Assembly (NCBI GenBank): GCA_938020445.1
Contig: CALIIC010000036.1
Location: forward strand, 1-64,000
Length of the DNA: 64,000 nucleotides
Reading direction: 5' to 3'
Origin: an uncultured Flavobacteriaceae bacterium
GTDB lineage: Bacteria > Bacteroidota > Bacteroidia > Flavobacteriales > Flavobacteriaceae
Below, piece by piece: positions 1-64,000 of the stretch (position 1 is its first letter; each line of letters opens with the position of its first letter). The notes below the pieces were generated by a model. That model was not told the DNA's origin. It saw only the letters and a list, made by a program, of their open reading frames with translations, and searched no databases. Made by a program: the position numbers and the translations under genes.

Positions 1-854
1 GGGGGCTGCTAGATATTGCACTGCATCCTGACTATGAAAACAATGGTTGGATCTATATCACCTATAGCTCCAAAGAGGGCGAAGAAAAAGGAGGAAACAC
101 CGCCTTGATTCGGGCTCAATTAAAAGATAACTCACTAGTTAATAGCGAGTTATTGTATAAGGCCACACCTAACACTACAAAGGGGCAACACTTTGGTTCA
201 AGAATTGAATTTGATGCTGACGGCTATCTTTATTTTTCTGTGGGTGATCGCGGGAATCGAGATATCAACCCTCAAGATATTCACAAGGATTGTGGTAAAA
301 TATATCGTTTATTAGCGGATGGCAGTATTCCGAAGGATAATCCGTTTGTAAGCGAAGAAGGCGCAAAAACTGCTATTTTTAGTTATGGCCACAGAAATCC
401 GCAAGGATTGGTAAAACACCCGAAAACAGGGGCTATTTGGAACCATGAACACGGTCCGAGGGGTGGTGACGAACTCAATATTGTTAAAAAAGGTGCCAAT
501 TATGGTTGGCCCGTGATCACCTATGGGATAAATTACAGCGGCACTTCTATTACCGACAAAACGGCTATGGAAGGCATGGAACAACCCGTTCATTACTGGG
601 TTCCCAGCATTGCACCAAGTGGGATGAGCTTCGTGACCTCCGATAACTATGGAGACTACAAGGATAACTTACTAGTGGGGTCCTTGGCTTTTCAATACTT
701 GGAACGTTTGGTTCTAGAGGGGGGGAAAGTAGTAAAACGAGAAAAATTACTGCCTGGGCTCGGACGTGTTCGGGATGTGAAAGAAGGCCCCGACGGGCTA
801 ATTTATGTAGCCGTTGAAGGCAAAGGAATCTATAAATTAGTTCCTAAAAGCTAA
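1..854 (+). CDS. PQQ-dependent sugar dehydrogenase, 5'-truncated by window edge
   Basis: This is the C-terminal 283 residues of a soluble PQQ-dependent sugar dehydrogenase of the GSDH/aldose sugar dehydrogenase beta-propeller family, which oxidises sugars outside the cytoplasm. The frame is open back to base 3, so the start, the expected signal peptide and probably 90-100 residues lie outside the window. Family stretches are GLLDIALHPDY at the left edge, YGHRNPQGL, EHGPRGGDELN (substrate and PQQ-side loop) and NYGWP. A c-type cytochrome gene begins 11 bases downstream and may take the electrons. The actual sugar cannot be read from sequence. The family call is firm. Confidence 0.88.
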   Translation, partial: GLLDIALHPDYENNGWIYITYSSKEGEEKGGNTALIRAQLKDNSLVNSELLYKATPNTTKGQHFGSRIEFDADGYLYFSVGDRGNRDINPQDIHKDCGKIYRLLADGSIPKDNPFVSEEGAKTAIFSYGHRNPQGLVKHPKTGAIWNHEHGPRGGDELNIVKKGANYGWPVITYGINYSGTSITDKTAMEGMEQPVHYWVPSIAPSGMSFVTSDNYGDYKDNLLVGSLAFQYLERLVLEGGKVVKREKLLPGLGRVRDVKEGPDGLIYVAVEGKGIYKLVPKS

Positions 855-865
855 TCTGCATATCT

Positions 866-1270
866 ATGAAAACGTTCATTTTTCTTTATTTCACCTGTGT
901 ATTAACGACTGCTTCCCTACTTAATCAAGAAACCACTTTGGAAGAAAGCATGCAACGTGGTAGCGAAATTTATGCCGATTTCTGTGTTACCTGTCATCTT
1001 GAAAAGGGTGAAGGGGTTGAAGGGGCTTTTCCGCCACTGGCAAAATCAGATTATTTAGCACAAAATCGAGAAGCCAGTATCCGAGGCATCAAATATGGAC
1101 AACAAGGTGAATTAGTTGTCAACGGCCAATCTTATAATGGTATCATGGCCCCTATGGGGCTTGAAGACGAAGAAATCGCTGATGTTATGAACTATATCTT
1201 AAACTCGTGGGGTAATCAATCGGACAAGATGGTGAGCGTTGAAGAAGTCGGTAACATCCAAAAACAGTAG
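866..1270 (+). CDS. Small exported c-type cytochrome
   Basis: A 134-residue single-haem cytochrome c. Residues 1-20 look like a signal peptide. The haem attachment motif CVTCH lies at residues 40-44, and the likely axial methionine is in NGIMAPMG near residues 94-97, followed by a C-terminal helix typical of class I cytochromes. It begins 11 bases after the sugar dehydrogenase stop, so both are probably co-transcribed and the cytochrome may accept electrons from it. It ends 3 bases before the convergent murQ stop, with no clear terminator between them. The partner and electron route are inferred from context only. Confidence 0.85.
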   Translation: MKTFIFLYFTCVLTTASLLNQETTLEESMQRGSEIYADFCVTCHLEKGEGVEGAFPPLAKSDYLAQNREASIRGIKYGQQGELVVNGQSYNGIMAPMGLEDEEIADVMNYILNSWGNQSDKMVSVEEVGNIQKQ

Positions 1271-1273
1271 TCG

Positions 1274-2086
1274 TTATTTACTGGCAGTTTTTAAGGCTTT
1301 TTTTACCGAACCGTGTTTCTTTAATAAATCTTCGGCCTCTTCGTAACTAATTCCAAGGCCTTCCATAATATAACGGGTTCCGCGATCTACCAACTTATCA
1401 TTACTAAGCTGCATATTCACCATTTTATTTCCTTTGACCCTTCCGATTCGTATCATGAGCGCGGTAGAAATCATATTGAGCACCAATTTTTGAGAAGTAC
1501 CACTTTTCATACGGGTACTACCAGTTACAAATTCTGGTCCAACGTTGATTTCCATCGAAATCTCAGCGGCTTTGGAAAGCGGAGATCCAGGATTATTTGT
1601 AATACCGCCCGTTAACAAACCATTCTTGCGGGCATCATTGATACCACCTAAGACATATGGCGTTGTGCCCGATGCAGCAATCCCGACCACCGCATCGTCT
1701 GTGGTTAGGTCATGTTTCATAAGGTCTTTCCATGCCTGCATGGTATCATCCTCTGCGTTCTCAACTGCCTTACGAATGGCAGTATCCCCACCGGCAATGA
1801 GGCCAACTACGCGTTCATGGGGCATTCCAAAAGTGGGAGGTATTTCCGAAGCATCTAATATTCCTAAGCGGCCACTTGTTCCGGCACCAATATAAAATAA
1901 GCGTCCTCCCCTTTCAAAACGGCTTACCAACGCGTCTACCAGTGTTGTTATTTGTGGAATAATACGTTCTACAGCAGCCGCTATCTTACGATCTTCTTCG
2001 TTAATTTTTTCTAGCAAAGTAGTAGTGTCCATTTTTTCCAAATGGTCATGGTTTGAGGGGGTTTCGGTAATTTTAGTATAGTCCAT
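1274..2086 (-). CDS. murQ: N-acetylmuramic acid 6-phosphate etherase
   Basis: MurQ cleaves the lactyl ether of MurNAc-6-phosphate to give GlcNAc-6-phosphate and D-lactate in the cytoplasm. The 270-residue protein has the SIS sugar-phosphate fold: GAGTSGRLGILDASE at residues 67-81, with Glu81 matching the known catalytic glutamate, then PPTFG, the GG..AIRKAVENAEDD stretch and GSTRMKSGTSQK. It is somewhat shorter than E. coli MurQ (298 residues). It lies 97 bases downstream of the DeoR-type regulator in the same direction, opposite a nagB-ampG-nagZ-anmK cluster. It therefore fits peptidoglycan recycling rather than growth on external MurNAc; no PTS permease is visible. Confidence 0.93.
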   Translation of the reverse strand: MDYTKITETPSNHDHLEKMDTTTLLEKINEEDRKIAAAVERIIPQITTLVDALVSRFERGGRLFYIGAGTSGRLGILDASEIPPTFGMPHERVVGLIAGGDTAIRKAVENAEDDTMQAWKDLMKHDLTTDDAVVGIAASGTTPYVLGGINDARKNGLLTGGITNNPGSPLSKAAEISMEINVGPEFVTGSTRMKSGTSQKLVLNMISTALMIRIGRVKGNKMVNMQLSNDKLVDRGTRYIMEGLGISYEEAEDLLKKHGSVKKALKTASK

Positions 2087-2117
2087 TTTCAGGCTTTGGT
2101 GTTTGGTATGATTACCT

Positions 2118-2145
2118 CAAATAAAAATTCTGAGATAAAGGTCAA
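2118..2145 (-). promoter_or_regulatory. Possible murQ promoter
   Basis: On the minus strand TTG (2143-2145) is followed after 17 bases by TTTATTTG (2118-2125), a one-base departure from the Bacteroidota -7 box TAnnTTTG, about 30 bases before the murQ start. It would allow murQ transcription apart from the regulator gene. Weak call. Confidence 0.3.
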
Positions 2146-2183
2146 TATTAATTTTTTTTTCCGGAATATCATATAGTAGCGCG

Positions 2184-2933
2184 CTACATTAATCGAATGT
2201 CGTGATTTCGAAACAAATTCAGTAAATTATTTTCGGGGTCCAATTCGGTGATCATCGTATTAATTTCGTTGATATCACATGTTTTATAACGATGTTGTGA
2301 GTTAAGTTTTTCAGAAATACACAAAACAACCGTTTTCCGCGCCGCTTTGATAACCGCTTTTTTTAATTGTACTATTTCCCAATCGAATTCGGTCAAGCCA
2401 TAAAGTGAATCTACATACCCCGTGCCAATAAAGCTATAGTCGACCCTTATTTCAGATAATTGATGAATGGTATGTGTACCAATTGCTATCTGTGCTTCAC
2501 CAGAAATTTTCCCACCAATAAATATCACTTCTACGTTGGGTTTGGTGAGCAATTGAAATGCCACTTGTAGACTTAAGGTGAAGCATGTGAGTTTTAACTG
2601 TTCAGGTACCAAACGTGCCAGTTCCAAGCAAGTTGTTCCTCCATCAATAAAAATTACAGACCCTTCCTTTAATAATTTAACGGCTTTCTCGGCTATCTTG
2701 GTTTTTTCGTCCAGGGCATACACATTGGTATTTGGCATATGCTCACTGGTAAAACCCAATGAAATGGCACCACCATGTACTTTTTTGAGTTTGCGGCCGG
2801 CGTCCAGCTCTTTGACATCTCTTCTAACGGTATCAATAGATACGTCCAAAGACTCGGCTATGTCGGTAAGCAATACCCGATTGTGTAAGGCAACCTCATT
2901 AAGAATGGCCCGTTGACGCTCTTCTTTTAGCAT
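2184..2933 (-). CDS. DeoR-family transcriptional regulator
   Basis: A 249-residue DeoR/GlpR-type regulator. The N-terminal helix-turn-helix is at about residues 6-55 (the LLTDIAESLDVSIDTVRRD region followed by KKVHGGAI). The C-terminal DeoRC sugar-phosphate sensor domain shows IFIDGGTTCLELA and FIGGKISGEAQ. Family members usually repress carbohydrate genes and release DNA on binding a phosphosugar. It is upstream of murQ and divergent from nagB, so it probably senses a recycling intermediate such as MurNAc-6-P, GlcNAc-6-P or GlcN-6-P. A -7 box TATCTTTG lies 20 bases before its start. A perfect 12-bp palindrome (2176-2187) covers its stop codon. Confidence 0.88.
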   Translation of the reverse strand: MLKEERQRAILNEVALHNRVLLTDIAESLDVSIDTVRRDVKELDAGRKLKKVHGGAISLGFTSEHMPNTNVYALDEKTKIAEKAVKLLKEGSVIFIDGGTTCLELARLVPEQLKLTCFTLSLQVAFQLLTKPNVEVIFIGGKISGEAQIAIGTHTIHQLSEIRVDYSFIGTGYVDSLYGLTEFDWEIVQLKKAVIKAARKTVVLCISEKLNSQHRYKTCDINEINTMITELDPENNLLNLFRNHDIRLM

Positions 2934-2953
2934 GTATCAGCATTTCTGTCCTG

Positions 2954-2961
2954 CAAAGATA
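2954..2961 (-). promoter_or_regulatory. -7 element of the deoR-type gene
   Basis: The minus strand reads TATCTTTG, an exact match to the Bacteroidota -7 consensus TAnnTTTG, 20 bases before the ATG at 2933. No clear -33 TTG is seen at the usual distance. Confidence 0.55.
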
Positions 2962-3025
2962 GAAAATATTTTCACATGCTGTTTCTTACCGTTTTTCGCC
3001 TGTTATGATTTAATAATTTGTAATA

Positions 3026-3062
3026 AAAGCATAAAACAGCAAAATAAAAAGCATAAAACGGC
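3026..3062 (+). repeat. 15-bp direct repeat, 22-bp period: putative regulator operator
   Basis: AAAGCATAAAACAGC (3026-3040) recurs as AAAGCATAAAACGGC (3048-3062) with one mismatch and a 22-bp period, about two helical turns. The second copy ends where the -33 element of the nagB promoter would lie, 19-20 bases before the -7 box at 3082. The core AAAAC(A/G)G also occurs twice in the opposite orientation at 2979-2986 and 2988-2995, towards the regulator gene. DeoR-family proteins commonly bind direct repeats. Binding here is inferred. Confidence 0.5.
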
Positions 3063-3081
3063 AATTATTGGTTTTTTTATG

Positions 3082-3089
3082 TACATTTG
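3082..3089 (+). promoter_or_regulatory. -7 element of the nagB operon
   Basis: TACATTTG matches TAnnTTTG exactly and lies 31 bases before the chosen nagB ATG. There is no good TTG at -33; that position is taken by the second direct repeat. The box lies inside the longer reading frame that runs back to 2932, which argues for the ATG at 3121 as the real start. Confidence 0.6.
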
Positions 3090-3120
3090 TCCCGTTCAAT
3101 TATCTAAAAAAACCATACGA

Positions 3121-5064
3121 ATGTCCGTAACATCTACAAAACCAAGGAGTATGAACTATCCCACCGATGAAGAATCCAGGAAATTTGAAAAAATCAATAC
3201 TGCTATCCACGAGAGTTCCGAGGAGGCCTCTTTTTTTGTAGCAAATGAGATAGCCGAACTGATCAGACAGCGCCAAAAAATAGGAAAAAACGTTGTTCTA
3301 GGATTGGCAACAGGATCTACCCCCACCAGGGTTTATGATTTTTTAGTGAAATTTCATAAAGAAGAGGGGCTTAGTTTTAAAAACGTAATCACTTTTAATT
3401 TGGACGAATACTTTCCCATGTCGCCTGATTCGATCCACAGTTATGTACGTTTTATGAATGAGCACCTTTTTGATCATATTGATATAAAAAAGGAGAACAT
3501 CCATATTCCAGATGGTACGCTCGAAAAAGAAGACGTAAAAGAGTACTGTTCAGAATATGAAGCCAAAATTGCCAGTTCAGGAGGCATCGACATTCAAGTA
3601 CTTGGTATTGGAAGAACGGGACACATCGGTTTCAACGAACCTGGGTCATCGCTAAAGAGTAAAACCAGAATGGTACGTTTAGATCGCGTAACCAGACTCG
3701 ATGCCGCAAGTGATTTCTTTGGCCTTGAAAATGTTCCTTCCAAAGCGTTGACTATGGGAGTTGGTACCATTATGGCCGCCAAACGTATTATTTTGATGGC
3801 CTGGGGAGAAGGCAAAGCGGGAATCATTAAACAAGCGGTTGAAGGGAAAATAAAGGAATCGGTTCCGGCTACCTTTTTGCAACAGCATGATAATTGTGAT
3901 TTCATCATTGATCATGCCGCTTCCTCTTCGTTGACAAGGATTTTCACCCCTTGGCTTACCAGTGAATGCAATTGGACGGATAATCTCATCAATAAAGCGA
4001 CCATATGGCTCTCTGAAAAACTTGATAAAGCCATCCTAAAGTTAACGAACGAAGACTATAACGAACATGGAATGGGAAGTCTAGTGGCCGAAATAGGATC
4101 TTCAGAACATATCAATTTAAAAGTATTCAATCATCTGCAACGAACCATAACCGGATGGCCAGGGGGCAAACCAAATGCCGATGACAGTAGTCGCCCGGAA
4201 CGGAAGTCGCCCTACCCCAAAACATCTCTTATATTCAGTCCGCATCCAGATGATGATGTTATTTCGATGGGGGGTACATTACTACGTTTGGTAGATCAAG
4301 GACATGAAGTACATGTTGCCTACCAAACCTCGGGAAACATAGCAGTATTTGATGATGAAGTGATACGGTTTATGGACTTTGCAACGGATATTCAGCAAGA
4401 TAATACCGCCCTTCAAACACAGTTCAAAGAGGTAAGGGAATTTCTCAGTAACAAATTACCCGGGCAGGTAGATAGTCCGGAGATTCAACAATTTAAAGGC
4501 TTGATCAGAAAGGGAGAAGCGCTAGCGGCCTGCCGGTATTGCGGCGTGAAAGAATCGAATGCCCATTTTCAAAACCTGCCATTTTATGAAACGGGCACGG
4601 TAAAGAAAAACCCGTATACCAGTGCCGATGTGCAGCTGACATATGACCTTTTGAACACCGTACAACCACATCAAATTTTTGCAGCAGGTGACCTTTCCGA
4701 CCCCCATGGTACACACCGGGTATGTCTTCAAATCATCTATGAAGCAATGGATCGGCTTGTAAAAGAAGGTGCAGAATGGATTAATGATTGTTATCTTTGG
4801 TTATATCGTGGTGCTTGGCAAGAATGGGATATTTCCGATATGGAAATGACGGTACCTATAGGTCCCAAAGACATGCAGCGTAAAAAGAATGCTATTTTCA
4901 AACATCAATCACAAAAGGATGCCGCTATGTTCCCTGGCAATGATGATCGAGAGTTTTGGCAACGGGCGGAGCAACGTAACAAAGAAACCGCACGAAAATA
5001 CAATGCCCTGGGCATGGCCGAGTATGAGGCCATGGAAGGTTTTGTTCGCTACCGTTTCAACTAA
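3121..5064 (+). CDS. nagB: Glucosamine-6-phosphate deaminase fused to PIG-L (LmbE-like) deacetylase domain
   Basis: A 647-residue two-domain protein. Residues about 25-290 are NagB, which turns GlcN-6-P into fructose-6-P and ammonia: LATGSTPT (62-69), TFNLDEY with Asp95, then GIGRTGHIGFNEP. His168 and Glu173 match E. coli His143 and Glu148, but Thr166 replaces Asp141. Residues about 365-640 are a PIG-L/LmbE zinc deacetylase domain, with HPDDD at 375-379 and DPHGTH at 527-532 as likely metal ligands. PIG-L enzymes remove acetyl from GlcNAc groups, so the fusion may deacetylate GlcNAc-6-P and then deaminate it. The start at 3121 was chosen because the promoter lies just upstream. It heads the ampG-nagZ-anmK operon. 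Confidence 0.92.
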   Translation: MSVTSTKPRSMNYPTDEESRKFEKINTAIHESSEEASFFVANEIAELIRQRQKIGKNVVLGLATGSTPTRVYDFLVKFHKEEGLSFKNVITFNLDEYFPMSPDSIHSYVRFMNEHLFDHIDIKKENIHIPDGTLEKEDVKEYCSEYEAKIASSGGIDIQVLGIGRTGHIGFNEPGSSLKSKTRMVRLDRVTRLDAASDFFGLENVPSKALTMGVGTIMAAKRIILMAWGEGKAGIIKQAVEGKIKESVPATFLQQHDNCDFIIDHAASSSLTRIFTPWLTSECNWTDNLINKATIWLSEKLDKAILKLTNEDYNEHGMGSLVAEIGSSEHINLKVFNHLQRTITGWPGGKPNADDSSRPERKSPYPKTSLIFSPHPDDDVISMGGTLLRLVDQGHEVHVAYQTSGNIAVFDDEVIRFMDFATDIQQDNTALQTQFKEVREFLSNKLPGQVDSPEIQQFKGLIRKGEALAACRYCGVKESNAHFQNLPFYETGTVKKNPYTSADVQLTYDLLNTVQPHQIFAAGDLSDPHGTHRVCLQIIYEAMDRLVKEGAEWINDCYLWLYRGAWQEWDISDMEMTVPIGPKDMQRKKNAIFKHQSQKDAAMFPGNDDREFWQRAEQRNKETARKYNALGMAEYEAMEGFVRYRFN

Positions 5065-5142
5065 GGTTGTTATAGTGGTTGTCATTTCCGAAACCTTTGG
5101 GAGCAACAAAATTCAATTTCAATAGTAACTCTGAAGAATCAA

Positions 5143-6693
5143 ATGCGCGTTTTTCTTGGTATCCTTCTAATCTGTACTGGTATCGCTTCTTGTAGCAGTC
5201 TTAAAATTCCGCACCCAAAAACAGAGTTTAGAGGTTTTTGGGTAGCTACCGTGGTAAATATAGACTGGCCAAAAAGTGGAGCGGATGCGCTTGAAAAACA
5301 GCAGAACGATTTTCTTGAAATACTATCGTTTTATGAACAAATGAACTTCAATGCCGCTATTGTGCAAATACGCACTGCCGGAGACGCTTTTTATACATCT
5401 GATTTTGCGCCTTGGTCGCGTTTTCTGACCGGTCATGAAGGGAAGGTCAGGAAAAATCAGGAGGATCTTTTGAAATGGATGATTCGGGAAACCCACAAAA
5501 GAGGAATGGAGTTTCATGCCTGGTTGAACCCTTATAGAGCAACTTTTGATTTAAAAACGGAGGTCTTAAGCCCTATACACGACTACAACTTACATCCAGA
5601 ATGGATGGTACGATATGGAAAAAAGTACTATTACGATCCCGGTATACCTGAAGTAAGGCAGCGCATGGTGCAAGTTATCGAAGAGGTAGTCGCTAATTAC
5701 GATATAGATGGTGTCCATTTTGACGATTACTTTTACCCATATACGATAGCAGGTGAAGTCTTTAATGATTCTACCACTTTTTCCCAGTATCGATTGCCGA
5801 ACCAATCGTTACCCGATTGGCGCAGGTCGAATATCGATTCCTTGGTACAAAACAGTCATCAGTATATAAAAGCGAAAAAACCGTGGGTTCAATTTGGAGT
5901 GAGTCCGTTCGGAGTATGGAAAAATAAGGCCACCGACCCTATGGGGTCAGATACCCAAGCCGGGCAAACCACCTATGAAAACCTCTTTGCGGACCCCATA
6001 CTTTGGGCAGATCAAGGTTGGCTCGATTATCTGTTGCCCCAAGTATATTGGAGTATGGAACTCCCCGTGGCCTCCCATAGAAAAATAACGCACTGGTGGG
6101 CCAATAATACAAATAACGCCAACCTTTACATTGGGAACGGTCCGTATAAGATTCGTAACAATTCGGATAAAGCTTGGGACGATCCTCAAGAATTACCAAG
6201 GCAATTATATTTGGCCCGGATGACCGATCGTGTAAAGGGCAACGTATTTTTTAGTGCCAAGAGCCTAATGAAGGAACATCCAGATATCGTTACGGAACTA
6301 CAAAAAAAATACTACCCGTATAAAGCCCTTCCACCAGTTTCGCCTTTGGCACCGAGAATGGAGAAGCAAATCATTCATCCTCCTGTGATGGATAAGACCG
6401 TTGATTCTTTGCACCTTAAGTTTGAAAATCTTGATAACTACCGTTATGCGCTCGCTTATAAGTCTGGAAAGCGTAAAAAGGATGCGTATTCAATGAAAAA
6501 ACTACAAGGCCGTACCTCAATAGGTAAAAATGGAATGGTCGTTTTCCCATCCAAACTCTTAAAAAAACGAAAATACATTGCCCTCAGTTTTATAGATTTT
6601 TACGGTAGAGAAACCGACCCGATCATAGTACCTTTAAAAAAGAGTATTTCTACCCTACAAACGAATAACATGAATTCTAACGCTACCAGATGA
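5143..6693 (+). CDS. GHL10 (DUF187) glycosyl hydrolase-like lipoprotein, DigH-like
   Basis: A 516-residue lipoprotein: signal sequence with lipobox IASC (Cys17), then a GHL10/DUF187 TIM-barrel domain with EFRGFWVATVVNIDWP near residues 28-43 and DGVHFDDYFYP at 189-199, where Asp194/Asp195 are candidate catalytic acids. E. coli DigH (YddW) of this family is an outer-membrane lipoprotein that acts on peptide-free peptidoglycan glycans. It sits between nagB and ampG and its stop overlaps the ampG start by 4 bases, so it probably frees glycan fragments for import. The linkage cut is not readable. C-terminal residues about 410-500 look like an Fn3-type beta domain. Confidence 0.82.
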   Translation: MRVFLGILLICTGIASCSSLKIPHPKTEFRGFWVATVVNIDWPKSGADALEKQQNDFLEILSFYEQMNFNAAIVQIRTAGDAFYTSDFAPWSRFLTGHEGKVRKNQEDLLKWMIRETHKRGMEFHAWLNPYRATFDLKTEVLSPIHDYNLHPEWMVRYGKKYYYDPGIPEVRQRMVQVIEEVVANYDIDGVHFDDYFYPYTIAGEVFNDSTTFSQYRLPNQSLPDWRRSNIDSLVQNSHQYIKAKKPWVQFGVSPFGVWKNKATDPMGSDTQAGQTTYENLFADPILWADQGWLDYLLPQVYWSMELPVASHRKITHWWANNTNNANLYIGNGPYKIRNNSDKAWDDPQELPRQLYLARMTDRVKGNVFFSAKSLMKEHPDIVTELQKKYYPYKALPPVSPLAPRMEKQIIHPPVMDKTVDSLHLKFENLDNYRYALAYKSGKRKKDAYSMKKLQGRTSIGKNGMVVFPSKLLKKRKYIALSFIDFYGRETDPIIVPLKKSISTLQTNNMNSNATR

Positions 6694-7964
6694 TACAAAA
6701 AGACAAATGGGCTTGGGCATGGGTACCAACAGTTTATTTTACGCAAGGGTTACCGTACGTGCTTGTGGTGACTGTTTCGGTAATCATGTACAAAAAGCTA
6801 GGGGTTAGCAACGAAGATATTGGCCTTTATACAAGTCTGCTCTATCTGCCCTGGGTATTAAAACCGCTTTGGAGCCCCTTTGTTGACCTTAAAAGTACCA
6901 AACGTAAATGGTTCTTAGGAATGCAATTACTGATATCCCTCGCATTGTTCGGGGTCGGCCTGTGCTTACCAACCAATATGTTTTTCATGACTAGCTTGGC
7001 TTGTTTTTGGATGGCGGCATTTGCATCGGCAACCAACGATATTGCTTCCGACGGATATTATATGCTTGGATTGTCTGAGCAAAAACAATCCTTTTTTGTG
7101 GGCATGCGCAGTACTTTTTATAGACTGGCAATGGTCACAGGGGAAGGACTGATCGTTATCTTGGCGGGGTATTTGGAACATCGTTACGGAGATAATACCA
7201 AAGCATGGAGTGTCACCATGACCGCGGCTGCGTTTTTAATGCTACTACTAACGGTCACCAATTTCTTTACGACCCCAAAATTTGAAACTTCCGCCTCGGT
7301 TGCGGTTGAAAAACCCAAAGGTTTTATTGAGGTGTTCGTTTCATTCTTTCAAAAACCCCAGATCGGTATCGCACTTGCTTTTATTCTATGTTATCGTTTG
7401 GGCGAGTCTCAACTGGTAAAAATGGCAGCGCCCTTTTTACTTGACGACCCTACGAAAGGCGGTCTTGGTTATTCTACGGAAGAAATCGGGGCCATTTTTG
7501 GAACTGCGGGGGTCATCATGTTATCGATAGGAGGTATCTTAGGAGGCATACTCATTTCTAGGGACGGTTTAAAAAAATGGATGCTTCCAATGGTCTTATC
7601 ACTCAACGTACCCAACGTCCTCTATGCGATTTTAGCGTTTACCAATACAACGAATATTTACGCGGTCTCCGCCACCGTAGTTTTTGAGAAATTTGGCTAT
7701 GGCTTTGGTTTTACCGCTTTCTTAATGTATTTGATCTATATCGCCGAGGGAAAATCAAAAACATCGCACTATGCCATCGCAACCGGCTTTATGGCTTTGG
7801 GAATGATGTTGCCCGGAATGTTAAGTGGGTATATTCAAAAATGGTTGGGTTATGATGGTTTCTTTGTATGGGTCGTCATCGCTGCATTACCAGCATTTTT
7901 CCTTTTAAAATATATTAAATACCCTGCAGATTTTGGCAAAAAAACCTCCTCATCAAATGCATAG
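6690..7964 (+). CDS. ampG: AmpG-like muropeptide permease (MFS)
   Basis: A 424-residue, about 12-helix major facilitator of the AmpG type, which imports GlcNAc-anhydroMurNAc (peptides) across the inner membrane. Near the N-terminus it has YFTQGLPYVLV and, after a loop, LPWVLKPLWSPFVD, both typical of AmpG; ATNDIASDGY follows in the central part. The ATG overlaps the preceding stop (ATGA) and its end overlaps nagZ by 8 bases, so translation is probably coupled. The operon of nagZ, anmK and nagB supports the muropeptide role over other AmpG-like substrates. Confidence 0.87.
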   Translation: MIQKDKWAWAWVPTVYFTQGLPYVLVVTVSVIMYKKLGVSNEDIGLYTSLLYLPWVLKPLWSPFVDLKSTKRKWFLGMQLLISLALFGVGLCLPTNMFFMTSLACFWMAAFASATNDIASDGYYMLGLSEQKQSFFVGMRSTFYRLAMVTGEGLIVILAGYLEHRYGDNTKAWSVTMTAAAFLMLLLTVTNFFTTPKFETSASVAVEKPKGFIEVFVSFFQKPQIGIALAFILCYRLGESQLVKMAAPFLLDDPTKGGLGYSTEEIGAIFGTAGVIMLSIGGILGGILISRDGLKKWMLPMVLSLNVPNVLYAILAFTNTTNIYAVSATVVFEKFGYGFGFTAFLMYLIYIAEGKSKTSHYAIATGFMALGMMLPGMLSGYIQKWLGYDGFFVWVVIAALPAFFLLKYIKYPADFGKKTSSSNA

Positions 7965-9522
7965 TCTTATCGAATACAAGGACGCTCAAAAACAACTTTC
8001 CCTAAAAGAGAAAGTAGGGCAATTTTTTATGCCTGCAGCCTTTATAAACGATTCAGAAGAAGAAATACAGGAATTGGAAAAACTAATTTCCGAGCATTGT
8101 GTAGGCTCCCTTTGCTTTTTTCATAGCCGCGCCAGTGCAGCCACGAACTTTGAGGGCAAGAAAGAGGTTATTTATAATGCGAATAGCTTCGACCTATTAA
8201 AAAAAATGATCCATCGCTACCAAAAAGCGGCAAAGTATCCCTTATTGATTGCGATCGATGCGGAGTGGGGTTTGGCCATGCGAATAGAAAACACACCACA
8301 GTATCCATATGCTATTACCCTTGGGGCTATTCAAGATCAAAATGAACTGCTATTTGAAGTGGGTAAAAACATTGCCCATGATTGTAAAGTGGCCGGTATA
8401 CATTGGAACTTGGGACCAGTACTGGATATTAATAACAACCCCGACAATCCCGTAATCGGATATCGTTCCTTCGGAGAACACAAATTGGAAGTGACCGCTA
8501 AAGCGCACGCCTTTGTTAAAGGCACGGAAAGCCAGGGAGTACTTACGAGTATCAAACACTTTCCCGGCCATGGCGATACCGCAACGGACTCCCATTTAGA
8601 ACTACCCTTAATTGAAAAATCAAAAGAAGCCCTTTTTTCAAACGAGTTATATCCTTTTCAAAAAATCATAGATGAAGGGGTAGATTCGGTGATGATCGGG
8701 CATTTATCGGTGCCTTCCTTGACCGATGGCAGCCTTATTTCATCCAGTATTTCAAAGCATATTATCAAAGGAACCTTACGTACCGAAATGGGTTTTAGAG
8801 GTGTTGTAATCTCAGATGCATTGAATATGCATGCCGTTACAAAAAACTACCCCATAAAGGGAGAATTGGAATGGTTGGCCTTCGACGCGGGCAACGACGT
8901 ACTTTGCTTTACAGAACATGTCTCCGAAGGCATTGCCGCTATTTTGAAAAACGCCGATGCGGCACAAATAGATGAGAGTTTTGAAAGAGTATGGCGATTG
9001 AAAGAAAAAGGGATTGTTTCTATAACAGGAAGTAATGAGGAACTTTCGGATGCCGACCTTTTAAACTCCAAAATAGCCGAAGCAAGTTTAACGCTCGTAA
9101 AAGGAACCGAAAAAGACATTGCCGCTTTTCGGGAAGAAGGCTATCAATCTGTAAGCATCAAAAAAGAGGGTGAAACCCTCACTAACAAGGAAATTCAAGA
9201 TAAAATCAAGGCATTGGAAGCCCAGATTTCAAATGAGAACATTCTTTTGTTGTTAACACCCCCAAAAGTAAAGCCCGCCGATAATTTTGAAATTTCTGAA
9301 CAAGAACTCGCTTTTATTCATAAATTAATTGAAACAAAGAAGGTGGTTCTATACGTTTTTGGCAATCCTTATGTCTTAAATTTGATTCAAACCAAAGCTA
9401 CGACCGCCGTGGTTTGTGTATATCAAAATTTGAAAGCTTTTCAGCGCTATGCAGGCATGCATTTCCTCGGAAATGTAAAAGCAAATGGAAAATTACCCGT
9501 GACCATTAAAGATCTAAACTAA
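7957..9522 (+). CDS. nagZ: Beta-N-acetylhexosaminidase, GH3 NagZ type
   Basis: A GH3 enzyme that removes GlcNAc from anhydro-muropeptides. The NagZ hallmark KHFPGHGDTATDSH is at residues 200-213, holding the Asp211-His213 dyad, and the nucleophile Asp287 lies in VVISDALNMH. With 521 residues it is longer than E. coli NagZ (341) and carries the second GH3 domain at about 340-520. No signal peptide is visible, so it should be cytoplasmic, downstream of AmpG. ATG 7957 is preferred over an in-frame TTG at 7933; it overlaps ampG by 8 bases. AnmK follows after 49 bases. Confidence 0.9.
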   Translation: MHSLIEYKDAQKQLSLKEKVGQFFMPAAFINDSEEEIQELEKLISEHCVGSLCFFHSRASAATNFEGKKEVIYNANSFDLLKKMIHRYQKAAKYPLLIAIDAEWGLAMRIENTPQYPYAITLGAIQDQNELLFEVGKNIAHDCKVAGIHWNLGPVLDINNNPDNPVIGYRSFGEHKLEVTAKAHAFVKGTESQGVLTSIKHFPGHGDTATDSHLELPLIEKSKEALFSNELYPFQKIIDEGVDSVMIGHLSVPSLTDGSLISSSISKHIIKGTLRTEMGFRGVVISDALNMHAVTKNYPIKGELEWLAFDAGNDVLCFTEHVSEGIAAILKNADAAQIDESFERVWRLKEKGIVSITGSNEELSDADLLNSKIAEASLTLVKGTEKDIAAFREEGYQSVSIKKEGETLTNKEIQDKIKALEAQISNENILLLLTPPKVKPADNFEISEQELAFIHKLIETKKVVLYVFGNPYVLNLIQTKATTAVVCVYQNLKAFQRYAGMHFLGNVKANGKLPVTIKDLN

Positions 9523-9571
9523 AAACTGCAATCAACTTACGAACAGCCAAATGACCTAATACCCATTGCAA

Positions 9572-10648
9572 ATGAAAACTTTTACTATCCTAGGTCTTAT
9601 GTCCGGTACTTCTTTAGACGGCCTTGACCTTGCATATTGTATCCTAACAAAAGATCTGGATCAATGGTCCTTTGAAATTTCTAAGACAAAAAGTATTCCC
9701 TATACCGCCGACATGCAAGTTGAATTGAAGGATTCAATTTATTTAAAGGCAGATGAATTACTAGTATTTAGCAATGATTACGGTACTTGGTTGGGAGAAC
9801 AGGCCAAAGCATTTATTGATGAACATAAACTTTCGGTAGACTACATTGCCAGTCATGGCCATACTTCGCACCACCAGCCAAAGAAAGGCCTTACCTTTCA
9901 GATAGGTTCCGGACAGCACCTGGCCAATGCCAGTGGACAAAAAGTGGTTTGCGATTTTAGAACCAATGACGTTTCGCTGAACGGACAAGGGGCACCATTG
10001 GTACCCATCGGGGACCGGTTGTTTTTTGGAGCATATGATTTCTGTTTGAACCTTGGCGGTATAAGTAATATTTCTTTTGAGCAAAAGGGAAAGCGAATTG
10101 CCTATGACATTGGTTTGGCAAATATGATCCTAAATTATATTACACGTAAAATAGGACTCGATTATGACGCAGGTGGAGAACTTGCTGCAAAAGGTACCAT
10201 GAATTCCTCCATGCTACAGCAATTGAACGAACTAAAATATTACCTCCTACCCTATCCCAAGTCAATCGGGTACGAGTGGTTTGTAGAAGAAGTCGCTCCC
10301 ATTGTAGATGCGACGGATGATACAATCGAAAATTTACTGCACACTGGCGTGCATCATGTTTGCGAAAAGGTGGCGCAACAAATAAAGTTGAACAGTAACG
10401 GTGCAGAGACTAAACTTTTTGTGACGGGCGGCGGAGCCCTTAACCATTTCTTGATCAAAACACTTCAAGAAAAGCTGGGAACAGCCACCAAGGTGATCGT
10501 TCCGAACCCCACCCTTATCGAATTTAAAGAAGCACTGGTTTTCGCGTTAATGGGTGCTTTGCGCGTAGAAAAAGAAATCAATGTACTTTGTTCCGTGACC
10601 GGTGCCAAGCGAGATTCCTCTAGTGGGGTTGTTTACTTACCGGGCTAG
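9572..10648 (+). CDS. anmK: Anhydro-N-acetylmuramic acid kinase
   Basis: A 358-residue kinase that hydrolyses and phosphorylates 1,6-anhydroMurNAc to MurNAc-6-phosphate, the substrate of MurQ. The N-terminal GLMSGTSLDGLDLA is diagnostic, followed by FRTNDVSLNGQGAPLVP, the LNLGGISNIS phosphate loop, AYDIGLANMILN with the conserved Asp, and VTGGGALNHFL near the C-terminus. The start is ATG 9572; an in-frame TTG two codons earlier is less likely. Last gene of the recycling operon. The AnmK/MurQ pair is the standard Gram-negative anhydro-muropeptide route. Confidence 0.94.
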   Translation: MKTFTILGLMSGTSLDGLDLAYCILTKDLDQWSFEISKTKSIPYTADMQVELKDSIYLKADELLVFSNDYGTWLGEQAKAFIDEHKLSVDYIASHGHTSHHQPKKGLTFQIGSGQHLANASGQKVVCDFRTNDVSLNGQGAPLVPIGDRLFFGAYDFCLNLGGISNISFEQKGKRIAYDIGLANMILNYITRKIGLDYDAGGELAAKGTMNSSMLQQLNELKYYLLPYPKSIGYEWFVEEVAPIVDATDDTIENLLHTGVHHVCEKVAQQIKLNSNGAETKLFVTGGGALNHFLIKTLQEKLGTATKVIVPNPTLIEFKEALVFALMGALRVEKEINVLCSVTGAKRDSSSGVVYLPG

Positions 10649-10866
10649 GCATGATGGTTCAAATACTTATATTAGCTATCAAATGGCCAAATAAAGCCTT
10701 TGAACAGCCAACATTGTTATAGAGAGAGCTAACCAGCGCCATCGTTATTCATTATGAAAAGTGAATTTCAGTGTGTAAATTGTAAAAATAAGAGCCGAAA
10801 AATTCCGTAAAGATGAGTTTTTTTGTTTGTTAGAACCCAAAGATTAAAGTCCTATAAGAAAAAGAT

Positions 10867-11127
10867 ATGTCAGATAAACAAACGAAAGCTTCCGCCTATT
10901 GGAAAGAAAATGTGCGGTACCTCTTTATCTTACTTGCTATTTGGTTCGCTGTATCCTACGGAGCGGGCATCCTCTTTAAAGATAGCCTTAACCAAATTAA
11001 AGTAGGGGGATTCAAACTAGGCTTTTGGTTTGCGCAACAAGGATCTATTTACGTATTTGTTCTGCTCATTTTTGTATACGTACGACTCATGAACAAACTA
11101 GACAAAAAATACGGTTACAATGAATAA
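10867..11127 (+). CDS. DUF4212 small subunit of sodium:solute symporter
   Basis: An 86-residue membrane protein with two helices (about residues 17-35 and 52-75) and a charged C-terminus. It matches the DUF4212 family, whose genes sit directly before a sodium:solute symporter of the acetate/solute type and probably encode its small partner. Here the symporter begins 69 bases downstream. The 218 bases before it hold no recognised gene and I see no clear promoter in them. Confidence 0.85.
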   Translation: MSDKQTKASAYWKENVRYLFILLAIWFAVSYGAGILFKDSLNQIKVGGFKLGFWFAQQGSIYVFVLLIFVYVRLMNKLDKKYGYNE

Positions 11128-11138
11128 ATTGGCCGTTT

Positions 11139-11146
11139 TATATTTG
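11139..11146 (+). promoter_or_regulatory. Possible internal -7 element before the symporter
   Basis: TATATTTG matches TAnnTTTG and lies 49 bases before the symporter start, in the 68-base gap after the small subunit. No good TTG at -33. It could raise symporter levels separately from the small subunit. Confidence 0.3.
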
Positions 11147-11195
11147 TTCGTTTCCAAATAAAACCAACCAAGTACCAACCTTTAACCCAAAAAGT

Positions 11196-12908
11196 ATGAC
11201 TGTTCAAACCTGGACATATATTCTAGTCGGTATTACCTTTGCCCTTTACATAGGTATTGCCATTTGGTCCCGAGCGGGATCCACCAAAGAGTTTTATGTT
11301 GCCGGAGGTGGTGTTTCGCCCCTGGCAAACGGAATGGCCACCGCTGCAGATTGGATGTCAGCGGCCTCCTTTATCTCGATGGCAGGTATCATCTCATTTG
11401 CAGGCTATGACGGCTCTGTATACCTTATGGGATGGACGGGTGGATATGTGCTACTTGCCTTATTGCTGGCCCCATACCTTCGGAAATTCGGAAAATTTAC
11501 GGTTCCCGATTTTATCGGCGATCGGTATTATTCAAACTCCGCCCGCATGGTGGCGGTATTTTGTGCTTTGCTAGTATCGTTCACCTATGTGGCCGGTCAA
11601 ATGCGAGGGGTGGGATTGGTTTTTTCGCGTTTTTTGGAAGTAGACATAAATACAGGAGTGGTCATCGGTATGGTAATCGTACTTTTCTATGCTGTCCTCG
11701 GTGGCATGAAAGGCATTACCTATACCCAGGTAGCGCAGTATTGTGTATTGATTTTTGCCTTTATGGTTCCTGCTATCTTTATATCGATACAAATGACTGG
11801 GAATCCGATTCCGCAGCTAGGTATGGGGTCTACGGTGAACGATGGCTCCGGGGTATACTTGCTGGATAAGCTTGATGGGCTTTCTACAGCGCTTGGTTTT
11901 AATGAATACACCAATGGCTCCAAATCAACAATCGATGTTTTTGCCATTACAATGGCACTCATGGTAGGAACTGCCGGCCTTCCGCATGTTATTGTTCGCT
12001 TTTTTACAGTGAAGCGGGTAAAGGACGCTCGAAAATCCGCAGGACTGGCCTTGCTTTTGATTGCTATTTTATATACCGCCGCCCCCGCAGTGGCAGTCTT
12101 TGCCCGTACAAATATGATCAATACGGTAAGCAATCAAGAATATGCCGACATGCCCGATTGGTTTACCAAATGGGAAAAAACAAAACTGATCAAATTCGAC
12201 GATAAAAATGGAGATGGTAAAATTCAATATGTCGCCGATAAAACGAAGAACGAACTAACGGTAGATCGAGACATCATGGTACTTGCAAATCCTGAGATTG
12301 CAGATCTTCCTGCATGGGTCATCGCACTGGTAGCCGCTGGTGGACTTGCCGCGGCACTTTCGACGGCTGCCGGTCTTTTATTGGTAATTTCAGCATCTGT
12401 TTCACATGATTTGATTAAAAAAGTATTCAAACCCGGTATTTCTGAAAAAGGGGAGCTTTGGGCCGCTAGAGGTGCCGCAACGGTCGCAGTGATCATCGCG
12501 GGCTATTTCGGGATTAATCCGCCCGGATTCGTAGCCGCTGTGGTTGCTTTGGCTTTTGGTTTGGCCGCCGCCTCCTTTTTTCCGGCAATCGTTCTTGGTA
12601 TTTTTTATAAAAAAATGAACAAGGAAGGAGCCATTACCGGCATGGTGGTCGGTATTTCCTTAATGATTTTCTATATCCTCAAATTCAAGTTCGGTGTCTT
12701 TGACGGAGGAAAAGATGCGGTTGCGGGTCTCACCAAAGATTGGTGGTTCGGAATTTCTCCCGAAGGTTTTGGCACTATTGCCATGCTCGTGAATTTTGCA
12801 GTCTCGATTATCGTGCTCCAATTTACACCACCGCCACCTGAAAAAGTACAAGAAATTGTAGAAGACATTCGAATCCCAAGTGGAGCGGGAGAAGCAATAG
12901 ACCACTAA
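11196..12908 (+). CDS. Sodium:solute symporter family protein, probable acetate/short acid uptake
   Basis: A 570-residue SSS-family permease with about 13 membrane helices. Typical stretches are FYVAGGGVSPLANGMATAADWMSAASF, YVAGQMRGVG and the helix pair around GLAAALSTAAGLLLVISASVSHD. It belongs to the class that works with a DUF4212 subunit and resembles ActP. Immediate downstream acs suggests import of acetate or a similar short acid. A soluble loop at about residues 330-362 carries DDKNGDGKI (335-343), an EF-hand-like calcium loop, unusual within a transporter. Substrate assignment is inference. Confidence 0.85.
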   Translation: MTVQTWTYILVGITFALYIGIAIWSRAGSTKEFYVAGGGVSPLANGMATAADWMSAASFISMAGIISFAGYDGSVYLMGWTGGYVLLALLLAPYLRKFGKFTVPDFIGDRYYSNSARMVAVFCALLVSFTYVAGQMRGVGLVFSRFLEVDINTGVVIGMVIVLFYAVLGGMKGITYTQVAQYCVLIFAFMVPAIFISIQMTGNPIPQLGMGSTVNDGSGVYLLDKLDGLSTALGFNEYTNGSKSTIDVFAITMALMVGTAGLPHVIVRFFTVKRVKDARKSAGLALLLIAILYTAAPAVAVFARTNMINTVSNQEYADMPDWFTKWEKTKLIKFDDKNGDGKIQYVADKTKNELTVDRDIMVLANPEIADLPAWVIALVAAGGLAAALSTAAGLLLVISASVSHDLIKKVFKPGISEKGELWAARGAATVAVIIAGYFGINPPGFVAAVVALAFGLAAASFFPAIVLGIFYKKMNKEGAITGMVVGISLMIFYILKFKFGVFDGGKDAVAGLTKDWWFGISPEGFGTIAMLVNFAVSIIVLQFTPPPPEKVQEIVEDIRIPSGAGEAIDH

Positions 12909-12941
12909 TGAAGTAGCAATTAAAGTTTAAAAACTACCGTA

Positions 12942-14849
12942 ATGAGCAATTACCATATCAAACACTTAGAAGAATATTTTCAGGTATACCGCAAATCGGT
13001 CCGCAATCCGAAGGGATTTTGGGAAGAAATTGCGGAAGAACATTTTGTTTGGAGAAAAAAGTGGGACAAAGTGCTTAGCTGGGATTTTGGAAAACCGGAA
13101 ATCAAATGGTTCGAAGGTGCCAAACTGAATATCACTGAAAACTGCCTGGACCGTCACCTTCCTACACGCGGGGACAAAACGGCTATTTTATTTGAACCCA
13201 ACGATCCAAATGCAGAAGCAGAACATATAACGTACAGGGCATTACATGAGCGGGTTTGTCGCATGGCGAACGTTTTGGTCGAAAAAGGAATCAAAAAAGG
13301 AGATCGGGTATGTATTTACCTACCGATGATTCCTGAATTGGCGGTTTCAGTACTGGCATGCGCACGCATAGGAGCTATCCACTCAGTGGTTTTTGCCGGA
13401 TTTTCGGCCAACGCCCTTTCCACCAGAATCAATGATTCGGATTGCAAGATGGTCATTACCTCCGATGGATCGTATAGAGGTGCTAAAACAATCGACTTGA
13501 AAGGGATTGTTGACAAAGCCTTGGAAGAGTGTCCGGGAGTACATGATGTATTGGTAGTAAAGCGTATTAATTCTGACATTAAAATGCAAGAGGGGCGTGA
13601 TCAGTGGTTACAACCCTTATTAGACGCTTCCTATGCAGATTATGTAGCCGAAGTGATGGACGCGGAAGATCCGTTGTTTATTTTGTATACCTCGGGATCT
13701 ACAGGGAAACCAAAGGGAATGGTGCATACTACCGCAGGTTATATGGTGTACACCGCCTATACTTTTAAAAATGCCTTTCAATACCGTGAAAAAGATGTGT
13801 ATTGGTGTACCGCAGATATCGGTTGGATTACCGGGCATTCCTATATCATCTACGGGCCCTTGGCAAATGGGGCGACCACAGTGATGTTTGAAGGCGTTCC
13901 CTCCTATCCCGATTTCGGACGGTTTTGGGAAGTGGTGGAAAAACACAAGGTCAACCAGTTTTACACGGCACCTACCGCCATTCGTGCGCTTGCAAAGGAG
14001 AATCTTGAATTTGTTGAAAAATACGATTTATCGAGTCTCAAAGTGTTGGGCTCCGTTGGGGAACCCATCAACGAAGAGGCATGGCACTGGTACAACAACA
14101 ATGTGGGCAAAAAAAATAGCCCTATTATAGATACGTGGTGGCAAACAGAAACCGGTGGGATTATGATAACGCCTATTCCCTATGTGACCCCTACGACCCC
14201 AACCTATGCAACCCTGCCATTTATAGGTATACAGCCGGCCTTAATGGATGAAAATGGCAAGGAAATCATCGGAAATCAAGTAGAAGGCCGCTTGTGCATT
14301 AAATTCCCATGGCCTTCGATTGCCCGTACCATCTGGGGAGATCATAACCGCTACCGAGACACCTACTTTTCTGCCTACGAGAATATGTATTTCACCGGTG
14401 ATGGCGCACTCCGGGATGCCGTGGGTTATTATCGCATCACGGGACGGGTAGATGATGTCATCATCGTTTCTGGTCATAATCTGGGTACAGCTCCCATAGA
14501 AGATAGTATCAACGAACACCCTGCCGTCGCAGAGTCTGCCATTGTAGGCTTTCCACATGATATCAAGGGGAATGCCCTTTATGGCTATGTAATCCTAAAG
14601 GAGATTGGAGAAAGCCGGGATCGTGATAATCTTCGTAAAGAAATTAATCAACAAATAACCGAGCAAATAGGTCCTATTGCCAAACTGGATAAAATTCAAT
14701 TCGTACCGGGATTACCAAAAACACGTAGTGGAAAAATAATGCGACGCATCTTACGCAAAATTGCATCCAAAGACACTTCCAATCTTGGAGATACGAGTAC
14801 GCTATTGAATCCGGAAGTTGTAAAAGACATCATGGAAAATGCCCTTTAA
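12942..14849 (+). CDS. acs: Acetyl-coenzyme A synthetase
   Basis: A 635-residue AMP-forming acyl-CoA synthetase that activates acetate with ATP and CoA. It has the P-loop-like YTSGSTGKPKGMVHT, TWWQTETGG, the YFTGDGALRD hinge region, and the C-terminal PKTRSGKIMRR with Lys598, the lysine acetylated by Pat-type enzymes in homologues. Length and motifs match Acs well. It lies 33 bases after the symporter, consistent with an uptake-and-activation operon. It converges on the MFS gene with an 18-base gap and no clear terminator hairpin. Confidence 0.95.
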   Translation: MSNYHIKHLEEYFQVYRKSVRNPKGFWEEIAEEHFVWRKKWDKVLSWDFGKPEIKWFEGAKLNITENCLDRHLPTRGDKTAILFEPNDPNAEAEHITYRALHERVCRMANVLVEKGIKKGDRVCIYLPMIPELAVSVLACARIGAIHSVVFAGFSANALSTRINDSDCKMVITSDGSYRGAKTIDLKGIVDKALEECPGVHDVLVVKRINSDIKMQEGRDQWLQPLLDASYADYVAEVMDAEDPLFILYTSGSTGKPKGMVHTTAGYMVYTAYTFKNAFQYREKDVYWCTADIGWITGHSYIIYGPLANGATTVMFEGVPSYPDFGRFWEVVEKHKVNQFYTAPTAIRALAKENLEFVEKYDLSSLKVLGSVGEPINEEAWHWYNNNVGKKNSPIIDTWWQTETGGIMITPIPYVTPTTPTYATLPFIGIQPALMDENGKEIIGNQVEGRLCIKFPWPSIARTIWGDHNRYRDTYFSAYENMYFTGDGALRDAVGYYRITGRVDDVIIVSGHNLGTAPIEDSINEHPAVAESAIVGFPHDIKGNALYGYVILKEIGESRDRDNLRKEINQQITEQIGPIAKLDKIQFVPGLPKTRSGKIMRRILRKIASKDTSNLGDTSTLLNPEVVKDIMENAL

Positions 14850-14867
14850 ATCTATTGAATGGCATTG

Positions 14868-16085
14868 TTAGCCGGTTGCCTGTGTAGAGACAAGATTTTT
14901 ACAACGAACAGCCATAAAAATACACAAAGCAAGGCAGCCACATACGGCTAAACCCGCGAACATTGGCCAAATGGTATCATCTATAAAACTGCCTATATAG
15001 GTAGCTATGGGAACAGCTATCAACGTAGAAACACAGCCATTAATGGCAGCACCAATACCGGCAATGTGGCCAATTGGTTCCATTGCTATCGCACGAAAGT
15101 TCCCCCATAGGAAACCCAAGCAGAAAAATTGGGCAGACAAGAATACTACCGCCACAGGTACAATAGGGTTCGGGCTTCCCCAGAATAAGAGTACGTACAA
15201 CACGGAAATCATACAGAAGGCAATCAACGCCATAAACGCCAAACGACGCATTCCAAATCGCACTACAAGGGTACCGTTCATAAAGGTGGCCAAACCTATC
15301 GAAATTGCAAGGCCTGCAAAAATATAAGGGAATTCTTCCGGCAATCCGTATTGGTTTTCAAACACATGTTGCGCGGCACTCAAAAACACCAAAAAAGCAC
15401 CGGTAATCAAACCAGAGGTAAGGGTAAAGGCAATGGTTTCCCTGTATTTTAAAAATTCTTTCAAGCCATCTAAAAAAATCCGAAATGAAAAGGGCACCTT
15501 ATACTCGGGCTTTAATGTTTCTGCCTGTCGCCGCCAAAACCAAATAGCGATCAACAGGGCAAAACCTAATTGTATATGAAAAATGGCCTTCCACCCAAAG
15601 GCATCCATAACCCACTTCCCAATCGCAGGAGCCACAATGGGGATCAATATAAAAAAGGCAGTCACGAACGACATGACCCTAGCCATATAATCGCCCTTAT
15701 AGGTATCACGAATTATAGAAATTGAAATGGATCTAGGTGCAGAAAGTCCAATACCCTGAAAAACCCGACCTATCAACATCCACTCCAAGGAGGTCGCCGT
15801 TAAACAAACCAAACTGGCCAACGTAAATACACCAAAACCTATATAGACAATAGGCTTTCTACCGAAACTATCTGACAAGGGGCCAAAAAATAACTGCCCC
15901 ACACCCAGACCCAAAAAAATCATCGTAATCAGCTGTTGATTTGCTGTTGGATCAGTACTCTTTATTGCAATGCCTATGGTAGAAATAGCAGGGAGCAATG
16001 CATCGATCGCCAATGCCACAATGGACATAAGCGCAGCCATGAGCGCTACAAATTCGAAGTTCGGTTTTGCGTTTTGCGTTTGCAT
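14868..16085 (-). CDS. Bcr/CflA-type multidrug efflux MFS transporter
   Basis: A 405-residue 12-helix major facilitator of the DHA1 Bcr/CflA group. The N-terminus has the typical IDALLPAI and the loop FGPLSDSFGRKPIVYIG (motif A), then LMIGRVFQG-like sequence and SIIRDTYKG. The start at 16085 is preferred over an in-frame ATG at 16148, because a TATTTTTG -7 box lies only 4 bases upstream of 16085. That would give a leaderless mRNA. Such pumps export drugs or small metabolites; the substrate is unknown. Confidence 0.82.
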   Translation of the reverse strand: MQTQNAKPNFEFVALMAALMSIVALAIDALLPAISTIGIAIKSTDPTANQQLITMIFLGLGVGQLFFGPLSDSFGRKPIVYIGFGVFTLASLVCLTATSLEWMLIGRVFQGIGLSAPRSISISIIRDTYKGDYMARVMSFVTAFFILIPIVAPAIGKWVMDAFGWKAIFHIQLGFALLIAIWFWRRQAETLKPEYKVPFSFRIFLDGLKEFLKYRETIAFTLTSGLITGAFLVFLSAAQHVFENQYGLPEEFPYIFAGLAISIGLATFMNGTLVVRFGMRRLAFMALIAFCMISVLYVLLFWGSPNPIVPVAVVFLSAQFFCLGFLWGNFRAIAMEPIGHIAGIGAAINGCVSTLIAVPIATYIGSFIDDTIWPMFAGLAVCGCLALCIFMAVRCKNLVSTQATG

Positions 16086-16089
16086 TCGG

Positions 16090-16097
16090 CAAAAATA
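16090..16097 (-). promoter_or_regulatory. -7 element of the Bcr-like gene
   Basis: The minus strand reads TATTTTTG, an exact TAnnTTTG match, ending 4 bases before the ATG at 16085. Transcription would start at or next to the start codon. No -33 TTG at a standard distance. Confidence 0.45.
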
Positions 16098-16170
16098 CGC
16101 TTCCCCCGTAAAAGGGGCGCTATAGACAAGTTCATTTTTGGCATTCATGCGAAAATGAACTTCAAATCGC

Positions 16171-16178
16171 TATTTTTG
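16171..16178 (+). promoter_or_regulatory. -7 element of the udk gene
   Basis: TATTTTTG ends 16 bases before the udk ATG. The match to TAnnTTTG is exact; the -33 region lacks TTG. It is divergent from the Bcr-like promoter about 75 bases away. Confidence 0.45.
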
Positions 16179-16194
16179 TGAAAAATTAGCGCAC

Positions 16195-16803
16195 ATGCTT
16201 ATAATTGGGATTGCAGGGGGAACAGGTTGTGGGAAGACCACGGTGGTGAAACAGCTCATTGATGAATTACCCAAGGGAGAAGTGGGTGTCATTTCTCAAG
16301 ATTCCTATTACAATGACCTTTCCGACCTTACCTTGGAAGAACGTAGGAAAACAAATTTTGACCACCCCAAGTCCATTGATTTCGACCTCCTTGAAGTTCA
16401 TCTAAAGTCTCTGAAATCAGGAGATTCGATCAACCAGCCCGTGTATTCGTTTTTAGAATGCAACCGTACCGAAAAAACCATACCGACACACCCGAGCAAA
16501 GTAATGATCGTAGAAGGCATTTTAATTCTAACGAATGCCAAAATTAGGGATATGTTCGATATAAAGATTTTCGTGCATGCAGATTCTGACGAACGGTTGA
16601 TCAGAAGGTTAAAAAGAGATGTAAATGAGAGAGGCTGGAATCTAGACGAAACTCTGGAGAAATATCAGAGCAATATTAAACCGATGCACGAACAATTTAT
16701 TGAGCCTTCGAAAGAATATGCCGACATCATTATTCCAAATAATAAATACAATACTGTTGCCGTTGATATTGTGCGCACCATTATCAATGAAAAACTTTCT
16801 TAA
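16195..16803 (+). CDS. udk: Uridine kinase
   Basis: A 202-residue uridine/cytidine kinase that phosphorylates uridine and cytidine in pyrimidine salvage. It has the Walker A motif GGTGCGKTT (residues 8-16), ISQDSYY, NFDHPKSIDFDLL, and the lid region DERLIRRLKRDVNERG. Full length for the family. The FtsB/DivIC-like gene follows after 5 bases, so both are co-transcribed, an arrangement common in Flavobacteriia. Confidence 0.94.
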   Translation: MLIIGIAGGTGCGKTTVVKQLIDELPKGEVGVISQDSYYNDLSDLTLEERRKTNFDHPKSIDFDLLEVHLKSLKSGDSINQPVYSFLECNRTEKTIPTHPSKVMIVEGILILTNAKIRDMFDIKIFVHADSDERLIRRLKRDVNERGWNLDETLEKYQSNIKPMHEQFIEPSKEYADIIIPNNKYNTVAVDIVRTIINEKLS

Positions 16804-16808
16804 CCATC

Positions 16809-17156
16809 ATGAGCTGGAAAAGTTTTAAGAAGAGTAAGTGGTTTCCTGTTTTGGCGTTGTTTAGCAGCCTATATGTGATTGTACTCACCGTATTTACCGT
16901 TTGGATGATTTTCTTCGATACCAATTCGTTGCGGATTCATATGGAACTGAATAAAGAAATTAAAAAACTTGAAAAGACCCAGGAATTTTTAAAAGAGGAA
17001 ATTGAGAAAGATAAAAAGATTATAGAACAGCTCTCAGACCCCGAACAGTTGGAGAAATTCGCTCGGGAGCAATACTACTTAAAAAAGAAAAACGAAGAAA
17101 TCTACCTGATTGAATACGAAGACAGCCTAAAGTTGAAAGAAAAAGAGCAAGAATAG
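16809..17156 (+). CDS. FtsB/DivIC-type septum formation initiator
   Basis: A 115-residue single-pass protein: short basic N-terminus, a membrane helix at about residues 12-33, then a long coiled coil (about 45-80, KEIKKLEKTQEFLKEEIEKDKKII) and the family signature EQLEKFAREQYYLKKKNEE. FtsB/DivIC proteins join FtsL and FtsQ in the divisome. It follows udk by 5 bases. The family call is good; the exact subfamily is not settled. Confidence 0.85.
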   Translation: MSWKSFKKSKWFPVLALFSSLYVIVLTVFTVWMIFFDTNSLRIHMELNKEIKKLEKTQEFLKEEIEKDKKIIEQLSDPEQLEKFAREQYYLKKKNEEIYLIEYEDSLKLKEKEQE

Positions 17157-17295
17157 GCTCCGAATAATTTCTCGAATTTCACCCTTCATCGATCAACTAC
17201 CTTTTATGCCCCTTATAAAAGGTCCTTTATATTTCTTTAACTTACTTTAACACAGGCCAGTACACTTATTCACTTCATGTTAACAAATTCCGTTT

Positions 17296-17323
17296 TTTGG
17301 CATCGTAAATAATCGTATTTTTA
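17296..17323 (+). promoter_or_regulatory. Probable parA promoter
   Basis: TTTG (17296-17299), a 16-base spacer and TATTTTTA (17316-17323) lie 20 bases before the parA ATG. This is one base off the TAnnTTTG consensus. The rest of the 187-base gap after the FtsB-like gene shows only a weak hairpin and no gene. Confidence 0.45.
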
Positions 17324-17343
17324 CCCCTTAACTTACTAGGATA

Positions 17344-18117
17344 ATGGGCAAGATAATTGCTATTGCAAATCAGAAAGGTGGGGTAGGAAAAACCACGACG
17401 ACCGTGAATCTTGCGGCCTCGCTCGGGGTACTTGAGAAAAAAGTTTTATTGATCGATGCCGACCCCCAGGCGAACGCGACTTCAGGTCTCGGAATAGATG
17501 TAGAGGGTATCGAACTGGGTACGTATCAATTGCTGGAACATACGAAAACTGCTTCCGAAACAATTATACAAACTGATTCACCAAACGTAGATTTGATTCC
17601 GGCACACATTGACTTGGTGGCCATCGAAATTGAATTGGTAGATAAGGACAAGCGAGAATATATGATGCAACAAGCTATTTCGGCACTACGGGATAGTTAT
17701 GATTATATCCTGATCGACTGTGCACCTTCGCTTGGATTATTGACCTTAAATGCCCTCACCGCGGCAGACTCCGTCATTATTCCGATCCAGTGTGAGTATT
17801 TTGCGCTCGAAGGACTCGGTAAACTCTTGAATACCATAAAAAGCGTTCAGAAAATACACAACCCGGAACTTGATATAGAGGGTATGCTACTGACGATGTT
17901 CGACTCGAGATTACGGCTCTCGAACCAGGTGGTAGAAGAAGTTCGCAAACATTTTGCTGATATGGTTTTTGATACGATCATTCAACGAAATGTTCGCTTG
18001 AGCGAAGCACCTAGCTATGGTGAAAGTATCATCAAATACGATGCGAGCAGCAAGGGGGCAGAGAATTATTTGAATCTTGCCAATGAAATGGTAAAGCGCA
18101 ATAAGGAAATAGTATAA
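17344..18117 (+). CDS. parA: ParA chromosome-partitioning ATPase
   Basis: A 257-residue ParA/Soj ATPase. The deviant Walker A KGGVGKTT is at residues 11-18, DADPQANATSGLG follows, then the Walker B region YDYILIDCAPSLG and IPIQCEYFALEGL. It forms ATP-dependent gradients on the nucleoid to move ParB-parS complexes. Its TAA overlaps the parB ATG by one base. I did not see an obvious parS (16-bp palindrome) next to the pair. Confidence 0.95.
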   Translation: MGKIIAIANQKGGVGKTTTTVNLAASLGVLEKKVLLIDADPQANATSGLGIDVEGIELGTYQLLEHTKTASETIIQTDSPNVDLIPAHIDLVAIEIELVDKDKREYMMQQAISALRDSYDYILIDCAPSLGLLTLNALTAADSVIIPIQCEYFALEGLGKLLNTIKSVQKIHNPELDIEGMLLTMFDSRLRLSNQVVEEVRKHFADMVFDTIIQRNVRLSEAPSYGESIIKYDASSKGAENYLNLANEMVKRNKEIV

Positions 18118-19016
18118 TGGCGAAGGCGACGAAGAAACAGGCATTGGGCAGAGGGCTATCTGCTCTCCTAAAAGATCCTGAAAATGACATACAATCGGCA
18201 TCAGATAAAAATGCCGATAAAGTTGTTGGGAATATCGTGGAACTTGATTTGCATACGATCGAGGTCAACCCCTTTCAACCAAGATCTAACTTCAATGATG
18301 AGGCCTTAAAAGAATTGGCTACCAGTATTAAGGAACTTGGAGTAATTCAGCCCATCACCGTTCGGAAAATGGATTTCAACAAATACCAGTTGGTGTCCGG
18401 TGAACGTAGATTTCGCGCCTCGAAACTCATAGGGCTCGCAACCATACCGGCGTATATACGAATTGCAAATGACCAAGAGTCCTTGGAAATGGCCTTGGTA
18501 GAAAATATTCAGCGTCAAGATCTGGACCCTATTGAGATTGCCTTGAGTTACCAACGTCTTATTGACGAGATACAATTGACACAGGAAAAGTTGAGTGATC
18601 GCGTTGGTAAAAAACGCTCCACTATTACCAACTACCTGCGATTGCTTCGATTAGACCCTATTATTCAAACCGGAATCCGAGATGGTTTTACGACGATGGG
18701 CCATGGTAGGGCCTTGGTGAATATTGAAAAGAAAGAAGACCAGATAACACTGTATGAACGCATCGTGGGCGAGGGTCTTTCTGTTCGAGAAACTGAAAAA
18801 GCGGTAAAAACATACCATGAAGGCCCCAATAAAAAAATTGCTACCACATCCGATAGTACCCCTAGCTTGCTTAAAAATGGGGCAAAAGAACTAACGGAGC
18901 GCCTTTCAACAAAGGTTGCCGTGCAAGCAAGTGCCCATGGGAAAGGTAAAATGGTAATCCCCTTCGCTACACAAGAAGAATTCAATCGAATCAAAAAACT
19001 CATTTTAGGTGCTTAA
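18117..19016 (+). CDS. parB: ParB chromosome-partitioning protein
   Basis: A 299-residue ParB/Spo0J protein. The N-terminus has the conserved GRGLSALL box, then NPFQPR, the CTPase stretch LVSGERRFRASK, ENIQRQDLDPIE, a helix-turn-helix (LSDRVGKKRSTITNYLRLLRL) and a C-terminal dimerisation region. It binds parS and spreads as a CTP-dependent clamp. Start codon overlaps parA; its end overlaps the next gene by 8 bases. Confidence 0.95.
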   Translation: MAKATKKQALGRGLSALLKDPENDIQSASDKNADKVVGNIVELDLHTIEVNPFQPRSNFNDEALKELATSIKELGVIQPITVRKMDFNKYQLVSGERRFRASKLIGLATIPAYIRIANDQESLEMALVENIQRQDLDPIEIALSYQRLIDEIQLTQEKLSDRVGKKRSTITNYLRLLRLDPIIQTGIRDGFTTMGHGRALVNIEKKEDQITLYERIVGEGLSVRETEKAVKTYHEGPNKKIATTSDSTPSLLKNGAKELTERLSTKVAVQASAHGKGKMVIPFATQEEFNRIKKLILGA

Positions 19017-19656
19017 AAACCTATCCATCCTTTTCTTATTGCTACTCATCCCAATTGAGGCACTGGCGCAAGAGGTAGCGCCGGCAGATCAAGAACTTGA
19101 CTCTTTACAGCAAGACTTGAAAGCCGAAGGTATTGTGGTACAAGACTCGGTACTCGAAAAGCGAAAGCCGATCAATCCCTTAGCACCGGGCAAGGCAGCC
19201 TTCTATTCTGCCGTACTCCCTGGTCTGGGGCAGATTTACAACAAACGTTATTGGAAAGTACCCATTATTTATGGCGTGCTCGGAGCCGGTGTGTACGTAT
19301 ATAAATTCAACGATGATCGCTATGATCTTTTCCGGAACGCTTTTAAAAGACGCCAAGCAGGCTTTACAGACGATGAATTTTTTGATAGGGATGGTAATAA
19401 TAATCCCGGTGACCCACCTGATTTTGATTTGGATGTTCTGGAAAATCAACAAGAACGGTACCAACGCGACCGTGATTTGGCGCTGGTAATAACCATTGCC
19501 CTTTATATTCTTAATATTGTTGATGCCAATGTTGATGCACATTTAAAACAATTCAACATTAGTGATGATCTTAGCTTTGATGTACAACCCTATCTGGATT
19601 TAAATACTATAACGGGCGATCCCAATTATGGGATGACCCTTATTATTAAACTTTAA
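19009..19656 (+). CDS. DUF5683-type membrane protein
   Basis: A 215-residue protein beginning at a GTG that overlaps parB by 8 bases. It has a signal peptide (about residues 1-20, cut near ALAQ), an acidic linker, and a DUF5683-like domain with PGKAAFYSAVLPGLGQIYNKRYWKVPIIYG, two membrane segments (about 64-95 and 160-178) and a short C-terminal strand region. It is regularly found between parB and dapB in Flavobacteriia. Function unknown. Confidence 0.78.
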   Translation: MLKNLSILFLLLLIPIEALAQEVAPADQELDSLQQDLKAEGIVVQDSVLEKRKPINPLAPGKAAFYSAVLPGLGQIYNKRYWKVPIIYGVLGAGVYVYKFNDDRYDLFRNAFKRRQAGFTDDEFFDRDGNNNPGDPPDFDLDVLENQQERYQRDRDLALVITIALYILNIVDANVDAHLKQFNISDDLSFDVQPYLDLNTITGDPNYGMTLIIKL

Positions 19657-19699
19657 CAGGATTTAAAAGACTCTTTCAAGATACTAAACCATTGAATAT

Positions 19700-20398
19700 A
19701 TGAATATTGCGCTTTTCGGTTATGGGAGAATGGGTAAGATGATTGAAGAAGTCGCAATAGGACGCGGACATCAAATCGTTGCTAAAATCGACGTGGATAC
19801 GACAGCTATTGATTTTTCAAAGATGGATGTCGCCATCGATTTTAGTATGCCACAAGCGGCCTATGGAAATATTCGCAGTTGTCTTGAAAATGGTATTCCG
19901 ATTATCTCGGGAACCACAGGATGGTTGGAAAAATATGAGGATGCCGTGACACTCTGTAAAGAAAAGAAAGGCGCTTTTATCTACGCATCTAATTTTAGTT
20001 TGGGTGTGAATGTCTTTTTTGAATTGAATGCGCATTTGGCAAAGATGATGAAAGAACTGCATCAGTACGCGGTTTCCATGGAAGAAATACACCATACGAA
20101 AAAATTAGATGCTCCAAGTGGCACGGCAATCACCTTGGCGGAAGGCGTCATAAAACACACTGCATATACCGGTTGGAAGCTAGATCAAGCAGAAAAGCAA
20201 GAAGTCGCTATTAAATCTAAACGAGTTGGTACTGTACCAGGCACCCATACTGTTGATTACAGTAGCCAAGTAGACAGTATTGAAATTAAGCATACCGCTC
20301 ACAACCGAGAAGGATTTGCACATGGCGCAGTTGTGGCGGCAGAATGGATTCACGGCAAAACCGGAATCTTTTCGATGAAGGATGTTTTAGGACTTTAA
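19700..20398 (+). CDS. dapB: 4-hydroxy-tetrahydrodipicolinate reductase
   Basis: A 232-residue DapB, which reduces HTPA to tetrahydrodipicolinate in lysine and diaminopimelate synthesis. It has the dinucleotide-binding GYGRMGKMI near the start, IDFSMPQA, SGTTGW, EEIHHTKKLDAPSGTA (the catalytic and substrate-binding motif) and the C-terminal GIFSMKDVLGL. Shorter than E. coli DapB (273) but typical of Bacteroidota. It supplies the meso-DAP branch, the cell-wall precursor recycled elsewhere in this window. Confidence 0.93.
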   Translation: MNIALFGYGRMGKMIEEVAIGRGHQIVAKIDVDTTAIDFSKMDVAIDFSMPQAAYGNIRSCLENGIPIISGTTGWLEKYEDAVTLCKEKKGAFIYASNFSLGVNVFFELNAHLAKMMKELHQYAVSMEEIHHTKKLDAPSGTAITLAEGVIKHTAYTGWKLDQAEKQEVAIKSKRVGTVPGTHTVDYSSQVDSIEIKHTAHNREGFAHGAVVAAEWIHGKTGIFSMKDVLGL

Positions 20399-20441
20399 AG
20401 GGCAAAAAATATAAAACCAATAGTAACGAACAACATTTCAG

Positions 20442-22172
20442 ATGAACGCAACACAATGGATTATTTTTATACTCATCGTACAGGTGATTCATTTTCTAGG
20501 GACCTGGAAGCTTTATATAAAAGCAGGTAGAAAGGCATGGGAGGCAGCTATTCCCGTTTACAATGCCTACGTGTTAATGCAAATAATCAACCGTCCAAAA
20601 TGGTGGGTAATTTTACTCTTTATCCCTATTATCAACTTATTGATTTTTCCCGTTGTATGGGTAGAAACAATTCGAAGTTTTGGCAGGAACAGTTTACTGG
20701 AAACTTGGTTGGTCATAGGAACGTTCGGACTTTACATCTATTATGTTAACTACGCCTTAGATGTGGAGCACATTAAAGACAGAAGCTTGCAACCACGCTC
20801 AAGTATGGGGGAATGGGTAAGTTCCATCGTTTTTGCGATTGTTGCCGCTACCTTGGTTCATACCTATTTCATTCAACCGTATGTTATCCCAACCGGTTCG
20901 CTAGAAAAAACACTGCGCATCGGAGATTTACTTTTCGTAAGCAAGTTTCACTATGGCGCCCGAGCACCTATGACCACGGTTGCCGCCCCTATGGTACACG
21001 ATACGCTTCCTTTACTAGGTGTAAAATCTTATTTGAACAAACCACAACTACCTTATTTTAGAGTACCTGGATTCAAAAAGATAAATCGAAAGGAAATTGT
21101 GGTGTTCAGTTGGCCCGCAGATACGGTACGGCAATTTTTCAAAGCAGAAAAAGGAGTAGATAAACCTATTGATAAAAAATCGAACTATGTAAAACGCTGT
21201 GTTGGCCTTCCAGGAGATTCGCTTGCGGTTATTGATGGGTACGTATATATAAATGGAAAGCAACTAGACCTTCCCGAACGCGCCCGGCTACAATTTGAAC
21301 ATATGGTCTACAGTAGCAAAGGGGTTTCCTCCAAGGCTTTGGTAGAAGTGGGTGCCACCGATTTTCAGCGAAGATATTTGGCCCCTAATATCAGTCAGGA
21401 ACAGGCGGTTGCATTGGAAAAAGACGTTTTAGGGTTTAATAGAAATAATAAGGGACAATTAGAAATTTATACCAAAGAAGCAGGTATTCCTGTTGAAAGA
21501 GCACGTAAATTAAACCTCTCCCTAAAAGAAATTACCGATTTACAGCGATCCGTGCCCCTTACCGAGGGTATGGTTGAAAAATTGCGAAAAAACCCAGGCA
21601 TAGATTCTGTCATACGACTTATAAACCCAAAGAATCAAAGAGCGGCGGGCCTTTTCCCTCAAAGCTCCGATTATCCTTGGAATTACAGTCAAATGGGCCC
21701 TATTTATATTCCAAAAAGGGGAAAGACGGTCCCTTTAAATTTGAAAGTTTTACCCATTTACAAGAGAATTATTGAGGAGTATGAAGGGAATACCATCCGT
21801 ATTTCAGGAAATCAAATAAGCCTAAATGGGCAAGTGGCCGATTCATATACTTTTCAGCAAGATTACTATTGGATGATGGGAGACAATAGAGATCATTCCG
21901 AGGACAGTCGAGCATGGGGCTATGTGCCGGAAAACCACATTGTAGGAACCCCCATTTTCATATGGATGAGCTTTGATAATTTTGTTGATGCAAAAGGGCG
22001 TCCGAACAGCCCCTTAAAGTGGAAACCAAGATGGGACCGTATTTTTACAACGGTACATGGGGATGGGGAACCGCAATCTTATTTTAAATATTTTCTGTTC
22101 GCCTTGGTCGCTTATTCTATTGGCAGCTGGTTCTGGGGCAGGCGCAAGCGAAAAGAAAATAGCAAACAATAG
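20442..22172 (+). CDS. lepB: Signal peptidase I, long Bacteroidota form
   Basis: A 576-residue signal peptidase I that removes signal peptides from exported proteins. An N-terminal segment of about 125 residues with several hydrophobic helices resembles DUF5684; a further helix follows near 127-145. Ser153 (PTGSLEKTL) and Lys251 (VKRCVGLPGDSL) form the catalytic dyad, and MMGDNRDHSEDSR is box E. About 160 residues are inserted between the catalytic boxes (residues about 275-435), of unknown role. A C-terminal membrane helix is followed by a basic tail. It lies between dapB and a wbqC-like gene. Confidence 0.92.
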   Translation: MNATQWIIFILIVQVIHFLGTWKLYIKAGRKAWEAAIPVYNAYVLMQIINRPKWWVILLFIPIINLLIFPVVWVETIRSFGRNSLLETWLVIGTFGLYIYYVNYALDVEHIKDRSLQPRSSMGEWVSSIVFAIVAATLVHTYFIQPYVIPTGSLEKTLRIGDLLFVSKFHYGARAPMTTVAAPMVHDTLPLLGVKSYLNKPQLPYFRVPGFKKINRKEIVVFSWPADTVRQFFKAEKGVDKPIDKKSNYVKRCVGLPGDSLAVIDGYVYINGKQLDLPERARLQFEHMVYSSKGVSSKALVEVGATDFQRRYLAPNISQEQAVALEKDVLGFNRNNKGQLEIYTKEAGIPVERARKLNLSLKEITDLQRSVPLTEGMVEKLRKNPGIDSVIRLINPKNQRAAGLFPQSSDYPWNYSQMGPIYIPKRGKTVPLNLKVLPIYKRIIEEYEGNTIRISGNQISLNGQVADSYTFQQDYYWMMGDNRDHSEDSRAWGYVPENHIVGTPIFIWMSFDNFVDAKGRPNSPLKWKPRWDRIFTTVHGDGEPQSYFKYFLFALVAYSIGSWFWGRRKRKENSKQ

Positions 22173-22192
22173 GCGGGGGCGGCGTTCGACTT

Positions 22193-22825
22193 ATGAGCAT
22201 TGTACTACATCCAACATATTTTCCAACTATCGCCAGTACCGCTGTCTTAGTGCAACATCCGGTGGTTTGGGAGGTATATGATAATTATCAAAAACAGACC
22301 TATCGCAACCGCTGCTACATCTGTAACGATTTGGGGAAACATATACTCAGTATCTCCATTCAGCATGTGGGAGGTTCCCAAGGAAAACAGGCTTATCGCG
22401 AGGTTCAAATCGACAATTCATTCCCATGGCAACGACAACATTGGCGCACCTTGGAAACTGCCTATCGCACCTCTCCCTTTTTTGAATTTTATGAAGATGA
22501 CTTGGCACCGCTTTATCAAAAGGAATTTTCGCATCTAATGGAATTTAACTTGGCCACCGTTGCATTTGTATGTGACTGCCTTGGCATACATACCCCATCG
22601 GACAAAACCACCTCATATGAAACCATCCTTTCCAAAAATATTGATGGTCGGCTTCTAGCGAATGTTAAAAACACCCCAGTATTTAAACAAGATGCCTATG
22701 TACAAGTATTTGGTGATCGGCATGGCTTTGTAAAAAATACCAGCGTACTGGATCTTCTATTTAATGAAGGCCCCAATGCCCTGTCATATCTGAAAGCCTT
22801 CAATACCGATTTTTTAAATGGGTAG
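22193..22825 (+). CDS. WbqC-family protein
   Basis: A 210-residue member of the WbqC/WbmP-like family: N-terminal LHPTYFPTIA, then YQKQTYRNRCYI, the HVGGSQGKQAYREVQID region and WRTLETAYRTSPFFEFYEDDL. Such proteins often occur in polysaccharide gene clusters, but the chemistry is not established. It starts 20 bases after lepB and its end overlaps the next gene by 8 bases, so it is part of the parA-to-DUF6122 run. Confidence 0.82.
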   Translation: MSIVLHPTYFPTIASTAVLVQHPVVWEVYDNYQKQTYRNRCYICNDLGKHILSISIQHVGGSQGKQAYREVQIDNSFPWQRQHWRTLETAYRTSPFFEFYEDDLAPLYQKEFSHLMEFNLATVAFVCDCLGIHTPSDKTTSYETILSKNIDGRLLANVKNTPVFKQDAYVQVFGDRHGFVKNTSVLDLLFNEGPNALSYLKAFNTDFLNG

Positions 22826-23132
22826 GTTTATAGCGCACTATGGCATTCATTTTATAGTTCCCATAGCCATCGCATTTTTCTTTTTCAAGGAGGGTAAAAT
22901 TCGGGTGCTATTTATTCTATGGGCCGGAATACTGGTAGACGTAGACCATTTGCTGGCATCCCCAATTTTTGACCCAAATCGCTGTAGTATTAACTTCCAT
23001 CCGCTGCACAGTTACTGGGCCATAGCTGTCTATTTGGGAATGTTGCTTCCCAAGAAAACACGGATTTTTGGAATTGCCCTGCTACTGCATATGGTGGCCG
23101 ATAGTGTTGATTGTTACCTATTATTTGTGTAA
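22818..23132 (+). CDS. DUF6122-type small membrane protein
   Basis: A 104-residue membrane protein with about four hydrophobic segments and conserved polar residues in the membrane: HYGIHF near the start, AGILVDVDHLLA, NFHPLHSYWA and HMVADSVDC. The pattern of His and Asp recalls small metal-dependent membrane hydrolases (the YdjM/LexA-regulated type also has DxDH), but no function is proven. Its last 12 bases overlap the 3' end of the convergent gene. Confidence 0.72.
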   Translation: MGRFIAHYGIHFIVPIAIAFFFFKEGKIRVLFILWAGILVDVDHLLASPIFDPNRCSINFHPLHSYWAIAVYLGMLLPKKTRIFGIALLLHMVADSVDCYLLFV

Positions 23133-24146
23133 TCGGAAGGAGGCCATCACTGGAAAATGATCAGAGTACGGAACGGTATAATTGGTATGGGTTTGCACAT
23201 TAAATTCAGGATCCGCCAAAATAAAATCAATACGAAAGGGAAAACCTAGAAAATCATAGGTGCCGCCAAAACCTGCTCCTTTTTCCTCAAAGGTATCTAC
23301 CATATCACCCTTTACCAAGCGATACGAATTTGAAAATTGGTTGTTGTTGAAATCTCCACATACAATGGTCTTATAAGGCACCTTTCCCCTGTGATTCAAA
23401 TAAAAACGCGCCTGGGAGGTCTGTTTTCGAAACGCTTTCGTGAGTCGTTTATAAACATTCTCATAAGGGCTTCCCAATAAGGAATCTGCCTTAGGGCGTA
23501 CGTTAAGTGATTCCATATGCAAATTGTAAATACGAAGCGTATCTCCCTGGTACACGATATCGGCGAAGGCACCATTGTTGTAACTATTAGGCCAATCGAG
23601 GGTTCCTTCATTCACAATCGGATATTTGGAAAAGATTCCCAGTAATACGCGATCATGCGCGTTGATATATTTCAGATGCTGGTACGGATACCTTTTAAAC
23701 TCTTCTCTTTTTAAATAATTTGCTTCTTGAAAACAGATTATATCAGGGTCTTGTTGCGCAATAAAATCAAAGGTTTTTTCATACACATTTGGATCATCGA
23801 TATTTCCCCAGCTGTTAAATGAACGTATATTATAGCTCATGACACGTAAATCGTCCTTCTCCGCAGTTTCATCGGAAAGTGAAAACTTTACAAAAGTTCC
23901 GCTGATGAAATAACCAACAATTAAAAGCAAGGCAGACAGCAAAAAGTTCTTTTTTCTTTGCAAGCCCCAATAAATGACAAACAAAACATTAATGAAAACC
24001 AATGCCGGTACGGCCAGCCCCCAAGGAGATACATACGGAAAACGATCAGATGGTATAAAACCTACCATAATACCCAACAATAGTAGAGAAGCGAAGAGTA
24101 TATTTAATAGCAATACTATTTTATGGAACCAGGAGCTCTTTTTCAA
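23121..24146 (-). CDS. Endonuclease/exonuclease/phosphatase-family membrane protein
   Basis: A 341-residue protein with about three N-terminal membrane helices (residues 10-85) and an EEP-fold domain after residue 100: LRVMSYNIRSFN, DPDIICFQEANY (metal-binding Glu), YNLHMESLN, VCGDFNNNQFS (catalytic Asp-Asn) and the C-terminal YSDHFPVMA (Asp-His). The fold covers nucleases and sphingomyelinase/inositol phosphatases; this membrane-tethered version is common in Bacteroidota and its substrate is unknown. It ends the leftward mutL-rhomboid run. Confidence 0.83.
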   Translation of the reverse strand: MKKSSWFHKIVLLLNILFASLLLLGIMVGFIPSDRFPYVSPWGLAVPALVFINVLFVIYWGLQRKKNFLLSALLLIVGYFISGTFVKFSLSDETAEKDDLRVMSYNIRSFNSWGNIDDPNVYEKTFDFIAQQDPDIICFQEANYLKREEFKRYPYQHLKYINAHDRVLLGIFSKYPIVNEGTLDWPNSYNNGAFADIVYQGDTLRIYNLHMESLNVRPKADSLLGSPYENVYKRLTKAFRKQTSQARFYLNHRGKVPYKTIVCGDFNNNQFSNSYRLVKGDMVDTFEEKGAGFGGTYDFLGFPFRIDFILADPEFNVQTHTNYTVPYSDHFPVMASFRLHK

Positions 24147-24149
24147 ACC

Positions 24150-25025
24150 CTAATCTTCTTTACCCGCTTTGAACAAAAAATCTTTTTCAGCTTTCGAAAG
24201 GCTTTCGTACCCAGATTTACTGATTTTATCTAAAATCGTATCAATTTTTTTCTGGTGGCTATCTTTGGTATAACTAGTTTTTACCTTGGTAGCGGTCTTT
24301 TTGGTCTTGTATACGGTTTTCAATGGCGCCTTGCGCTGCTTTTTTGGTTTGAACATATTACCAAGACCGTCCAAGACCTTTGAAAACCCTTCCCCGATAT
24401 CATTCCCTTTGGTCAATTGACGCGCGTAGAGATAACCTAACAGTGCTCCTCCCAAATGGGCTAAATGCCCACCTGCATTTCCTGTCGGCATTTGTACCAA
24501 GTCAATCAAAACCGCAAAAGCCCCGATATACCAAAGTTTTATATTGAAAAAAAACACCCTTACTTCCTGATTGGGAATATAAGTGCAAATGAAAATTAAT
24601 ACGGCCATGACACCGGCCGAGGCTCCTATTAGATATGAAGACACCTTCGTAAATGCCGGGAAAATATTATACGCCGCCACGAAGACCAATCCGCCTAATA
24701 TTACTCCTAAAAAATAAATATTGATGAACTTTCTACTTCCAAAAAGATTTAGAAGTATACGGGATGAAAAATAAAGCAACAACATATTCCAAAAAATATG
24801 TCCAAAAGTACTGTGAAAAAAAGAATAGGTAACCAATGACCAAGGTTGTGAGATGTATTCGCTAAGTCCCTTGGGCAACCAAAACCATTGTTCAATAAGT
24901 TCGGGGTTTGTTCCCATTAAGAAAGGTACCAAGCGATTTACAAGAAATACGATTACATTTATGGCAATCAGTTTTTCCGCAATGCTTAGGCGCGCAAATT
25001 GATATTTCAAACCAGTGCTAGCCAT
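24150..25025 (-). CDS. Rhomboid intramembrane serine protease with C-terminal DUF6576-like tail
   Basis: A 291-residue, six-helix rhomboid protease. Ser136 in GASAG and His190 in AHLGG form the catalytic dyad; HSTFGHIFWNM is the conserved helix-2 motif. After the barrel, a basic linker (about 220-260) leads to a short C-terminal domain ending YESLSKAEKDFLFKAGKED, resembling DUF6576. It starts one base after a second rhomboid gene, so the two are co-expressed. Substrates are unknown. Confidence 0.88.
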   Translation of the reverse strand: MASTGLKYQFARLSIAEKLIAINVIVFLVNRLVPFLMGTNPELIEQWFWLPKGLSEYISQPWSLVTYSFFHSTFGHIFWNMLLLYFSSRILLNLFGSRKFINIYFLGVILGGLVFVAAYNIFPAFTKVSSYLIGASAGVMAVLIFICTYIPNQEVRVFFFNIKLWYIGAFAVLIDLVQMPTGNAGGHLAHLGGALLGYLYARQLTKGNDIGEGFSKVLDGLGNMFKPKKQRKAPLKTVYKTKKTATKVKTSYTKDSHQKKIDTILDKISKSGYESLSKAEKDFLFKAGKED

Positions 25026-25026
25026 C

Positions 25027-25761
25027 TTAATTCCATCTTTTATTGTTAAACTGGTTTTTCTTCCAGTACCATACCATAATAAAACCGGTCAATGCACCGC
25101 CGATATGGGCGAAATGGGCAATACCTGTCTGAGCTCCCGTTATACCAAATATAACATCGCCGAGAATAATAAGCGGTACAAAATACTTTGCTTTAATTGG
25201 CATTGGCAAAAACAGTAGCATTAGTTCTGTCTCAGGATAACTAAATGCAAACGCGACCAATATGCCATAAACTGCTCCAGATGCTCCCAACATGGGAATG
25301 CTATAGGCATCGAGAAAATTTTCCACCGTTCCCCGTCCAGCGATTTCATACCATGCCGGACTATACTTCCCTTCAGAGATTATCTCAAGTATCGAATTCT
25401 CCGGAAGTCCAGAATTTACCAAGGCCGTAATTCCTTCATTGAATTGATAGTAGTTCATCGCTGTATACAGAAGGGCAGAACCCAAACCAGCGGAAAAGTA
25501 AAAAAACAAGAATTTGTTTCTGCCCCACATGCGTTCCAGAGGCGTTCCGAAAGCCCACAAGGCATACATATTAAAGAGAATATGCATGAGTCCGCCATGC
25601 ATGAACATATGTGTTAAAACCTGCCAAAGGCCAAAATTCTCATTGAGTGGGAACCATAGAGAAAACCAATGCCGCATAATATCACCGTACAATGCCGTTG
25701 CCAAAAAGAACAATACATTGATAATAAGTAAATGTTTTATCGCTTCTGTTAACCTTCCCAT
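25027..25761 (-). CDS. Rhomboid intramembrane serine protease
   Basis: A 244-residue rhomboid with Ser161 in LGASGAVYG and His219 in AHIGGALTGF, and the helix-2 stretch HMFMHGGLMHILFNMYAL. Between residues 105 and 150 it has a longer periplasmic loop than its tandem neighbour, which suggests a different substrate gate. It lies directly after mutL with no spacer and one base before the second rhomboid gene. Both dyads are complete, so both are probably active. Confidence 0.88.
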   Translation of the reverse strand: MGRLTEAIKHLLIINVLFFLATALYGDIMRHWFSLWFPLNENFGLWQVLTHMFMHGGLMHILFNMYALWAFGTPLERMWGRNKFLFFYFSAGLGSALLYTAMNYYQFNEGITALVNSGLPENSILEIISEGKYSPAWYEIAGRGTVENFLDAYSIPMLGASGAVYGILVAFAFSYPETELMLLFLPMPIKAKYFVPLIILGDVIFGITGAQTGIAHFAHIGGALTGFIMVWYWKKNQFNNKRWN

Positions 25762-27627
25762 TTAAATAAACTTTTTATCAATTTCATTCTCTGTAATGGT
25801 GACATATACCGGCTTATGAAAGGGGCTCACCAATGGTTCTTTACAGGCAAACAAATCATTTACCAAGGCCAATTGCGAAGCACTTTCCAGTATTTCCCCT
25901 GTCTTCACTGCCAAAGTTTTCGCCAGGGTTTTTGATAAAATATCGGTTTGCGAAAAATTCGCATCCGTCAACTCTTGTTGACAGTCGGCAATTAATTGGT
26001 CCAAAACCATACCTACTTCACTTTCTGCGACCAATAGCGGAACTCCAGAAACCGAAACCGATTCTTCTTCCATCGCATCAAATACAAAACCTACCGCATT
26101 TAGGGTATCCTTTATTTCTTTTAATACGACGATATCCGCTCTTGAAAAAGATAACGAAAGTGGAAACAATAATTGTTGGCTAACGGCTTGTTTTATGGTA
26201 CTGTTCCTTAAAAACTTCTCGTACAAAACCCGTTGATGGGCACGACTCTGATCAATGACCACCATACCCGATTTAATGGTAGTTACAATGTACTTTCTTC
26301 GCAATTGAAAGGTTTTCGCAGTAGACTCCATGGGTTCAGACTGGCCATCAAAAATAGAACCTGTAATGGTATCCGATTCGAATTGCAAACTACTAAAAGC
26401 TTCATCTTTCCCCATTTTTGATTCCAAGCCCACGTAAAGGCTTTCCCAAGCTTGCCCGCCATTATCCGATTTTGACGCTCTTTGGTACGATTTAGTAGCC
26501 ACCCCCTCACTCTTGGATTCTGAAAACGGGTTAAAACCTGCATCTACCGTTACCTTTGGTAGCTCCACACCCTTATTTTTATATGCATAGGGTGTCTCTA
26601 AATTCGGGTCGGCATCAAAATCAATGGATGGCGCCACATGAAACTGTCCCAGACTGTGTTTGACAGCTGATCGTAGAATCGCATACAGCGTATGTTCATC
26701 ATCAAATTTGACCTCTGTTTTTGTAGGATGTATATTAATATCAATAGATGCCGGATCCACTTCTAAATACAGGAAATAGCCCGGATGACTATCCGGTTTC
26801 ACCAATCCCTCAAACGCCGAAACCACAGCGTGATGCAGGTAGGGGCTTTTTATAAATCTATTGTTTACAAAAAAGAATTGCTCTCCCCTACTCTTTTTGG
26901 CAAATGCCGGTTTGTTGATAAAACCTGAAATTTTCACGACCTGTGTATCTTCACCCACAGGCACTAATTTTTGATTTGCCTTACTTCCAAAAATATGCAC
27001 GATCCGTTGCCGTAGATTGCTTATTGGGAGTCCAAAAAGTTCACTGCCATTTACGTAATAATGAAATGCTATTTGCGGGTGTGCCAATGCCACTCTATGA
27101 AACTCGTCTGTAATATGGCGCAATTCTACCGTATCCGATTTTAAAAAATTGCGTCTTGCCGGTATATTAAAAAAAAGGTTTTTGACAGCCATGGAAGTGC
27201 CTTTCGCCACTGCACTGACTTCTTGGAAAATTAGCTTACTACCTTCTATCTTTAAATGCGTGCCCACCTCTGCATCCGCCAATTTCGTTTGCATTTCTAC
27301 ATGAGCTATCGCTGCAATAGAAGCCAAGGCTTCACCGCGAAACCCTTTGGTTGAAAGTTGAAAAAGGTCTTCTGCCCTAGTAATTTTAGAAGTGGCATGT
27401 CTTTCAAAACTCAGGCGGGCATCGGTCTCGCTCATTCCTAAACCATCATCAACGACCTGAATCAAGGTTTTACCACCATTTTTAATGATTAATTTGATGG
27501 CTTTCGAACCTGCATCAATCGCATTTTCGAGTAATTCTTTAACGACCGATGCGGGCCGCTGAACAACTTCTCCCGCCGCAATTTGATTGGCAACGTGATC
27601 TGGTAACAGTTTAATGATATCCCCCAT
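25762..27627 (-). CDS. mutL: DNA mismatch repair protein MutL
   Basis: A 621-residue MutL. The N-terminal GHKL ATPase has ANQIAAGEVVQRPASVVKELLENAIDAG, DDGLGM, HATSKI and TKGFRGEALASI; the C-terminal dimerisation domain covers about 430-621. In the endonuclease motif position it reads DQSRAHQRVLYE (residues 459-470), lacking the first His and the first Glu of DQHA(X)2E(X)4E, so nicking activity is doubtful. It is one base from the upstream small gene and followed at once by rhomboid genes. Confidence 0.95.
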   Translation of the reverse strand: MGDIIKLLPDHVANQIAAGEVVQRPASVVKELLENAIDAGSKAIKLIIKNGGKTLIQVVDDGLGMSETDARLSFERHATSKITRAEDLFQLSTKGFRGEALASIAAIAHVEMQTKLADAEVGTHLKIEGSKLIFQEVSAVAKGTSMAVKNLFFNIPARRNFLKSDTVELRHITDEFHRVALAHPQIAFHYYVNGSELFGLPISNLRQRIVHIFGSKANQKLVPVGEDTQVVKISGFINKPAFAKKSRGEQFFFVNNRFIKSPYLHHAVVSAFEGLVKPDSHPGYFLYLEVDPASIDINIHPTKTEVKFDDEHTLYAILRSAVKHSLGQFHVAPSIDFDADPNLETPYAYKNKGVELPKVTVDAGFNPFSESKSEGVATKSYQRASKSDNGGQAWESLYVGLESKMGKDEAFSSLQFESDTITGSIFDGQSEPMESTAKTFQLRRKYIVTTIKSGMVVIDQSRAHQRVLYEKFLRNSTIKQAVSQQLLFPLSLSFSRADIVVLKEIKDTLNAVGFVFDAMEEESVSVSGVPLLVAESEVGMVLDQLIADCQQELTDANFSQTDILSKTLAKTLAVKTGEILESASQLALVNDLFACKEPLVSPFHKPVYVTITENEIDKKFI

Positions 27628-27926
27628 TACTTTGGCAGGAATATAGAGAGGTCAAAATCGATGATATATAGAAATATCAGCAACAGTACTCCGAGAATAA
27701 TTAGAAAACGAATTTTTAGATTACGATCCCCTTCTTTTCGTAGATCTGACATAGCAGAGCCAAGCTTTCGCTTTAAACCCCGTTGTGTATCTACCGTACT
27801 GCGATACTTATCAAAACGGTGCTCTAGTTTAAAAGGGCTGTCGCCATTTTCGTTTTTATAGTAACGCGGGGAATAGCCGAAAGTTCGGTTCTTTTTTAGT
27901 TTCGTTATTTTATTAAATACTCCCAT
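27627..27926 (-). CDS. Small basic protein with C-terminal membrane helix
   Basis: A 99-residue conserved flavobacterial protein of unknown function. The N-terminal 70 residues are very basic with RTFGYSPRYY and KYRSTVDTQRGLKRKL; one membrane helix covers about 75-94. Relatives are sometimes labelled riboflavin synthase beta subunit, but nothing in the sequence supports that; the label probably comes from the adjacent ribH. The start at 27926 is preferred over an in-frame codon at 27950 because a TAACTTTG box lies 5 bases upstream. Its stop overlaps the mutL start by one base. Confidence 0.7.
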   Translation of the reverse strand: MGVFNKITKLKKNRTFGYSPRYYKNENGDSPFKLEHRFDKYRSTVDTQRGLKRKLGSAMSDLRKEGDRNLKIRFLIILGVLLLIFLYIIDFDLSIFLPK

Positions 27927-27931
27927 ATATT

Positions 27932-27939
27932 CAAAGTTA
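27932..27939 (-). promoter_or_regulatory. -7 element before the small gene and mutL
   Basis: The minus strand reads TAACTTTG, an exact TAnnTTTG match, ending 5 bases before the ATG at 27926. This predicts a nearly leaderless mRNA for the small gene-mutL-rhomboid run. The remaining bases to ribH (27951-28136) contain no gene. Confidence 0.45.
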
Positions 27940-28126
27940 CTTAAAATCAAAAAACATGCCGTAAATCGACTGCCAATTTTTGTTAACAGATCCTAGGTGC
28001 CAATGGTCGTTAACCCCTATAGTACATATGAAAGTTACGGATTAATTATGAGGAAACAGTTCCTGCAGGGAACAAGGCCAATAGATTCCACATTCGTTTA
28101 AAAGCGAAAACAGAAAAACTAAATTT

Positions 28127-28144
28127 GTAGATGGCACTATCTAC
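28127..28144 (-). terminator. Possible ribH terminator
   Basis: GTAGAT (28127-28132) and ATCTAC (28139-28144) form a 6-bp inverted repeat at the ribH stop; on the minus strand it is followed by AAATTTAGTTTTTC. The stem is short and the U run is interrupted, so termination is uncertain. Confidence 0.3.
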
Positions 28145-28619
28145 CTAAAACAGCCATTTTAATAGCGGCTACCGCAGCTTCGGTGCCTTTGTTGCCATGT
28201 ATACCCCCGCTCCTGTCTATCGCTTGCTGTAAGGTGTTATCGGTCAGTACGCAAAAGATTACCGGGGTATCGAATTGTATATTTAAATCTTTAATCCCCT
28301 GCGCCGCAGCACTGCAAACAAAATCGAAGTGTTTGGTTTCCCCTTGAATAACACTACCAATTGCAATAACGGCATCTAGCTCTTGCGTAGAAATCATTTT
28401 TTTACAGCCATAAGTAAGTTCAAAACTCCCCGGCACATCCCAGCGCAAAATGTTCTCCAGTTTTGCCCCGCATTCAAGCAAGGTATCTTTTGCGCCTTGA
28501 AAAAGACCATTTGTGATTTTTGTATTCCATTCAGAAACAACGATCCCAAACCGGAGCTGTTCCGCGTTTGGGATCGTTGTTTTATCGTAAACAGATAAAT
28601 TTTGATTGGCAGTAGCCAT
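28137..28619 (-). CDS. ribH: 6,7-dimethyl-8-ribityllumazine synthase
   Basis: A 160-residue RibH, which condenses the pyrimidinedione with dihydroxybutanone phosphate in riboflavin synthesis. It shows VVSEWNTKITNGLFQGA, VPGSFELTYGCKKM, AIGSVIQGETKHFDFVCSAAAQGI (the conserved GxVIxGxTxHxD loop) and PVIFCVLTDNTLQQAIDR. Full length. Its ATG overlaps the TPR gene stop by one base (TAATG), implying coupled translation. Confidence 0.95.
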   Translation of the reverse strand: MATANQNLSVYDKTTIPNAEQLRFGIVVSEWNTKITNGLFQGAKDTLLECGAKLENILRWDVPGSFELTYGCKKMISTQELDAVIAIGSVIQGETKHFDFVCSAAAQGIKDLNIQFDTPVIFCVLTDNTLQQAIDRSGGIHGNKGTEAAVAAIKMAVLGR

Positions 28620-29386
28620 TAACTTCCACTTTTGGCCATTCCGATGAAAGCATCGATGCTTCGCGCTTCATCAGACTTGGAAAATTCATTTTTAATTCTT
28701 TCGAAATATTGCAACGCTTTCTCTTTTTGCGACAACTCCAAAGCAGTTACTCCCGCCTTGTACAGAAATTTAGGTGTTGTATATTCGTTTGTGTTATGCG
28801 TCAATGCGCCTTCATAATATCCCAATGCTTCCGAAGGTTGGTTCAATTGCATAAATGCATCTCCCAAGCCACCTTTCGCCATAGCTCCCAACACCGCATC
28901 ATCAGATGAAAAATCCCCTAAATGAGCAATGGCCTCTTGGTATTGCTGCATATTCAAATACGCCATTCCCGCTGAGTAGTTCGCCAAATTTGCCGCCTTG
29001 GTTCCGGGATACTCATCTATAATATCCAAAAAACCATATTTTCCTTCACCGCCTTCCAAGGCCAAGTTGAAAAGAGAATCTTTTTGTGCCGTAGCACTCA
29101 AGGCCTGATCAAAGTATTGCTGCGGATAGTACAATTCGTTCGCCGCGTTCGCATCTTTTGGCTTCTGCACAAACTGGTTGTACGCCAAATAACCCAATAA
29201 GGCAACTGCGACCACACCAATGACCCCTAAAATATAGTTTTGGTTGTTAGAAACCCATTCCTCGGTTTTTGAAGCACTTTCGTCAAGGGTACTAAAAACT
29301 TCCGCAGTAGTACTTTCTTGCTCATCTAAACGCTGCTCTTCTACCTTGTCTTTCGGTTTATAGCCCCTTTTTTTATATGTAGCCAT
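28619..29386 (-). CDS. TPR membrane protein, YfgM-like layout
   Basis: A 255-residue protein: charged cytoplasmic N-terminus (1-50), one membrane helix (about 51-70, [19 protein letters not shown]) and a periplasmic tetratricopeptide domain (about 90-250) with repeats such as [22 protein letters not shown] and [21 protein letters not shown]. This layout matches YfgM, an ancillary SecYEG and chaperone partner, although homology to YfgM cannot be shown here. It is divergent from recF across a 127-base region holding two back-to-back -7 boxes. Confidence 0.8.
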
Positions 29387-29407
29387 TTTCTTTTTTTATT
29401 GGTCGCG

Positions 29408-29415
29408 CAAAAATA
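29408..29415 (-). promoter_or_regulatory. -7 element of the TPR-ribH operon
   Basis: The minus strand reads TATTTTTG, 21 bases before the ATG at 29386. Exact match to TAnnTTTG; -33 unclear. Confidence 0.5.
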
Positions 29416-29451
29416 AAGTTTTTATCCAAAACGGGAAGGGTATTTATTCGT

Positions 29452-29459
29452 TATTTTTG
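29452..29459 (+). promoter_or_regulatory. -7 element of the recF gene
   Basis: TATTTTTG lies 54 bases before the preferred recF ATG and is divergent from the TPR-gene box 44 bases away. It overlaps the TTG of the longer recF frame at 29457, which argues against that longer start. Confidence 0.45.
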
Positions 29460-29513
29460 GATATTTTGCCAACCATCGCATCAAAGTCCAATTTACAACT
29501 TGATCAAACTTGC

Positions 29514-30593
29514 ATGTTCCTAAAAAATTTAACCCTGATCAACTATAAGAATTTCGATTCAAAAGAGCTCGAATTCGACCATAAGATCAATTGTTTTGTA
29601 GGCGCAAACGGCATTGGAAAGACCAACATTTTAGATGCCATTTACCATCTGTGTTTTGGCAAAAGTTATTTCAATCCGCTAGCGACCCAGAATGTACGCC
29701 ATGAGGCCGAATTCTTTGTAATCGAAGGCCTTTTTAAAAAAAATGAACGGGATGAGAAAATCGTTTGCAGTTTCAAAAAAGGATCCAAAAAAATAATCAA
29801 GAAAAATGGGAAGACGTATGACAAACTTTCTGACCATATTGGTTTTCTTCCCTTAGTAATTGTTTCTCCGGCCGATAGAGATTTAATCATTGCCGGTAGC
29901 GACACGAGAAGAAAGCTAATAGATTCGGTTATTTCTCAATCGGACAAGGCCTATTTGCAAGATTTAATCAAGTACAACAAGGTACTTGTGCAACGCAACT
30001 CGCTCTTAAAATATTTTGCGGCCAACCAAACCTTTGATATGGACACCCTATCGGTGTACAATGAGCAACTACATCAATACGGTACGTCAATCTTCGAAAA
30101 AAGAGCACTCTTCCTAAAGGCCTTTATTCCAATATTCAAGAAGCAATATCAAAAAATTGCGGGGGATGCCGAAGCGGTTTCGCTAGGGTATGAAAGTAAG
30201 ATGCTACACGAACCATTGGCTTCCTTGTTAGAAAAAAATCAGGAACGCGATCGCGCCCTCCAATATACCAGTGTCGGCGTTCATAAAGATGACCTTAGTT
30301 TTACCATTGAAGGGCATCCGATCAAAAAATTCGGGAGTCAGGGCCAACAAAAATCTTTTTTGATCGCCTTGAAGTTTGCACAGTTTCAGTTTATCAAAGA
30401 GCAAGCAAAAACCACCCCAATCTTGCTTTTGGACGATATTTTTGATAAGTTGGATGCGCAACGGGTTTCTCATATCGTTTCCTTGGTAAATGACGAGAAT
30501 TTTGGGCAATTATTTATTAGTGACACCCATGCCGATCGTACGGAGGAGGTCGTAAAGAAAATTCATCAATCGTATAAGATTTATAAATTGTGA
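29514..30593 (+). CDS. recF: DNA replication and repair protein RecF
   Basis: A 359-residue RecF, an ABC-type ATPase that loads RecA at gaps with RecO and RecR. The N-terminus reads [14 protein letters not shown], Walker A is GANGIGKTN (residues 30-38), then the signature region [17 protein letters not shown] and Walker [16 protein letters not shown] 29514 fits the family start; the longer frame to 29457 would begin with TTG inside the promoter. The next gene is a small lipoprotein 74 bases downstream. Confidence 0.94.
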
Positions 30594-30667
30594 TTTTACT
30601 GGTACCTAAGGCGAAAAGAAAGACGTTGGAGCCCCATTTAAATGCTCGAAAACTGAAATACAACGGT

Positions 30668-31087
30668 ATGAAAAAATTAATTCACCTATCATTTCTATTC
30701 TTTGTAGCATGTCAAAGCGAGGTTTCAAAAGAAGATTTAAAACAACTCAATGGTTATTGGGAAATTAAGAAAGTGGTATTCCCTGATGGGACCACCAAAG
30801 AATATAAAAGCAGCAGTACGGTCGACTATTTTGAAATAGAGGACCTAAAAGGCTTTCGCAAAAAAGTACAGCCAAAATTGAACGGCACGTATGATACTTC
30901 GAACGATGCCGAACTATTTACAATAGTGAAAAAAGAACATGGTTTTCAAATGGTATATAAAAACGAATTAAGTGAATGGAGTGAAACGCTCCTATCTTTG
31001 CATGAAACTTCTTTTTCGGTCGTGAACAAAGAAGGGGTCCGCTATGATTACAACCGATTTGAGCCTATAGAATTACCCCCCAAATAA
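30668..31087 (+). CDS. Small lipocalin-like lipoprotein, function unknown
   Basis: A 139-residue lipoprotein: signal sequence and lipobox FVAC (Cys15), then a compact beta-rich domain starting LNGYWEIKKVVFPDGT, a pattern seen in lipocalin-like proteins of Bacteroidota. I do not recognise a specific function. The ATG at 30668 is chosen over a GTG at 30590 because only the shorter form has a signal peptide at its N-terminus. It is followed by a DUF721 gene after 24 bases. Confidence 0.65.
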   Translation: MKKLIHLSFLFFVACQSEVSKEDLKQLNGYWEIKKVVFPDGTTKEYKSSSTVDYFEIEDLKGFRKKVQPKLNGTYDTSNDAELFTIVKKEHGFQMVYKNELSEWSETLLSLHETSFSVVNKEGVRYDYNRFEPIELPPK

Positions 31088-31111
31088 TGTATCAAGAAGA
31101 GAAATTCAATT

Positions 31112-31408
31112 ATGGCTAAAAGAAAAAATGATCACCAACAACTCGGAGAAGCCCTGCAGTCTTTCATTAAGGAAAACCGACTTCAAAAAGGGATCGATAA
31201 AGTAGCGGTAAGAGACGCATGGGCCAATCTTATGGGCAATGGTGTCAATAATTACACCACCTCGGTAGAGCTGCAAAGCAATACCTTGTTCGTTTCCCTC
31301 TCTTCATCGGTATTAAGGGAAGAACTGAGCCATGGCAAATCAAAAATAATTCAAATGTTGAACGAACAATTGGGAAAGGATTTGATAAAAAAAATAGTAC
31401 TTCGCTAA
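31112..31408 (+). CDS. DUF721 (DciA-like) protein
   Basis: A 98-residue DUF721 protein. The KH-like domain shows AVRDAWANLMGNGVNNYT, LQSNTLFVSLSSSVLREELSHGKSKIIQMLNEQLG. DUF721 includes DciA, the ancestral loader of the replicative helicase. Nearness to recF fits a DNA-replication setting, but the short Bacteroidota form lacks most of the DciA extension, so the role is inferred. Confidence 0.8.
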   Translation: MAKRKNDHQQLGEALQSFIKENRLQKGIDKVAVRDAWANLMGNGVNNYTTSVELQSNTLFVSLSSSVLREELSHGKSKIIQMLNEQLGKDLIKKIVLR

Positions 31409-31423
31409 GTTAAATTGTGGTCT

Positions 31424-31993
31424 ATGAAGGAATTGGAGCAGTATATTGTTTCCTATTTTGGCATTCAAACTGTTGACCTTCAAAAGCTTTTGCCATTTTT
31501 TGAAATTCAACAGCTTTCTAAAGGCGATTTTTACGTACAGCAAGATTTCTATTGCGATGCCTTGAGTTTTGTGAAAGAGGGGTTTCTACGCATTTATGCT
31601 GATACGGAAAAGAAGGAAGTAACGCAGTGGATATCATCAAAAGGCTATTTCGTTACTGATTTGGGAAGTCTTGTTTTCAATTCAAAAGCGCGTTTCAGTA
31701 TTCAAGCACTTACGGACTGCGAATTGTTCACCATACGAAAAAGTGACTATCAAAAAATTCATGAGGTCATTGCGAATTGGCCCGTTTTGGAAAAACTGTT
31801 CTTGGCGAAATGTTTTGTTACCTTGGAAGACCGCGTTTTTCAATTATTATCATTACCCGCTACAGAAAGATATCGCCTCTTCTTTGAACAGAACAAAGAA
31901 CTTTTCAACCATGTACCCTTGCAATTTATTGCCTCTATGCTCGGCATGACACCAGAAACGCTGAGCCGTATTCGGGCCGATAGTAGTTCTTGA
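31424..31993 (+). CDS. Crp/Fnr-family regulator
   Basis: A 189-residue regulator with a cyclic-nucleotide-binding-like barrel (about residues 20-125) and a C-terminal winged helix (LQFIASMLGMTPETLSRIRAD). There are no clustered cysteines for an Fnr iron-sulfur cluster, and the effector is unknown. It resembles the large group of flavobacterial Crp-like regulators often found alone beside their targets. The downstream SRPBCC gene, 58 bases on, could be a target. ATG 31424 is preferred over TTG 31415. Confidence 0.82.
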   Translation: MKELEQYIVSYFGIQTVDLQKLLPFFEIQQLSKGDFYVQQDFYCDALSFVKEGFLRIYADTEKKEVTQWISSKGYFVTDLGSLVFNSKARFSIQALTDCELFTIRKSDYQKIHEVIANWPVLEKLFLAKCFVTLEDRVFQLLSLPATERYRLFFEQNKELFNHVPLQFIASMLGMTPETLSRIRADSSS

Positions 31994-32051
31994 TATATGT
32001 CAAGCAAACCAATTATTGATTACAAGACCTTTGCTGTCTAAATTATGCGCA

Positions 32052-32465
32052 ATGACAATTAAAACCGCTATTGAAATCAATGCCAAACCGGAACAGGTCT
32101 GGAATATACTGCTCGATTTTGAATCATACCCCAAATGGAACCCATTTATATGCACAATTACGGGCAATGCAGAAGAGGGAGCATATCTTTCCGTTGCTAT
32201 TGGTGACATGACTTTTAAGCCGAAGGTGCTACAGAATAAAAAGCCATACGAATTCCGTTGGTTGGGACATCTTTGGTTCAAGGGCCTGTTTGACGGAGAG
32301 CATGTTTTCAAGATTACACAACTTACAGAAAACAAAATACTTTTTGAACAAAATGAGCACTTCAAGGGAATCCTGGTGCCATTTTTTAAATCAAAACTAA
32401 ACAAGGAAACCAAACAAGGCTTTGAAGCGATGAACAAAGCTTTGAAAGGTAGATCTGAGCAATAA
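32052..32465 (+). CDS. SRPBCC-domain protein (START/polyketide cyclase fold)
   Basis: A 137-residue SRPBCC protein: IEINAKPEQVWNILLDFESYPKWNPFI at the start is the classic family opening, followed by FEQNEHFKGILVPFF and a C-terminal helix. The fold binds hydrophobic ligands; the ligand is unknown. ATG 32052 is chosen over an upstream in-frame codon at 32016. A shared terminator separates it from the convergent ndk. Confidence 0.8.
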   Translation: MTIKTAIEINAKPEQVWNILLDFESYPKWNPFICTITGNAEEGAYLSVAIGDMTFKPKVLQNKKPYEFRWLGHLWFKGLFDGEHVFKITQLTENKILFEQNEHFKGILVPFFKSKLNKETKQGFEAMNKALKGRSEQ

Positions 32466-32503
32466 AAAAAGCCCGGAGCACCGAAGTGTCCAGGCCTTTT
32501 AAA
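32464..32503. terminator. Bidirectional terminator between SRPBCC gene and ndk
   Basis: AAAAAGCC ... GGCCTTTT arms with an inner GGA-G-CAC/GTG-TCC stem around a CGAA loop. It sits between convergent genes with A and T runs on both sides, so it can work both ways. Confidence 0.7.
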
Positions 32504-32515
32504 TAGCTGATTTTC

Positions 32516-32935
32516 TTAGTAAATTTCTCTGCCGGCAAAATGAAACGCACCTTCGATGGCTGCATTCTCATCGCTGTCAGAACCATGTACCGCGTTCTCA
32601 CCAATATCCTTGGCAAAAAGCTTTCGTATGGTTCCTTCCGCCGCTTCGGCAGGATTTGTAGACCCGATCAACGCTCTAAAATCTTCCACAGCATTGTCTT
32701 TTTCCAAAATGGCGGCAACAATTGGTCCCCTTGTCATAAAAGTAACAAGTTCCCCAAAAAATGGGCGCTCATTATGAACTGAATAAAAAGCTTCCGCATC
32801 CCTTTTGCTTAATTGTGTGTATTTCATAGCGACGATTTTGAAACCGGCACCCGTTATTTTTTCCAATATAGCCCCAATGTGTCCATTCTCAACAGCATCT
32901 GGCTTTAACATCGTAAACGTTCTTTTCGTAGTCAT
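32516..32935 (-). CDS. ndk: Nucleoside diphosphate kinase
   Basis: A 139-residue NDK that transfers the gamma phosphate between nucleotides. It has [10 protein letters not shown] near the start, [27 protein letters not shown] and the active-site His117 in ENAVHGSDS. Full length. A TATTTTTG -7 box lies 17 bases upstream and a shared terminator follows its stop. Confidence 0.97.
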
Positions 32936-32952
32936 TCTTTAAAAATTTTGCG

Positions 32953-32960
32953 CAAAAATA
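32953..32960 (-). promoter_or_regulatory. -7 element of ndk
   Basis: The minus strand reads TATTTTTG, 17 bases before the ndk ATG. Exact TAnnTTTG match. Confidence 0.5.
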
Positions 32961-33071
32961 AGCTTTTCCCTACAATTCACAACTATATTTAGCAGCGCAT
33001 ATGCTATTAAAATTGACGGCTCTGGCACAGCGGTCTAAGAGCATTTAGGAATAACGGATGGTAATTAAGTA

Positions 33072-34121
33072 CTAATACTTGCGGGATAGCTCATTTAAGA
33101 CTTCCCCATCATCCCCGACCATAACAAACTGCGCAGTTCGGCTTAAAAAATCGAATCGCAACAACCCAAAACTTTCTGTAGCCACAACACTTCCCACGCG
33201 AAAGGGATTGTGTTCTTCTTTGAAATTGCTGTACGCATGCGTAAGGCCACTGCTTGTAAAATCGATCAATGGGTAGTCCAATCCGGTGATTTCTATCTGC
33301 GAAAATTCAGAAATATGACGGTCACCCGAAAGCACTATTGCCCCTTTGACCCCACTATCTGAAATTAGCTTTTTCAAACGATCTACCTCATGTGGAAAAT
33401 TCCCCCAACACTCCCATCCATGCTCGTTTGACAACACCTGAATACTACTCACAAGTATTGTGAAATTCGCCGTAGAAGTCTCCAATTCTTTTTGAAGCCA
33501 TTGCCATTGAGTCTCCCCCAGAATAGTGCCTTCCCCATATGCGTTGGGTTTATTTCTTTTGTCAGAATCGTGGTCAGGAGTAAGTGCGGTTCTGAAATAA
33601 CGCGTGTCTAGGACGATGACTTTTACACTACCATTCCATAGTTTGTACTCGTGCGATGTATAAATACCCTCCTGGGACCTTCTAGGACTGTCTTTTGGCA
33701 CCCGCATAAAATCCATAAAAGCTTGCTGGCTCACTCTTTTGATGGGAAAATCTACCCCGGCATCATTTTCACCATAGTCATGATCATCCCAAGTACCAAT
33801 TACAGGAATTGTGGCCGCCAATTTGCGATAACCGGAAACGGCGCTTTGTTCTTCATACATAGCACTGATTTTTTCTATATCCTCCGTATCGGCATAAATG
33901 TTGTCACCACCCCATATCCAAATATCAGGTTCCGCATCGAGGACATCGTCCCATAAAACATTATCAATGGTGCTTTTATTACAAGACCCGAAAGCAATGG
34001 TAAAATCTACCTTCATATCTTGCGCCGCGTTTCCTCCCAAAACTTTAGCATTGTTATTCTGCCTTGCTTTACAACCCAGTAATACAATACAACTCAAAAC
34101 TAACATTAATGTTCTTGTCAT
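33072..34121 (-). CDS. PhoD-like alkaline phosphatase family lipoprotein
   Basis: A 349-residue lipoprotein with lipobox LLGC (about Cys17) and a PhoD-type metallophosphatase domain: FTIAFGSCNKS, EPDIWIWGGDNIYAD, VIGTWDDHDYGENDAG and, nearer the C-terminus, VLSGDRHISEF. The metal ligands Asp, Asn/Asp and His are present. PhoD enzymes cleave phosphodiesters and phosphate esters outside the cell. The ATG at 34121 is chosen over 34160 because a TATTTTTA box (34142-34149) lies between them. Divergent from nrnA. Confidence 0.85.
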   Translation of the reverse strand: MTRTLMLVLSCIVLLGCKARQNNNAKVLGGNAAQDMKVDFTIAFGSCNKSTIDNVLWDDVLDAEPDIWIWGGDNIYADTEDIEKISAMYEEQSAVSGYRKLAATIPVIGTWDDHDYGENDAGVDFPIKRVSQQAFMDFMRVPKDSPRRSQEGIYTSHEYKLWNGSVKVIVLDTRYFRTALTPDHDSDKRNKPNAYGEGTILGETQWQWLQKELETSTANFTILVSSIQVLSNEHGWECWGNFPHEVDRLKKLISDSGVKGAIVLSGDRHISEFSQIEITGLDYPLIDFTSSGLTHAYSNFKEEHNPFRVGSVVATESFGLLRFDFLSRTAQFVMVGDDGEVLNELSRKY

Positions 34122-34159
34122 CCATTCCTTATTTATTCCTGTAAAAATAGCCATTTCCA

Positions 34160-34191
34160 TTGAAGCCCTATAGTATTAAATTGTATCTTTG
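34160..34191 (+). promoter_or_regulatory. nrnA promoter, predicts leaderless mRNA
   Basis: TTG (34160-34162), a 21-base spacer and TATCTTTG (34184-34191) form a full Bacteroidota promoter. The ATG at 34197 follows the G by 5 bases, so transcription should start at the initiation codon. Confidence 0.6.
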
Positions 34192-34196
34192 CCCGC

Positions 34197-35213
34197 ATGA
34201 ATTTTGAGGACATCAACGCTGTAAAAGAGCTGCTTTCCCAGCCCCAAAAAATAGTAATCATTCCCCATAAGAATCCAGATGGCGATGCCATTGGCTCTAC
34301 ATTAGGGCTTTGGTTCTATCTTACCTCAAAAGGGCAGGAAGCGCATATAATTGTACCGAACGATTTTCCGAAATTTCTCAAATGGATGCCGGGACAAGAA
34401 GAAATCCTGAATTTTGAACGGCATAATAGCCAAGCAAAAGAAAAATTGCAAGCGGCAACCCTTGTGTTTACCCTAGACTTTAACCATTTGGGCAGAACGG
34501 GGCAAATGGAACCACTTCTTGAAGCACTTCAGGTGCCGTTTGTAATGATAGATCACCATCAAAAACCAGAGGACTATGCAGCAATTACCTACTCAGATGT
34601 ACGCATGAGTTCTACCTGCGAAATGGTTTATAACTTTATCGAGTATTTAGGAGATAAAGAAACAATTACGCCCGAAATAGCCAAGTGCCTGTATACCGGT
34701 ATCATGACCGATACGGGTTCTTTCAAATATTCATCGACCACAAGCAGAACACACCGGATCATAGCATCATTGATCGATAGCGGTGCGAACAACACCAAAA
34801 TACACAACCAAGTTTTCGACACCAATACCCCAAGCAGGCTCCACATATTAGGTTGCGCTCTTAAAAACATGGTGATTTTACAAGAGTACCATACGGCCTA
34901 TATTACCCTTTCCCAAGAAGAATTAGATACCTTTGACTACAAAAAAGGAGACACCGAAGGAATCGTTAATTACGGACTTACCCTCGACGGTATTCAGTTT
35001 GCCGTGATTTTTATTGAAAACAAGGAAGAAGGGATTATTAAGATCTCTTTTCGATCAGAGGGTGAATTTTCGGTAAACGAGTTCGCACGGGCCCATTTCC
35101 AAGGAGGCGGCCATAACAACGCGGCAGGTGGAAAAAGTGATGTACCCCTAGCGGAGACGGTACGTGCCTTTTTAGGTCATTTAGAAGATTATAAAGAACT
35201 ATTATCCAACTAA
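34197..35213 (+). CDS. nrnA: DHH-family oligoribonuclease/pAp phosphatase (NrnA-like)
   Basis: A 338-residue DHH-DHHA1 phosphoesterase. Metal ligands appear in IPHKNPDGDAIGS (His24, Asp28, Asp30), TLDFNHLG and MIDHHQKP; the C-terminal DHHA1 domain has GGGHNNAAGG. NrnA-type enzymes degrade short RNAs and pAp and may also hydrolyse linear dinucleotides. It is followed by gldI after 11 bases and then by a two-domain PPIase, an arrangement I take to be an operon. Confidence 0.88.
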   Translation: MNFEDINAVKELLSQPQKIVIIPHKNPDGDAIGSTLGLWFYLTSKGQEAHIIVPNDFPKFLKWMPGQEEILNFERHNSQAKEKLQAATLVFTLDFNHLGRTGQMEPLLEALQVPFVMIDHHQKPEDYAAITYSDVRMSSTCEMVYNFIEYLGDKETITPEIAKCLYTGIMTDTGSFKYSSTTSRTHRIIASLIDSGANNTKIHNQVFDTNTPSRLHILGCALKNMVILQEYHTAYITLSQEELDTFDYKKGDTEGIVNYGLTLDGIQFAVIFIENKEEGIIKISFRSEGEFSVNEFARAHFQGGGHNNAAGGKSDVPLAETVRAFLGHLEDYKELLSN

Positions 35214-35224
35214 ACTGTGCCATT

Positions 35225-35785
35225 GTGAAACAGCTTGTTTTTTTCATATCACTTTTATTCATTGCAGGTTGCAGTGGTCCCGAACCAAGAAAACCAAAAA
35301 AAGTAAAAAGCGGTAGTTACTACAAAGAATCAATTGAACGAAGCAAGCAATTGCTGGCAAAGGAAGAACAACTGATACAAAACATCATAAAGGCGGATAC
35401 CGCTCGCACCTATCAAAATAGCGCTAGTGGGTCCTGGTACTTTTACAATACCAAAAATGAAACGAGCACCTATCTTCCCAAGCCAGATGACCTGGTTACG
35501 CTGGCCTACAATGTTCTAAGTTTGGAGAACGACACCATCTATAGTATGGAGCAAATAGGGGTGCAAAAATACAAGGTAGACAAGCAGGAGCTTTTTCCAG
35601 GTCTAAGGAATAGTGTGAAATTATTGAAAGAAGGTGAAAGTGCCACTTTCTTATATCCCTCATCACTTGGTTATGGCTATCCGGGGGATGGTGACAGAAT
35701 CGGAGTGAACATCCCTTTGAAATCGACCTTGGTTATTTTAAAAATCGAAAAAGAATCGGAGATCATTGAACAAATCGTTAACTGA
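35225..35785 (+). CDS. gldI: Gliding-associated FKBP-type peptidyl-prolyl isomerase GldI
   Basis: A 186-residue lipoprotein: signal and lipobox IAGC (about Cys16), a charged linker, and an FKBP domain (about 75-185) with LKEGESATFLYPSSLGYGYPGDGDRIGVNIPLKSTL. The family in gliding Flavobacteriia is GldI, needed for gliding and probably for folding of periplasmic gliding or type IX secretion parts. It starts with GTG 11 bases after nrnA. It is the strongest hint in the window that the host may glide. Confidence 0.85.
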   Translation: MKQLVFFISLLFIAGCSGPEPRKPKKVKSGSYYKESIERSKQLLAKEEQLIQNIIKADTARTYQNSASGSWYFYNTKNETSTYLPKPDDLVTLAYNVLSLENDTIYSMEQIGVQKYKVDKQELFPGLRNSVKLLKEGESATFLYPSSLGYGYPGDGDRIGVNIPLKSTLVILKIEKESEIIEQIVN

Positions 35786-35826
35786 TAATTTTATTAACCC
35801 AAAAAACATAAATTAAAACCTTAGAA

Positions 35827-36933
35827 ATGAAAAGAGCATATCTACTATTAGTACTAGTAACCTTGGCCCTAGCAAGCTGTAAATCGAACCAATATGCCGA
35901 CCTGGGCGATGGTCTTTTTGCCGATATTCAGACGAATATGGGCGATGTTGTTGTTAAACTAGAATACGAAAAAACACCAGTTACCGTTGCAAACTTCGTA
36001 TCTCTTTCGGAAGGGTCGAACCCTTTCGTTAGTGATGAGTTCAAAGACAAAAAGTATTATGACGGCCTTACTTTTCATAGAGTTATGAAAGACTTTATGA
36101 TTCAAGGGGGTGACCCTACCGCTACTGGAACAGGAAGCCCTGGCTATAAATTCAAAGATGAGATTCATGATTCGCTTGTACACTCCGGACCTGGAATCCT
36201 TTCTATGGCCAATGGCGGGCCTAAGACCAACGGGAGTCAATTTTTCATCACGCATAAAGAAACTCCTTGGCTCAATGGCATACATACGGTGTTCGGTGAA
36301 GTAGTTGAAGGTATGGCGGTTGTTGATTCAATTGCGAATGTAAAAGTAGGTGCGCAGAACAAGCCTGAAACTGAGATAAGCATGAAAACGATTGCCATTA
36401 TCCGCAATGGGAAAGCTGCTAAGAAATTTGATGCGGTGCAGGTCATGACCGATTATTTTGCTGAAGAAGAGGCATTAGTTGCCGCAATGAAAAAAATGAA
36501 ATCTGATTTTGCGGCTGAATGTACGGCCCAAAGTGCCGAAGTAACAGCATTGCCCTCTGGTCTAAAAATCCTTAAGCTTGTTGAAACAGAAGGTAAAAAG
36601 CCAGCAATTGGTCAAAAAGTGCTGGTCAAGTATGCGGGGTATTTAAGTGATGGTACCTTATTCGATAGCAACTACGAAGAGGTTGCCCTTAGGTATGAAA
36701 TGTTCGACGACCGTCGGAAAGCGCAAGGAGGTTATGAGCCGACTCCAATGGATTATAGTCCGGACGCACAATTGATAGCCGGTTTTAAAGAAGGCTTAAT
36801 GACCATGAAAGTAGGCGAAAAAGTACGTTTGTTCATTCCTCCTCATTTAGGGTATGGCGAACCTGATTATGGTCCGATTCCCGGGAACTCAAGTTTGGTG
36901 TTTGATATAGAGATTACCGGAATGCCAGAATAA
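35827..36933 (+). CDS. Two-domain peptidyl-prolyl isomerase lipoprotein (cyclophilin plus FKBP)
   Basis: A 368-residue lipoprotein with lipobox LASC (about Cys19). Residues about 33-195 are a cyclophilin domain (FHRVMKDFMIQGGDP, MANGGPKTNGSQFFI, WLNGIHTVFGEV). Residues about 260-367 are an FKBP domain (VKYAGYLSDGTLFDSN, FKEGLMTMKVGEKVRLFIPPHLGYG). Two unrelated prolyl isomerase folds in one chain suggest a periplasmic folding factor. It follows gldI by 41 bases and is closed by a strong terminator. Confidence 0.92.
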   Translation: MKRAYLLLVLVTLALASCKSNQYADLGDGLFADIQTNMGDVVVKLEYEKTPVTVANFVSLSEGSNPFVSDEFKDKKYYDGLTFHRVMKDFMIQGGDPTATGTGSPGYKFKDEIHDSLVHSGPGILSMANGGPKTNGSQFFITHKETPWLNGIHTVFGEVVEGMAVVDSIANVKVGAQNKPETEISMKTIAIIRNGKAAKKFDAVQVMTDYFAEEEALVAAMKKMKSDFAAECTAQSAEVTALPSGLKILKLVETEGKKPAIGQKVLVKYAGYLSDGTLFDSNYEEVALRYEMFDDRRKAQGGYEPTPMDYSPDAQLIAGFKEGLMTMKVGEKVRLFIPPHLGYGEPDYGPIPGNSSLVFDIEITGMPE

Positions 36934-36962
36934 AAACAGGCAACCAAACGCTTTATTATAAC

Positions 36963-36995
36963 AAAAGCCCCTGACAAGAAGTATCAGGGGCTTTT
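36963..36995. terminator. Strong bidirectional rho-independent terminator
   Basis: A perfect 12-bp inverted repeat, AAAAGCCCCTGA (36963-36974) and TCAGGGGCTTTT (36984-36995), with a 9-base loop. It lies between the convergent PPIase and M48 peptidase genes and can serve both. Confidence 0.88.
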
Positions 36996-37013
36996 ATCAT
37001 TTCTGTCCATCTT

Positions 37014-37781
37014 TTATTTTGCATCTTCTTTCGCGGCCCACTCTTTAGCTCTAGCGGCCCGTTTGGCAGAACCGGGGTGAGAGGAAGTCAGCGCTCCTTT
37101 TCCGCCATCACCACTCAAGTCGGCTAACTTCTGAAAAGCCCCTTCCATTCCGTGATAATCGAACCCGTGCTTTACCAAAAATTTAAAGCCATATTCGTCT
37201 GAAGCTGATTCGTTCGATTGGGAAAATTGGGCATTTAAAACGTTTTCTACAAAACCCCCGATTTGATCATCGGCAAGTACTTTTCCCGCAGCTGTATTGG
37301 TCATTGCCGCATCTTTAGCGGCTGAAATTGTATAGGCAGACTGGTATCTTTTCTTTGAATGTCCTAATTTCACATGGCCAATTTCATGACCTATTACACT
37401 TAGCAATTCAGCATCGGTCATTAGATCCATTAAACCTGCCATCACGCGCACACTTCCATCGGGTGTGGCAAAGGCGTTTACATCAACGACCTCATACACT
37501 TTAAAATTCAATTGCAAACCATCTTCGTTCTCTAAATCTTCGACCAATTTGGCCAACCGGTCTCCATAGGGAGAACCCACTTCGGCAATAGGATTATTTT
37601 CATCCATCCATTGTACCGATTGGATAGAAAGTGCCGCCATATCATCATCGGACAAAGTTGCCGCCTTCGTTACCTTTTTCACAGCATCTACATTTCCCTT
37701 CTTGAGTAATTTTTTTCCAAATTGTGCTTGTACGCCCAAACTCACAAAGAAAGCCGTAAGTATTAAAATTGAGTTTTTCAT
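37014..37781 (-). CDS. Exported M48-family metallopeptidase
   Basis: A 255-residue periplasmic metalloprotease with a signal peptide cut near VQAQ (residue 20). The zinc motif HEIGH is at residues 132-136 and the third ligand Glu is in SDEYGFKFLVKHG. It resembles LoiP/YggG-type M48 proteases that work in envelope quality control. A TATCTTTG -7 box lies about 32 bases upstream, and a shared terminator lies downstream. Confidence 0.87.
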   Translation of the reverse strand: MKNSILILTAFFVSLGVQAQFGKKLLKKGNVDAVKKVTKAATLSDDDMAALSIQSVQWMDENNPIAEVGSPYGDRLAKLVEDLENEDGLQLNFKVYEVVDVNAFATPDGSVRVMAGLMDLMTDAELLSVIGHEIGHVKLGHSKKRYQSAYTISAAKDAAMTNTAAGKVLADDQIGGFVENVLNAQFSQSNESASDEYGFKFLVKHGFDYHGMEGAFQKLADLSGDGGKGALTSSHPGSAKRAARAKEWAAKEDAK

Positions 37782-37813
37782 TAAAAATTATTTTGTTAAT
37801 GGTTCATTTTAGG

Positions 37814-37821
37814 CAAAGATA
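37814..37821 (-). promoter_or_regulatory. -7 element of the M48 peptidase gene
   Basis: The minus strand reads TATCTTTG, an exact TAnnTTTG match, 32 bases before the ATG at 37781. No TTG at -33. Confidence 0.45.
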
Positions 37822-37922
37822 TCCGTTTTAAGAATTGTTCATCCACCCTGTTTTCAGTGAAAAATTCATTTAGGAAATTCACCGGACCAAGAACTGCTAG
37901 TACATCGTTTCTGAAAGTGTTT

Positions 37923-39089
37923 TTACTCCCAACCGAAATTATCGATCCACATTTCGGTGTTTTTATGGCCAGGGAGGTAATTGAGGTCAATTCGCAATTC
38001 GTACACTGCTTCAATAGGATTAAAATCGCCTTTCACCAAATCTAGGTTCAGGCTGTCCATATAGATTTCAGCTCGTTCCCAGGAACCCTTTTTGAAATTG
38101 CTTAAGGCACTGGTATCCTTCAAAATTTGATTCCAATGCTCCCCTGTCAAAAAGAGCGTAGCATCCTGAAAATCATCACTGCTTTCTGTGAGATAATAGT
38201 CAAAATAGATCTTTTTTACTTTTGAAAAATCTACCGTACTCCCCGTTACCTTCTCAAACATGGGTAAAAAACAGGTATACTTACGCTGTACATCGTTGCT
38301 ATTCTGTATGCGAACGGCCATTGTATTATTGCCGAACTTTCCTTTTTCCAACGCTTGACCTGAAGATTCAAAACCACGATATGCCAGTACTTTTCGAAAG
38401 TATGCCCCATCCTCAAAATCCATTTCAAAGGGACTCGAAATAGTATCAGCCTTTGCCGATAGTGCTTCCAAGAAATCACCATCTGGTTTATTGGTCCCCA
38501 CTTTGATAGTGTTTATATAGATGCTAGAACTATCTGCTTGATGCGTATTGTAAGGGTTTAAAGACAGTACGGCGGTATTGGGAATCGGTGACTCCTCTCC
38601 TACCCAGTTTTTACAGTCGGTCAAGGCCTCTTTAAGATCAACCCGAACCTTGATCCATTTGTCATAATTTCCATAAAAATTATTGGCAATTTCATGACAG
38701 CCGCCAAAATTTCCTTTTTCATCCTGATAATTAAATTTCAAGGCAGTGATCCAACTGGTTTTAGGAACGTACAGCGCTAATTCAAGATACCGTGCCGATC
38801 GAAAATCAATCGTGTGGCCGAACAGTTTCTTTAAATCTATAAAACCATCGGAAAACTCTTCGCTCGTACGAAGTTCGATGGCATTTTTCCCCGCGATATT
38901 AGCCAAACCAATGGTGCATCCCGAGCAAGTGAGAATACTATCTGTTAGCAGCTCTCGGGGCATGGCCTCGTTCCCCAATTCAAAAACAAAATTACTTCTA
39001 TCAGCGCTTTCGAAGTGCGTTCCAGAAGGTTTTTTTTGACCACAGGCTACCACTATTAGAATAATTAAAAGTCCGACTATTTTTTTCAT
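37923..39089 (-). CDS. Lipoprotein of unknown function with two beta-sandwich-like halves
   Basis: A 388-residue lipoprotein (lipobox VVAC). I do not recognise the family. The chain looks like two similar jelly-roll modules: both halves contain stretches such as ARYLELALYVPK / KKIYFDYYLTE, KWIKVRVDLKEAL / SWERAEIYMDSLN and PYNTHQADSSSIYINTIKVG / LPGHKNTEMWIDNFGWE. That pattern is common in carbohydrate-binding or DUF4465-like proteins. The start at 39089 puts the signal peptide at the N-terminus. It lies 48 bases downstream of pepD in the same direction. Confidence 0.6.
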   Translation of the reverse strand: MKKIVGLLIILIVVACGQKKPSGTHFESADRSNFVFELGNEAMPRELLTDSILTCSGCTIGLANIAGKNAIELRTSEEFSDGFIDLKKLFGHTIDFRSARYLELALYVPKTSWITALKFNYQDEKGNFGGCHEIANNFYGNYDKWIKVRVDLKEALTDCKNWVGEESPIPNTAVLSLNPYNTHQADSSSIYINTIKVGTNKPDGDFLEALSAKADTISSPFEMDFEDGAYFRKVLAYRGFESSGQALEKGKFGNNTMAVRIQNSNDVQRKYTCFLPMFEKVTGSTVDFSKVKKIYFDYYLTESSDDFQDATLFLTGEHWNQILKDTSALSNFKKGSWERAEIYMDSLNLDLVKGDFNPIEAVYELRIDLNYLPGHKNTEMWIDNFGWE

Positions 39090-39137
39090 ATGGTGTTTCT
39101 TCAATTTTAATCGTACCGGAGTAAACATTCGTATTCA

Positions 39138-40598
39138 CTAGTTTTTAGGAGCATCTTTTAAAATCTCCAATAAAAAGTTCCAAAACTTCTGGACAGAGGA
39201 AATCTGAACCCGTTCATCGGGCGAATGTGCACCTAAAATTGTTGGGCCGAAACTGATCATATCCATCTCTGGGTAATGGGTACCAAGTATACCACATTCC
39301 AAACCGGCATGACAGGCGACTACCCGTGGCTTTTCTTTAAACAAGGTTTCATACTTCCTTTTCAGGACTTTTAATATGGCGGAGTCCGGATTTGGCTTCC
39401 ATCCGGGGTAATCACCACTAAAAACCACTTCAAGCCCCCCTTTTTCGAACGTATCTTTCAAAACATTGGCCAGCTCCATCTTTCCAGAATTCACAGAGGA
39501 GCGCGTAAGGCAACCAATTTTTATACGGCCATCTTTTACTTCTATCCGTGCTACATTGTTTGATGTTTCCACCAGATCTGCCATATCGGCACTCATAGCA
39601 TACACTCCATCGTGTGCCTCGTGAATCGCCCTTAAAAGGGTTTCCTGTACATCGATTGAAAGTAGCTTGGGAGGGACATCAATAGGTTCCCATTGAATCA
39701 ATAAATTAGGATCTAAAGATTTGAATTCTTTTTGTAAGATGGCGGTCCAGTTGCTTATATCCTTTTCAAAAGCTTGAGCCATGTTGTTCTTGATTGCTAC
39801 CAAAGCCTTACTCTCGCGAGGAATTGCATTGCGAAGGCCACCACCATCAAGCAGCGCGATTCGCAATCCATGATTTGCAGCACTCTTTAGGAGCAATCGG
39901 TTCATGATTTTGTTTGAATTCCCCAGTCCCTTGTGTATTTCCATACCACTATGGCCACCTGAAAGCCCCTTTACTTTCAGTGCATATCCTTGATATTCGG
40001 CAGGCGTATTTTCTTCTGTATAGAATCCTGTAGCCGTCACGTCAATTCCTCCTGCACAACCGATATCGAGCTCATCATCCTCTTCGGTATCTAAATTCAA
40101 GAGTATTTTACCTTGTAATACGCCACCTTGCAGCCCCATTGCTCCCGTCATCCCGGTTTCCTCGTCAATTGTAAACAGTGCTTCTAGCGGTGGATGCTCA
40201 ATATCGGTACTTTCTAATAGGGCCATGATCGCAGCTACGCCCATGCCATTATCAGCACCCAATGTGGTGCCCTCTGCTCGCACCCAATCACCATCTACGA
40301 ACATGCGTATGCCATTCGTTTCAAAATCAAAAACGGTATCATTATTTTTTTGGTGTACCATATCCAAATGCGATTGCAACGTTAGCATTTTACAATCCTC
40401 GAACCCTACGGTTGCAGGTTTTCGAATCAGGACATTGCCTACTTCGTCCTTAAAAGTTTCCAATTGCAATTGCTCTCCAAAATCTAACATAAACTGAATA
40501 ACTCGTTCCTCTTTCTTGGAAGGCCGAGGCACCGCATTTAAATCGGCAAACTTGTTCCAAACTGCTAAAGGTTCCAAACTTCGTATCGCTTCGCTCAT
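39138..40598 (-). CDS. pepD: Aminoacyl-histidine dipeptidase (M20 family)
   Basis: A 486-residue M20C dipeptidase that cleaves carnosine-like and other dipeptides. It shows LQSHLDMVHQ (zinc His and catalytic Asp), TLGADNGMGVA (bridging Asp), FTIDEETGMTGAMGL (catalytic Glu and zinc Glu), and the C-terminal ACHAGLECGIL and SFGPTILGAHSPDE. No signal peptide, so cytoplasmic. A TATTTTTG box lies 19 bases upstream. Confidence 0.94.
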   Translation of the reverse strand: MSEAIRSLEPLAVWNKFADLNAVPRPSKKEERVIQFMLDFGEQLQLETFKDEVGNVLIRKPATVGFEDCKMLTLQSHLDMVHQKNNDTVFDFETNGIRMFVDGDWVRAEGTTLGADNGMGVAAIMALLESTDIEHPPLEALFTIDEETGMTGAMGLQGGVLQGKILLNLDTEEDDELDIGCAGGIDVTATGFYTEENTPAEYQGYALKVKGLSGGHSGMEIHKGLGNSNKIMNRLLLKSAANHGLRIALLDGGGLRNAIPRESKALVAIKNNMAQAFEKDISNWTAILQKEFKSLDPNLLIQWEPIDVPPKLLSIDVQETLLRAIHEAHDGVYAMSADMADLVETSNNVARIEVKDGRIKIGCLTRSSVNSGKMELANVLKDTFEKGGLEVVFSGDYPGWKPNPDSAILKVLKRKYETLFKEKPRVVACHAGLECGILGTHYPEMDMISFGPTILGAHSPDERVQISSVQKFWNFLLEILKDAPKN

Positions 40599-40617
40599 AT
40601 TTCTAAAACTATTTTCT

Positions 40618-40625
40618 CAAAAATA
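40618..40625 (-). promoter_or_regulatory. -7 element of pepD
   Basis: The minus strand reads TATTTTTG, 19 bases before the pepD ATG. Exact match; the -33 position lacks TTG. Confidence 0.45.
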
Positions 40626-40658
40626 CGCAGCCAAAAATTCATATGCGGTATAAATGGT

Positions 40659-40666
40659 TAATTTTG
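40659..40666 (+). promoter_or_regulatory. Possible -7 element of the DUF3810 gene
   Basis: TAATTTTG matches TAnnTTTG and lies 51 bases before the DUF3810 ATG, divergent from the pepD box. No -33 TTG. Confidence 0.35.
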
Positions 40667-40717
40667 AGAATCGTTTGATGATATCCTATGGATCTTTGAA
40701 AACTTCGTATCCCAAGA

Positions 40718-41785
40718 ATGAAGAATAAACTTAGAAATGGTATTGCTATTAGCCTTGTTCCCCAATTTATATTGGTGCAATGGTTATCTGCGCATCCCGA
40801 TTGGATTGAGCGGTATTACAGTAATGGCATATATCCCTTCATAAGTCGTTTCTTTCGATTTTTATTCGGTTGGCTCCCATTTTCAGTAGGCGAGCTGATT
40901 TATGCGATTTTGATATTTTTAGCGATACGTTACCTTGTGCGAAAACGCAAGCGCATACGAACAAAACCACTTTTGTTTTTACGAAACGTAGTACTCGTCA
41001 TTGCCGTTTTCTACTTCACTTTTCATTTGGCATGGGGTTTGAACTATTACAGACAACCCATTGCCGAAAAACTGAATATTCGCGATAGCATCAACCAAAA
41101 AGATCTTTTGGACCTTACCGCTCGGCTCATCAAGAAGACAAATGCCCTTCAATTTAAAATTACAGGTGATAGTACCAGAATGGTTCAAATCCCCTATGAC
41201 CGTGCTCAAATATTCGATAAAACCGTACAGGGGTATTCTGATTTACAAAATGATTGGCCCTTTTTGCAATACCCTGTTCCCAGCATCAAAAAATCGATGT
41301 ACAGTACCGTTTCCAGTTACCTGGGAATTGGTGGTTATCTCAATCCATTTACCAACGAGGCGCAGGTAAACGCCCTGACGCCTGTTTTTCGCTTTCCGGT
41401 GATCAGCGGTCATGAGGTGGGACATCAAGTTGGATATTCTGCCGAAAATGAAACCAATTTTATAGGTTATTTGGTAACCGTAAAAAACAAGGATATTTAT
41501 TTTCAATACTCCGCCTATGCCTATGCCCTAAGTTACTGCCTGAGTACCATCGCTCGAAGCGATGAAACAGCGTTTAAAAAATGGTATGCCAAAGTCAATG
41601 AGGGCACCAAGAAAAACTATAAAGAACTAAGAGATCATTATGATTCCTATGCGAACCCGTTCGAGCCTATTTTTGAATCGGTGTTCAGCGCCTTTTTAAA
41701 AGCAAATAATCAAGAAGACGGGATAAAAAGCTATGGGAGGGTTGTATCCTTATTGGTGGGGTATCACGAAAAGTATCCCCTATAA
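40718..41785 (+). CDS. DUF3810 membrane metalloprotease-like protein
   Basis: A 355-residue protein with about three N-terminal membrane helices (residues 10-30, 45-68, 85-108) and a soluble domain holding HEVGHQVGY, an HExxH zinc motif, with AENETNFIGYL downstream supplying a possible third ligand Glu. It matches the DUF3810 family found mainly in Bacteroidota. A membrane-bound peptidase is likely from the motif, but no activity or substrate is known. It stands alone, divergent from pepD. Confidence 0.78.
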   Translation: MKNKLRNGIAISLVPQFILVQWLSAHPDWIERYYSNGIYPFISRFFRFLFGWLPFSVGELIYAILIFLAIRYLVRKRKRIRTKPLLFLRNVVLVIAVFYFTFHLAWGLNYYRQPIAEKLNIRDSINQKDLLDLTARLIKKTNALQFKITGDSTRMVQIPYDRAQIFDKTVQGYSDLQNDWPFLQYPVPSIKKSMYSTVSSYLGIGGYLNPFTNEAQVNALTPVFRFPVISGHEVGHQVGYSAENETNFIGYLVTVKNKDIYFQYSAYAYALSYCLSTIARSDETAFKKWYAKVNEGTKKNYKELRDHYDSYANPFEPIFESVFSAFLKANNQEDGIKSYGRVVSLLVGYHEKYPL

Positions 41786-42129
41786 ATATGATGAACTAAG
41801 GAAACACTGTTCCAACGGCCATCGTGGAGCGCAATGCTATGGAATAACGCATCAAATGTTAAAAAAACCTAAGATGCTTAATAATTCATTGACTTCCCCT
41901 ACTTTTAGAAAGACTAATTAACTGATACTCTTACATTCTGAAATACGCGCTGGTCCTTGGCAAACAAAGGCTTTTGACTTAAGTGTTGGATTGCATCTGT
42001 CAGTTAGTGATAAATAAAAACAACAGATGAAACCGATATGATTGAAGCGAGCAGTACGCATACTGCTTTCTAATTATTTTTCAATCATCAAAGGTTACAT
42101 GTGGCCATTAATACCAACAAAACAAACAC
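41786..42129 (+). other. 344-base intergenic region
   Basis: No gene is supported here. The region is AT-rich and its only clear structure is a nested inverted repeat at 42038-42088. A weak promoter-like TACATGTG (42096-42103, one base off TAnnTTTG) lies 26 bases before the amidohydrolase ATG. There is no tRNA-like cloverleaf and no U-tailed terminator after the DUF3810 gene. Confidence 0.6.
42038..42088. repeat. Nested inverted repeat upstream of the amidohydrolase pair
   Basis: Outer arms ATGATTGAA (42038-42046) and TTCAATCAT (42080-42088) enclose an inner perfect hairpin AGCAGTA-CGCA-TACTGCT (42050-42067). It lacks a T run, so a terminator is unlikely. It lies upstream of the weak -7-like box and could be an operator or a structured leader. 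Confidence 0.5.
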
Positions 42130-45078
42130 ATGAGAACAAGACTACTTGTGCTTGCATTATTCTGCGGCGCGCTACTTCAAGCACAGGATTACTTCCCGAA
42201 AAACGACGGGGTAAAATCCAAAAACAATAACTACACGGCCTTCACCAACGCAAAGATTTATGTTACACCTACCCAAATTATCGATGGGGGTACCTTACTG
42301 GTCCAAAACGGTAAGGTAGTGCAATCCGGTAAGGGCATCACATTGCCCAAAAATACGGTCGTGGTAGATTTGGAGGGCAAATCAATCTATCCTTCTTTTA
42401 TAGATGTGTATTCCAAATTTGGTATAAAACAGGCCGAACGCGCCCCTCGTTCAGGAAGAAACGCCCAGTACGATTCTTCTAGGGAAGGTTTTTATTGGAA
42501 CGATCATATTCGACCTGAAACGAATGCAATAACCAATCTTAAATACGATGACAAGAAAGCGAAAGATCTTCGCGAAGCCGGCTTTGGAGTGGTAAACTCA
42601 CACATACAAGATGGTGTTGCTAGAGGCTCTGGGGTGTTAATTTCCTTGAATAGCCAGGGCAATGACGCCGACCGAATTTTAGACGATCGTTCCGCTCAGT
42701 ATTTCTCTTTTGATCGTAGCATTGCCAACAATCAATCGTATCCAACTTCGCTCATGGGGAGTATGGCCTTACTGCGGCAAATGTATTATGATGCAAACTG
42801 GTATGCCAAGGGCAATATTGCGACAAAAGACCGTTCCTTAGAGGCCCTTAATAAGAATAAAGGGATGATACAGATATTCTATGCAGGGGATAAAGGTCAT
42901 GTGGTGCGTGCCGATGGTATCGGGGATACATTTGGAATTCAATATACAATCGTTGGCGGAGGAGATGAATATGAGCGCATCGATGATATAAAAGCAACCA
43001 ATGCCAAACTAATTCTTCCATTGAATTTCCCGTCGGCCTATGATGTTTCCAATCCGTATCACGCGACATACGTCTCTTTGGCAGATATGCGACATTGGAA
43101 TCAAGCGCCTGCAAATCCCAAGATACTGGCCGAAAACGGCGTGGTTTTCTCGTTTACGGCCCACGACCTAAAATCGATGAAGGACTTTAAGACAAACCTA
43201 CTCAAAGCCATTTCACATGGTCTTTCCAAGACAAAAGCCCTTGAAGCCTTGACAACGGTTCCTGCCCAACTATTAGGACAATCTTCAAAAATAGGAAGCT
43301 TACAAAATGGACGATGGGCCAATTTCCTGATCGCTTCTGGTGATATATTTGATTCTAAGACAACCTTATATGAAAACTGGGTGCAAGGACATAAAACTAT
43401 CGTTAGCGATATGTCTTTAAAAGATATTCGAGGGGACTATACCCTATCGGCTGCAGGGAAGACCTTTATGCTATCCATAAATGGGGAAGCCGGGAAACCA
43501 AAGGCTACCGTAAAGCAAGATACGTTGAAACTGACATCAAAATTCAGTTATAAAAACGACTGGATAACCCTCTCGTTCGGGGATAAAGACAAAAACAATT
43601 ACCGTATGACCGGTCGTGTATCCGGAACTTCGGACAAACTAAGTGGAAAAGTGGCGCTTCCTAATGGAAACGAAAGTGCTTTTTCTGCCGTGAAGACCAT
43701 GGCTTTCGAAAAAAAGAAAAAAGATGAAAAGAACGAGCAGGAACAACCTGAATTAGTCGAAGTGAAGTTCCCCAACATTGCGTACGGCTATACGGCTATA
43801 CCCAAAGCAGAAAATCTATTGTTTAAGAATGCGACCGTTTGGACAAGTGAAGAAAGCGGTGTTTTGGAGCGTACCGATGTGCTGGTTAAGAATGGAAAAA
43901 TTGCCAAGGTCGGGAAAGGTCTAAATGCGGGAGGAGCAAAAGTAATCGATGCGACCGGCAAACACTTAACTGCCGGTATTATTGATGAACACAGTCATAT
44001 CGCAGCCCTATCGATCAACGAAGCAGGTCATAATTCAACCGCGGAGGTCAAGATGGAAGATGTGGTAGACCCAGAGGACAAAGGTATTTACCACGCATTG
44101 GCAGGTGGGGTAACTTCTTTACAATTGCTGCATGGTTCGGCCAACCCCATTGGTGGGCGATCGGCCATTTTAAAACTTAAGTGGGGCGAAAGTGCCGAAA
44201 AGATGATTTATGATAACACTCCCAAATTTATCAAGTTCGCATTGGGTGAAAACGTAAAGCAGAGCAATTGGCAGAGTTTTAGTCGCTTCCCTCAAACCCG
44301 TATGGGTGTAGAACAAGTATTTATGAATTACTTCCAGCGTGCGAAGGAATATGAGATTCAAAAGAAAAGCGGACAACCATTCCGATATGACGAGGAAATG
44401 GAAACCTTGGTTGAGATTATTAATGGAGAACGTTTTATTAGTTGCCACTCCTATGTGCAAAGTGAAATCAATATGATGATGAAGGTTGCCGAAAAATTTG
44501 GTTTCCGAGTCAATACATTCACCCACATACTCGAGGGATATAAAGTAGCCGATAAAATGGCCAAACATGGAGCGGGCGGTGGTACGTTTAGCGATTGGTG
44601 GGCCTACAAATTTGAGGTAAACGATGCAATTCCCTACAATGCGGCCATTATGCAAAGCCAAGGGGTCACCGTTGCTATTAACAGTGATGATGCAGAAATG
44701 ATCCGAAGATTGAACCAAGAAGCGGGTAAAATCGTGAAATACGGCGGACTTAGTGAAGAAGAAGCCTGGAAAATGGTCACCATCAACCCTGCCAAACTAT
44801 TGCACTTAGATGACCGTACCGGAAGTATCAAAGTAGGTAAGGATGCCGATTTGGTCTTATGGAGCGATCACCCCTTATCGGTATATGCCAAGGCAGAGAA
44901 AACCATTATAGACGGTGCTACTTATTTTGATCTAGAAAAAGACAAACAGCTGCGGGAATCGGTCAAACAAGAACGCAATCGCCTTATCAACATGATGCTG
45001 AAAGAAAAATCGGGCGGCGGAAAAACGCAGCAGCCAAAAATGAAGAAAAAAGAATTGATGCATTGCGAATCACTTTAA
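42130..45078 (+). CDS. Exported double-domain amidohydrolase
   Basis: A 982-residue exported protein (signal peptide, cut near LLQAQ) with two amidohydrolase modules. The first (about 30-440) keeps the small beta domain but has lost the metal motif: FIDVYSKFG replaces FxDxHxH. The second (about 565-960) has DEHSH (619-623) and later metal-site regions such as NTFTHILEG and VAINSDDAE, so it is probably active. Relatives act as dipeptidases or imidazolone-propionase-like hydrolases. A second amidohydrolase gene follows after 47 bases. Substrate unknown. Confidence 0.85.
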   Translation: MRTRLLVLALFCGALLQAQDYFPKNDGVKSKNNNYTAFTNAKIYVTPTQIIDGGTLLVQNGKVVQSGKGITLPKNTVVVDLEGKSIYPSFIDVYSKFGIKQAERAPRSGRNAQYDSSREGFYWNDHIRPETNAITNLKYDDKKAKDLREAGFGVVNSHIQDGVARGSGVLISLNSQGNDADRILDDRSAQYFSFDRSIANNQSYPTSLMGSMALLRQMYYDANWYAKGNIATKDRSLEALNKNKGMIQIFYAGDKGHVVRADGIGDTFGIQYTIVGGGDEYERIDDIKATNAKLILPLNFPSAYDVSNPYHATYVSLADMRHWNQAPANPKILAENGVVFSFTAHDLKSMKDFKTNLLKAISHGLSKTKALEALTTVPAQLLGQSSKIGSLQNGRWANFLIASGDIFDSKTTLYENWVQGHKTIVSDMSLKDIRGDYTLSAAGKTFMLSINGEAGKPKATVKQDTLKLTSKFSYKNDWITLSFGDKDKNNYRMTGRVSGTSDKLSGKVALPNGNESAFSAVKTMAFEKKKKDEKNEQEQPELVEVKFPNIAYGYTAIPKAENLLFKNATVWTSEESGVLERTDVLVKNGKIAKVGKGLNAGGAKVIDATGKHLTAGIIDEHSHIAALSINEAGHNSTAEVKMEDVVDPEDKGIYHALAGGVTSLQLLHGSANPIGGRSAILKLKWGESAEKMIYDNTPKFIKFALGENVKQSNWQSFSRFPQTRMGVEQVFMNYFQRAKEYEIQKKSGQPFRYDEEMETLVEIINGERFISCHSYVQSEINMMMKVAEKFGFRVNTFTHILEGYKVADKMAKHGAGGGTFSDWWAYKFEVNDAIPYNAAIMQSQGVTVAINSDDAEMIRRLNQEAGKIVKYGGLSEEEAWKMVTINPAKLLHLDDRTGSIKVGKDADLVLWSDHPLSVYAKAEKTIIDGATYFDLEKDKQLRESVKQERNRLINMMLKEKSGGGKTQQPKMKKKELMHCESL

Positions 45079-45125
45079 ACTTCATACTACCGATAAAAAA
45101 TAAGCAGTACAAAAAATTAAAACAG

Positions 45126-46412
45126 ATGAAAAAAATACTAATTACCCTAACCATTCTTTTAAGCGTTATGCTTCAAGGGGTTTCGCAACAGACCCCCGCT
45201 CCTGAACAGAAAGATGCGATAACCATTACCGGGGCAACAGCACATATAGGGGATGGTACCGTCATTGAGAATGCCGTTTTGGTATTTGAGAATGGAAAAA
45301 TCACTGCCTTGGGAGCCAATGAAACCACCAAAGGCACCGTTATAGATGCCACAGGCAAACACCTGTATCCTGGTTTTATAGCGCCGAACAAATCCCTCGG
45401 ATTAATAGAAGTAAACGCCGTTCGTGCCAGTGATGATCAAGATGAAATTGGAGATCTCATTCCGCACGTTCGTAGTTTGATTGCCTACAATGCAGAATCA
45501 AAAGTCGTTGAGAGCATGCGCCCCAATGGCGTATTGCTTGCCCAAATCACCCCGCAAGGCGGGCGCATTTCAGGGACCTCCTCTATTGTGCAGTTCGATG
45601 CCTGGAATTGGGAAGATGCGGCGGTAAAGGTAGATGATGGGATTCACCTACACTGGCCTAACAGTTTTAGAAGAGGTCGTTGGTGGATGGGCGAAGAACG
45701 CGGATTTAAACCCAACGATAAATACAACGAACAACTCGCTGAAGTAGAACGGTTCATGTTAGATGCCGCCGCTTATGGAAAGGGAGCGTCTAAAGAAATG
45801 AATCCTGCTTTCGCGGCCATGCAAGGTATTTTTGATGGTTCCCAAAAATTGTATGTGTATGCCGATGGGGAGAAAGAAATTATTGATGGTATTACAATGG
45901 CAAAAAAAGCTGGGGCGAAACAGGTGGTTCTTGTAGGTGGGTATCATGCATATAAAGTTACCGACTTCCTTAAAGAACATGCCATTCCCGTATTGGTACA
46001 GTTTACACATAACCTCCCGAATTTTGATTATGAAGATTATGACTTGCCTTATAAACTTCCAAAACTACTGATGGATGCAGGCCTAGTGGTCGCGCTGCAA
46101 AACGGGGATGCCAGTAACTTTCAAACCCGTAACCTACCCTTTTATGCCGGGCAGGTGGTCGCACAGGGATTGGATAAGGAAAAGGCGCTCGCACTGATTA
46201 CAGGCAATGCTGCCAAAATATTAGGAATCGACGATGCCTATGGTACCTTGGCCGTTGGAAAAAGTGCCACCTTGTTTATCTCCGAGGGCGACGCTTTGGA
46301 CATGCGGAGCAATCAATTGCTTCATGCTTTTATTGATGGACGAGAACTCTCTCTAGAGACCCACCAAACAGAACTTTGGAAACGGTACATGGGGAAGTAT
46401 GAAGGGAAGTAA
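45126..46412 (+). CDS. Exported amidohydrolase-like protein lacking the HxH metal motif
   Basis: A 428-residue exported protein (signal peptide, cut near GVSQQ) of the amidohydrolase superfamily: INGxxA-like ITGATAHIGDGTVIENA, DATGKHLYPGFIAPNKSLG, and the C-terminal ALALITGNAAKILGIDDAYGTLAVGKSATLFI. The usual HxH after PGF is replaced by APNKS, so catalysis by the standard metal centre is unlikely. It may be a partner subunit of the preceding protein. ATG 45126 is chosen over an upstream in-frame codon at 45063 that would overlap the first gene. Confidence 0.83.
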   Translation: MKKILITLTILLSVMLQGVSQQTPAPEQKDAITITGATAHIGDGTVIENAVLVFENGKITALGANETTKGTVIDATGKHLYPGFIAPNKSLGLIEVNAVRASDDQDEIGDLIPHVRSLIAYNAESKVVESMRPNGVLLAQITPQGGRISGTSSIVQFDAWNWEDAAVKVDDGIHLHWPNSFRRGRWWMGEERGFKPNDKYNEQLAEVERFMLDAAAYGKGASKEMNPAFAAMQGIFDGSQKLYVYADGEKEIIDGITMAKKAGAKQVVLVGGYHAYKVTDFLKEHAIPVLVQFTHNLPNFDYEDYDLPYKLPKLLMDAGLVVALQNGDASNFQTRNLPFYAGQVVAQGLDKEKALALITGNAAKILGIDDAYGTLAVGKSATLFISEGDALDMRSNQLLHAFIDGRELSLETHQTELWKRYMGKYEGK

Positions 46413-46464
46413 TGCAGCTGGTCTTTTTTAGAAGTAGTTCCCCTTGGATCATTTAAAACCATAA

Positions 46465-47523
46465 ATGAAAAATTCTTTCATAGTACTATTCGCTTTTCTT
46501 CTTGTTAATTGTAAAGGGGAAGCACAGGTATTTCCAGATAAAAACTGGGCCGTAAATGCAAGTCCGGAGACTGATGGATGGGGGCCCACTGCACGCTCGA
46601 TCTTCACACGGTATATCATAGACAGTACCAATGTTACCGGACTCTTACTATTGCATAAGGGAAAAATTGTATTGGAATATGGTGATGTAGCGGAAAACAG
46701 CTATATCGCCTCCTGCCGCAAAAGTGTGCTTGCCATGTTATATGGCAACTATGTTGAACGAAATAAGATAGACCTAAACAAAACACTAGAGGAGCTGGGC
46801 ATACAGGATGTTTCCGAATTACTACCAATTGAAAAACAGGCTACCATACGTGATGTGTTGTCCGCCAGATCGGGTGTATACCTGCGTGGAGCCAATGGGG
46901 GTGATTTTCGCCAGTTTGCCCCTGAACGAGGATCCGTAAATCCAGGAAGTTATTGGTTGTACAATAATTGGGACTTTAATCTTGCCGGGTACATCTTTGA
47001 AAAAGAAACGGGAAAAAATATCTATGATGAAATAGAAACGCAATTGGCCATTCCGTTGCAAATGCAAGATTGGAACCGTTCACTTCAAACCAAAAGTGGT
47101 GATACAACCGTATCCCGATTTCCTGCCTATCATATGTGGTTCTCTACCCGGGATATGGCACGCATAGGCCTTTTAATGTTGCAGCATGGTCAATGGAAGA
47201 ACAAGCAGCTTATTCCAAGGCACTGGATCGATCATATGTTAACCCAACGTACATCCTACAAGGAAACGCAAAAAAATGTGCCGATACTAAAAGAGGATGG
47301 CCTCGATTTGGGATATGGTTATATGTGGTGGTTGATAGAAAACACCAAAGAACCCAATCTCAAGGGTGCCTATTCGGCACAAGGCGCCTTAGGCCAAAAT
47401 ATCACCGTTTTCCCTGCCATTGATGCGGTATTGGTCTTCAAAACAAAAAGCGATTACAAAAGGGGTAATTCGATCCAAACGCAAATGACTATAATCAAAA
47501 AAGCCGCAGAAATTTATTATTAA
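46465..47523 (+). CDS. Exported serine hydrolase, class C beta-lactamase fold
   Basis: A 352-residue exported serine hydrolase. The N-terminus has a signal sequence with a possible weak lipobox (LVNC). The SxxK motif SCRK is at residues 83-86, YNNW is the likely YxN motif, and YSAQGALGQNI lies at the usual KTG/HxG position. The family covers esterases, D-aminopeptidases and beta-lactamases. It follows the amidohydrolases by 52 bases in the same direction. Substrate unknown. Confidence 0.83.
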   Translation: MKNSFIVLFAFLLVNCKGEAQVFPDKNWAVNASPETDGWGPTARSIFTRYIIDSTNVTGLLLLHKGKIVLEYGDVAENSYIASCRKSVLAMLYGNYVERNKIDLNKTLEELGIQDVSELLPIEKQATIRDVLSARSGVYLRGANGGDFRQFAPERGSVNPGSYWLYNNWDFNLAGYIFEKETGKNIYDEIETQLAIPLQMQDWNRSLQTKSGDTTVSRFPAYHMWFSTRDMARIGLLMLQHGQWKNKQLIPRHWIDHMLTQRTSYKETQKNVPILKEDGLDLGYGYMWWLIENTKEPNLKGAYSAQGALGQNITVFPAIDAVLVFKTKSDYKRGNSIQTQMTIIKKAAEIYY

Positions 47524-47555
47524 AAAACGTGATGCGCTTCTTTAAAAACATTCCT

Positions 47556-47563
47556 TATTTTTA
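47556..47563 (+). promoter_or_regulatory. Possible -7 element before the TPR serine hydrolase
   Basis: TATTTTTA, one base off TAnnTTTG, lies 47 bases before the ATG at 47611. Weak. Confidence 0.25.
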
Positions 47564-47610
47564 ATCCAATCAAAAAAGTAATATCCATTCATCGTTAAAA
47601 AACAATCATC

Positions 47611-49422
47611 ATGAAAAAAGTACTCTTATCATTTCTTGCCATTGGCCTGTTGGCATCTTGTAAAAAGGCCCCGGAACAAACTCCGATCGACGACAAAACA
47701 ACAGCTGTAGAAACCAACCTTATCCCGCCCGTATTTATTGAAGGAGATTCCACATGGACCATCGAAGAACGCATGGAACATTACGGCGTGCCAGGGGTTA
47801 GCATTACCGTGATCAAAGACGGCGCAATTGCTTGGTCAAAGGCCTATGGGGTCACAAACAAAGAGCGCAAGGAAGCTGTGACCGATAAAACACTTTTTCA
47901 AGCAGGATCTATTAGCAAGCCGGTTGCGGCCTATGGGGCCTTACGCATGGTAGACCAGGGCTTATTGGATCTAGAGAGCGATATCAATTCCCAACTCACA
48001 TCATGGCAATTGCCCGAAAATGAATTTACCGAACAGAAAAAAGTAAGCCTCAAACATCTTTTGAGCCATACGGGGGGACTAACTGTGCACGGGTTTTTGG
48101 GGTATAGTCCCGATTTACCGGTTCCTACTGTGGTGCAGGTCCTGAACGGAACTCCCCCTGCCAACTCCGGTCCCATTTTCGTAGATAAACTGCCCGAGGA
48201 AAGTTTTCGATATTCCGGTGGCGGTTATACCATTATGCAACAAATGGTAATGGATGCGAGCGGCAAGAGTTTTCCAGAAGCCTTAAAGGAATTGATTTTA
48301 GATCCATTGAACATGGAACATAGCACCTATGCGCAGCCCTTGGAAGGTGCCCAACTGGCACTTGCCGCCACCGGTTATTTACCCGACGGGGAGATGACCA
48401 AAGGAGAGAGACATACGTATCCTGAAATGGCAGCGGCCGGACTCTGGACCACCGCTGAAGATCTTGCCAAATTTGCCATCGACCTACAAGAGGCATATGC
48501 GGGCACAAGTACCAAAGCGCTATCCCATGAAATGGCAAAAAAAATGCTCACTCCCTTTGTTACGGAATTTATAGGCCTTGGGATTTTCATCAACAACAAG
48601 AAAGACGAAGTATACTTCGGACATGGAGGTTGGGACGAAGGTTTCTCAAGCGAATTGGTGGCGCATAGAGACAAAGGATACGGTGTAGTCGTATTAACAA
48701 ATTCGAACCATCCCGATTTTATTGCGGAACTAATTCGTTCTGTTGCCTTAACCTACCAATGGGATGACTACATACCCAGTTACAAAAAAATGTCGTTGGA
48801 CGCGCAAGCCGTATCAGAAATCGCCGGACGCTACCAGGTGAATGAAAACCTGTTCATCGAAATCTATGAAAAGGATGGTGTTCTTTACAGAAAAGGCCTG
48901 GGCTTCGAGGCAAATGAATTGATGCAAGTATCTGACAGTACCTATGCGAGAAGGGAAAACGACAAGCTCTTACAATTTAAACACATGGAGGAAGACGGTG
49001 TTTTAAGCATGCTCGTGGTCAACCCCGATACCGGTGAAACACAATCCACCTTTGAAAAATTGGCCGCAGATGTTAAACTCCCTTTAGAGTGGCTGGTAGC
49101 GGGCGATTTTGATCAAGGATTGGCAGCTTATAAAACCTTGCTCGAGAAGGATGCCACAGATCCTACCATTGCAGTAGGTAATATAAATGCGACAGGATAT
49201 CAGTACTTGTACGGGGACAATATGAAACTAGCGCAAGATATTTTTAAGGTAAATATGCTATTATATCCTGAAAACTCAAATGCGTATGATAGCTATGCCG
49301 AGGCCTGTATGAAGCTGGGCGAAACGGACCTTGCCATTGAAAACTATAAAAAATCGCTCGAATTAGATCCAAAAAATACAAACGCCGAAAAGATGATCTT
49401 AAAACTCTCGCAAGAAAAGTAA
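47611..49422 (+). CDS. Serine hydrolase lipoprotein with C-terminal TPR repeats
   Basis: A 603-residue lipoprotein (lipobox LASC, about Cys17). Residues about 45-390 are a class C beta-lactamase-fold hydrolase with SISK at 100-103, YSGGGY as the YxN-like motif and HGGWDEGF at the third motif. A beta domain follows (about 395-490). The last 100 residues are TPR repeats (NAYDSYAEACMKLGETDLAIENYKKSLELDP). The TPR tail suggests a protein partner. It converges on moeB with a 35-base gap. Confidence 0.87.
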   Translation: MKKVLLSFLAIGLLASCKKAPEQTPIDDKTTAVETNLIPPVFIEGDSTWTIEERMEHYGVPGVSITVIKDGAIAWSKAYGVTNKERKEAVTDKTLFQAGSISKPVAAYGALRMVDQGLLDLESDINSQLTSWQLPENEFTEQKKVSLKHLLSHTGGLTVHGFLGYSPDLPVPTVVQVLNGTPPANSGPIFVDKLPEESFRYSGGGYTIMQQMVMDASGKSFPEALKELILDPLNMEHSTYAQPLEGAQLALAATGYLPDGEMTKGERHTYPEMAAAGLWTTAEDLAKFAIDLQEAYAGTSTKALSHEMAKKMLTPFVTEFIGLGIFINNKKDEVYFGHGGWDEGFSSELVAHRDKGYGVVVLTNSNHPDFIAELIRSVALTYQWDDYIPSYKKMSLDAQAVSEIAGRYQVNENLFIEIYEKDGVLYRKGLGFEANELMQVSDSTYARRENDKLLQFKHMEEDGVLSMLVVNPDTGETQSTFEKLAADVKLPLEWLVAGDFDQGLAAYKTLLEKDATDPTIAVGNINATGYQYLYGDNMKLAQDIFKVNMLLYPENSNAYDSYAEACMKLGETDLAIENYKKSLELDPKNTNAEKMILKLSQEK

Positions 49423-49457
49423 CCCACGGTTTTGTGATTGGTAAATAGGCTAATTTC

Positions 49458-50522
49458 CTATCTCAGCAGTTGAAGCTGGTTCATTCCCCCAGAAACATCA
49501 ATTAACTGGCTGGTAGGCATTAACGCTTGTAATGAGGCGATTGCTTTTTGGCTACGGAGCCCCGACTGACAAAGAAAATAGGCCGGGATTTCTTTGTTTA
49601 TTTCAGTGGAACGGGCACTAAGTTCCTGCAAAGGAATATGTAGACTATCTGCCAAGTGCCCCTTTTCATATTCCGCCAAGGTGCGAACATCAATAATCTG
49701 TAGCTTCTTTTTTTCATTTAAAACCATGAAATCTGTCGGAGAAATTGATTGTATGGGTATCTCGCAATCAAAATCGTAATTGGTTTCCAATGCCGTCCGC
49801 ACTACATTTTCAGGATTCCGGGAAAATTTTATTTTTTGAAAAACAACACCCAACCCATCAAACAATAGCAATTTCCCTGAAAGCACCTGCCCTACTCCTG
49901 TCAATATTTTTACTGCTTCCAAGGCCTGAAAGTTACCAACGATTCCCGGTACAATTCCGAGTACGCCATGTTCATTGCAATTGGGCACCTCATCGGCTTT
50001 GGGCATAGTAGGATACAAGCAACGATAGGTAGGGCCGTCTTGATAGTTGAAAACGCTCACCTGCCCTTCGAACCCGTGCAAAGCACCATATACAAAAGGC
50101 TTATTTAATAGTACACAGGCATCATTGATTAAATAACGCGTAGGGAAGTTGTCCGTAGCATCGATTACTACATCATAGTCGGCAATAATTTCCACGGCAT
50201 TCTCTTTCGTCAGAAAGGTTTCATACCCTTGAAAGTGGGTTGTCTTATTTTGAGAGTACAGCGTACGTATAGCGGCTTTTACTTTTAGAATCCCTACATC
50301 CGATTCTTTGTAAAGGACTTGTCTGTGCAAGTTTGAAAGTGCAACAACATCATTGTCCACAATACCCAAAGTACCTACACCCATAGCATTTAAATAGGTA
50401 AGTACTGGAACTCCCAAGCCACCGGCGCCAACAACCAATACTCTGGCATCTGTTAATTTTTGTTGCGCCTCAGGACCAAAATCTTTGAGAATCAGTTGTC
50501 GGTTGTAACGTTCCTCTTGCAT
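49458..50522 (-). CDS. moeB: MoeB/ThiF-type adenylyltransferase with rhodanese domain
   Basis: A 354-residue E1-like enzyme that adenylates the C-terminal GlyGly of MoaD (or ThiS). The ThiF domain has VVGAGGLGVPVLTYL, DNDVVALSNLHRQ and DATDNFPTRYLIND; a C-terminal rhodanese domain (about 265-354) carries the loop FLCQSGLRSQKA with Cys318. The zinc cysteines of E. coli MoeB are not conserved: TYRC at 165-168 and RNPENVVR at the second pair. It lies 12 bases after mobA at the end of the molybdopterin operon. Confidence 0.88.
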   Translation of the reverse strand: MQEERYNRQLILKDFGPEAQQKLTDARVLVVGAGGLGVPVLTYLNAMGVGTLGIVDNDVVALSNLHRQVLYKESDVGILKVKAAIRTLYSQNKTTHFQGYETFLTKENAVEIIADYDVVIDATDNFPTRYLINDACVLLNKPFVYGALHGFEGQVSVFNYQDGPTYRCLYPTMPKADEVPNCNEHGVLGIVPGIVGNFQALEAVKILTGVGQVLSGKLLLFDGLGVVFQKIKFSRNPENVVRTALETNYDFDCEIPIQSISPTDFMVLNEKKKLQIIDVRTLAEYEKGHLADSLHIPLQELSARSTEINKEIPAYFLCQSGLRSQKAIASLQALMPTSQLIDVSGGMNQLQLLR

Positions 50523-50534
50523 TCCCGCTCCCTT

Positions 50535-51125
50535 TTATAGTTTTGAAAGCGCTTCTTTGTAGTCTTCTTCCGAATTGGCATTCAATAGGGTATTGGGATT
50601 CTTTGGAAATACCAATTTTACGCGATCATGATTGATCAAAAACTTTCTGGGACAGGTACCCGCGCCACCAGCAAGATAATCAATGGAAGTGCTCAGTGCT
50701 TCAGGTTCCCAAATAGCGCACAAAGGTTCTGGCAATGGGTTTTCTTCTTGTGCAAAAGCCGTAGATACCAACGCGGGATCGCGTTCGGCAATAAGTTGTT
50801 CCAAAGCTTCTTCGTCCATCAATGGAAGATCACAAGCCAGTACCAACCAAGCCGCATCGGGATATCGATTATGTGCGGACAATAAACCATTGTAAGGTCC
50901 GCGGTACGCATCCTCATCTAAAATCGGTGTCATATCCGAAGGTAATTCCGAAGCTTGATCTAATCGAATACTAATAAACGTTTCTTCACATACCTTGGAC
51001 AACAACTGATATAAATGCGTACGTTGGGGAATACCATGATAGGCAATCAATCCTTTATCCGTTCCCATTCTTGTACTTTTTCCACCGGAAAGTACCAATC
51101 CATATAATTTAGCGGCTGAAGTCAT
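50535..51125 (-). CDS. mobA: Molybdenum cofactor guanylyltransferase
   Basis: A 196-residue MobA-type nucleotidyltransferase that attaches GMP to molybdopterin (MGD synthesis). The N-terminal signature GLVLSGGKSTRMGTDKGLI is clear, with YRGPYNGLLSA and LVLACDLPLMDEEAL following. The start overlaps the moaC end by 17 bases. Presence of MobA implies a DMSO-reductase-type molybdoenzyme in the cell, not seen in this window. Confidence 0.92.
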   Translation of the reverse strand: MTSAAKLYGLVLSGGKSTRMGTDKGLIAYHGIPQRTHLYQLLSKVCEETFISIRLDQASELPSDMTPILDEDAYRGPYNGLLSAHNRYPDAAWLVLACDLPLMDEEALEQLIAERDPALVSTAFAQEENPLPEPLCAIWEPEALSTSIDYLAGGAGTCPRKFLINHDRVKLVFPKNPNTLLNANSEEDYKEALSKL

Positions 51126-51582
51126 TTTTCCCTCCTGTTTTTTCTTCTAATTGTACTGCCATTATCTGAATATCGTGCGACAAGGCCTTGCACATATCAT
51201 AAATTGTCAAAGCACTTACCGAAACCCCGGTCAATGCTTCCATCTCAACTCCCGTTCGTTCAGTACACTTTACCGTACATACGATTTTAAGTGAATTGCC
51301 TACCGGCTGAATATCTATACTAACTTTAGAAAGGTTCAGCTGGTGGCAGAGCGGTATCAACTCTGAAGTTTTTTTTACCGCTTGTATACCAGCAATTACC
51401 GCTGTTTGTATGATACTCCCTTTTGCTCCTAAAAAATCCTGATCGGCCAAAGTGCGGTATACCGCTTCGGGAAAAGTCACCAAACCGGAAGCCTTTGCCA
51501 TTCGAGTACTGGTAGTTTTACCCGAGACATCTACCATATTGGCATTTCCGGCTTCGTCAATATGTGATAATTCGTTGTTCAT
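51109..51582 (-). CDS. moaC: Cyclic pyranopterin monophosphate synthase
   Basis: A 157-residue MoaC, which makes cyclic pyranopterin monophosphate from the MoaA product. It shows SHIDEAGNANMVDVSGK, AGIQAVKKTSELIPLCHQLNLSKV and GVEMEALTGVSVSALTIYDMCKAL. ATG 51582 is chosen over a GTG at 51609. It partners with MoaA, which is not encoded here. It overlaps mobA. Confidence 0.95.
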   Translation of the reverse strand: MNNELSHIDEAGNANMVDVSGKTTSTRMAKASGLVTFPEAVYRTLADQDFLGAKGSIIQTAVIAGIQAVKKTSELIPLCHQLNLSKVSIDIQPVGNSLKIVCTVKCTERTGVEMEALTGVSVSALTIYDMCKALSHDIQIMAVQLEEKTGGKNDFSR

Positions 51583-51648
51583 AGTAATTTTGGCAATAGG
51601 TGTTCCCACAAAGGTATACGGATTATTGTTTGATCGAATTGATTCTTA

Positions 51649-52068
51649 TTAAGGATGTGCCGAAACCCACACCGTCTTGTTTTTGAAGTATTCCTTTTTC
51701 CAAATGGGCACCCGTTCCTTTAAAGTGTCTATCAAATACCTACAGGCTTGAAAACAGGCATCGCGATGTGGCGCCGAAGCACCAACCACGACCACAGCTT
51801 CCTCTATTTCCTTTGCTCCGACCGCATGCCGAACAACTACCGCATTCAGTTCCCATTTTTCAGCAGCTTCCAAAGCGATTTTCCTCATTTCTTTGAGCGC
51901 CATGCTTTGGTAACTCTCAAACTCCAAAGAGACCACCTCTTCGCCCTGGGTACTATCACGTACGGCACCTACAAAAACACAAACGCCACCGCTTTTAGGG
52001 TGCGATAGTTCTTGATATACCTTTCCAGGATCTAGCTGGTCTACTATTTCAATTATTGGTTCTATCAT
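51649..52068 (-). CDS. moaE: Molybdopterin synthase catalytic subunit
   Basis: A 139-residue MoaE, which with MoaD inserts the dithiolene sulfurs into molybdopterin. It has GGVCVFVGAVRD, LEFESYQSMALKEMRKIA, VVRHAVGAKEIEEAVVVVGASAPHRDACFQA and the lysine pair in PIWKKEYF. Its ATG meets the moaD stop with a one-base overlap. Confidence 0.94.
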   Translation of the reverse strand: MIEPIIEIVDQLDPGKVYQELSHPKSGGVCVFVGAVRDSTQGEEVVSLEFESYQSMALKEMRKIALEAAEKWELNAVVVRHAVGAKEIEEAVVVVGASAPHRDACFQACRYLIDTLKERVPIWKKEYFKNKTVWVSAHP

Positions 52069-52310
52069 TAGCCTCCGCTTACGGGCGGGATAATTGCAAT
52101 TTCATCGCCCTGTTTCAAAGATACATCATCCGCTGCATACTCACTGTTAACAGCAATGGCCAGAGAAGATAATTTTCCAAATTCCGGAAACTGTTCCACC
52201 ATATGCTGCTTTAATTCTAAAACGGAATTCGGCCAATCCATACCATCATCTAACGAATACAATGTTTTTCCCACTATATCCTTTGCTATTCCGAACAACA
52301 AAACTTCCAT
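52068..52310 (-). CDS. moaD: Molybdopterin synthase sulfur carrier subunit
   Basis: An 80-residue ubiquitin-fold sulfur carrier. It ends IPPVSGG; the terminal GlyGly is adenylated by MoeB and then thiocarboxylated. It is the first gene of the leftward moaD-moaE-moaC-mobA-moeB run and overlaps moaE by one base. Confidence 0.92.
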   Translation of the reverse strand: MEVLLFGIAKDIVGKTLYSLDDGMDWPNSVLELKQHMVEQFPEFGKLSSLAIAVNSEYAADDVSLKQGDEIAIIPPVSGG

Positions 52311-52351
52311 AGTTACCGCAATTTTGAAATGACAATTTACTTAAAAAAGTA

Positions 52352-53155
52352 TTATTCTTTCTTGGTTACCACCTTTCCTTTTTCTGGTATGGCATAAAAA
52401 TCAACAGGTTTTGATTCGGCGCTGAACGAAACATTTTCAAAAGTGTACTTGTTCTTCGCTTCTTTAATTTCGCGGCCTTCATAGGCATGCCAGGTAAGGG
52501 TCTTGGGTATTAGCAATCCGTCTACCTTCATCCAATCGGCATAGCGTATCCATTTTACATTATCCGATTTTTCGCCGCTTCGATACGTAACTGTATATCC
52601 CAACCATGCCATTTGATTTGTATTTGGGTCATAGTGAATATAATATTCATCTTTTGGGGAGGTACCCACACCCGCATTATAGGAAATTTGAATCCCGGGA
52701 TACGAAACGTCTTCGAACATTAATGCATCTGCCTCCGAATAAACAATCCCCTCATCGGCCAAAACAAAAGGCATCGCATAAAAATAAAACATGAGGTTGT
52801 GATAAAAAATAGGGTCTCCCCCATAGATCCCCGCTTCGTCCACTAACCAGACCTCTTTTCCATCAAAACCCATACTGACCGAACCCATTTCAATTTTATC
52901 TTTCCTTGAATACAAATCGGTTATATGGGTTTCCGTCCCATTTGGCTTGGGCAGATCGTAGGTCAAGGTGCGTTTACTCTTCCATGCCTTCAATCCACCG
53001 TGCGCTTCCAAGACCTTTGCCAAACCTTCAGGATACATAACTTCGGCTTCCCCCATATCTTCCATAGCCGGTTCCTCCTTAGTCGTATTTGTTTTTGGTG
53101 CCTCTTTGCAATGAACGAAAAGAAGAAGTGTGCCTAGAATAAAAAATTGTTTCAT
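52352..53155 (-). CDS. DUF6503-type lipoprotein
   Basis: A 267-residue lipoprotein (lipobox FVHC, about Cys16) with an acidic linker and a beta-rich domain: EAHGGLKAWKSKRTLTYDL, FDGKEVWLVDEAG and DGLLIPKTLTWHAYEG. This matches the DUF6503 group of Bacteroidota, which resembles outer-membrane lipoprotein-carrier folds (LolA-like). Function unknown. It is 41 bases upstream of moaD in the same direction but shows no tie to cofactor synthesis. Confidence 0.72.
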   Translation of the reverse strand: MKQFFILGTLLLFVHCKEAPKTNTTKEEPAMEDMGEAEVMYPEGLAKVLEAHGGLKAWKSKRTLTYDLPKPNGTETHITDLYSRKDKIEMGSVSMGFDGKEVWLVDEAGIYGGDPIFYHNLMFYFYAMPFVLADEGIVYSEADALMFEDVSYPGIQISYNAGVGTSPKDEYYIHYDPNTNQMAWLGYTVTYRSGEKSDNVKWIRYADWMKVDGLLIPKTLTWHAYEGREIKEAKNKYTFENVSFSAESKPVDFYAIPEKGKVVTKKE

Positions 53156-53205
53156 TAGTTCGTTGTTTTATGTTTGGTACTGAGTCGCAGCAAATCGGTT
53201 TTATT

Positions 53206-53213
53206 TACATTTG
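53206..53213 (+). promoter_or_regulatory. -7 element of the TrmH-type gene, predicts leaderless mRNA
   Basis: TACATTTG matches TAnnTTTG exactly and ends 4 bases before the ATG at 53218. It lies inside the longer reading frame from 53170, which is therefore unlikely to be the true gene start. Confidence 0.5.
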
Positions 53214-53217
53214 CGAC

Positions 53218-54027
53218 ATGTACGAAATTAAGCAAATCACCAGCGTGCAAAACCAGCTTGTTAAAAAAATTCGGTCGCTTCAAGAAAAATCAAGGGAACG
53301 AAAAAAAACAGGCCTTTTTGTACTAGAGGGGCTACGCGAATTACAACTTGCATTGAAAGCGAAATATACCATTGATACCGTCTTATTTCAAAGTAATTTT
53401 ATTTCCGAAACCCAGTTGAAAAACGTTCTTGATTCACAGGAACTACCGCCCAAAGTTGCTCAGGTTTCCAAAGAAATTTATCAAAAATTGGCCTACAGGG
53501 AAAGTACAGAGGGTATTATTGCGATTGTAAAGGCCGCTTCGCATACTTTAGATGATTTAAAGCTTCCTACGAAAAACGCTTTGCTGTTGGTAGCGGAGGC
53601 ACCTGAAAAACCAGGGAACATTGGGGCGCTTTTACGAACGGCGGATGCGGCCAACCTAGATGCCGTTATTATTGCCAATCCAAGGGCAGATCTCTATAAC
53701 CCAAACATTGTAAGATCAAGTGTGGGGTGTGTTTTCACAAATCAACTTGCCGTGGGGAGCACTGAAGAAGTAATTGAATTTTTAGTTAAAAAAGAGATAC
53801 GATTGTATTGTGCTGCACTTTCTGCCTCCACACCCTATGTAAATGTCGATTTCCAGGAATCGTCGGCAATTGTGGTAGGTACGGAGGCCACTGGCCTTTC
53901 CGATACTTGGTTAAGGAACTCAAGCCAAAACATCCTTATTCCCATGCAAGGTAAAATAGACTCTATGAACGTTTCGGTCTCAGCGGCAATACTTATCTTT
54001 GAAGCCAAACGTCAACGAGGTTTCTAA
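53218..54027 (+). CDS. TrmH/SpoU-family RNA 2'-O-methyltransferase
   Basis: A 269-residue SPOUT methyltransferase. The N-terminal substrate-binding domain opens ITSVQNQLVKKIRSLQEKSRERKKTGLFVLEGLRE; the C-terminal knot has EAPEKPGNIGALLRTADA (motif 1), VGTEATGLSDTWL (motif 2) and IPMQGKIDSMNVSVSAAIL (motif 3). It methylates ribose in rRNA or tRNA; the exact site is unknown. ATG 53218 fits the family start and the promoter position. Confidence 0.9.
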   Translation: MYEIKQITSVQNQLVKKIRSLQEKSRERKKTGLFVLEGLRELQLALKAKYTIDTVLFQSNFISETQLKNVLDSQELPPKVAQVSKEIYQKLAYRESTEGIIAIVKAASHTLDDLKLPTKNALLLVAEAPEKPGNIGALLRTADAANLDAVIIANPRADLYNPNIVRSSVGCVFTNQLAVGSTEEVIEFLVKKEIRLYCAALSASTPYVNVDFQESSAIVVGTEATGLSDTWLRNSSQNILIPMQGKIDSMNVSVSAAILIFEAKRQRGF

Positions 54028-54056
54028 GAACCTACTTGGCAACCAAATAAACCACA

Positions 54057-55283
54057 TTGAATACCCTTTACTACGTTATAATAGGAATTTTAGTGCTTCA
54101 ATTTCTTGTGGAGGCGCTTTTCAACTATTTAAACGCTTCCCGCTACGACAACCCAATACCAGAGGAACTCAATGATGTGTATGATACCATGGAGTATCAA
54201 AAATCCCAATCATATAAAAAGACCAACTACCAATTTGGATTGGTCAGTGCGGTATTTTCACTATTGTTGACCCTTTCTTTTCTGATTTTTGGCGGATTTG
54301 AATGGGTCGACCAAATGGTTCGGGGCATTACCGACCATCCTATTACCATGGCATTGTTGTTTTTTGGGATCGTTATCATCGGCAGCAATGTCCTTACGCT
54401 CCCCTTTTCTTATTACGCCACTTTTGTGATCGAAGAGAAATTCGGTTTTAACAAAACCAGTAAACAGCTCTTTTTTATCGATAAACTAAAGGGATGGCTG
54501 ATGACAGCGATTTTAGGCGGTGCTATTTTAACCATCATCATGCTATTTTACCAATGGGCGGGAAATCAGTTCTGGATATATGCATGGGGCCTTGTAGCAA
54601 TTTTCAGTTTGATCATGAATTTGTTTTATAGCAAATTGATCGTCCCACTGTTTAATAAACAGACACCTCTTGAAGAAGGCAGTTTAAAGTCAAAAATAGA
54701 AGGGTATGCCCAAAAGGTCGGTTTTGATTTACAACATATTTTTGTGATCGATGGTTCAAAAAGGTCTACCAAGGCCAACGCATATTTTTCAGGTTTCGGG
54801 AAGGAAAAACGCGTTACCTTATACGATACTTTAATTGCCGATCTGGAAGAAGAAGAAATCGTGGCTGTATTGGCACACGAGGTGGGGCACTATAAACGCA
54901 AGCATATCCTATTTAATCTCAGTGCCTCTATTCTACTGACCGGATTGACCTTGTTTTTACTATCCCTTTTCATCAACAATCCCGAGGTCTCTATGGCTAT
55001 CGGGGTGAGCAAACCCAGTTTCCATGCAGCCCTAATAGGGTTCGGAGTGCTCTACAGTCCAGTTTCTGAATTGACAGGTTTGGTAATGAACCATCTCTCA
55101 AGAACATTTGAATATCAAGCAGACGACTATGCTAAAAATACATACACAGCGCAGCCCCTGATCAGTTCCCTTAAGAAATTATCAAAAAATAGTCTAAGCA
55201 ACTTAACTCCTCACCCTGCATACGTTTTCCTGCATTATTCGCATCCGCCCCTGATCGAGCGCATTCGAAACTTAAAACAATAA
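54057..55283 (+). CDS. M48 membrane protease, Ste24/CAAX-protease type
   Basis: A 408-residue membrane zinc protease with several helices (about 1-22, 60-85, 95-125, 145-190, 285-330), HEVGH in VLAHEVGHYKRKH and the third ligand in EYQADDYA. It resembles Ste24/HtpX-type proteases that clear misfolded membrane proteins. The start appears to be TTG at 54057; no better ATG precedes the conserved N-terminus. Confidence 0.88.
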   Translation: MNTLYYVIIGILVLQFLVEALFNYLNASRYDNPIPEELNDVYDTMEYQKSQSYKKTNYQFGLVSAVFSLLLTLSFLIFGGFEWVDQMVRGITDHPITMALLFFGIVIIGSNVLTLPFSYYATFVIEEKFGFNKTSKQLFFIDKLKGWLMTAILGGAILTIIMLFYQWAGNQFWIYAWGLVAIFSLIMNLFYSKLIVPLFNKQTPLEEGSLKSKIEGYAQKVGFDLQHIFVIDGSKRSTKANAYFSGFGKEKRVTLYDTLIADLEEEEIVAVLAHEVGHYKRKHILFNLSASILLTGLTLFLLSLFINNPEVSMAIGVSKPSFHAALIGFGVLYSPVSELTGLVMNHLSRTFEYQADDYAKNTYTAQPLISSLKKLSKNSLSNLTPHPAYVFLHYSHPPLIERIRNLKQ

Positions 55284-55377
55284 TACAGCATTCTCGTATA
55301 TGATCCTTTCAAAAAAAACAAGAATCAAAGATCACGACGAAGGCCCAATTATTAACGTTGAACCACTACACTTTTTG

Positions 55378-55408
55378 TTGTAAAGTCGATAGGATTGTGC
55401 TACTTTTA
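55378..55408 (+). promoter_or_regulatory. Possible relA/spoT promoter
   Basis: TTG (55378-55380), a 20-base spacer and TACTTTTA (55401-55408), one base off TAnnTTTG, lie 7 bases before the ATG. The mRNA would be nearly leaderless. Confidence 0.45.
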
Positions 55409-55415
55409 ATATTGG

Positions 55416-57620
55416 ATGACAGAGGCCGCACTGGAAATAGAAAACAAAGAGATTACCAAGCAGTATAAAAAGCTGCTACGAATAAGTTATCAAACCCTTA
55501 CGGCTGCCGATAAAAAACTTATCAGGTCTGCATTTGAGGTCGCCTTGGACGCGCATAAAGATCAGCGGAGAAAATCGGGGGAAGCCTATATATTTCATCC
55601 TATTGCAGTCGCAAAAATAGTGGCTTCCGAGATTGGTCTCGATGCCGTTTCCATTGCCTCTGCCCTACTCCATGATGTTGTTGAAGACACCGAATACACA
55701 TTAGACGACATTGAACGTATGTTTGGTGAAACAGTCGCTAGGATCGTTGACGGGCTTACGAAAATTGCGCATCTCAAGAAAGACATGAATATCTCCCAAC
55801 AAGCGGAGAATTTTAGAAAAATGTTACTCACCCTTCACGATGACGTTCGGGTAATTATTATCAAAATTGCGGATCGCTATCATAATATGCTCACAATGGA
55901 TTCCATGCCCGAGCATAAGCAGGTGAAAATAGCTTCGGAAACCCTTTATATCTACGCACCCTTAGCCCATCGGATTGGGCTTTACAACATTAAGACAGAA
56001 CTAGAAGACTTAAGCCTAAAGTATACCGAACCCGAAGTATATGAAGATATTCAAGGGAAAATTGAAGAATCCAAGGAGGAACAACAAGCCTATATTGATG
56101 CTTTTAAAAAAGTAATTGAGAATTCGTTGGACGAGGAAAAACTCAATTATACGCTCAAAGGGCGTATGAAGTCTATTTTCTCCATGCGCCGAAAAATGAA
56201 GGCCCAAAATGTTGGGTTCGATGAGATTTACGACAAGTTCGCTATTCGCATCATTTATAAATCGGACCGACAGAATGAAAAGTTTCTTGCATGGAAGATC
56301 TATTCGATCGTTACCGATCACTTCACTCCGAACCCTGTACGTCTCCGGGATTGGATTTCCTCACCAAAATCTACTGGCTATGAAGCACTGCACATTACCG
56401 TTATGGGCCCAAAGGGCAGATGGGTAGAAGTTCAAATACGTAGTGAACGCATGCATGAAATTGCGGAAAAGGGCTATGCCGCACATTTTAAATACAAACA
56501 TGGTGACCAGAAAGAACAGGGCATTGAAATGTGGCTCAATCGTTTACAGGAAGCACTTGAAAGCTCCAATACAAATGCGGTCGACTTTGTAGAAGAGTTT
56601 AAATTAAACCTCTATGCGAAGGAGATTTTTGTATTTACCCCAAAAGGAGAGCTAAAGTCATTACCAAAAGGAGCCACCCCGCTTGATTTTGCCTTCAACA
56701 TACATACCGAAGTGGGTATGCGAACAAGGGGGGCGAAGGTAAATGGAAAACTTGTTCCCTTGAATACCACTTTGAGCAGCGGTGATCAAGTAGAAATTAT
56801 CACCTCGGATCATGCAAAACCCAATCAAAACTGGCTCGATTATGCGACCACGGCCCGTGCACGGGCCAAAATCAAATCTTCCTTAAAAGAAGAGCAAAAA
56901 GCGATCGCCCTGGATGGGAAAGAAGTGTTGCGCCGTAAATTAAAAACGCAGAAAATCACCTTGAACGAGGATACCGTGAATAAAATGGTCACCTATTTCA
57001 AGTTAAAGACCAGCCTTGATCTCTTTTACCGGGTGGGTATCGGTGCTATCGACAACCAGATGATCAAGGATTTTGCCTCTTCCTATAGCAATGCCTTTAT
57101 CAACTTCTTTAAAAATAAAATTAGAAGAAACCCCTCTCCAGAAGACATTCATAAAGATGAAATCACTTCCAAATACGACATGCTGGTGTTTGGAAAAGAG
57201 GAAGAAAAACTCGATTACAAACTATCGCAGTGTTGTAACCCCATTCCCGGGGACGAAGTGTTCGGTTTTGTAAGCGTTTCGGAAGGCATTAAAGTGCATA
57301 AGAAGAATTGTCCCAATGCTATTTCATTACAGAGTAATTACGCCTATCGTATTATTTCGGCCAAATGGATAGACTCTTCCAAACAAGAGTTCAAATCAGA
57401 GATAAAACTTACCGGTATCGACAATCTGGGACTCGTAAGTGATATTACAGAAATGATTTCTAACAATATGCATGTAAATATGCGCAACCTAAATTTTAGC
57501 ACCGAAGGCGAGACCTTTACCGGGAGCATCACGGTGGTCGTAAAAAACAACAGCATCTTAAAGAAACTGATGCAGAACCTGAAACAAATAAACGGTATTG
57601 ACAAAGTAACCCGGATTTAG
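55416..57620 (+). CDS. Bifunctional (p)ppGpp synthetase/hydrolase, RelA/SpoT family
   Basis: A 734-residue long RSH enzyme. The HD hydrolase domain has FHPIAVA and HDVVEDT (residues 86-92), so hydrolysis is likely intact. The synthetase domain has GRMKSIFSMRRKMK, YDKFAIRIIY, GYEALHITV and EVQIRSERMHEIAEKGYAAH. TGS (about 395-455, IFVFTPKGELKSLPKGATPLDFAF), helical and C-terminal ACT domains follow. It sets the stringent-response alarmone level. fur- and purA-type genes follow; purA product is a known ppGpp target in other bacteria. Confidence 0.94.
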   Translation: MTEAALEIENKEITKQYKKLLRISYQTLTAADKKLIRSAFEVALDAHKDQRRKSGEAYIFHPIAVAKIVASEIGLDAVSIASALLHDVVEDTEYTLDDIERMFGETVARIVDGLTKIAHLKKDMNISQQAENFRKMLLTLHDDVRVIIIKIADRYHNMLTMDSMPEHKQVKIASETLYIYAPLAHRIGLYNIKTELEDLSLKYTEPEVYEDIQGKIEESKEEQQAYIDAFKKVIENSLDEEKLNYTLKGRMKSIFSMRRKMKAQNVGFDEIYDKFAIRIIYKSDRQNEKFLAWKIYSIVTDHFTPNPVRLRDWISSPKSTGYEALHITVMGPKGRWVEVQIRSERMHEIAEKGYAAHFKYKHGDQKEQGIEMWLNRLQEALESSNTNAVDFVEEFKLNLYAKEIFVFTPKGELKSLPKGATPLDFAFNIHTEVGMRTRGAKVNGKLVPLNTTLSSGDQVEIITSDHAKPNQNWLDYATTARARAKIKSSLKEEQKAIALDGKEVLRRKLKTQKITLNEDTVNKMVTYFKLKTSLDLFYRVGIGAIDNQMIKDFASSYSNAFINFFKNKIRRNPSPEDIHKDEITSKYDMLVFGKEEEKLDYKLSQCCNPIPGDEVFGFVSVSEGIKVHKKNCPNAISLQSNYAYRIISAKWIDSSKQEFKSEIKLTGIDNLGLVSDITEMISNNMHVNMRNLNFSTEGETFTGSITVVVKNNSILKKLMQNLKQINGIDKVTRI

Positions 57621-57774
57621 AGTCGTTTTTTTCGCTGTTTTAGCATTCAAGGCAATTTGTTGAAAACAAAGGATAAAAAAATTACAATCGTAAAAGAAAC
57701 ATTTGGCTGCACTTAGCAAGCGTTTTAAGCTGCTTTCCCCAACTCCCCTTTTATAGGAAACACTATTGTGGTTA

Positions 57775-57784
57775 AAGGGCCCTT
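57775..57784. repeat. 10-bp palindrome upstream of the Fur-family gene
   Basis: AAGGGCCCTT is a perfect palindrome in an AT-rich region, 30 bases before the -7 box of the Fur-family gene. It may be an operator; there is no other evidence. The rest of the 228-base gap holds no gene. Confidence 0.3.
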
Positions 57785-57791
57785 AATAAGG

Positions 57792-57822
57792 TTTCATCAA
57801 TCAAAATTTAACTGTACATTTG
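57792..57822 (+). promoter_or_regulatory. Promoter of the Fur-family gene and purA
   Basis: TTTC (57792-57795), a 19-base spacer and TACATTTG (57815-57822) lie 26 bases before the ATG. The -7 match is exact; the -33 is one base off TTTG. Confidence 0.55.
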
Positions 57823-57848
57823 CGAATTGATGTACCGATACCAAGGCT

Positions 57849-58307
57849 ATGGCAAACGACAAAAATCAGGAAATTGTAAAGAATGTTTTCACGACATTCT
57901 TGGAAGACAACGGACATAGAAAAACTCCGGAACGTTACGCAATCCTTCAAGAAATATATGAAAGTGATGACCATTTTGATATTGAATCGCTTTATATCAA
58001 TATGAAAATGAAAAACTACCGGGTGAGCCGCGCTACCCTGTATAATACCATAGAACTTTTACTCGATTGCAAGTTGGTTCGAAAGCACCAATTCGGAAAA
58101 AATCAGGCGCAATACGAAAAGTCGTACTTTGATCGGCAACACGACCATGTGATACTTACCGACACTGGAGAGGTGGTCGAATTCTGTGATCCTCGTATTC
58201 AATCGATCAAGAAAACAATAGAAGAGGTTTTTGACATAAAAATCAGTAACCATTCACTTTATTTCTATGGTACGCGTAATAAAGAAGAAGAAAAAGAAGA
58301 CCACTAA
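57849..58307 (+). CDS. Fur-family metalloregulator without CxxC structural sites
   Basis: A 152-residue Fur-family regulator: winged helix ([35 protein letters not shown]) and dimerisation domain with metal-site residues in [27 protein letters not shown] and SNHSLYFYG. It has only two cysteines and no CxxC pair, unlike most Fur, Zur and PerR proteins that hold a C4 structural zinc. The sensed metal cannot be named. It is 21 bases upstream of purA and probably co-transcribed. Confidence 0.88.
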
Positions 58308-58328
58308 CCGAAAAACAAGCATTTTACA

Positions 58329-59600
58329 ATGGCGGTAGATTTACTACTAGGATTACAATGGGGAGACGAGGGAAAAGGAAAAATCGTCGACGTACTTACC
58401 AACAACTATGATATTATCGCACGATTTCAAGGCGGTCCAAATGCGGGGCACACGCTAGAGTTTGACGGTATAAAGCATGTTCTACATACCATTCCTTCAG
58501 GCATTTTTCATAAAAACGCGGTGAACGTCGTAGGGAACGGAGTTGTCATAGATCCCGTAATCTTTAAGAAAGAACTGGACAATCTACAGCAATTCAACCT
58601 TGATTTCGGTACAAAACTGTTGATTTCAAGAAAAGCCCATTTGATTCTGCCTACCCATCGTTTACTCGATGCCGCTTCTGAAGCCTCAAAAGGCAAGGCG
58701 AAAATAGGCTCTACACTTAAAGGAATAGGACCCACTTACATGGATAAAACAGGCCGAAATGGAATGCGTGTGGGAGATTTGGAGTTGGACAATTGGGAGG
58801 ATAAATACCGTTCCCTTGCCGACAAGCATGAATCGATGATTTCATACTACGATGTGCAACTCGAGTACGATTTAAAAGAATTGGAGACCGATTTCTTTGA
58901 AGCTATCAAAGAATTAAAAAAACTCACTTTTATAGATAGCGAAGAATACCTTTACCAAGCACAAAAAAGTGGTAAGAAAATTTTAGCGGAAGGCGCACAA
59001 GGTTCTTTGCTCGATATTGACTTCGGCACCTACCCCTTTGTTACTTCCAGCAATACCACGGCAGCCGGAGCCTGTACGGGACTAGGAGTCGCGCCCAACC
59101 AGATCGGTGAAGTTTTTGGAATCTTCAAGGCATATGCCACACGGGTTGGCAGCGGACCGTTCCCCACAGAGTTATTTGATGCGGATGGTGAAACAATGGG
59201 AAGAGTCGGCAATGAATTTGGAGCAACTACCGGACGCCCTCGAAGGTGCGGATGGTTGGATCTCGTTGCCCTTAAATACGCAGTGCAAATAAATGGGGTC
59301 ACCGCCTTGATGATGATGAAAGGGGATGTATTGAGTGGTTTCGAAAAGTTAAAAGTCTGTACCGCATATAATTATAAGGGAGATACGATTACACATCTAC
59401 CTTACAATATTGACCCTGAAAACGTGACTCCGATTTATACCGAAATGGATGGATGGTCGCAAGACCTTACAAAAATGCGGTCTACAGATCAGTTCCCTTC
59501 CGGTCTTAATGCCTACATTACATACCTTGAAAAAGAATTGGAAGTGCCTATTAAAATAGTGTCCGTTGGCCCTGACCGGACCCAAACGATCCATCGCTAG
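58329..59600 (+). CDS. purA: Adenylosuccinate synthetase
   Basis: A 423-residue PurA, which uses GTP to join IMP and aspartate in AMP synthesis. The N-terminal GLQWGDEGKGKIVD is the family signature, followed by RFQGGPNAGHT, GSTLKGIGPTYMDK, AEGAQGSLLDIDFGTYPFVTSSN and GRPRRCGW. Full length. It shares a promoter with the Fur-family gene and is followed by a clear terminator. Confidence 0.97.
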   Translation: MAVDLLLGLQWGDEGKGKIVDVLTNNYDIIARFQGGPNAGHTLEFDGIKHVLHTIPSGIFHKNAVNVVGNGVVIDPVIFKKELDNLQQFNLDFGTKLLISRKAHLILPTHRLLDAASEASKGKAKIGSTLKGIGPTYMDKTGRNGMRVGDLELDNWEDKYRSLADKHESMISYYDVQLEYDLKELETDFFEAIKELKKLTFIDSEEYLYQAQKSGKKILAEGAQGSLLDIDFGTYPFVTSSNTTAAGACTGLGVAPNQIGEVFGIFKAYATRVGSGPFPTELFDADGETMGRVGNEFGATTGRPRRCGWLDLVALKYAVQINGVTALMMMKGDVLSGFEKLKVCTAYNYKGDTITHLPYNIDPENVTPIYTEMDGWSQDLTKMRSTDQFPSGLNAYITYLEKELEVPIKIVSVGPDRTQTIHR

Positions 59601-59681
59601 AAAATTGATCGAAAAAGGCAAAATACAGCCACAAAAAGACAATTTCAAAGTAGTCTAAAAGGTTTATTATTAAAGATTTAC

Positions 59682-59706
59682 AAGCCACTTTCGAGTGGCT
59701 TTTTTA
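59682..59706 (+). terminator. purA rho-independent terminator with UUCG loop
   Basis: AAGCCACT (59682-59689), loop TTCG and AGTGGCTT (59694-59701), followed by a T run. A perfect 8-bp stem with the extra-stable UUCG tetraloop. Confidence 0.88.
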
Positions 59707-59743
59707 TTTCCTATATTTAGGTGAACAACCACATGAAATCACG

Positions 59744-62700
59744 ATGAAAAACTGCGGGAACTTGATAAAACAAGGCCATGTAATTGCAACTCTGTTACTC
59801 CTTTTTAGCATGGCAAGTTGTACTAAAAAACAGCCAGGTACAATTCAACTTGAAAAAGGGAATCATATTGTACTACTTGGTAATAACCTAAGCTCAAGAA
59901 TGACCAATTATGGTCATTTTGAAACCGAATTACACCTACGGTTTCCTGAAAACAAACTTGTAATCCGAAATATGGGCGATGGCGGTAACACGCCAGGGTT
60001 TCGACCCCATTCCGCAAGAATGGATCCATGGGCTTTTGAAGGTGCAGAAGCCTTCCAGGCCGAATTGACAAAAAATTCTGGAAGCGAAGGAGTATTTGAC
60101 AAGCCAGATGAATGGTTAAAACGCTTATCGGCGGATGTCATCATTGCTTTTTTCGGTTATAACGAATCCTTTCAAGGCCCTGATGGTATTGAAAACTTCA
60201 AAAAAGAACTTACGGCTTTTGTGGCGCATACCCGTGCCCAGAAATATAATGACACAACCCCGCCAACCCTAGTATTGGTCTCCCCTATTGCTTATGAAAA
60301 TCTATCTACATCCCATGACCTACCCAATGGGATGGAGGAGAACAAAAACCTATCATTGTATACCGAGGCCATCTCAGAAGTAAGTGCACAAAATCAAGTG
60401 ATTTTTGTTGATGCTTTTCACGCTAGCAAAGCGTGGTTTAACCAAAAGGAGCCACTAACAATCGATGGTTTTCAACTAAACTCGGAGGGGTATCAAAAAC
60501 TGTCGGATTTTCTAGCGGACGAATTATTTGGAAATGGCAAAAAAGATAACAAAACAAACCGTACGGAGCTTACAAAGGCAGTAATGGATAAGAATTTTTA
60601 TTGGCACAATGATTATAAAATTCCTAACGGGGTGCATGTATACGGGCGCCGACACGCCCCTTATGGACCTGATAATTATCCGTACGAGATACAGAAGATA
60701 CGGGAGTTGACCGTGATTAGAGATTCGATGATTTGGGCGATTGCAAACGGAACTTCTTATGATTTACAGGCTGCAGACCAAAAAACCACCCAACTACCAC
60801 CAGTTGAGACCAATTATAAAATGGGCGGTTCGGAGAACCCTGTCAATTATTTGTACGGTGCCGATGCGTTGGAAACATTTACACTTCCAAAAGGATATGA
60901 AATTGAATTGTTCGCATCCGAAAAAGAGTTTCCCGACTTGGCCAACCCTGTTCAGATTTCATTTGATAACAAGGGAAGGCTATGGGTAGCCACCATGCCG
61001 TCATATCCGCACTACCGTCCCGGAGACCAACGACCCGCGGATAAACTGATTATTCTTGAAGATACCGATGGAGATGGAAAGGCTGATAAACAAACCAACT
61101 TTTTGGACGATCTTCATTTACCCATTGGCTTTGAATTTGCACCTGAGGGGGTTTACGTAAGTCAGGGAACCAATTTAAAACTATATACCGATACTGATGG
61201 AGATGACAGGGCTGACAAAAGCGAAATCATTCTCAGCGGATTTGATGACCATGACACCCACCACGCAATCTCGGCTTTTTGTGCGGATCCTTCAGGAGCC
61301 TTGTACATGGCAGAAGGAGTGTTTTTGCATACCAATGTTGAAACCCCATACGGGCCAGTTCGCGCCACAAATGGTGGGTTTTACCGGTATGCACCTCAAC
61401 GCAAACAACTAGAGCGGGTAGCACAGATCAGTATTCCCAATCCGTGGGGAATTGCATTCGACGATTGGGGGCAGGATTTCTTTTTACAAACCTCTGGCAC
61501 CAAGGTCAATTGGATGATGCCAAGTACCTTAAAGTCTATTTATGGGGTTGCATCCCCCCTGACGGTCGACTTAATAGAAAAAGACCACCAAGTACGACCA
61601 ACTTCGGGCTTGGAGTTCATCTCTAGCCGGCATTTTCCCGATGAAGTACAGGGCGATATGCTTCTAGGAAATACCATCGGATTTTTAGGATTAAAGCAAC
61701 ACAAGATGCAAGAAGACGGAACAGGGTATAAAACGAAGCATCGACAAGACTTATTAACCAGTACAGATCCTAATTTTAGACCAGTGGATATTGAATTTGC
61801 ACCCGACGGTTCTCTTTATCTTGCTGACTGGCACAATGTATTGATCGGCCATATGCAGCACAACGCCCGGGATCCTCTTCGGGATCATGTACATGGTCGT
61901 ATTTATCGTATTACCTACCCTTCCAGGCCTTTATTGCAACCGGTAAAAGTAGCCGATGCGACTATTGAACAGCTCTTGGAAAATCTTACGCTTCCCGAAT
62001 ACCGAGTGCGCTATCGCTCCCGAAGGGCATTGCGCGAAAGAGATACTGACGAGGTGCTTTCCAAATTGCAGGAATGGGTACAACAATTAGATACCTCCGC
62101 ACCGCAATACGAACACCATCTATTAGAAGCTTTATGGGTTACCTGGGGTATTAACAAAATAGATAATGCCTTGCTACAGAAATTACTCACCGCCAAAGAT
62201 CATAGAGCGCGAGCTGCTGCAACAAGGGTTTTACGATACAGCGGACATCAAATAGAAGACCAAGAAACCTTATTGCTCTCTGCTGCCGAAGACCCACATG
62301 GAAGAGTGCGCTTAGAAGCCATCGTCTCCGCTTCTTGGCTCGACAAAACCGTTGGAGAAAAAATATTATCCAAGGCCAAGGAAAAAGAATTGGACAGCTG
62401 GATGCGGGACGCTTTCGATTTTGCAGGTACCAGGCTCTCTGGAATATTTAAGGAAAAAGGTGCTGAAAAAGCCATCGCCTCGCATTTAAAAGGGGAAGCT
62501 TTTGAACGCTTTAAGCAAGGAAAAAAAATCTACGAGACAGAAGGGTATTGCGTAACCTGCCATCAAGAAAATGGCGGTGGATTACAGGCGGGAGGATATC
62601 CCACTTTGGTAGATCAGAATTGGGTTTTAGGCAACGAAGAGCGGTTGATCAAATTAACCTTAAATGGACTTTATGGGCCTATGGATGTCATGGGCATTCA

Positions 62701-62908
62701 TTACGAGGGGCAAGTGCCCATGTTGCCATTTCGAGATATCCTAGAAGATGATGAGATTGCCGCAGTGCTCACCTATGTGCGTAACGCCTTCGGTAATAAA
62801 GCTTCCGTGATTGCGCCGGAAACCGTAAAGAAAGTGCGGGAAGCTACCAAGGACAAGGAAGGTTTCTGGACACCAGATGAACTTTTAAAATTACATCCAG
62901 ATGAGTAA
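59744..62908 (+). CDS. PVC-type multidomain lipoprotein: SGNH, beta-propeller, HEAT and cytochrome c
   Basis: A 1054-residue lipoprotein (lipobox MASC, about Cys26). Residues about 35-265 are an SGNH-hydrolase-like domain (GNNLSSRM, FFGYNES; DGFQLN at 241-246 has Gln244 where DxxH would have His). Residues about 375-720 are a PQQ-dehydrogenase-like propeller with calcium-type DTDGDGKAD and DTDGDDRAD. HEAT-like helices cover about 730-910. The cytochrome c domain has CVTCH at 936-940. Such proteins occur in Planctomycetes and marine Bacteroidota and probably oxidise sugars or related compounds. The ThuA gene overlaps its end by 8 bases. Confidence 0.85.
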   Translation: MKNCGNLIKQGHVIATLLLLFSMASCTKKQPGTIQLEKGNHIVLLGNNLSSRMTNYGHFETELHLRFPENKLVIRNMGDGGNTPGFRPHSARMDPWAFEGAEAFQAELTKNSGSEGVFDKPDEWLKRLSADVIIAFFGYNESFQGPDGIENFKKELTAFVAHTRAQKYNDTTPPTLVLVSPIAYENLSTSHDLPNGMEENKNLSLYTEAISEVSAQNQVIFVDAFHASKAWFNQKEPLTIDGFQLNSEGYQKLSDFLADELFGNGKKDNKTNRTELTKAVMDKNFYWHNDYKIPNGVHVYGRRHAPYGPDNYPYEIQKIRELTVIRDSMIWAIANGTSYDLQAADQKTTQLPPVETNYKMGGSENPVNYLYGADALETFTLPKGYEIELFASEKEFPDLANPVQISFDNKGRLWVATMPSYPHYRPGDQRPADKLIILEDTDGDGKADKQTNFLDDLHLPIGFEFAPEGVYVSQGTNLKLYTDTDGDDRADKSEIILSGFDDHDTHHAISAFCADPSGALYMAEGVFLHTNVETPYGPVRATNGGFYRYAPQRKQLERVAQISIPNPWGIAFDDWGQDFFLQTSGTKVNWMMPSTLKSIYGVASPLTVDLIEKDHQVRPTSGLEFISSRHFPDEVQGDMLLGNTIGFLGLKQHKMQEDGTGYKTKHRQDLLTSTDPNFRPVDIEFAPDGSLYLADWHNVLIGHMQHNARDPLRDHVHGRIYRITYPSRPLLQPVKVADATIEQLLENLTLPEYRVRYRSRRALRERDTDEVLSKLQEWVQQLDTSAPQYEHHLLEALWVTWGINKIDNALLQKLLTAKDHRARAAATRVLRYSGHQIEDQETLLLSAAEDPHGRVRLEAIVSASWLDKTVGEKILSKAKEKELDSWMRDAFDFAGTRLSGIFKEKGAEKAIASHLKGEAFERFKQGKKIYETEGYCVTCHQENGGGLQAGGYPTLVDQNWVLGNEERLIKLTLNGLYGPMDVMGIHYEGQVPMLPFRDILEDDEIAAVLTYVRNAFGNKASVIAPETVKKVREATKDKEGFWTPDELLKLHPDE

Positions 62909-63935
62909 AGCCCGTAGCATACTTTTTTCGAACATGCAATTGCCTAGCCTTTTAGGTGTAGTATTGATTCTATGCTGTTTTGCATGTAATGAACATAAAA
63001 AACAAGGCGCCACCTCCGTTCCTTCTAAAAATACGGAGGAACCGCCAACCAAAGAAACACCACATATTGTTTTCGTTACTGGTGATGAAGAATACCGCTC
63101 CGAGGAATCGATGCCCATGTTGGCGCGATTGGCCAAACGGGAGCTTGGTGCGAAGGTCACCCTTTGCTATGCGCTTGACAGCATCGGGTATATTGCCCCT
63201 AATAGAACCGACCATATCGAGGGCCTGGAGGCATTAAGAATAGCTGATTTATTGGTTCTTTTTACCCGCTTTAGAACATTACCCGAGCAAGAACGTACGT
63301 TTATTACTGACTATGTAGCATCCGGAAAACCCATTGTTGGGTTTCGAACCACCACACATGCTTTTAAATACGAGCAGGATTCCTTGGCCTATTGGAACGA
63401 TGAATGGCCTACCAAGGTATTTGGACAACAGTGGATAACGCATCACGGGCATTTTGATGATGGTAAAAACCCCTTGACCCAAGTGGCCAAGGTGAAGGGT
63501 GCAACACACCCCATTCTAAATGGTTTTCAAGATTTGACCGCCTATTCTTGGCTCTATCACGTTGATGGCGGGGATTGGCAACTATACGGTGATAGCAATC
63601 CCATCCTGGAAGGTACTTCCTTAAAATCAAAGCATCAAATGGATGGGAACCTTGATAAATTCCCCTTGACCAACCCCGTTGCATGGACCAAAAGTTATAC
63701 CGGTAACTCGGGAAAAAAAGCCCGCGTATTTTTTACCACCCTAGGACATCCTTATGACTTTAAACTTCCCGCCGTTCGAAGGGTCGCGTTGAACGGGATT
63801 TTTTGGGCTTTGGGAAAAGAAGAATCCATTCCGACCGAAGGCACCAATGTTGCATTGGAGGTCCCTTACGAACCAAATAATTCAGGTTTTGGGGAGCGAT
63901 ACAAACAAGGGCAGCGGCCTATTCAAATAGAGTAA
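62901..63935 (+). CDS. ThuA-like lipoprotein
   Basis: A 344-residue lipoprotein (lipobox CFAC) with a ThuA-type glutamine amidotransferase-like fold: PHIVFVTGDEEYRSEESMPMLARL, IADLLVLFTRFRTLPE, KPIVGFRTTTHAFKY and the C-terminal ARVFFTTLGHPYDFKLPAVRRVALNGIFWAL. ThuA relatives take part in sugar metabolism, with unclear chemistry. The ATG lies 8 bases inside the preceding gene, so both are translated together and likely act on the same substrate. The last 65 bases of the window hold no recognised feature. Confidence 0.85.
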   Translation: MSKARSILFSNMQLPSLLGVVLILCCFACNEHKKQGATSVPSKNTEEPPTKETPHIVFVTGDEEYRSEESMPMLARLAKRELGAKVTLCYALDSIGYIAPNRTDHIEGLEALRIADLLVLFTRFRTLPEQERTFITDYVASGKPIVGFRTTTHAFKYEQDSLAYWNDEWPTKVFGQQWITHHGHFDDGKNPLTQVAKVKGATHPILNGFQDLTAYSWLYHVDGGDWQLYGDSNPILEGTSLKSKHQMDGNLDKFPLTNPVAWTKSYTGNSGKKARVFFTTLGHPYDFKLPAVRRVALNGIFWALGKEESIPTEGTNVALEVPYEPNNSGFGERYKQGQRPIQIE

Positions 63936-64000
63936 CAATCGGCTTCTTGCTATCATAACAAGCAACGTCATAGATGTCATCTGTCCTAAAACTATCCTAA

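Follow-up and report, generated by a model that had tools for sequence, protein, structure and literature searches.

Proteins in which a NagB deaminase is joined to a PIG-L domain are already catalogued as the family NF002557 (PRK02122), which has the same full-length architecture as the fusion protein described here and whose profile the fusion covers almost completely; the name of this family refers to the deaminase half alone, and the PIG-L half has no named function there. The NagB of structure 2bkv, which we take to be the Bacillus subtilis enzyme, is 43% identical to the N-terminal half of the fusion but itself has no PIG-L half; in B. subtilis, NagA is a separate enzyme. NagA (TIGR00221), the amidohydrolase that deacetylates N-acetylglucosamine 6-phosphate (GlcNAc-6-P), carries out the same reaction that we propose for the fusion but is not homologous to it. 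On the PIG-L side, the archaeal diacetylchitobiose deacetylase Dac (3wl3, 8bgn) is the closest solved relative by sequence and among the closest by fold; unlike the fused PIG-L half, it is a stand-alone enzyme. BshB (6ull, TIGR04001) has its fold and HxDD motif in common with the PIG-L half; however, the fusion scores only 23.7 bits against the BshB model (cut-off, 182.5). Four PIG-L matches are encoded in the genome studied here, among them a separate BshB1 at 303 bits, and a bacillithiol role for the fusion was rejected on the strength of this separate protein and the low BshB score.

A review of LmbE-like proteins, in the part of its text that deals with substrates, names compounds with a GlcNAc core, describes PIG-L/LmbE members that act on conjugates or oligosaccharides, and gives unphosphorylated chitobiose as the substrate of the Thermococcus chitobiose deacetylase; the term "6-phosphate" does not occur in the review text (PMC4101496). 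In titles and the beginnings of abstracts, the open-licence literature yielded no paper on the PIG-L half of the NagB fusion; among seven papers listed by one search, glucosamine-6-phosphate deaminase never occurred jointly with the term PIG-L or LmbE, and the literature searches brought up no PIG-L enzyme acting on GlcNAc-6-P. The architecture itself is known; what is new here is the function proposed for the PIG-L half and the phylum-wide gap that it may fill.

The fusion gene, which belongs to a marine flavobacterium, lies near one end of the window, i.e., the whole stretch of 64,000 nucleotides that was analysed, in the following arrangement.

1274 to 2086, minus strand: murQ, N-acetylmuramic acid 6-phosphate etherase, which makes GlcNAc-6-P (TIGR00274, 310.3 bits; cut-off, 302)
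2184 to 2933, minus strand: DeoR-family sugar-phosphate regulator (PF00455 and PF08220)
2934 to 3120, no strand: divergent promoter/operator region between deoR and the fusion
3121 to 5064, plus strand: nagB-PIG-L fusion, 647 amino acids (NF002557, 1061 bits; AlphaFold2 model)
3208 to 3933, plus strand: NagB (GlcN-6-P deaminase) domain, residues 30-271 (TIGR00502; 2bkv, Z 37.5), with D95, H168 and E173 present
3937 to 4209, plus strand: interdomain segment TITGWPGGKP...RPER, residues 273-363, highly conserved
4228 to 4746, plus strand: PIG-L core, residues 370-542 (PF02585); the fold runs on to residue 647
4243 to 4257, plus strand: metal motif 1, HPDDD, residues 375-379, aligned to chitobiose deacetylases
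4699 to 4716, plus strand: metal motif 2, DPHGTH, residues 527-532, aligned to HPDH of 2ixd
5143 to 6693, plus strand: GHL10 glycosyl-hydrolase-like gene, a variable member of the locus (PF02638)
6690 to 7964, plus strand: ampG-like muropeptide transporter (TIGR00901, 195.1 bits, under the cut-off of 350)
7933 to 9522, plus strand: nagZ-like GH3 beta-N-acetylhexosaminidase (PF00933; best NCBIfam match PRK05337, 145.1 bits, under the cut-off of 207)
9566 to 10648, plus strand: anmK, anhydro-N-acetylmuramic acid kinase (NF007144, 500.5 bits; cut-off, 436)

The sequence-only reading of this gene as a NagB domain fused to a PIG-L domain with HPDDD and DPHGTH motifs was confirmed by its matches to NF002557 (1061.4 bits over residues 6-646; cut-off, 384), to the TIGR00502 nagB model (264 bits; cut-off, 236.9), to PF01182 in Pfam (residues 33-256), and to PF02585 (64.6 bits; gathering score, 28.2), the PIG-L domain being placed identically by a second search. 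The active-site Asp, His and Glu of NagB are D95, H168 and E173 in the fusion, corresponding to what we take to be D72, H143 and E148 of the Escherichia coli enzyme; the position of E. coli D141 is presumably that of T166. The NagB half is a predicted deaminase that would convert GlcN-6-P to fructose-6-P. Residues H375, D377, D378 and H532 of the other half make up the HxD1D2 + H metal site by which the LmbE review, in its account of that site, defines PIG-L/LmbE-like proteins (PMC4101496). An R/E pair at 463/466 is also retained. This half is a predicted N-deacetylase for a GlcNAc compound. The fusion gave no match to the NagA model TIGR00221 (cut-off, 225.65 bits) at E values up to 0.001; the protein may act like NagA but is no NagA by homology. 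A longer variant of the open reading frame begins at position 2932; this start is unlikely, since the ATG at 3121 does not vary across eight aligned upstream regions and follows a conserved TAnnTTTG box.

The folds seen in a predicted model agree with these assignments. The AlphaFold2 model of the fusion had a mean pLDDT of 87.5 and a pTM of 0.80; its residues 25-272 resembled the NagB structure 2bkv (Z 37.5, rmsd 1.1), and a PIG-L fold was evident from the comparison of residues 366-647 with BshB 6ull (Z 21.3, rmsd 2.8, 210 residues aligned) and of residues 279-647 with chitobiose deacetylase 3wl3 (Z 21.3, rmsd 4.8). In the alignment with 2ixd, the HPDH of that protein lies opposite HGTH of the fusion. 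The fold alone is no proof of deacetylation, since the GalB hydratase 5cgz has the same fold (Z 20.1). This match lends something to the view that the substrate of the PIG-L half is unrelated or not a sugar, or that this half works as a hydratase, and that members without NagA use another deacetylase or none. We consider that view quite unlikely, given that the full HxDD + H set and the R/E pair are kept and that the PIG-L domain is fused, or adjacent, to a GlcN-6-P deaminase; the genomic evidence that bears on it is taken up below.

In a profile search with the PIG-L half, chitobiose deacetylases ranked first (E 2.8e-11), and NagZ releases GlcNAc. It could accordingly be proposed that the PIG-L half deacetylates GlcNAc, either free or in a short oligosaccharide, and that a kinase phosphorylates the resulting GlcN before the NagB half acts on it; the rank of chitobiose deacetylases as nearest solved sequences and the occurrence of some fusions away from murQ would both fit such a route. 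Its prospects are nevertheless poor: MurQ and AnmK of the same locus yield a 6-phosphate, which the route could not use, and since the NagB half needs a 6-phosphate, a 6-phosphate substrate shared by both halves is the simpler arrangement. We therefore regard GlcNAc-6-P as the more probable substrate of the PIG-L half and this alternative as unlikely.

The placement of the fusion with ampG, nagZ and anmK and opposite murQ, as originally described, is present in the window and recurs across a comparison set of 80 fusion loci from genomes that nearly all belong to Flavobacteriaceae or its genera. murQ was divergent from the fusion in at least 77 of the 80 loci and deoR stood beside it in at least 78; ampG was found in at least 54, nagZ in at least 55, anmK in at least 47 and GHL10 in at least 51, all of these counts being lower bounds because some loci are short or incomplete. 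The arrangement of the fusion locus is no chance association. Beyond the Flavobacteriaceae set, murQ was seen at only 4 of the 56 loci for which some 1.5 kb of flank was available (with the window's own locus counted in). From this difference between clade and outside loci (77/80 versus 4/56), it is concluded that the link between MurQ and the fusion is old and has been kept in this clade and that the contexts elsewhere differ. In an Allomuricauda locus (L070:8030-13381), the fusion is followed by another DeoR-like gene and by a pair resembling SusC/SusD, all named by eye; this locus keeps murQ, and ampG-nagZ-anmK are absent from the fetched stretch. The proposed context of peptidoglycan recycling is thus right for this clade but too narrow as a full account, given the scarcity of murQ in the outside loci and the SusC/D-like pair in Allomuricauda, and the role of the fusion is probably wider than peptidoglycan recycling.

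The region between the divergent deoR-murQ and fusion genes suggests how the two steps may be coordinated. An alignment of the window with seven hand-chosen loci contains four conserved GC(A) half-sites over the eight upstream regions. TAnnTTTG-type boxes, which we take to be the Bacteroidota -7 box, are found at 3082-3089 on the plus strand and at 2954-2961 on the minus strand; on the opposite strand, the matching TATCTTTG box faces deoR-murQ and is conserved in the aligned upstream regions. The GC(A) half-sites within this bidirectional promoter region (2954-3089 of the window) are likely DeoR operators. In addition, 18-nucleotide direct repeats lie at 3025-3042 and 3047-3064; repeats of this kind were present in three of the five regions tested (the window, L047 and L049) and not in L053 or L059. 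The conserved boxes on both strands, the half-sites and the direct repeats between the genes suggest that MurQ and the fusion are under common control. Scans for sigma-70-type promoters (24 versus 22.2) and for terminators (11 versus 9.4) performed no better than shuffled sequences.

Conservation of the PIG-L catalytic residues across the aligned fusions is strict. H375, D377, D378 and H529 were present in all 136 aligned fusions, and H532 and D379 each in 133. The metal site was intact in 133 of the 136, the three exceptions (H532Q, D379A) belonging to one lineage with a canonical NagA. It was intact in every one of the 37 fusions whose genomes lack a NagA match, in 15 of the 18 whose genomes have one, and in 81 of 81 from a group that comprises the murQ clade or genomes whose status was not listed, only part of which were searched for NagA. 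The exceptional lineage, family f8 (L040, L041, L200 and L228), has both H532Q and D379A in all four of its fusions. A short NagB lies directly beside the fusion in all four of these genomes (in G021, as far as a partial view extends), the NagB half lacks H168 in three of the four fusions and in one of these lacks D95 as well, and NagA, with no signal-like start, was present in each of the three genomes searched (all but G524). As all four represent one lineage, these losses probably reflect one event, in the direction that replacement of NagA predicts.

One lineage thus keeps its PIG-L half although the third metal ligand is gone, as might also be expected if this half were a regulatory or structural appendage, e.g., a device that senses GlcNAc-6-P and adjusts the deaminase accordingly, and E. 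coli NagB is indeed allosterically activated by GlcNAc-6-P. We hold this to be improbable, since the metal ligands and the general base are intact in 133 of 136 fusions and a domain that did nothing but sense would have no use for them. The interdomain segment is no less conserved than the domains on either side: in residues 273-363, 34% of the positions are at least 98% identical across the 136 fusions, the corresponding figure for the NagB domain and for the PIG-L core alike being 28%. This conservation is consistent with a working interface without proving one.

Genome G312 (6.2 Mb, 97% complete) has no NagA match and encodes the two halves as separate neighbouring genes (L216; NagB at 8059-8850, PIG-L at 7175-8035), the best match of each being one part of NF002557. 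Its PIG-L protein keeps HPDDDVISMGG, DPHGTH and the WLYRGAWQEW block. The evidence from this split pair rests on a single genome, as the one further genome available from the family, which is 83% complete, had no match. An exception to the replacement pattern is provided by G464, a member of Flavobacteriaceae without a NagA match, in which a fusion-type NagB (L214:1423-2220) stops short of any PIG-L half and has an rmlA-like gene (named by eye) as its neighbour. The gene for a more distant NagB-PIG-L-like protein of 791 amino acids (L215:7416-9791), which has the altered motifs HHDD and DTHYK and no Pfam PIG-L match, immediately adjoins an ordinary short nagB; the genome concerned has no NagA match.

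The initial observation that the locus contains no nagA holds, and apparently it holds for the clade as well. A search of the window's own genome (81.9% complete) found no separate nagA, the top TIGR00221 score being 32.5 bits against a cut-off of 225.65. That similarity lies at 44707-44868 of the window, spans model positions 315-368, and falls within a 988-amino-acid open frame that is not NagA by score. Among 41 relatives with the fusion that were searched from the set of 80, 39 had no NagA match at E 1e-10; scoring took in every NagA candidate of all but two genomes, for which it took in 35 of 37 and 35 of 40. The two remaining relatives, G482 (two NagA-like proteins) and G486 (one), gave scores of 223-246 bits; by eye, these proteins have hydrophobic, signal-peptide-like N termini, and the neighbours at two of the three sites are apparently not amino-sugar genes. 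With 39 of 41 relatives lacking a match and the other two having signal-peptide-like proteins only, the absence of NagA seems to apply to the clade and not just to the locus. Flavobacteriaceae NagA-like proteins with signal-peptide-like starts (L183, L184 and L185) are possibly exported deacetylases.

To extend this comparison, 392 genomes of the phylum were surveyed for NagA at E 1e-20, with up to four candidates scored per genome. The fusion was present above the cut-off in 171 genomes, and NagA in 77 (65 above the curated cut-off and 12 below it). NagA matches were absent from 124 of the 171 fusion genomes and present in 47, whereas among 34 genomes with an ordinary short NagB they were absent from 10 and present in 24; the difference in absence is strong, but its p value (Fisher, 5e-6, not corrected for kinship) is indicative only, because the surveyed genomes are related. 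The short-NagB set was obtained from 58 genomes by removing 24, namely, 21 with E values weaker than 1e-59 plus G464, G474 and G312, which were excluded as fusion-like, fragmentary or split. In the Bacteroides ihuae control genome, the fusion model matched and NagA did not at E 1e-20; for the fusion model, one control genome in all was over the cut-off, a count that is not tied to a name.

It is very improbable that NagA only seems absent because the genomes are incomplete or because the model overlooks a divergent form of it. The window's genome is indeed incomplete and the phylum survey scored few candidates per genome; against this, scoring was nearly complete in the 41 relatives, where the model caught three NagA-like proteins as distant as 223-246 bits, and fuller scoring of family f37 gave the same picture. 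In that family, with nearly all candidates scored, NagA was found at E 1e-20 in 4 of 39 genomes, not all of which carry the fusion, and the others reached at most 35 bits. An assignment of f37 to Bacteroidaceae, and thus to known GlcNAc users, was dropped, as the context of L198 is rather like that of another class.

murQ was present in 169 of the 171 fusion genomes; however, 79 of the 392 genomes have murQ and neither a NagB nor a NagA match, so MurQ does not demand a deacetylase, and co-occurrence with murQ was rejected as proof of replacement. Likewise, NagB does not demand NagA, as the 10 of 34 short-NagB genomes without it show. The 79 murQ genomes, together with the coexistence of NagA and the fusion in 47 of 171 genomes, also favour an unrelated substrate for the PIG-L half; the failure of the clade search to turn up a cytosolic NagA counts against it and for the NagA reaction.

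Replacement is not universal, as the same 47 genomes indicate. At least three fusion genomes carry NagA close to a fusion gene: in G047 and G410, some 0.1 kb separates it from a fusion whose metal site is intact, and in G338 the distance to a fusion copy is about 5.2 kb. In G047, the two genes sit with AGE-family epimerase-like and sialate esterase-like genes (named by eye). Where NagA adjoins the fusion, the PIG-L half may do something else. In G269 and G297, on the other hand, NagA adjoins a short NagB with about 29% identity to the NagB half of the fusion, and in G066 and G105 it lies 3-5 kb from a short NagB match; with a short NagB nearby in each case, the NagA of these four genomes may be a separate cassette. 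The treatment of all NagA matches as equivalent is weakened by these four genomes and by the signal-like starts in G482 and G486; the figure of 47 of 171 still includes all such matches.

The genus Echinicola belongs to the same phylum. Of the five bacteria treated in the relevant part of the GapMind study, four had NagA implicated in their use of glucosamine (Fig. 3A to 3D), and the fifth is Echinicola vietnamensis (Fig. 3E) (PMC9007349). That Echinicola stands outside the four is compatible with replacement but no demonstration of it. In Flavobacterium johnsoniae, a passage on chitin use reports that deletion of nagB (Fjoh_4557) had no phenotype on chitin, perhaps, in its authors' view, because three further nagB-like genes are redundant with it, that a separate NagA (Fjoh_3974) is predicted, and that expression of the NagB in E. 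coli failed (PMC5127042). The Fjoh_4557 result would count against replacement if this protein is of the long form.

The suggestion that the fusion replaces NagA has therefore gained comparative support, from 39 of 41 relatives, from the contrast between 124 of 171 and 10 of 34 genomes, and from the conserved metal site, although replacement is not universal. It is better supported now than it was from the sequence alone, and we hold it with moderate confidence. We postulate that the PIG-L half would deacetylate GlcNAc-6-P, the reaction of NagA, and that the NagB half would convert the resulting GlcN-6-P to fructose-6-P and ammonia, so that both steps would take place in one chain, perhaps with the product handed on within it, and GlcNAc-6-P would pass straight to fructose-6-P. 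The domains, the intact catalytic residues, the folds of the predicted model, the conserved locus and the lack of a NagA match are observed; we infer the deacetylase activity, its GlcNAc-6-P substrate and any handing-on of the product.

In conclusion, it is reasonably likely that the fusion is a two-step catabolic enzyme and a non-orthologous stand-in for NagA, both in this clade and, probably, in the majority of Bacteroidota that carry it. A fuller scenario can be put forward only tentatively: a PIG-L enzyme that started as the product of an adjacent gene and later became part of the NagB chain might have replaced NagA in the majority of Bacteroidota with the fusion (canonical NagA is missing from 124 of 171 such genomes in the sample), taking GlcNAc-6-P to fructose-6-P in one chain, perhaps channelled via the interdomain segment. 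If this is true, the many Bacteroidota that seem unable to use GlcNAc-6-P, having NagB and no NagA match, would have a complete pathway, and models of chitin, mucin-sugar and cell-wall recycling would need correction. Amino-sugar catabolism and peptidoglycan recycling would be rewritten for a large part of the phylum, and the PIG-L superfamily would gain a 6-phosphate-sugar enzyme and a role in central sugar-phosphate catabolism.
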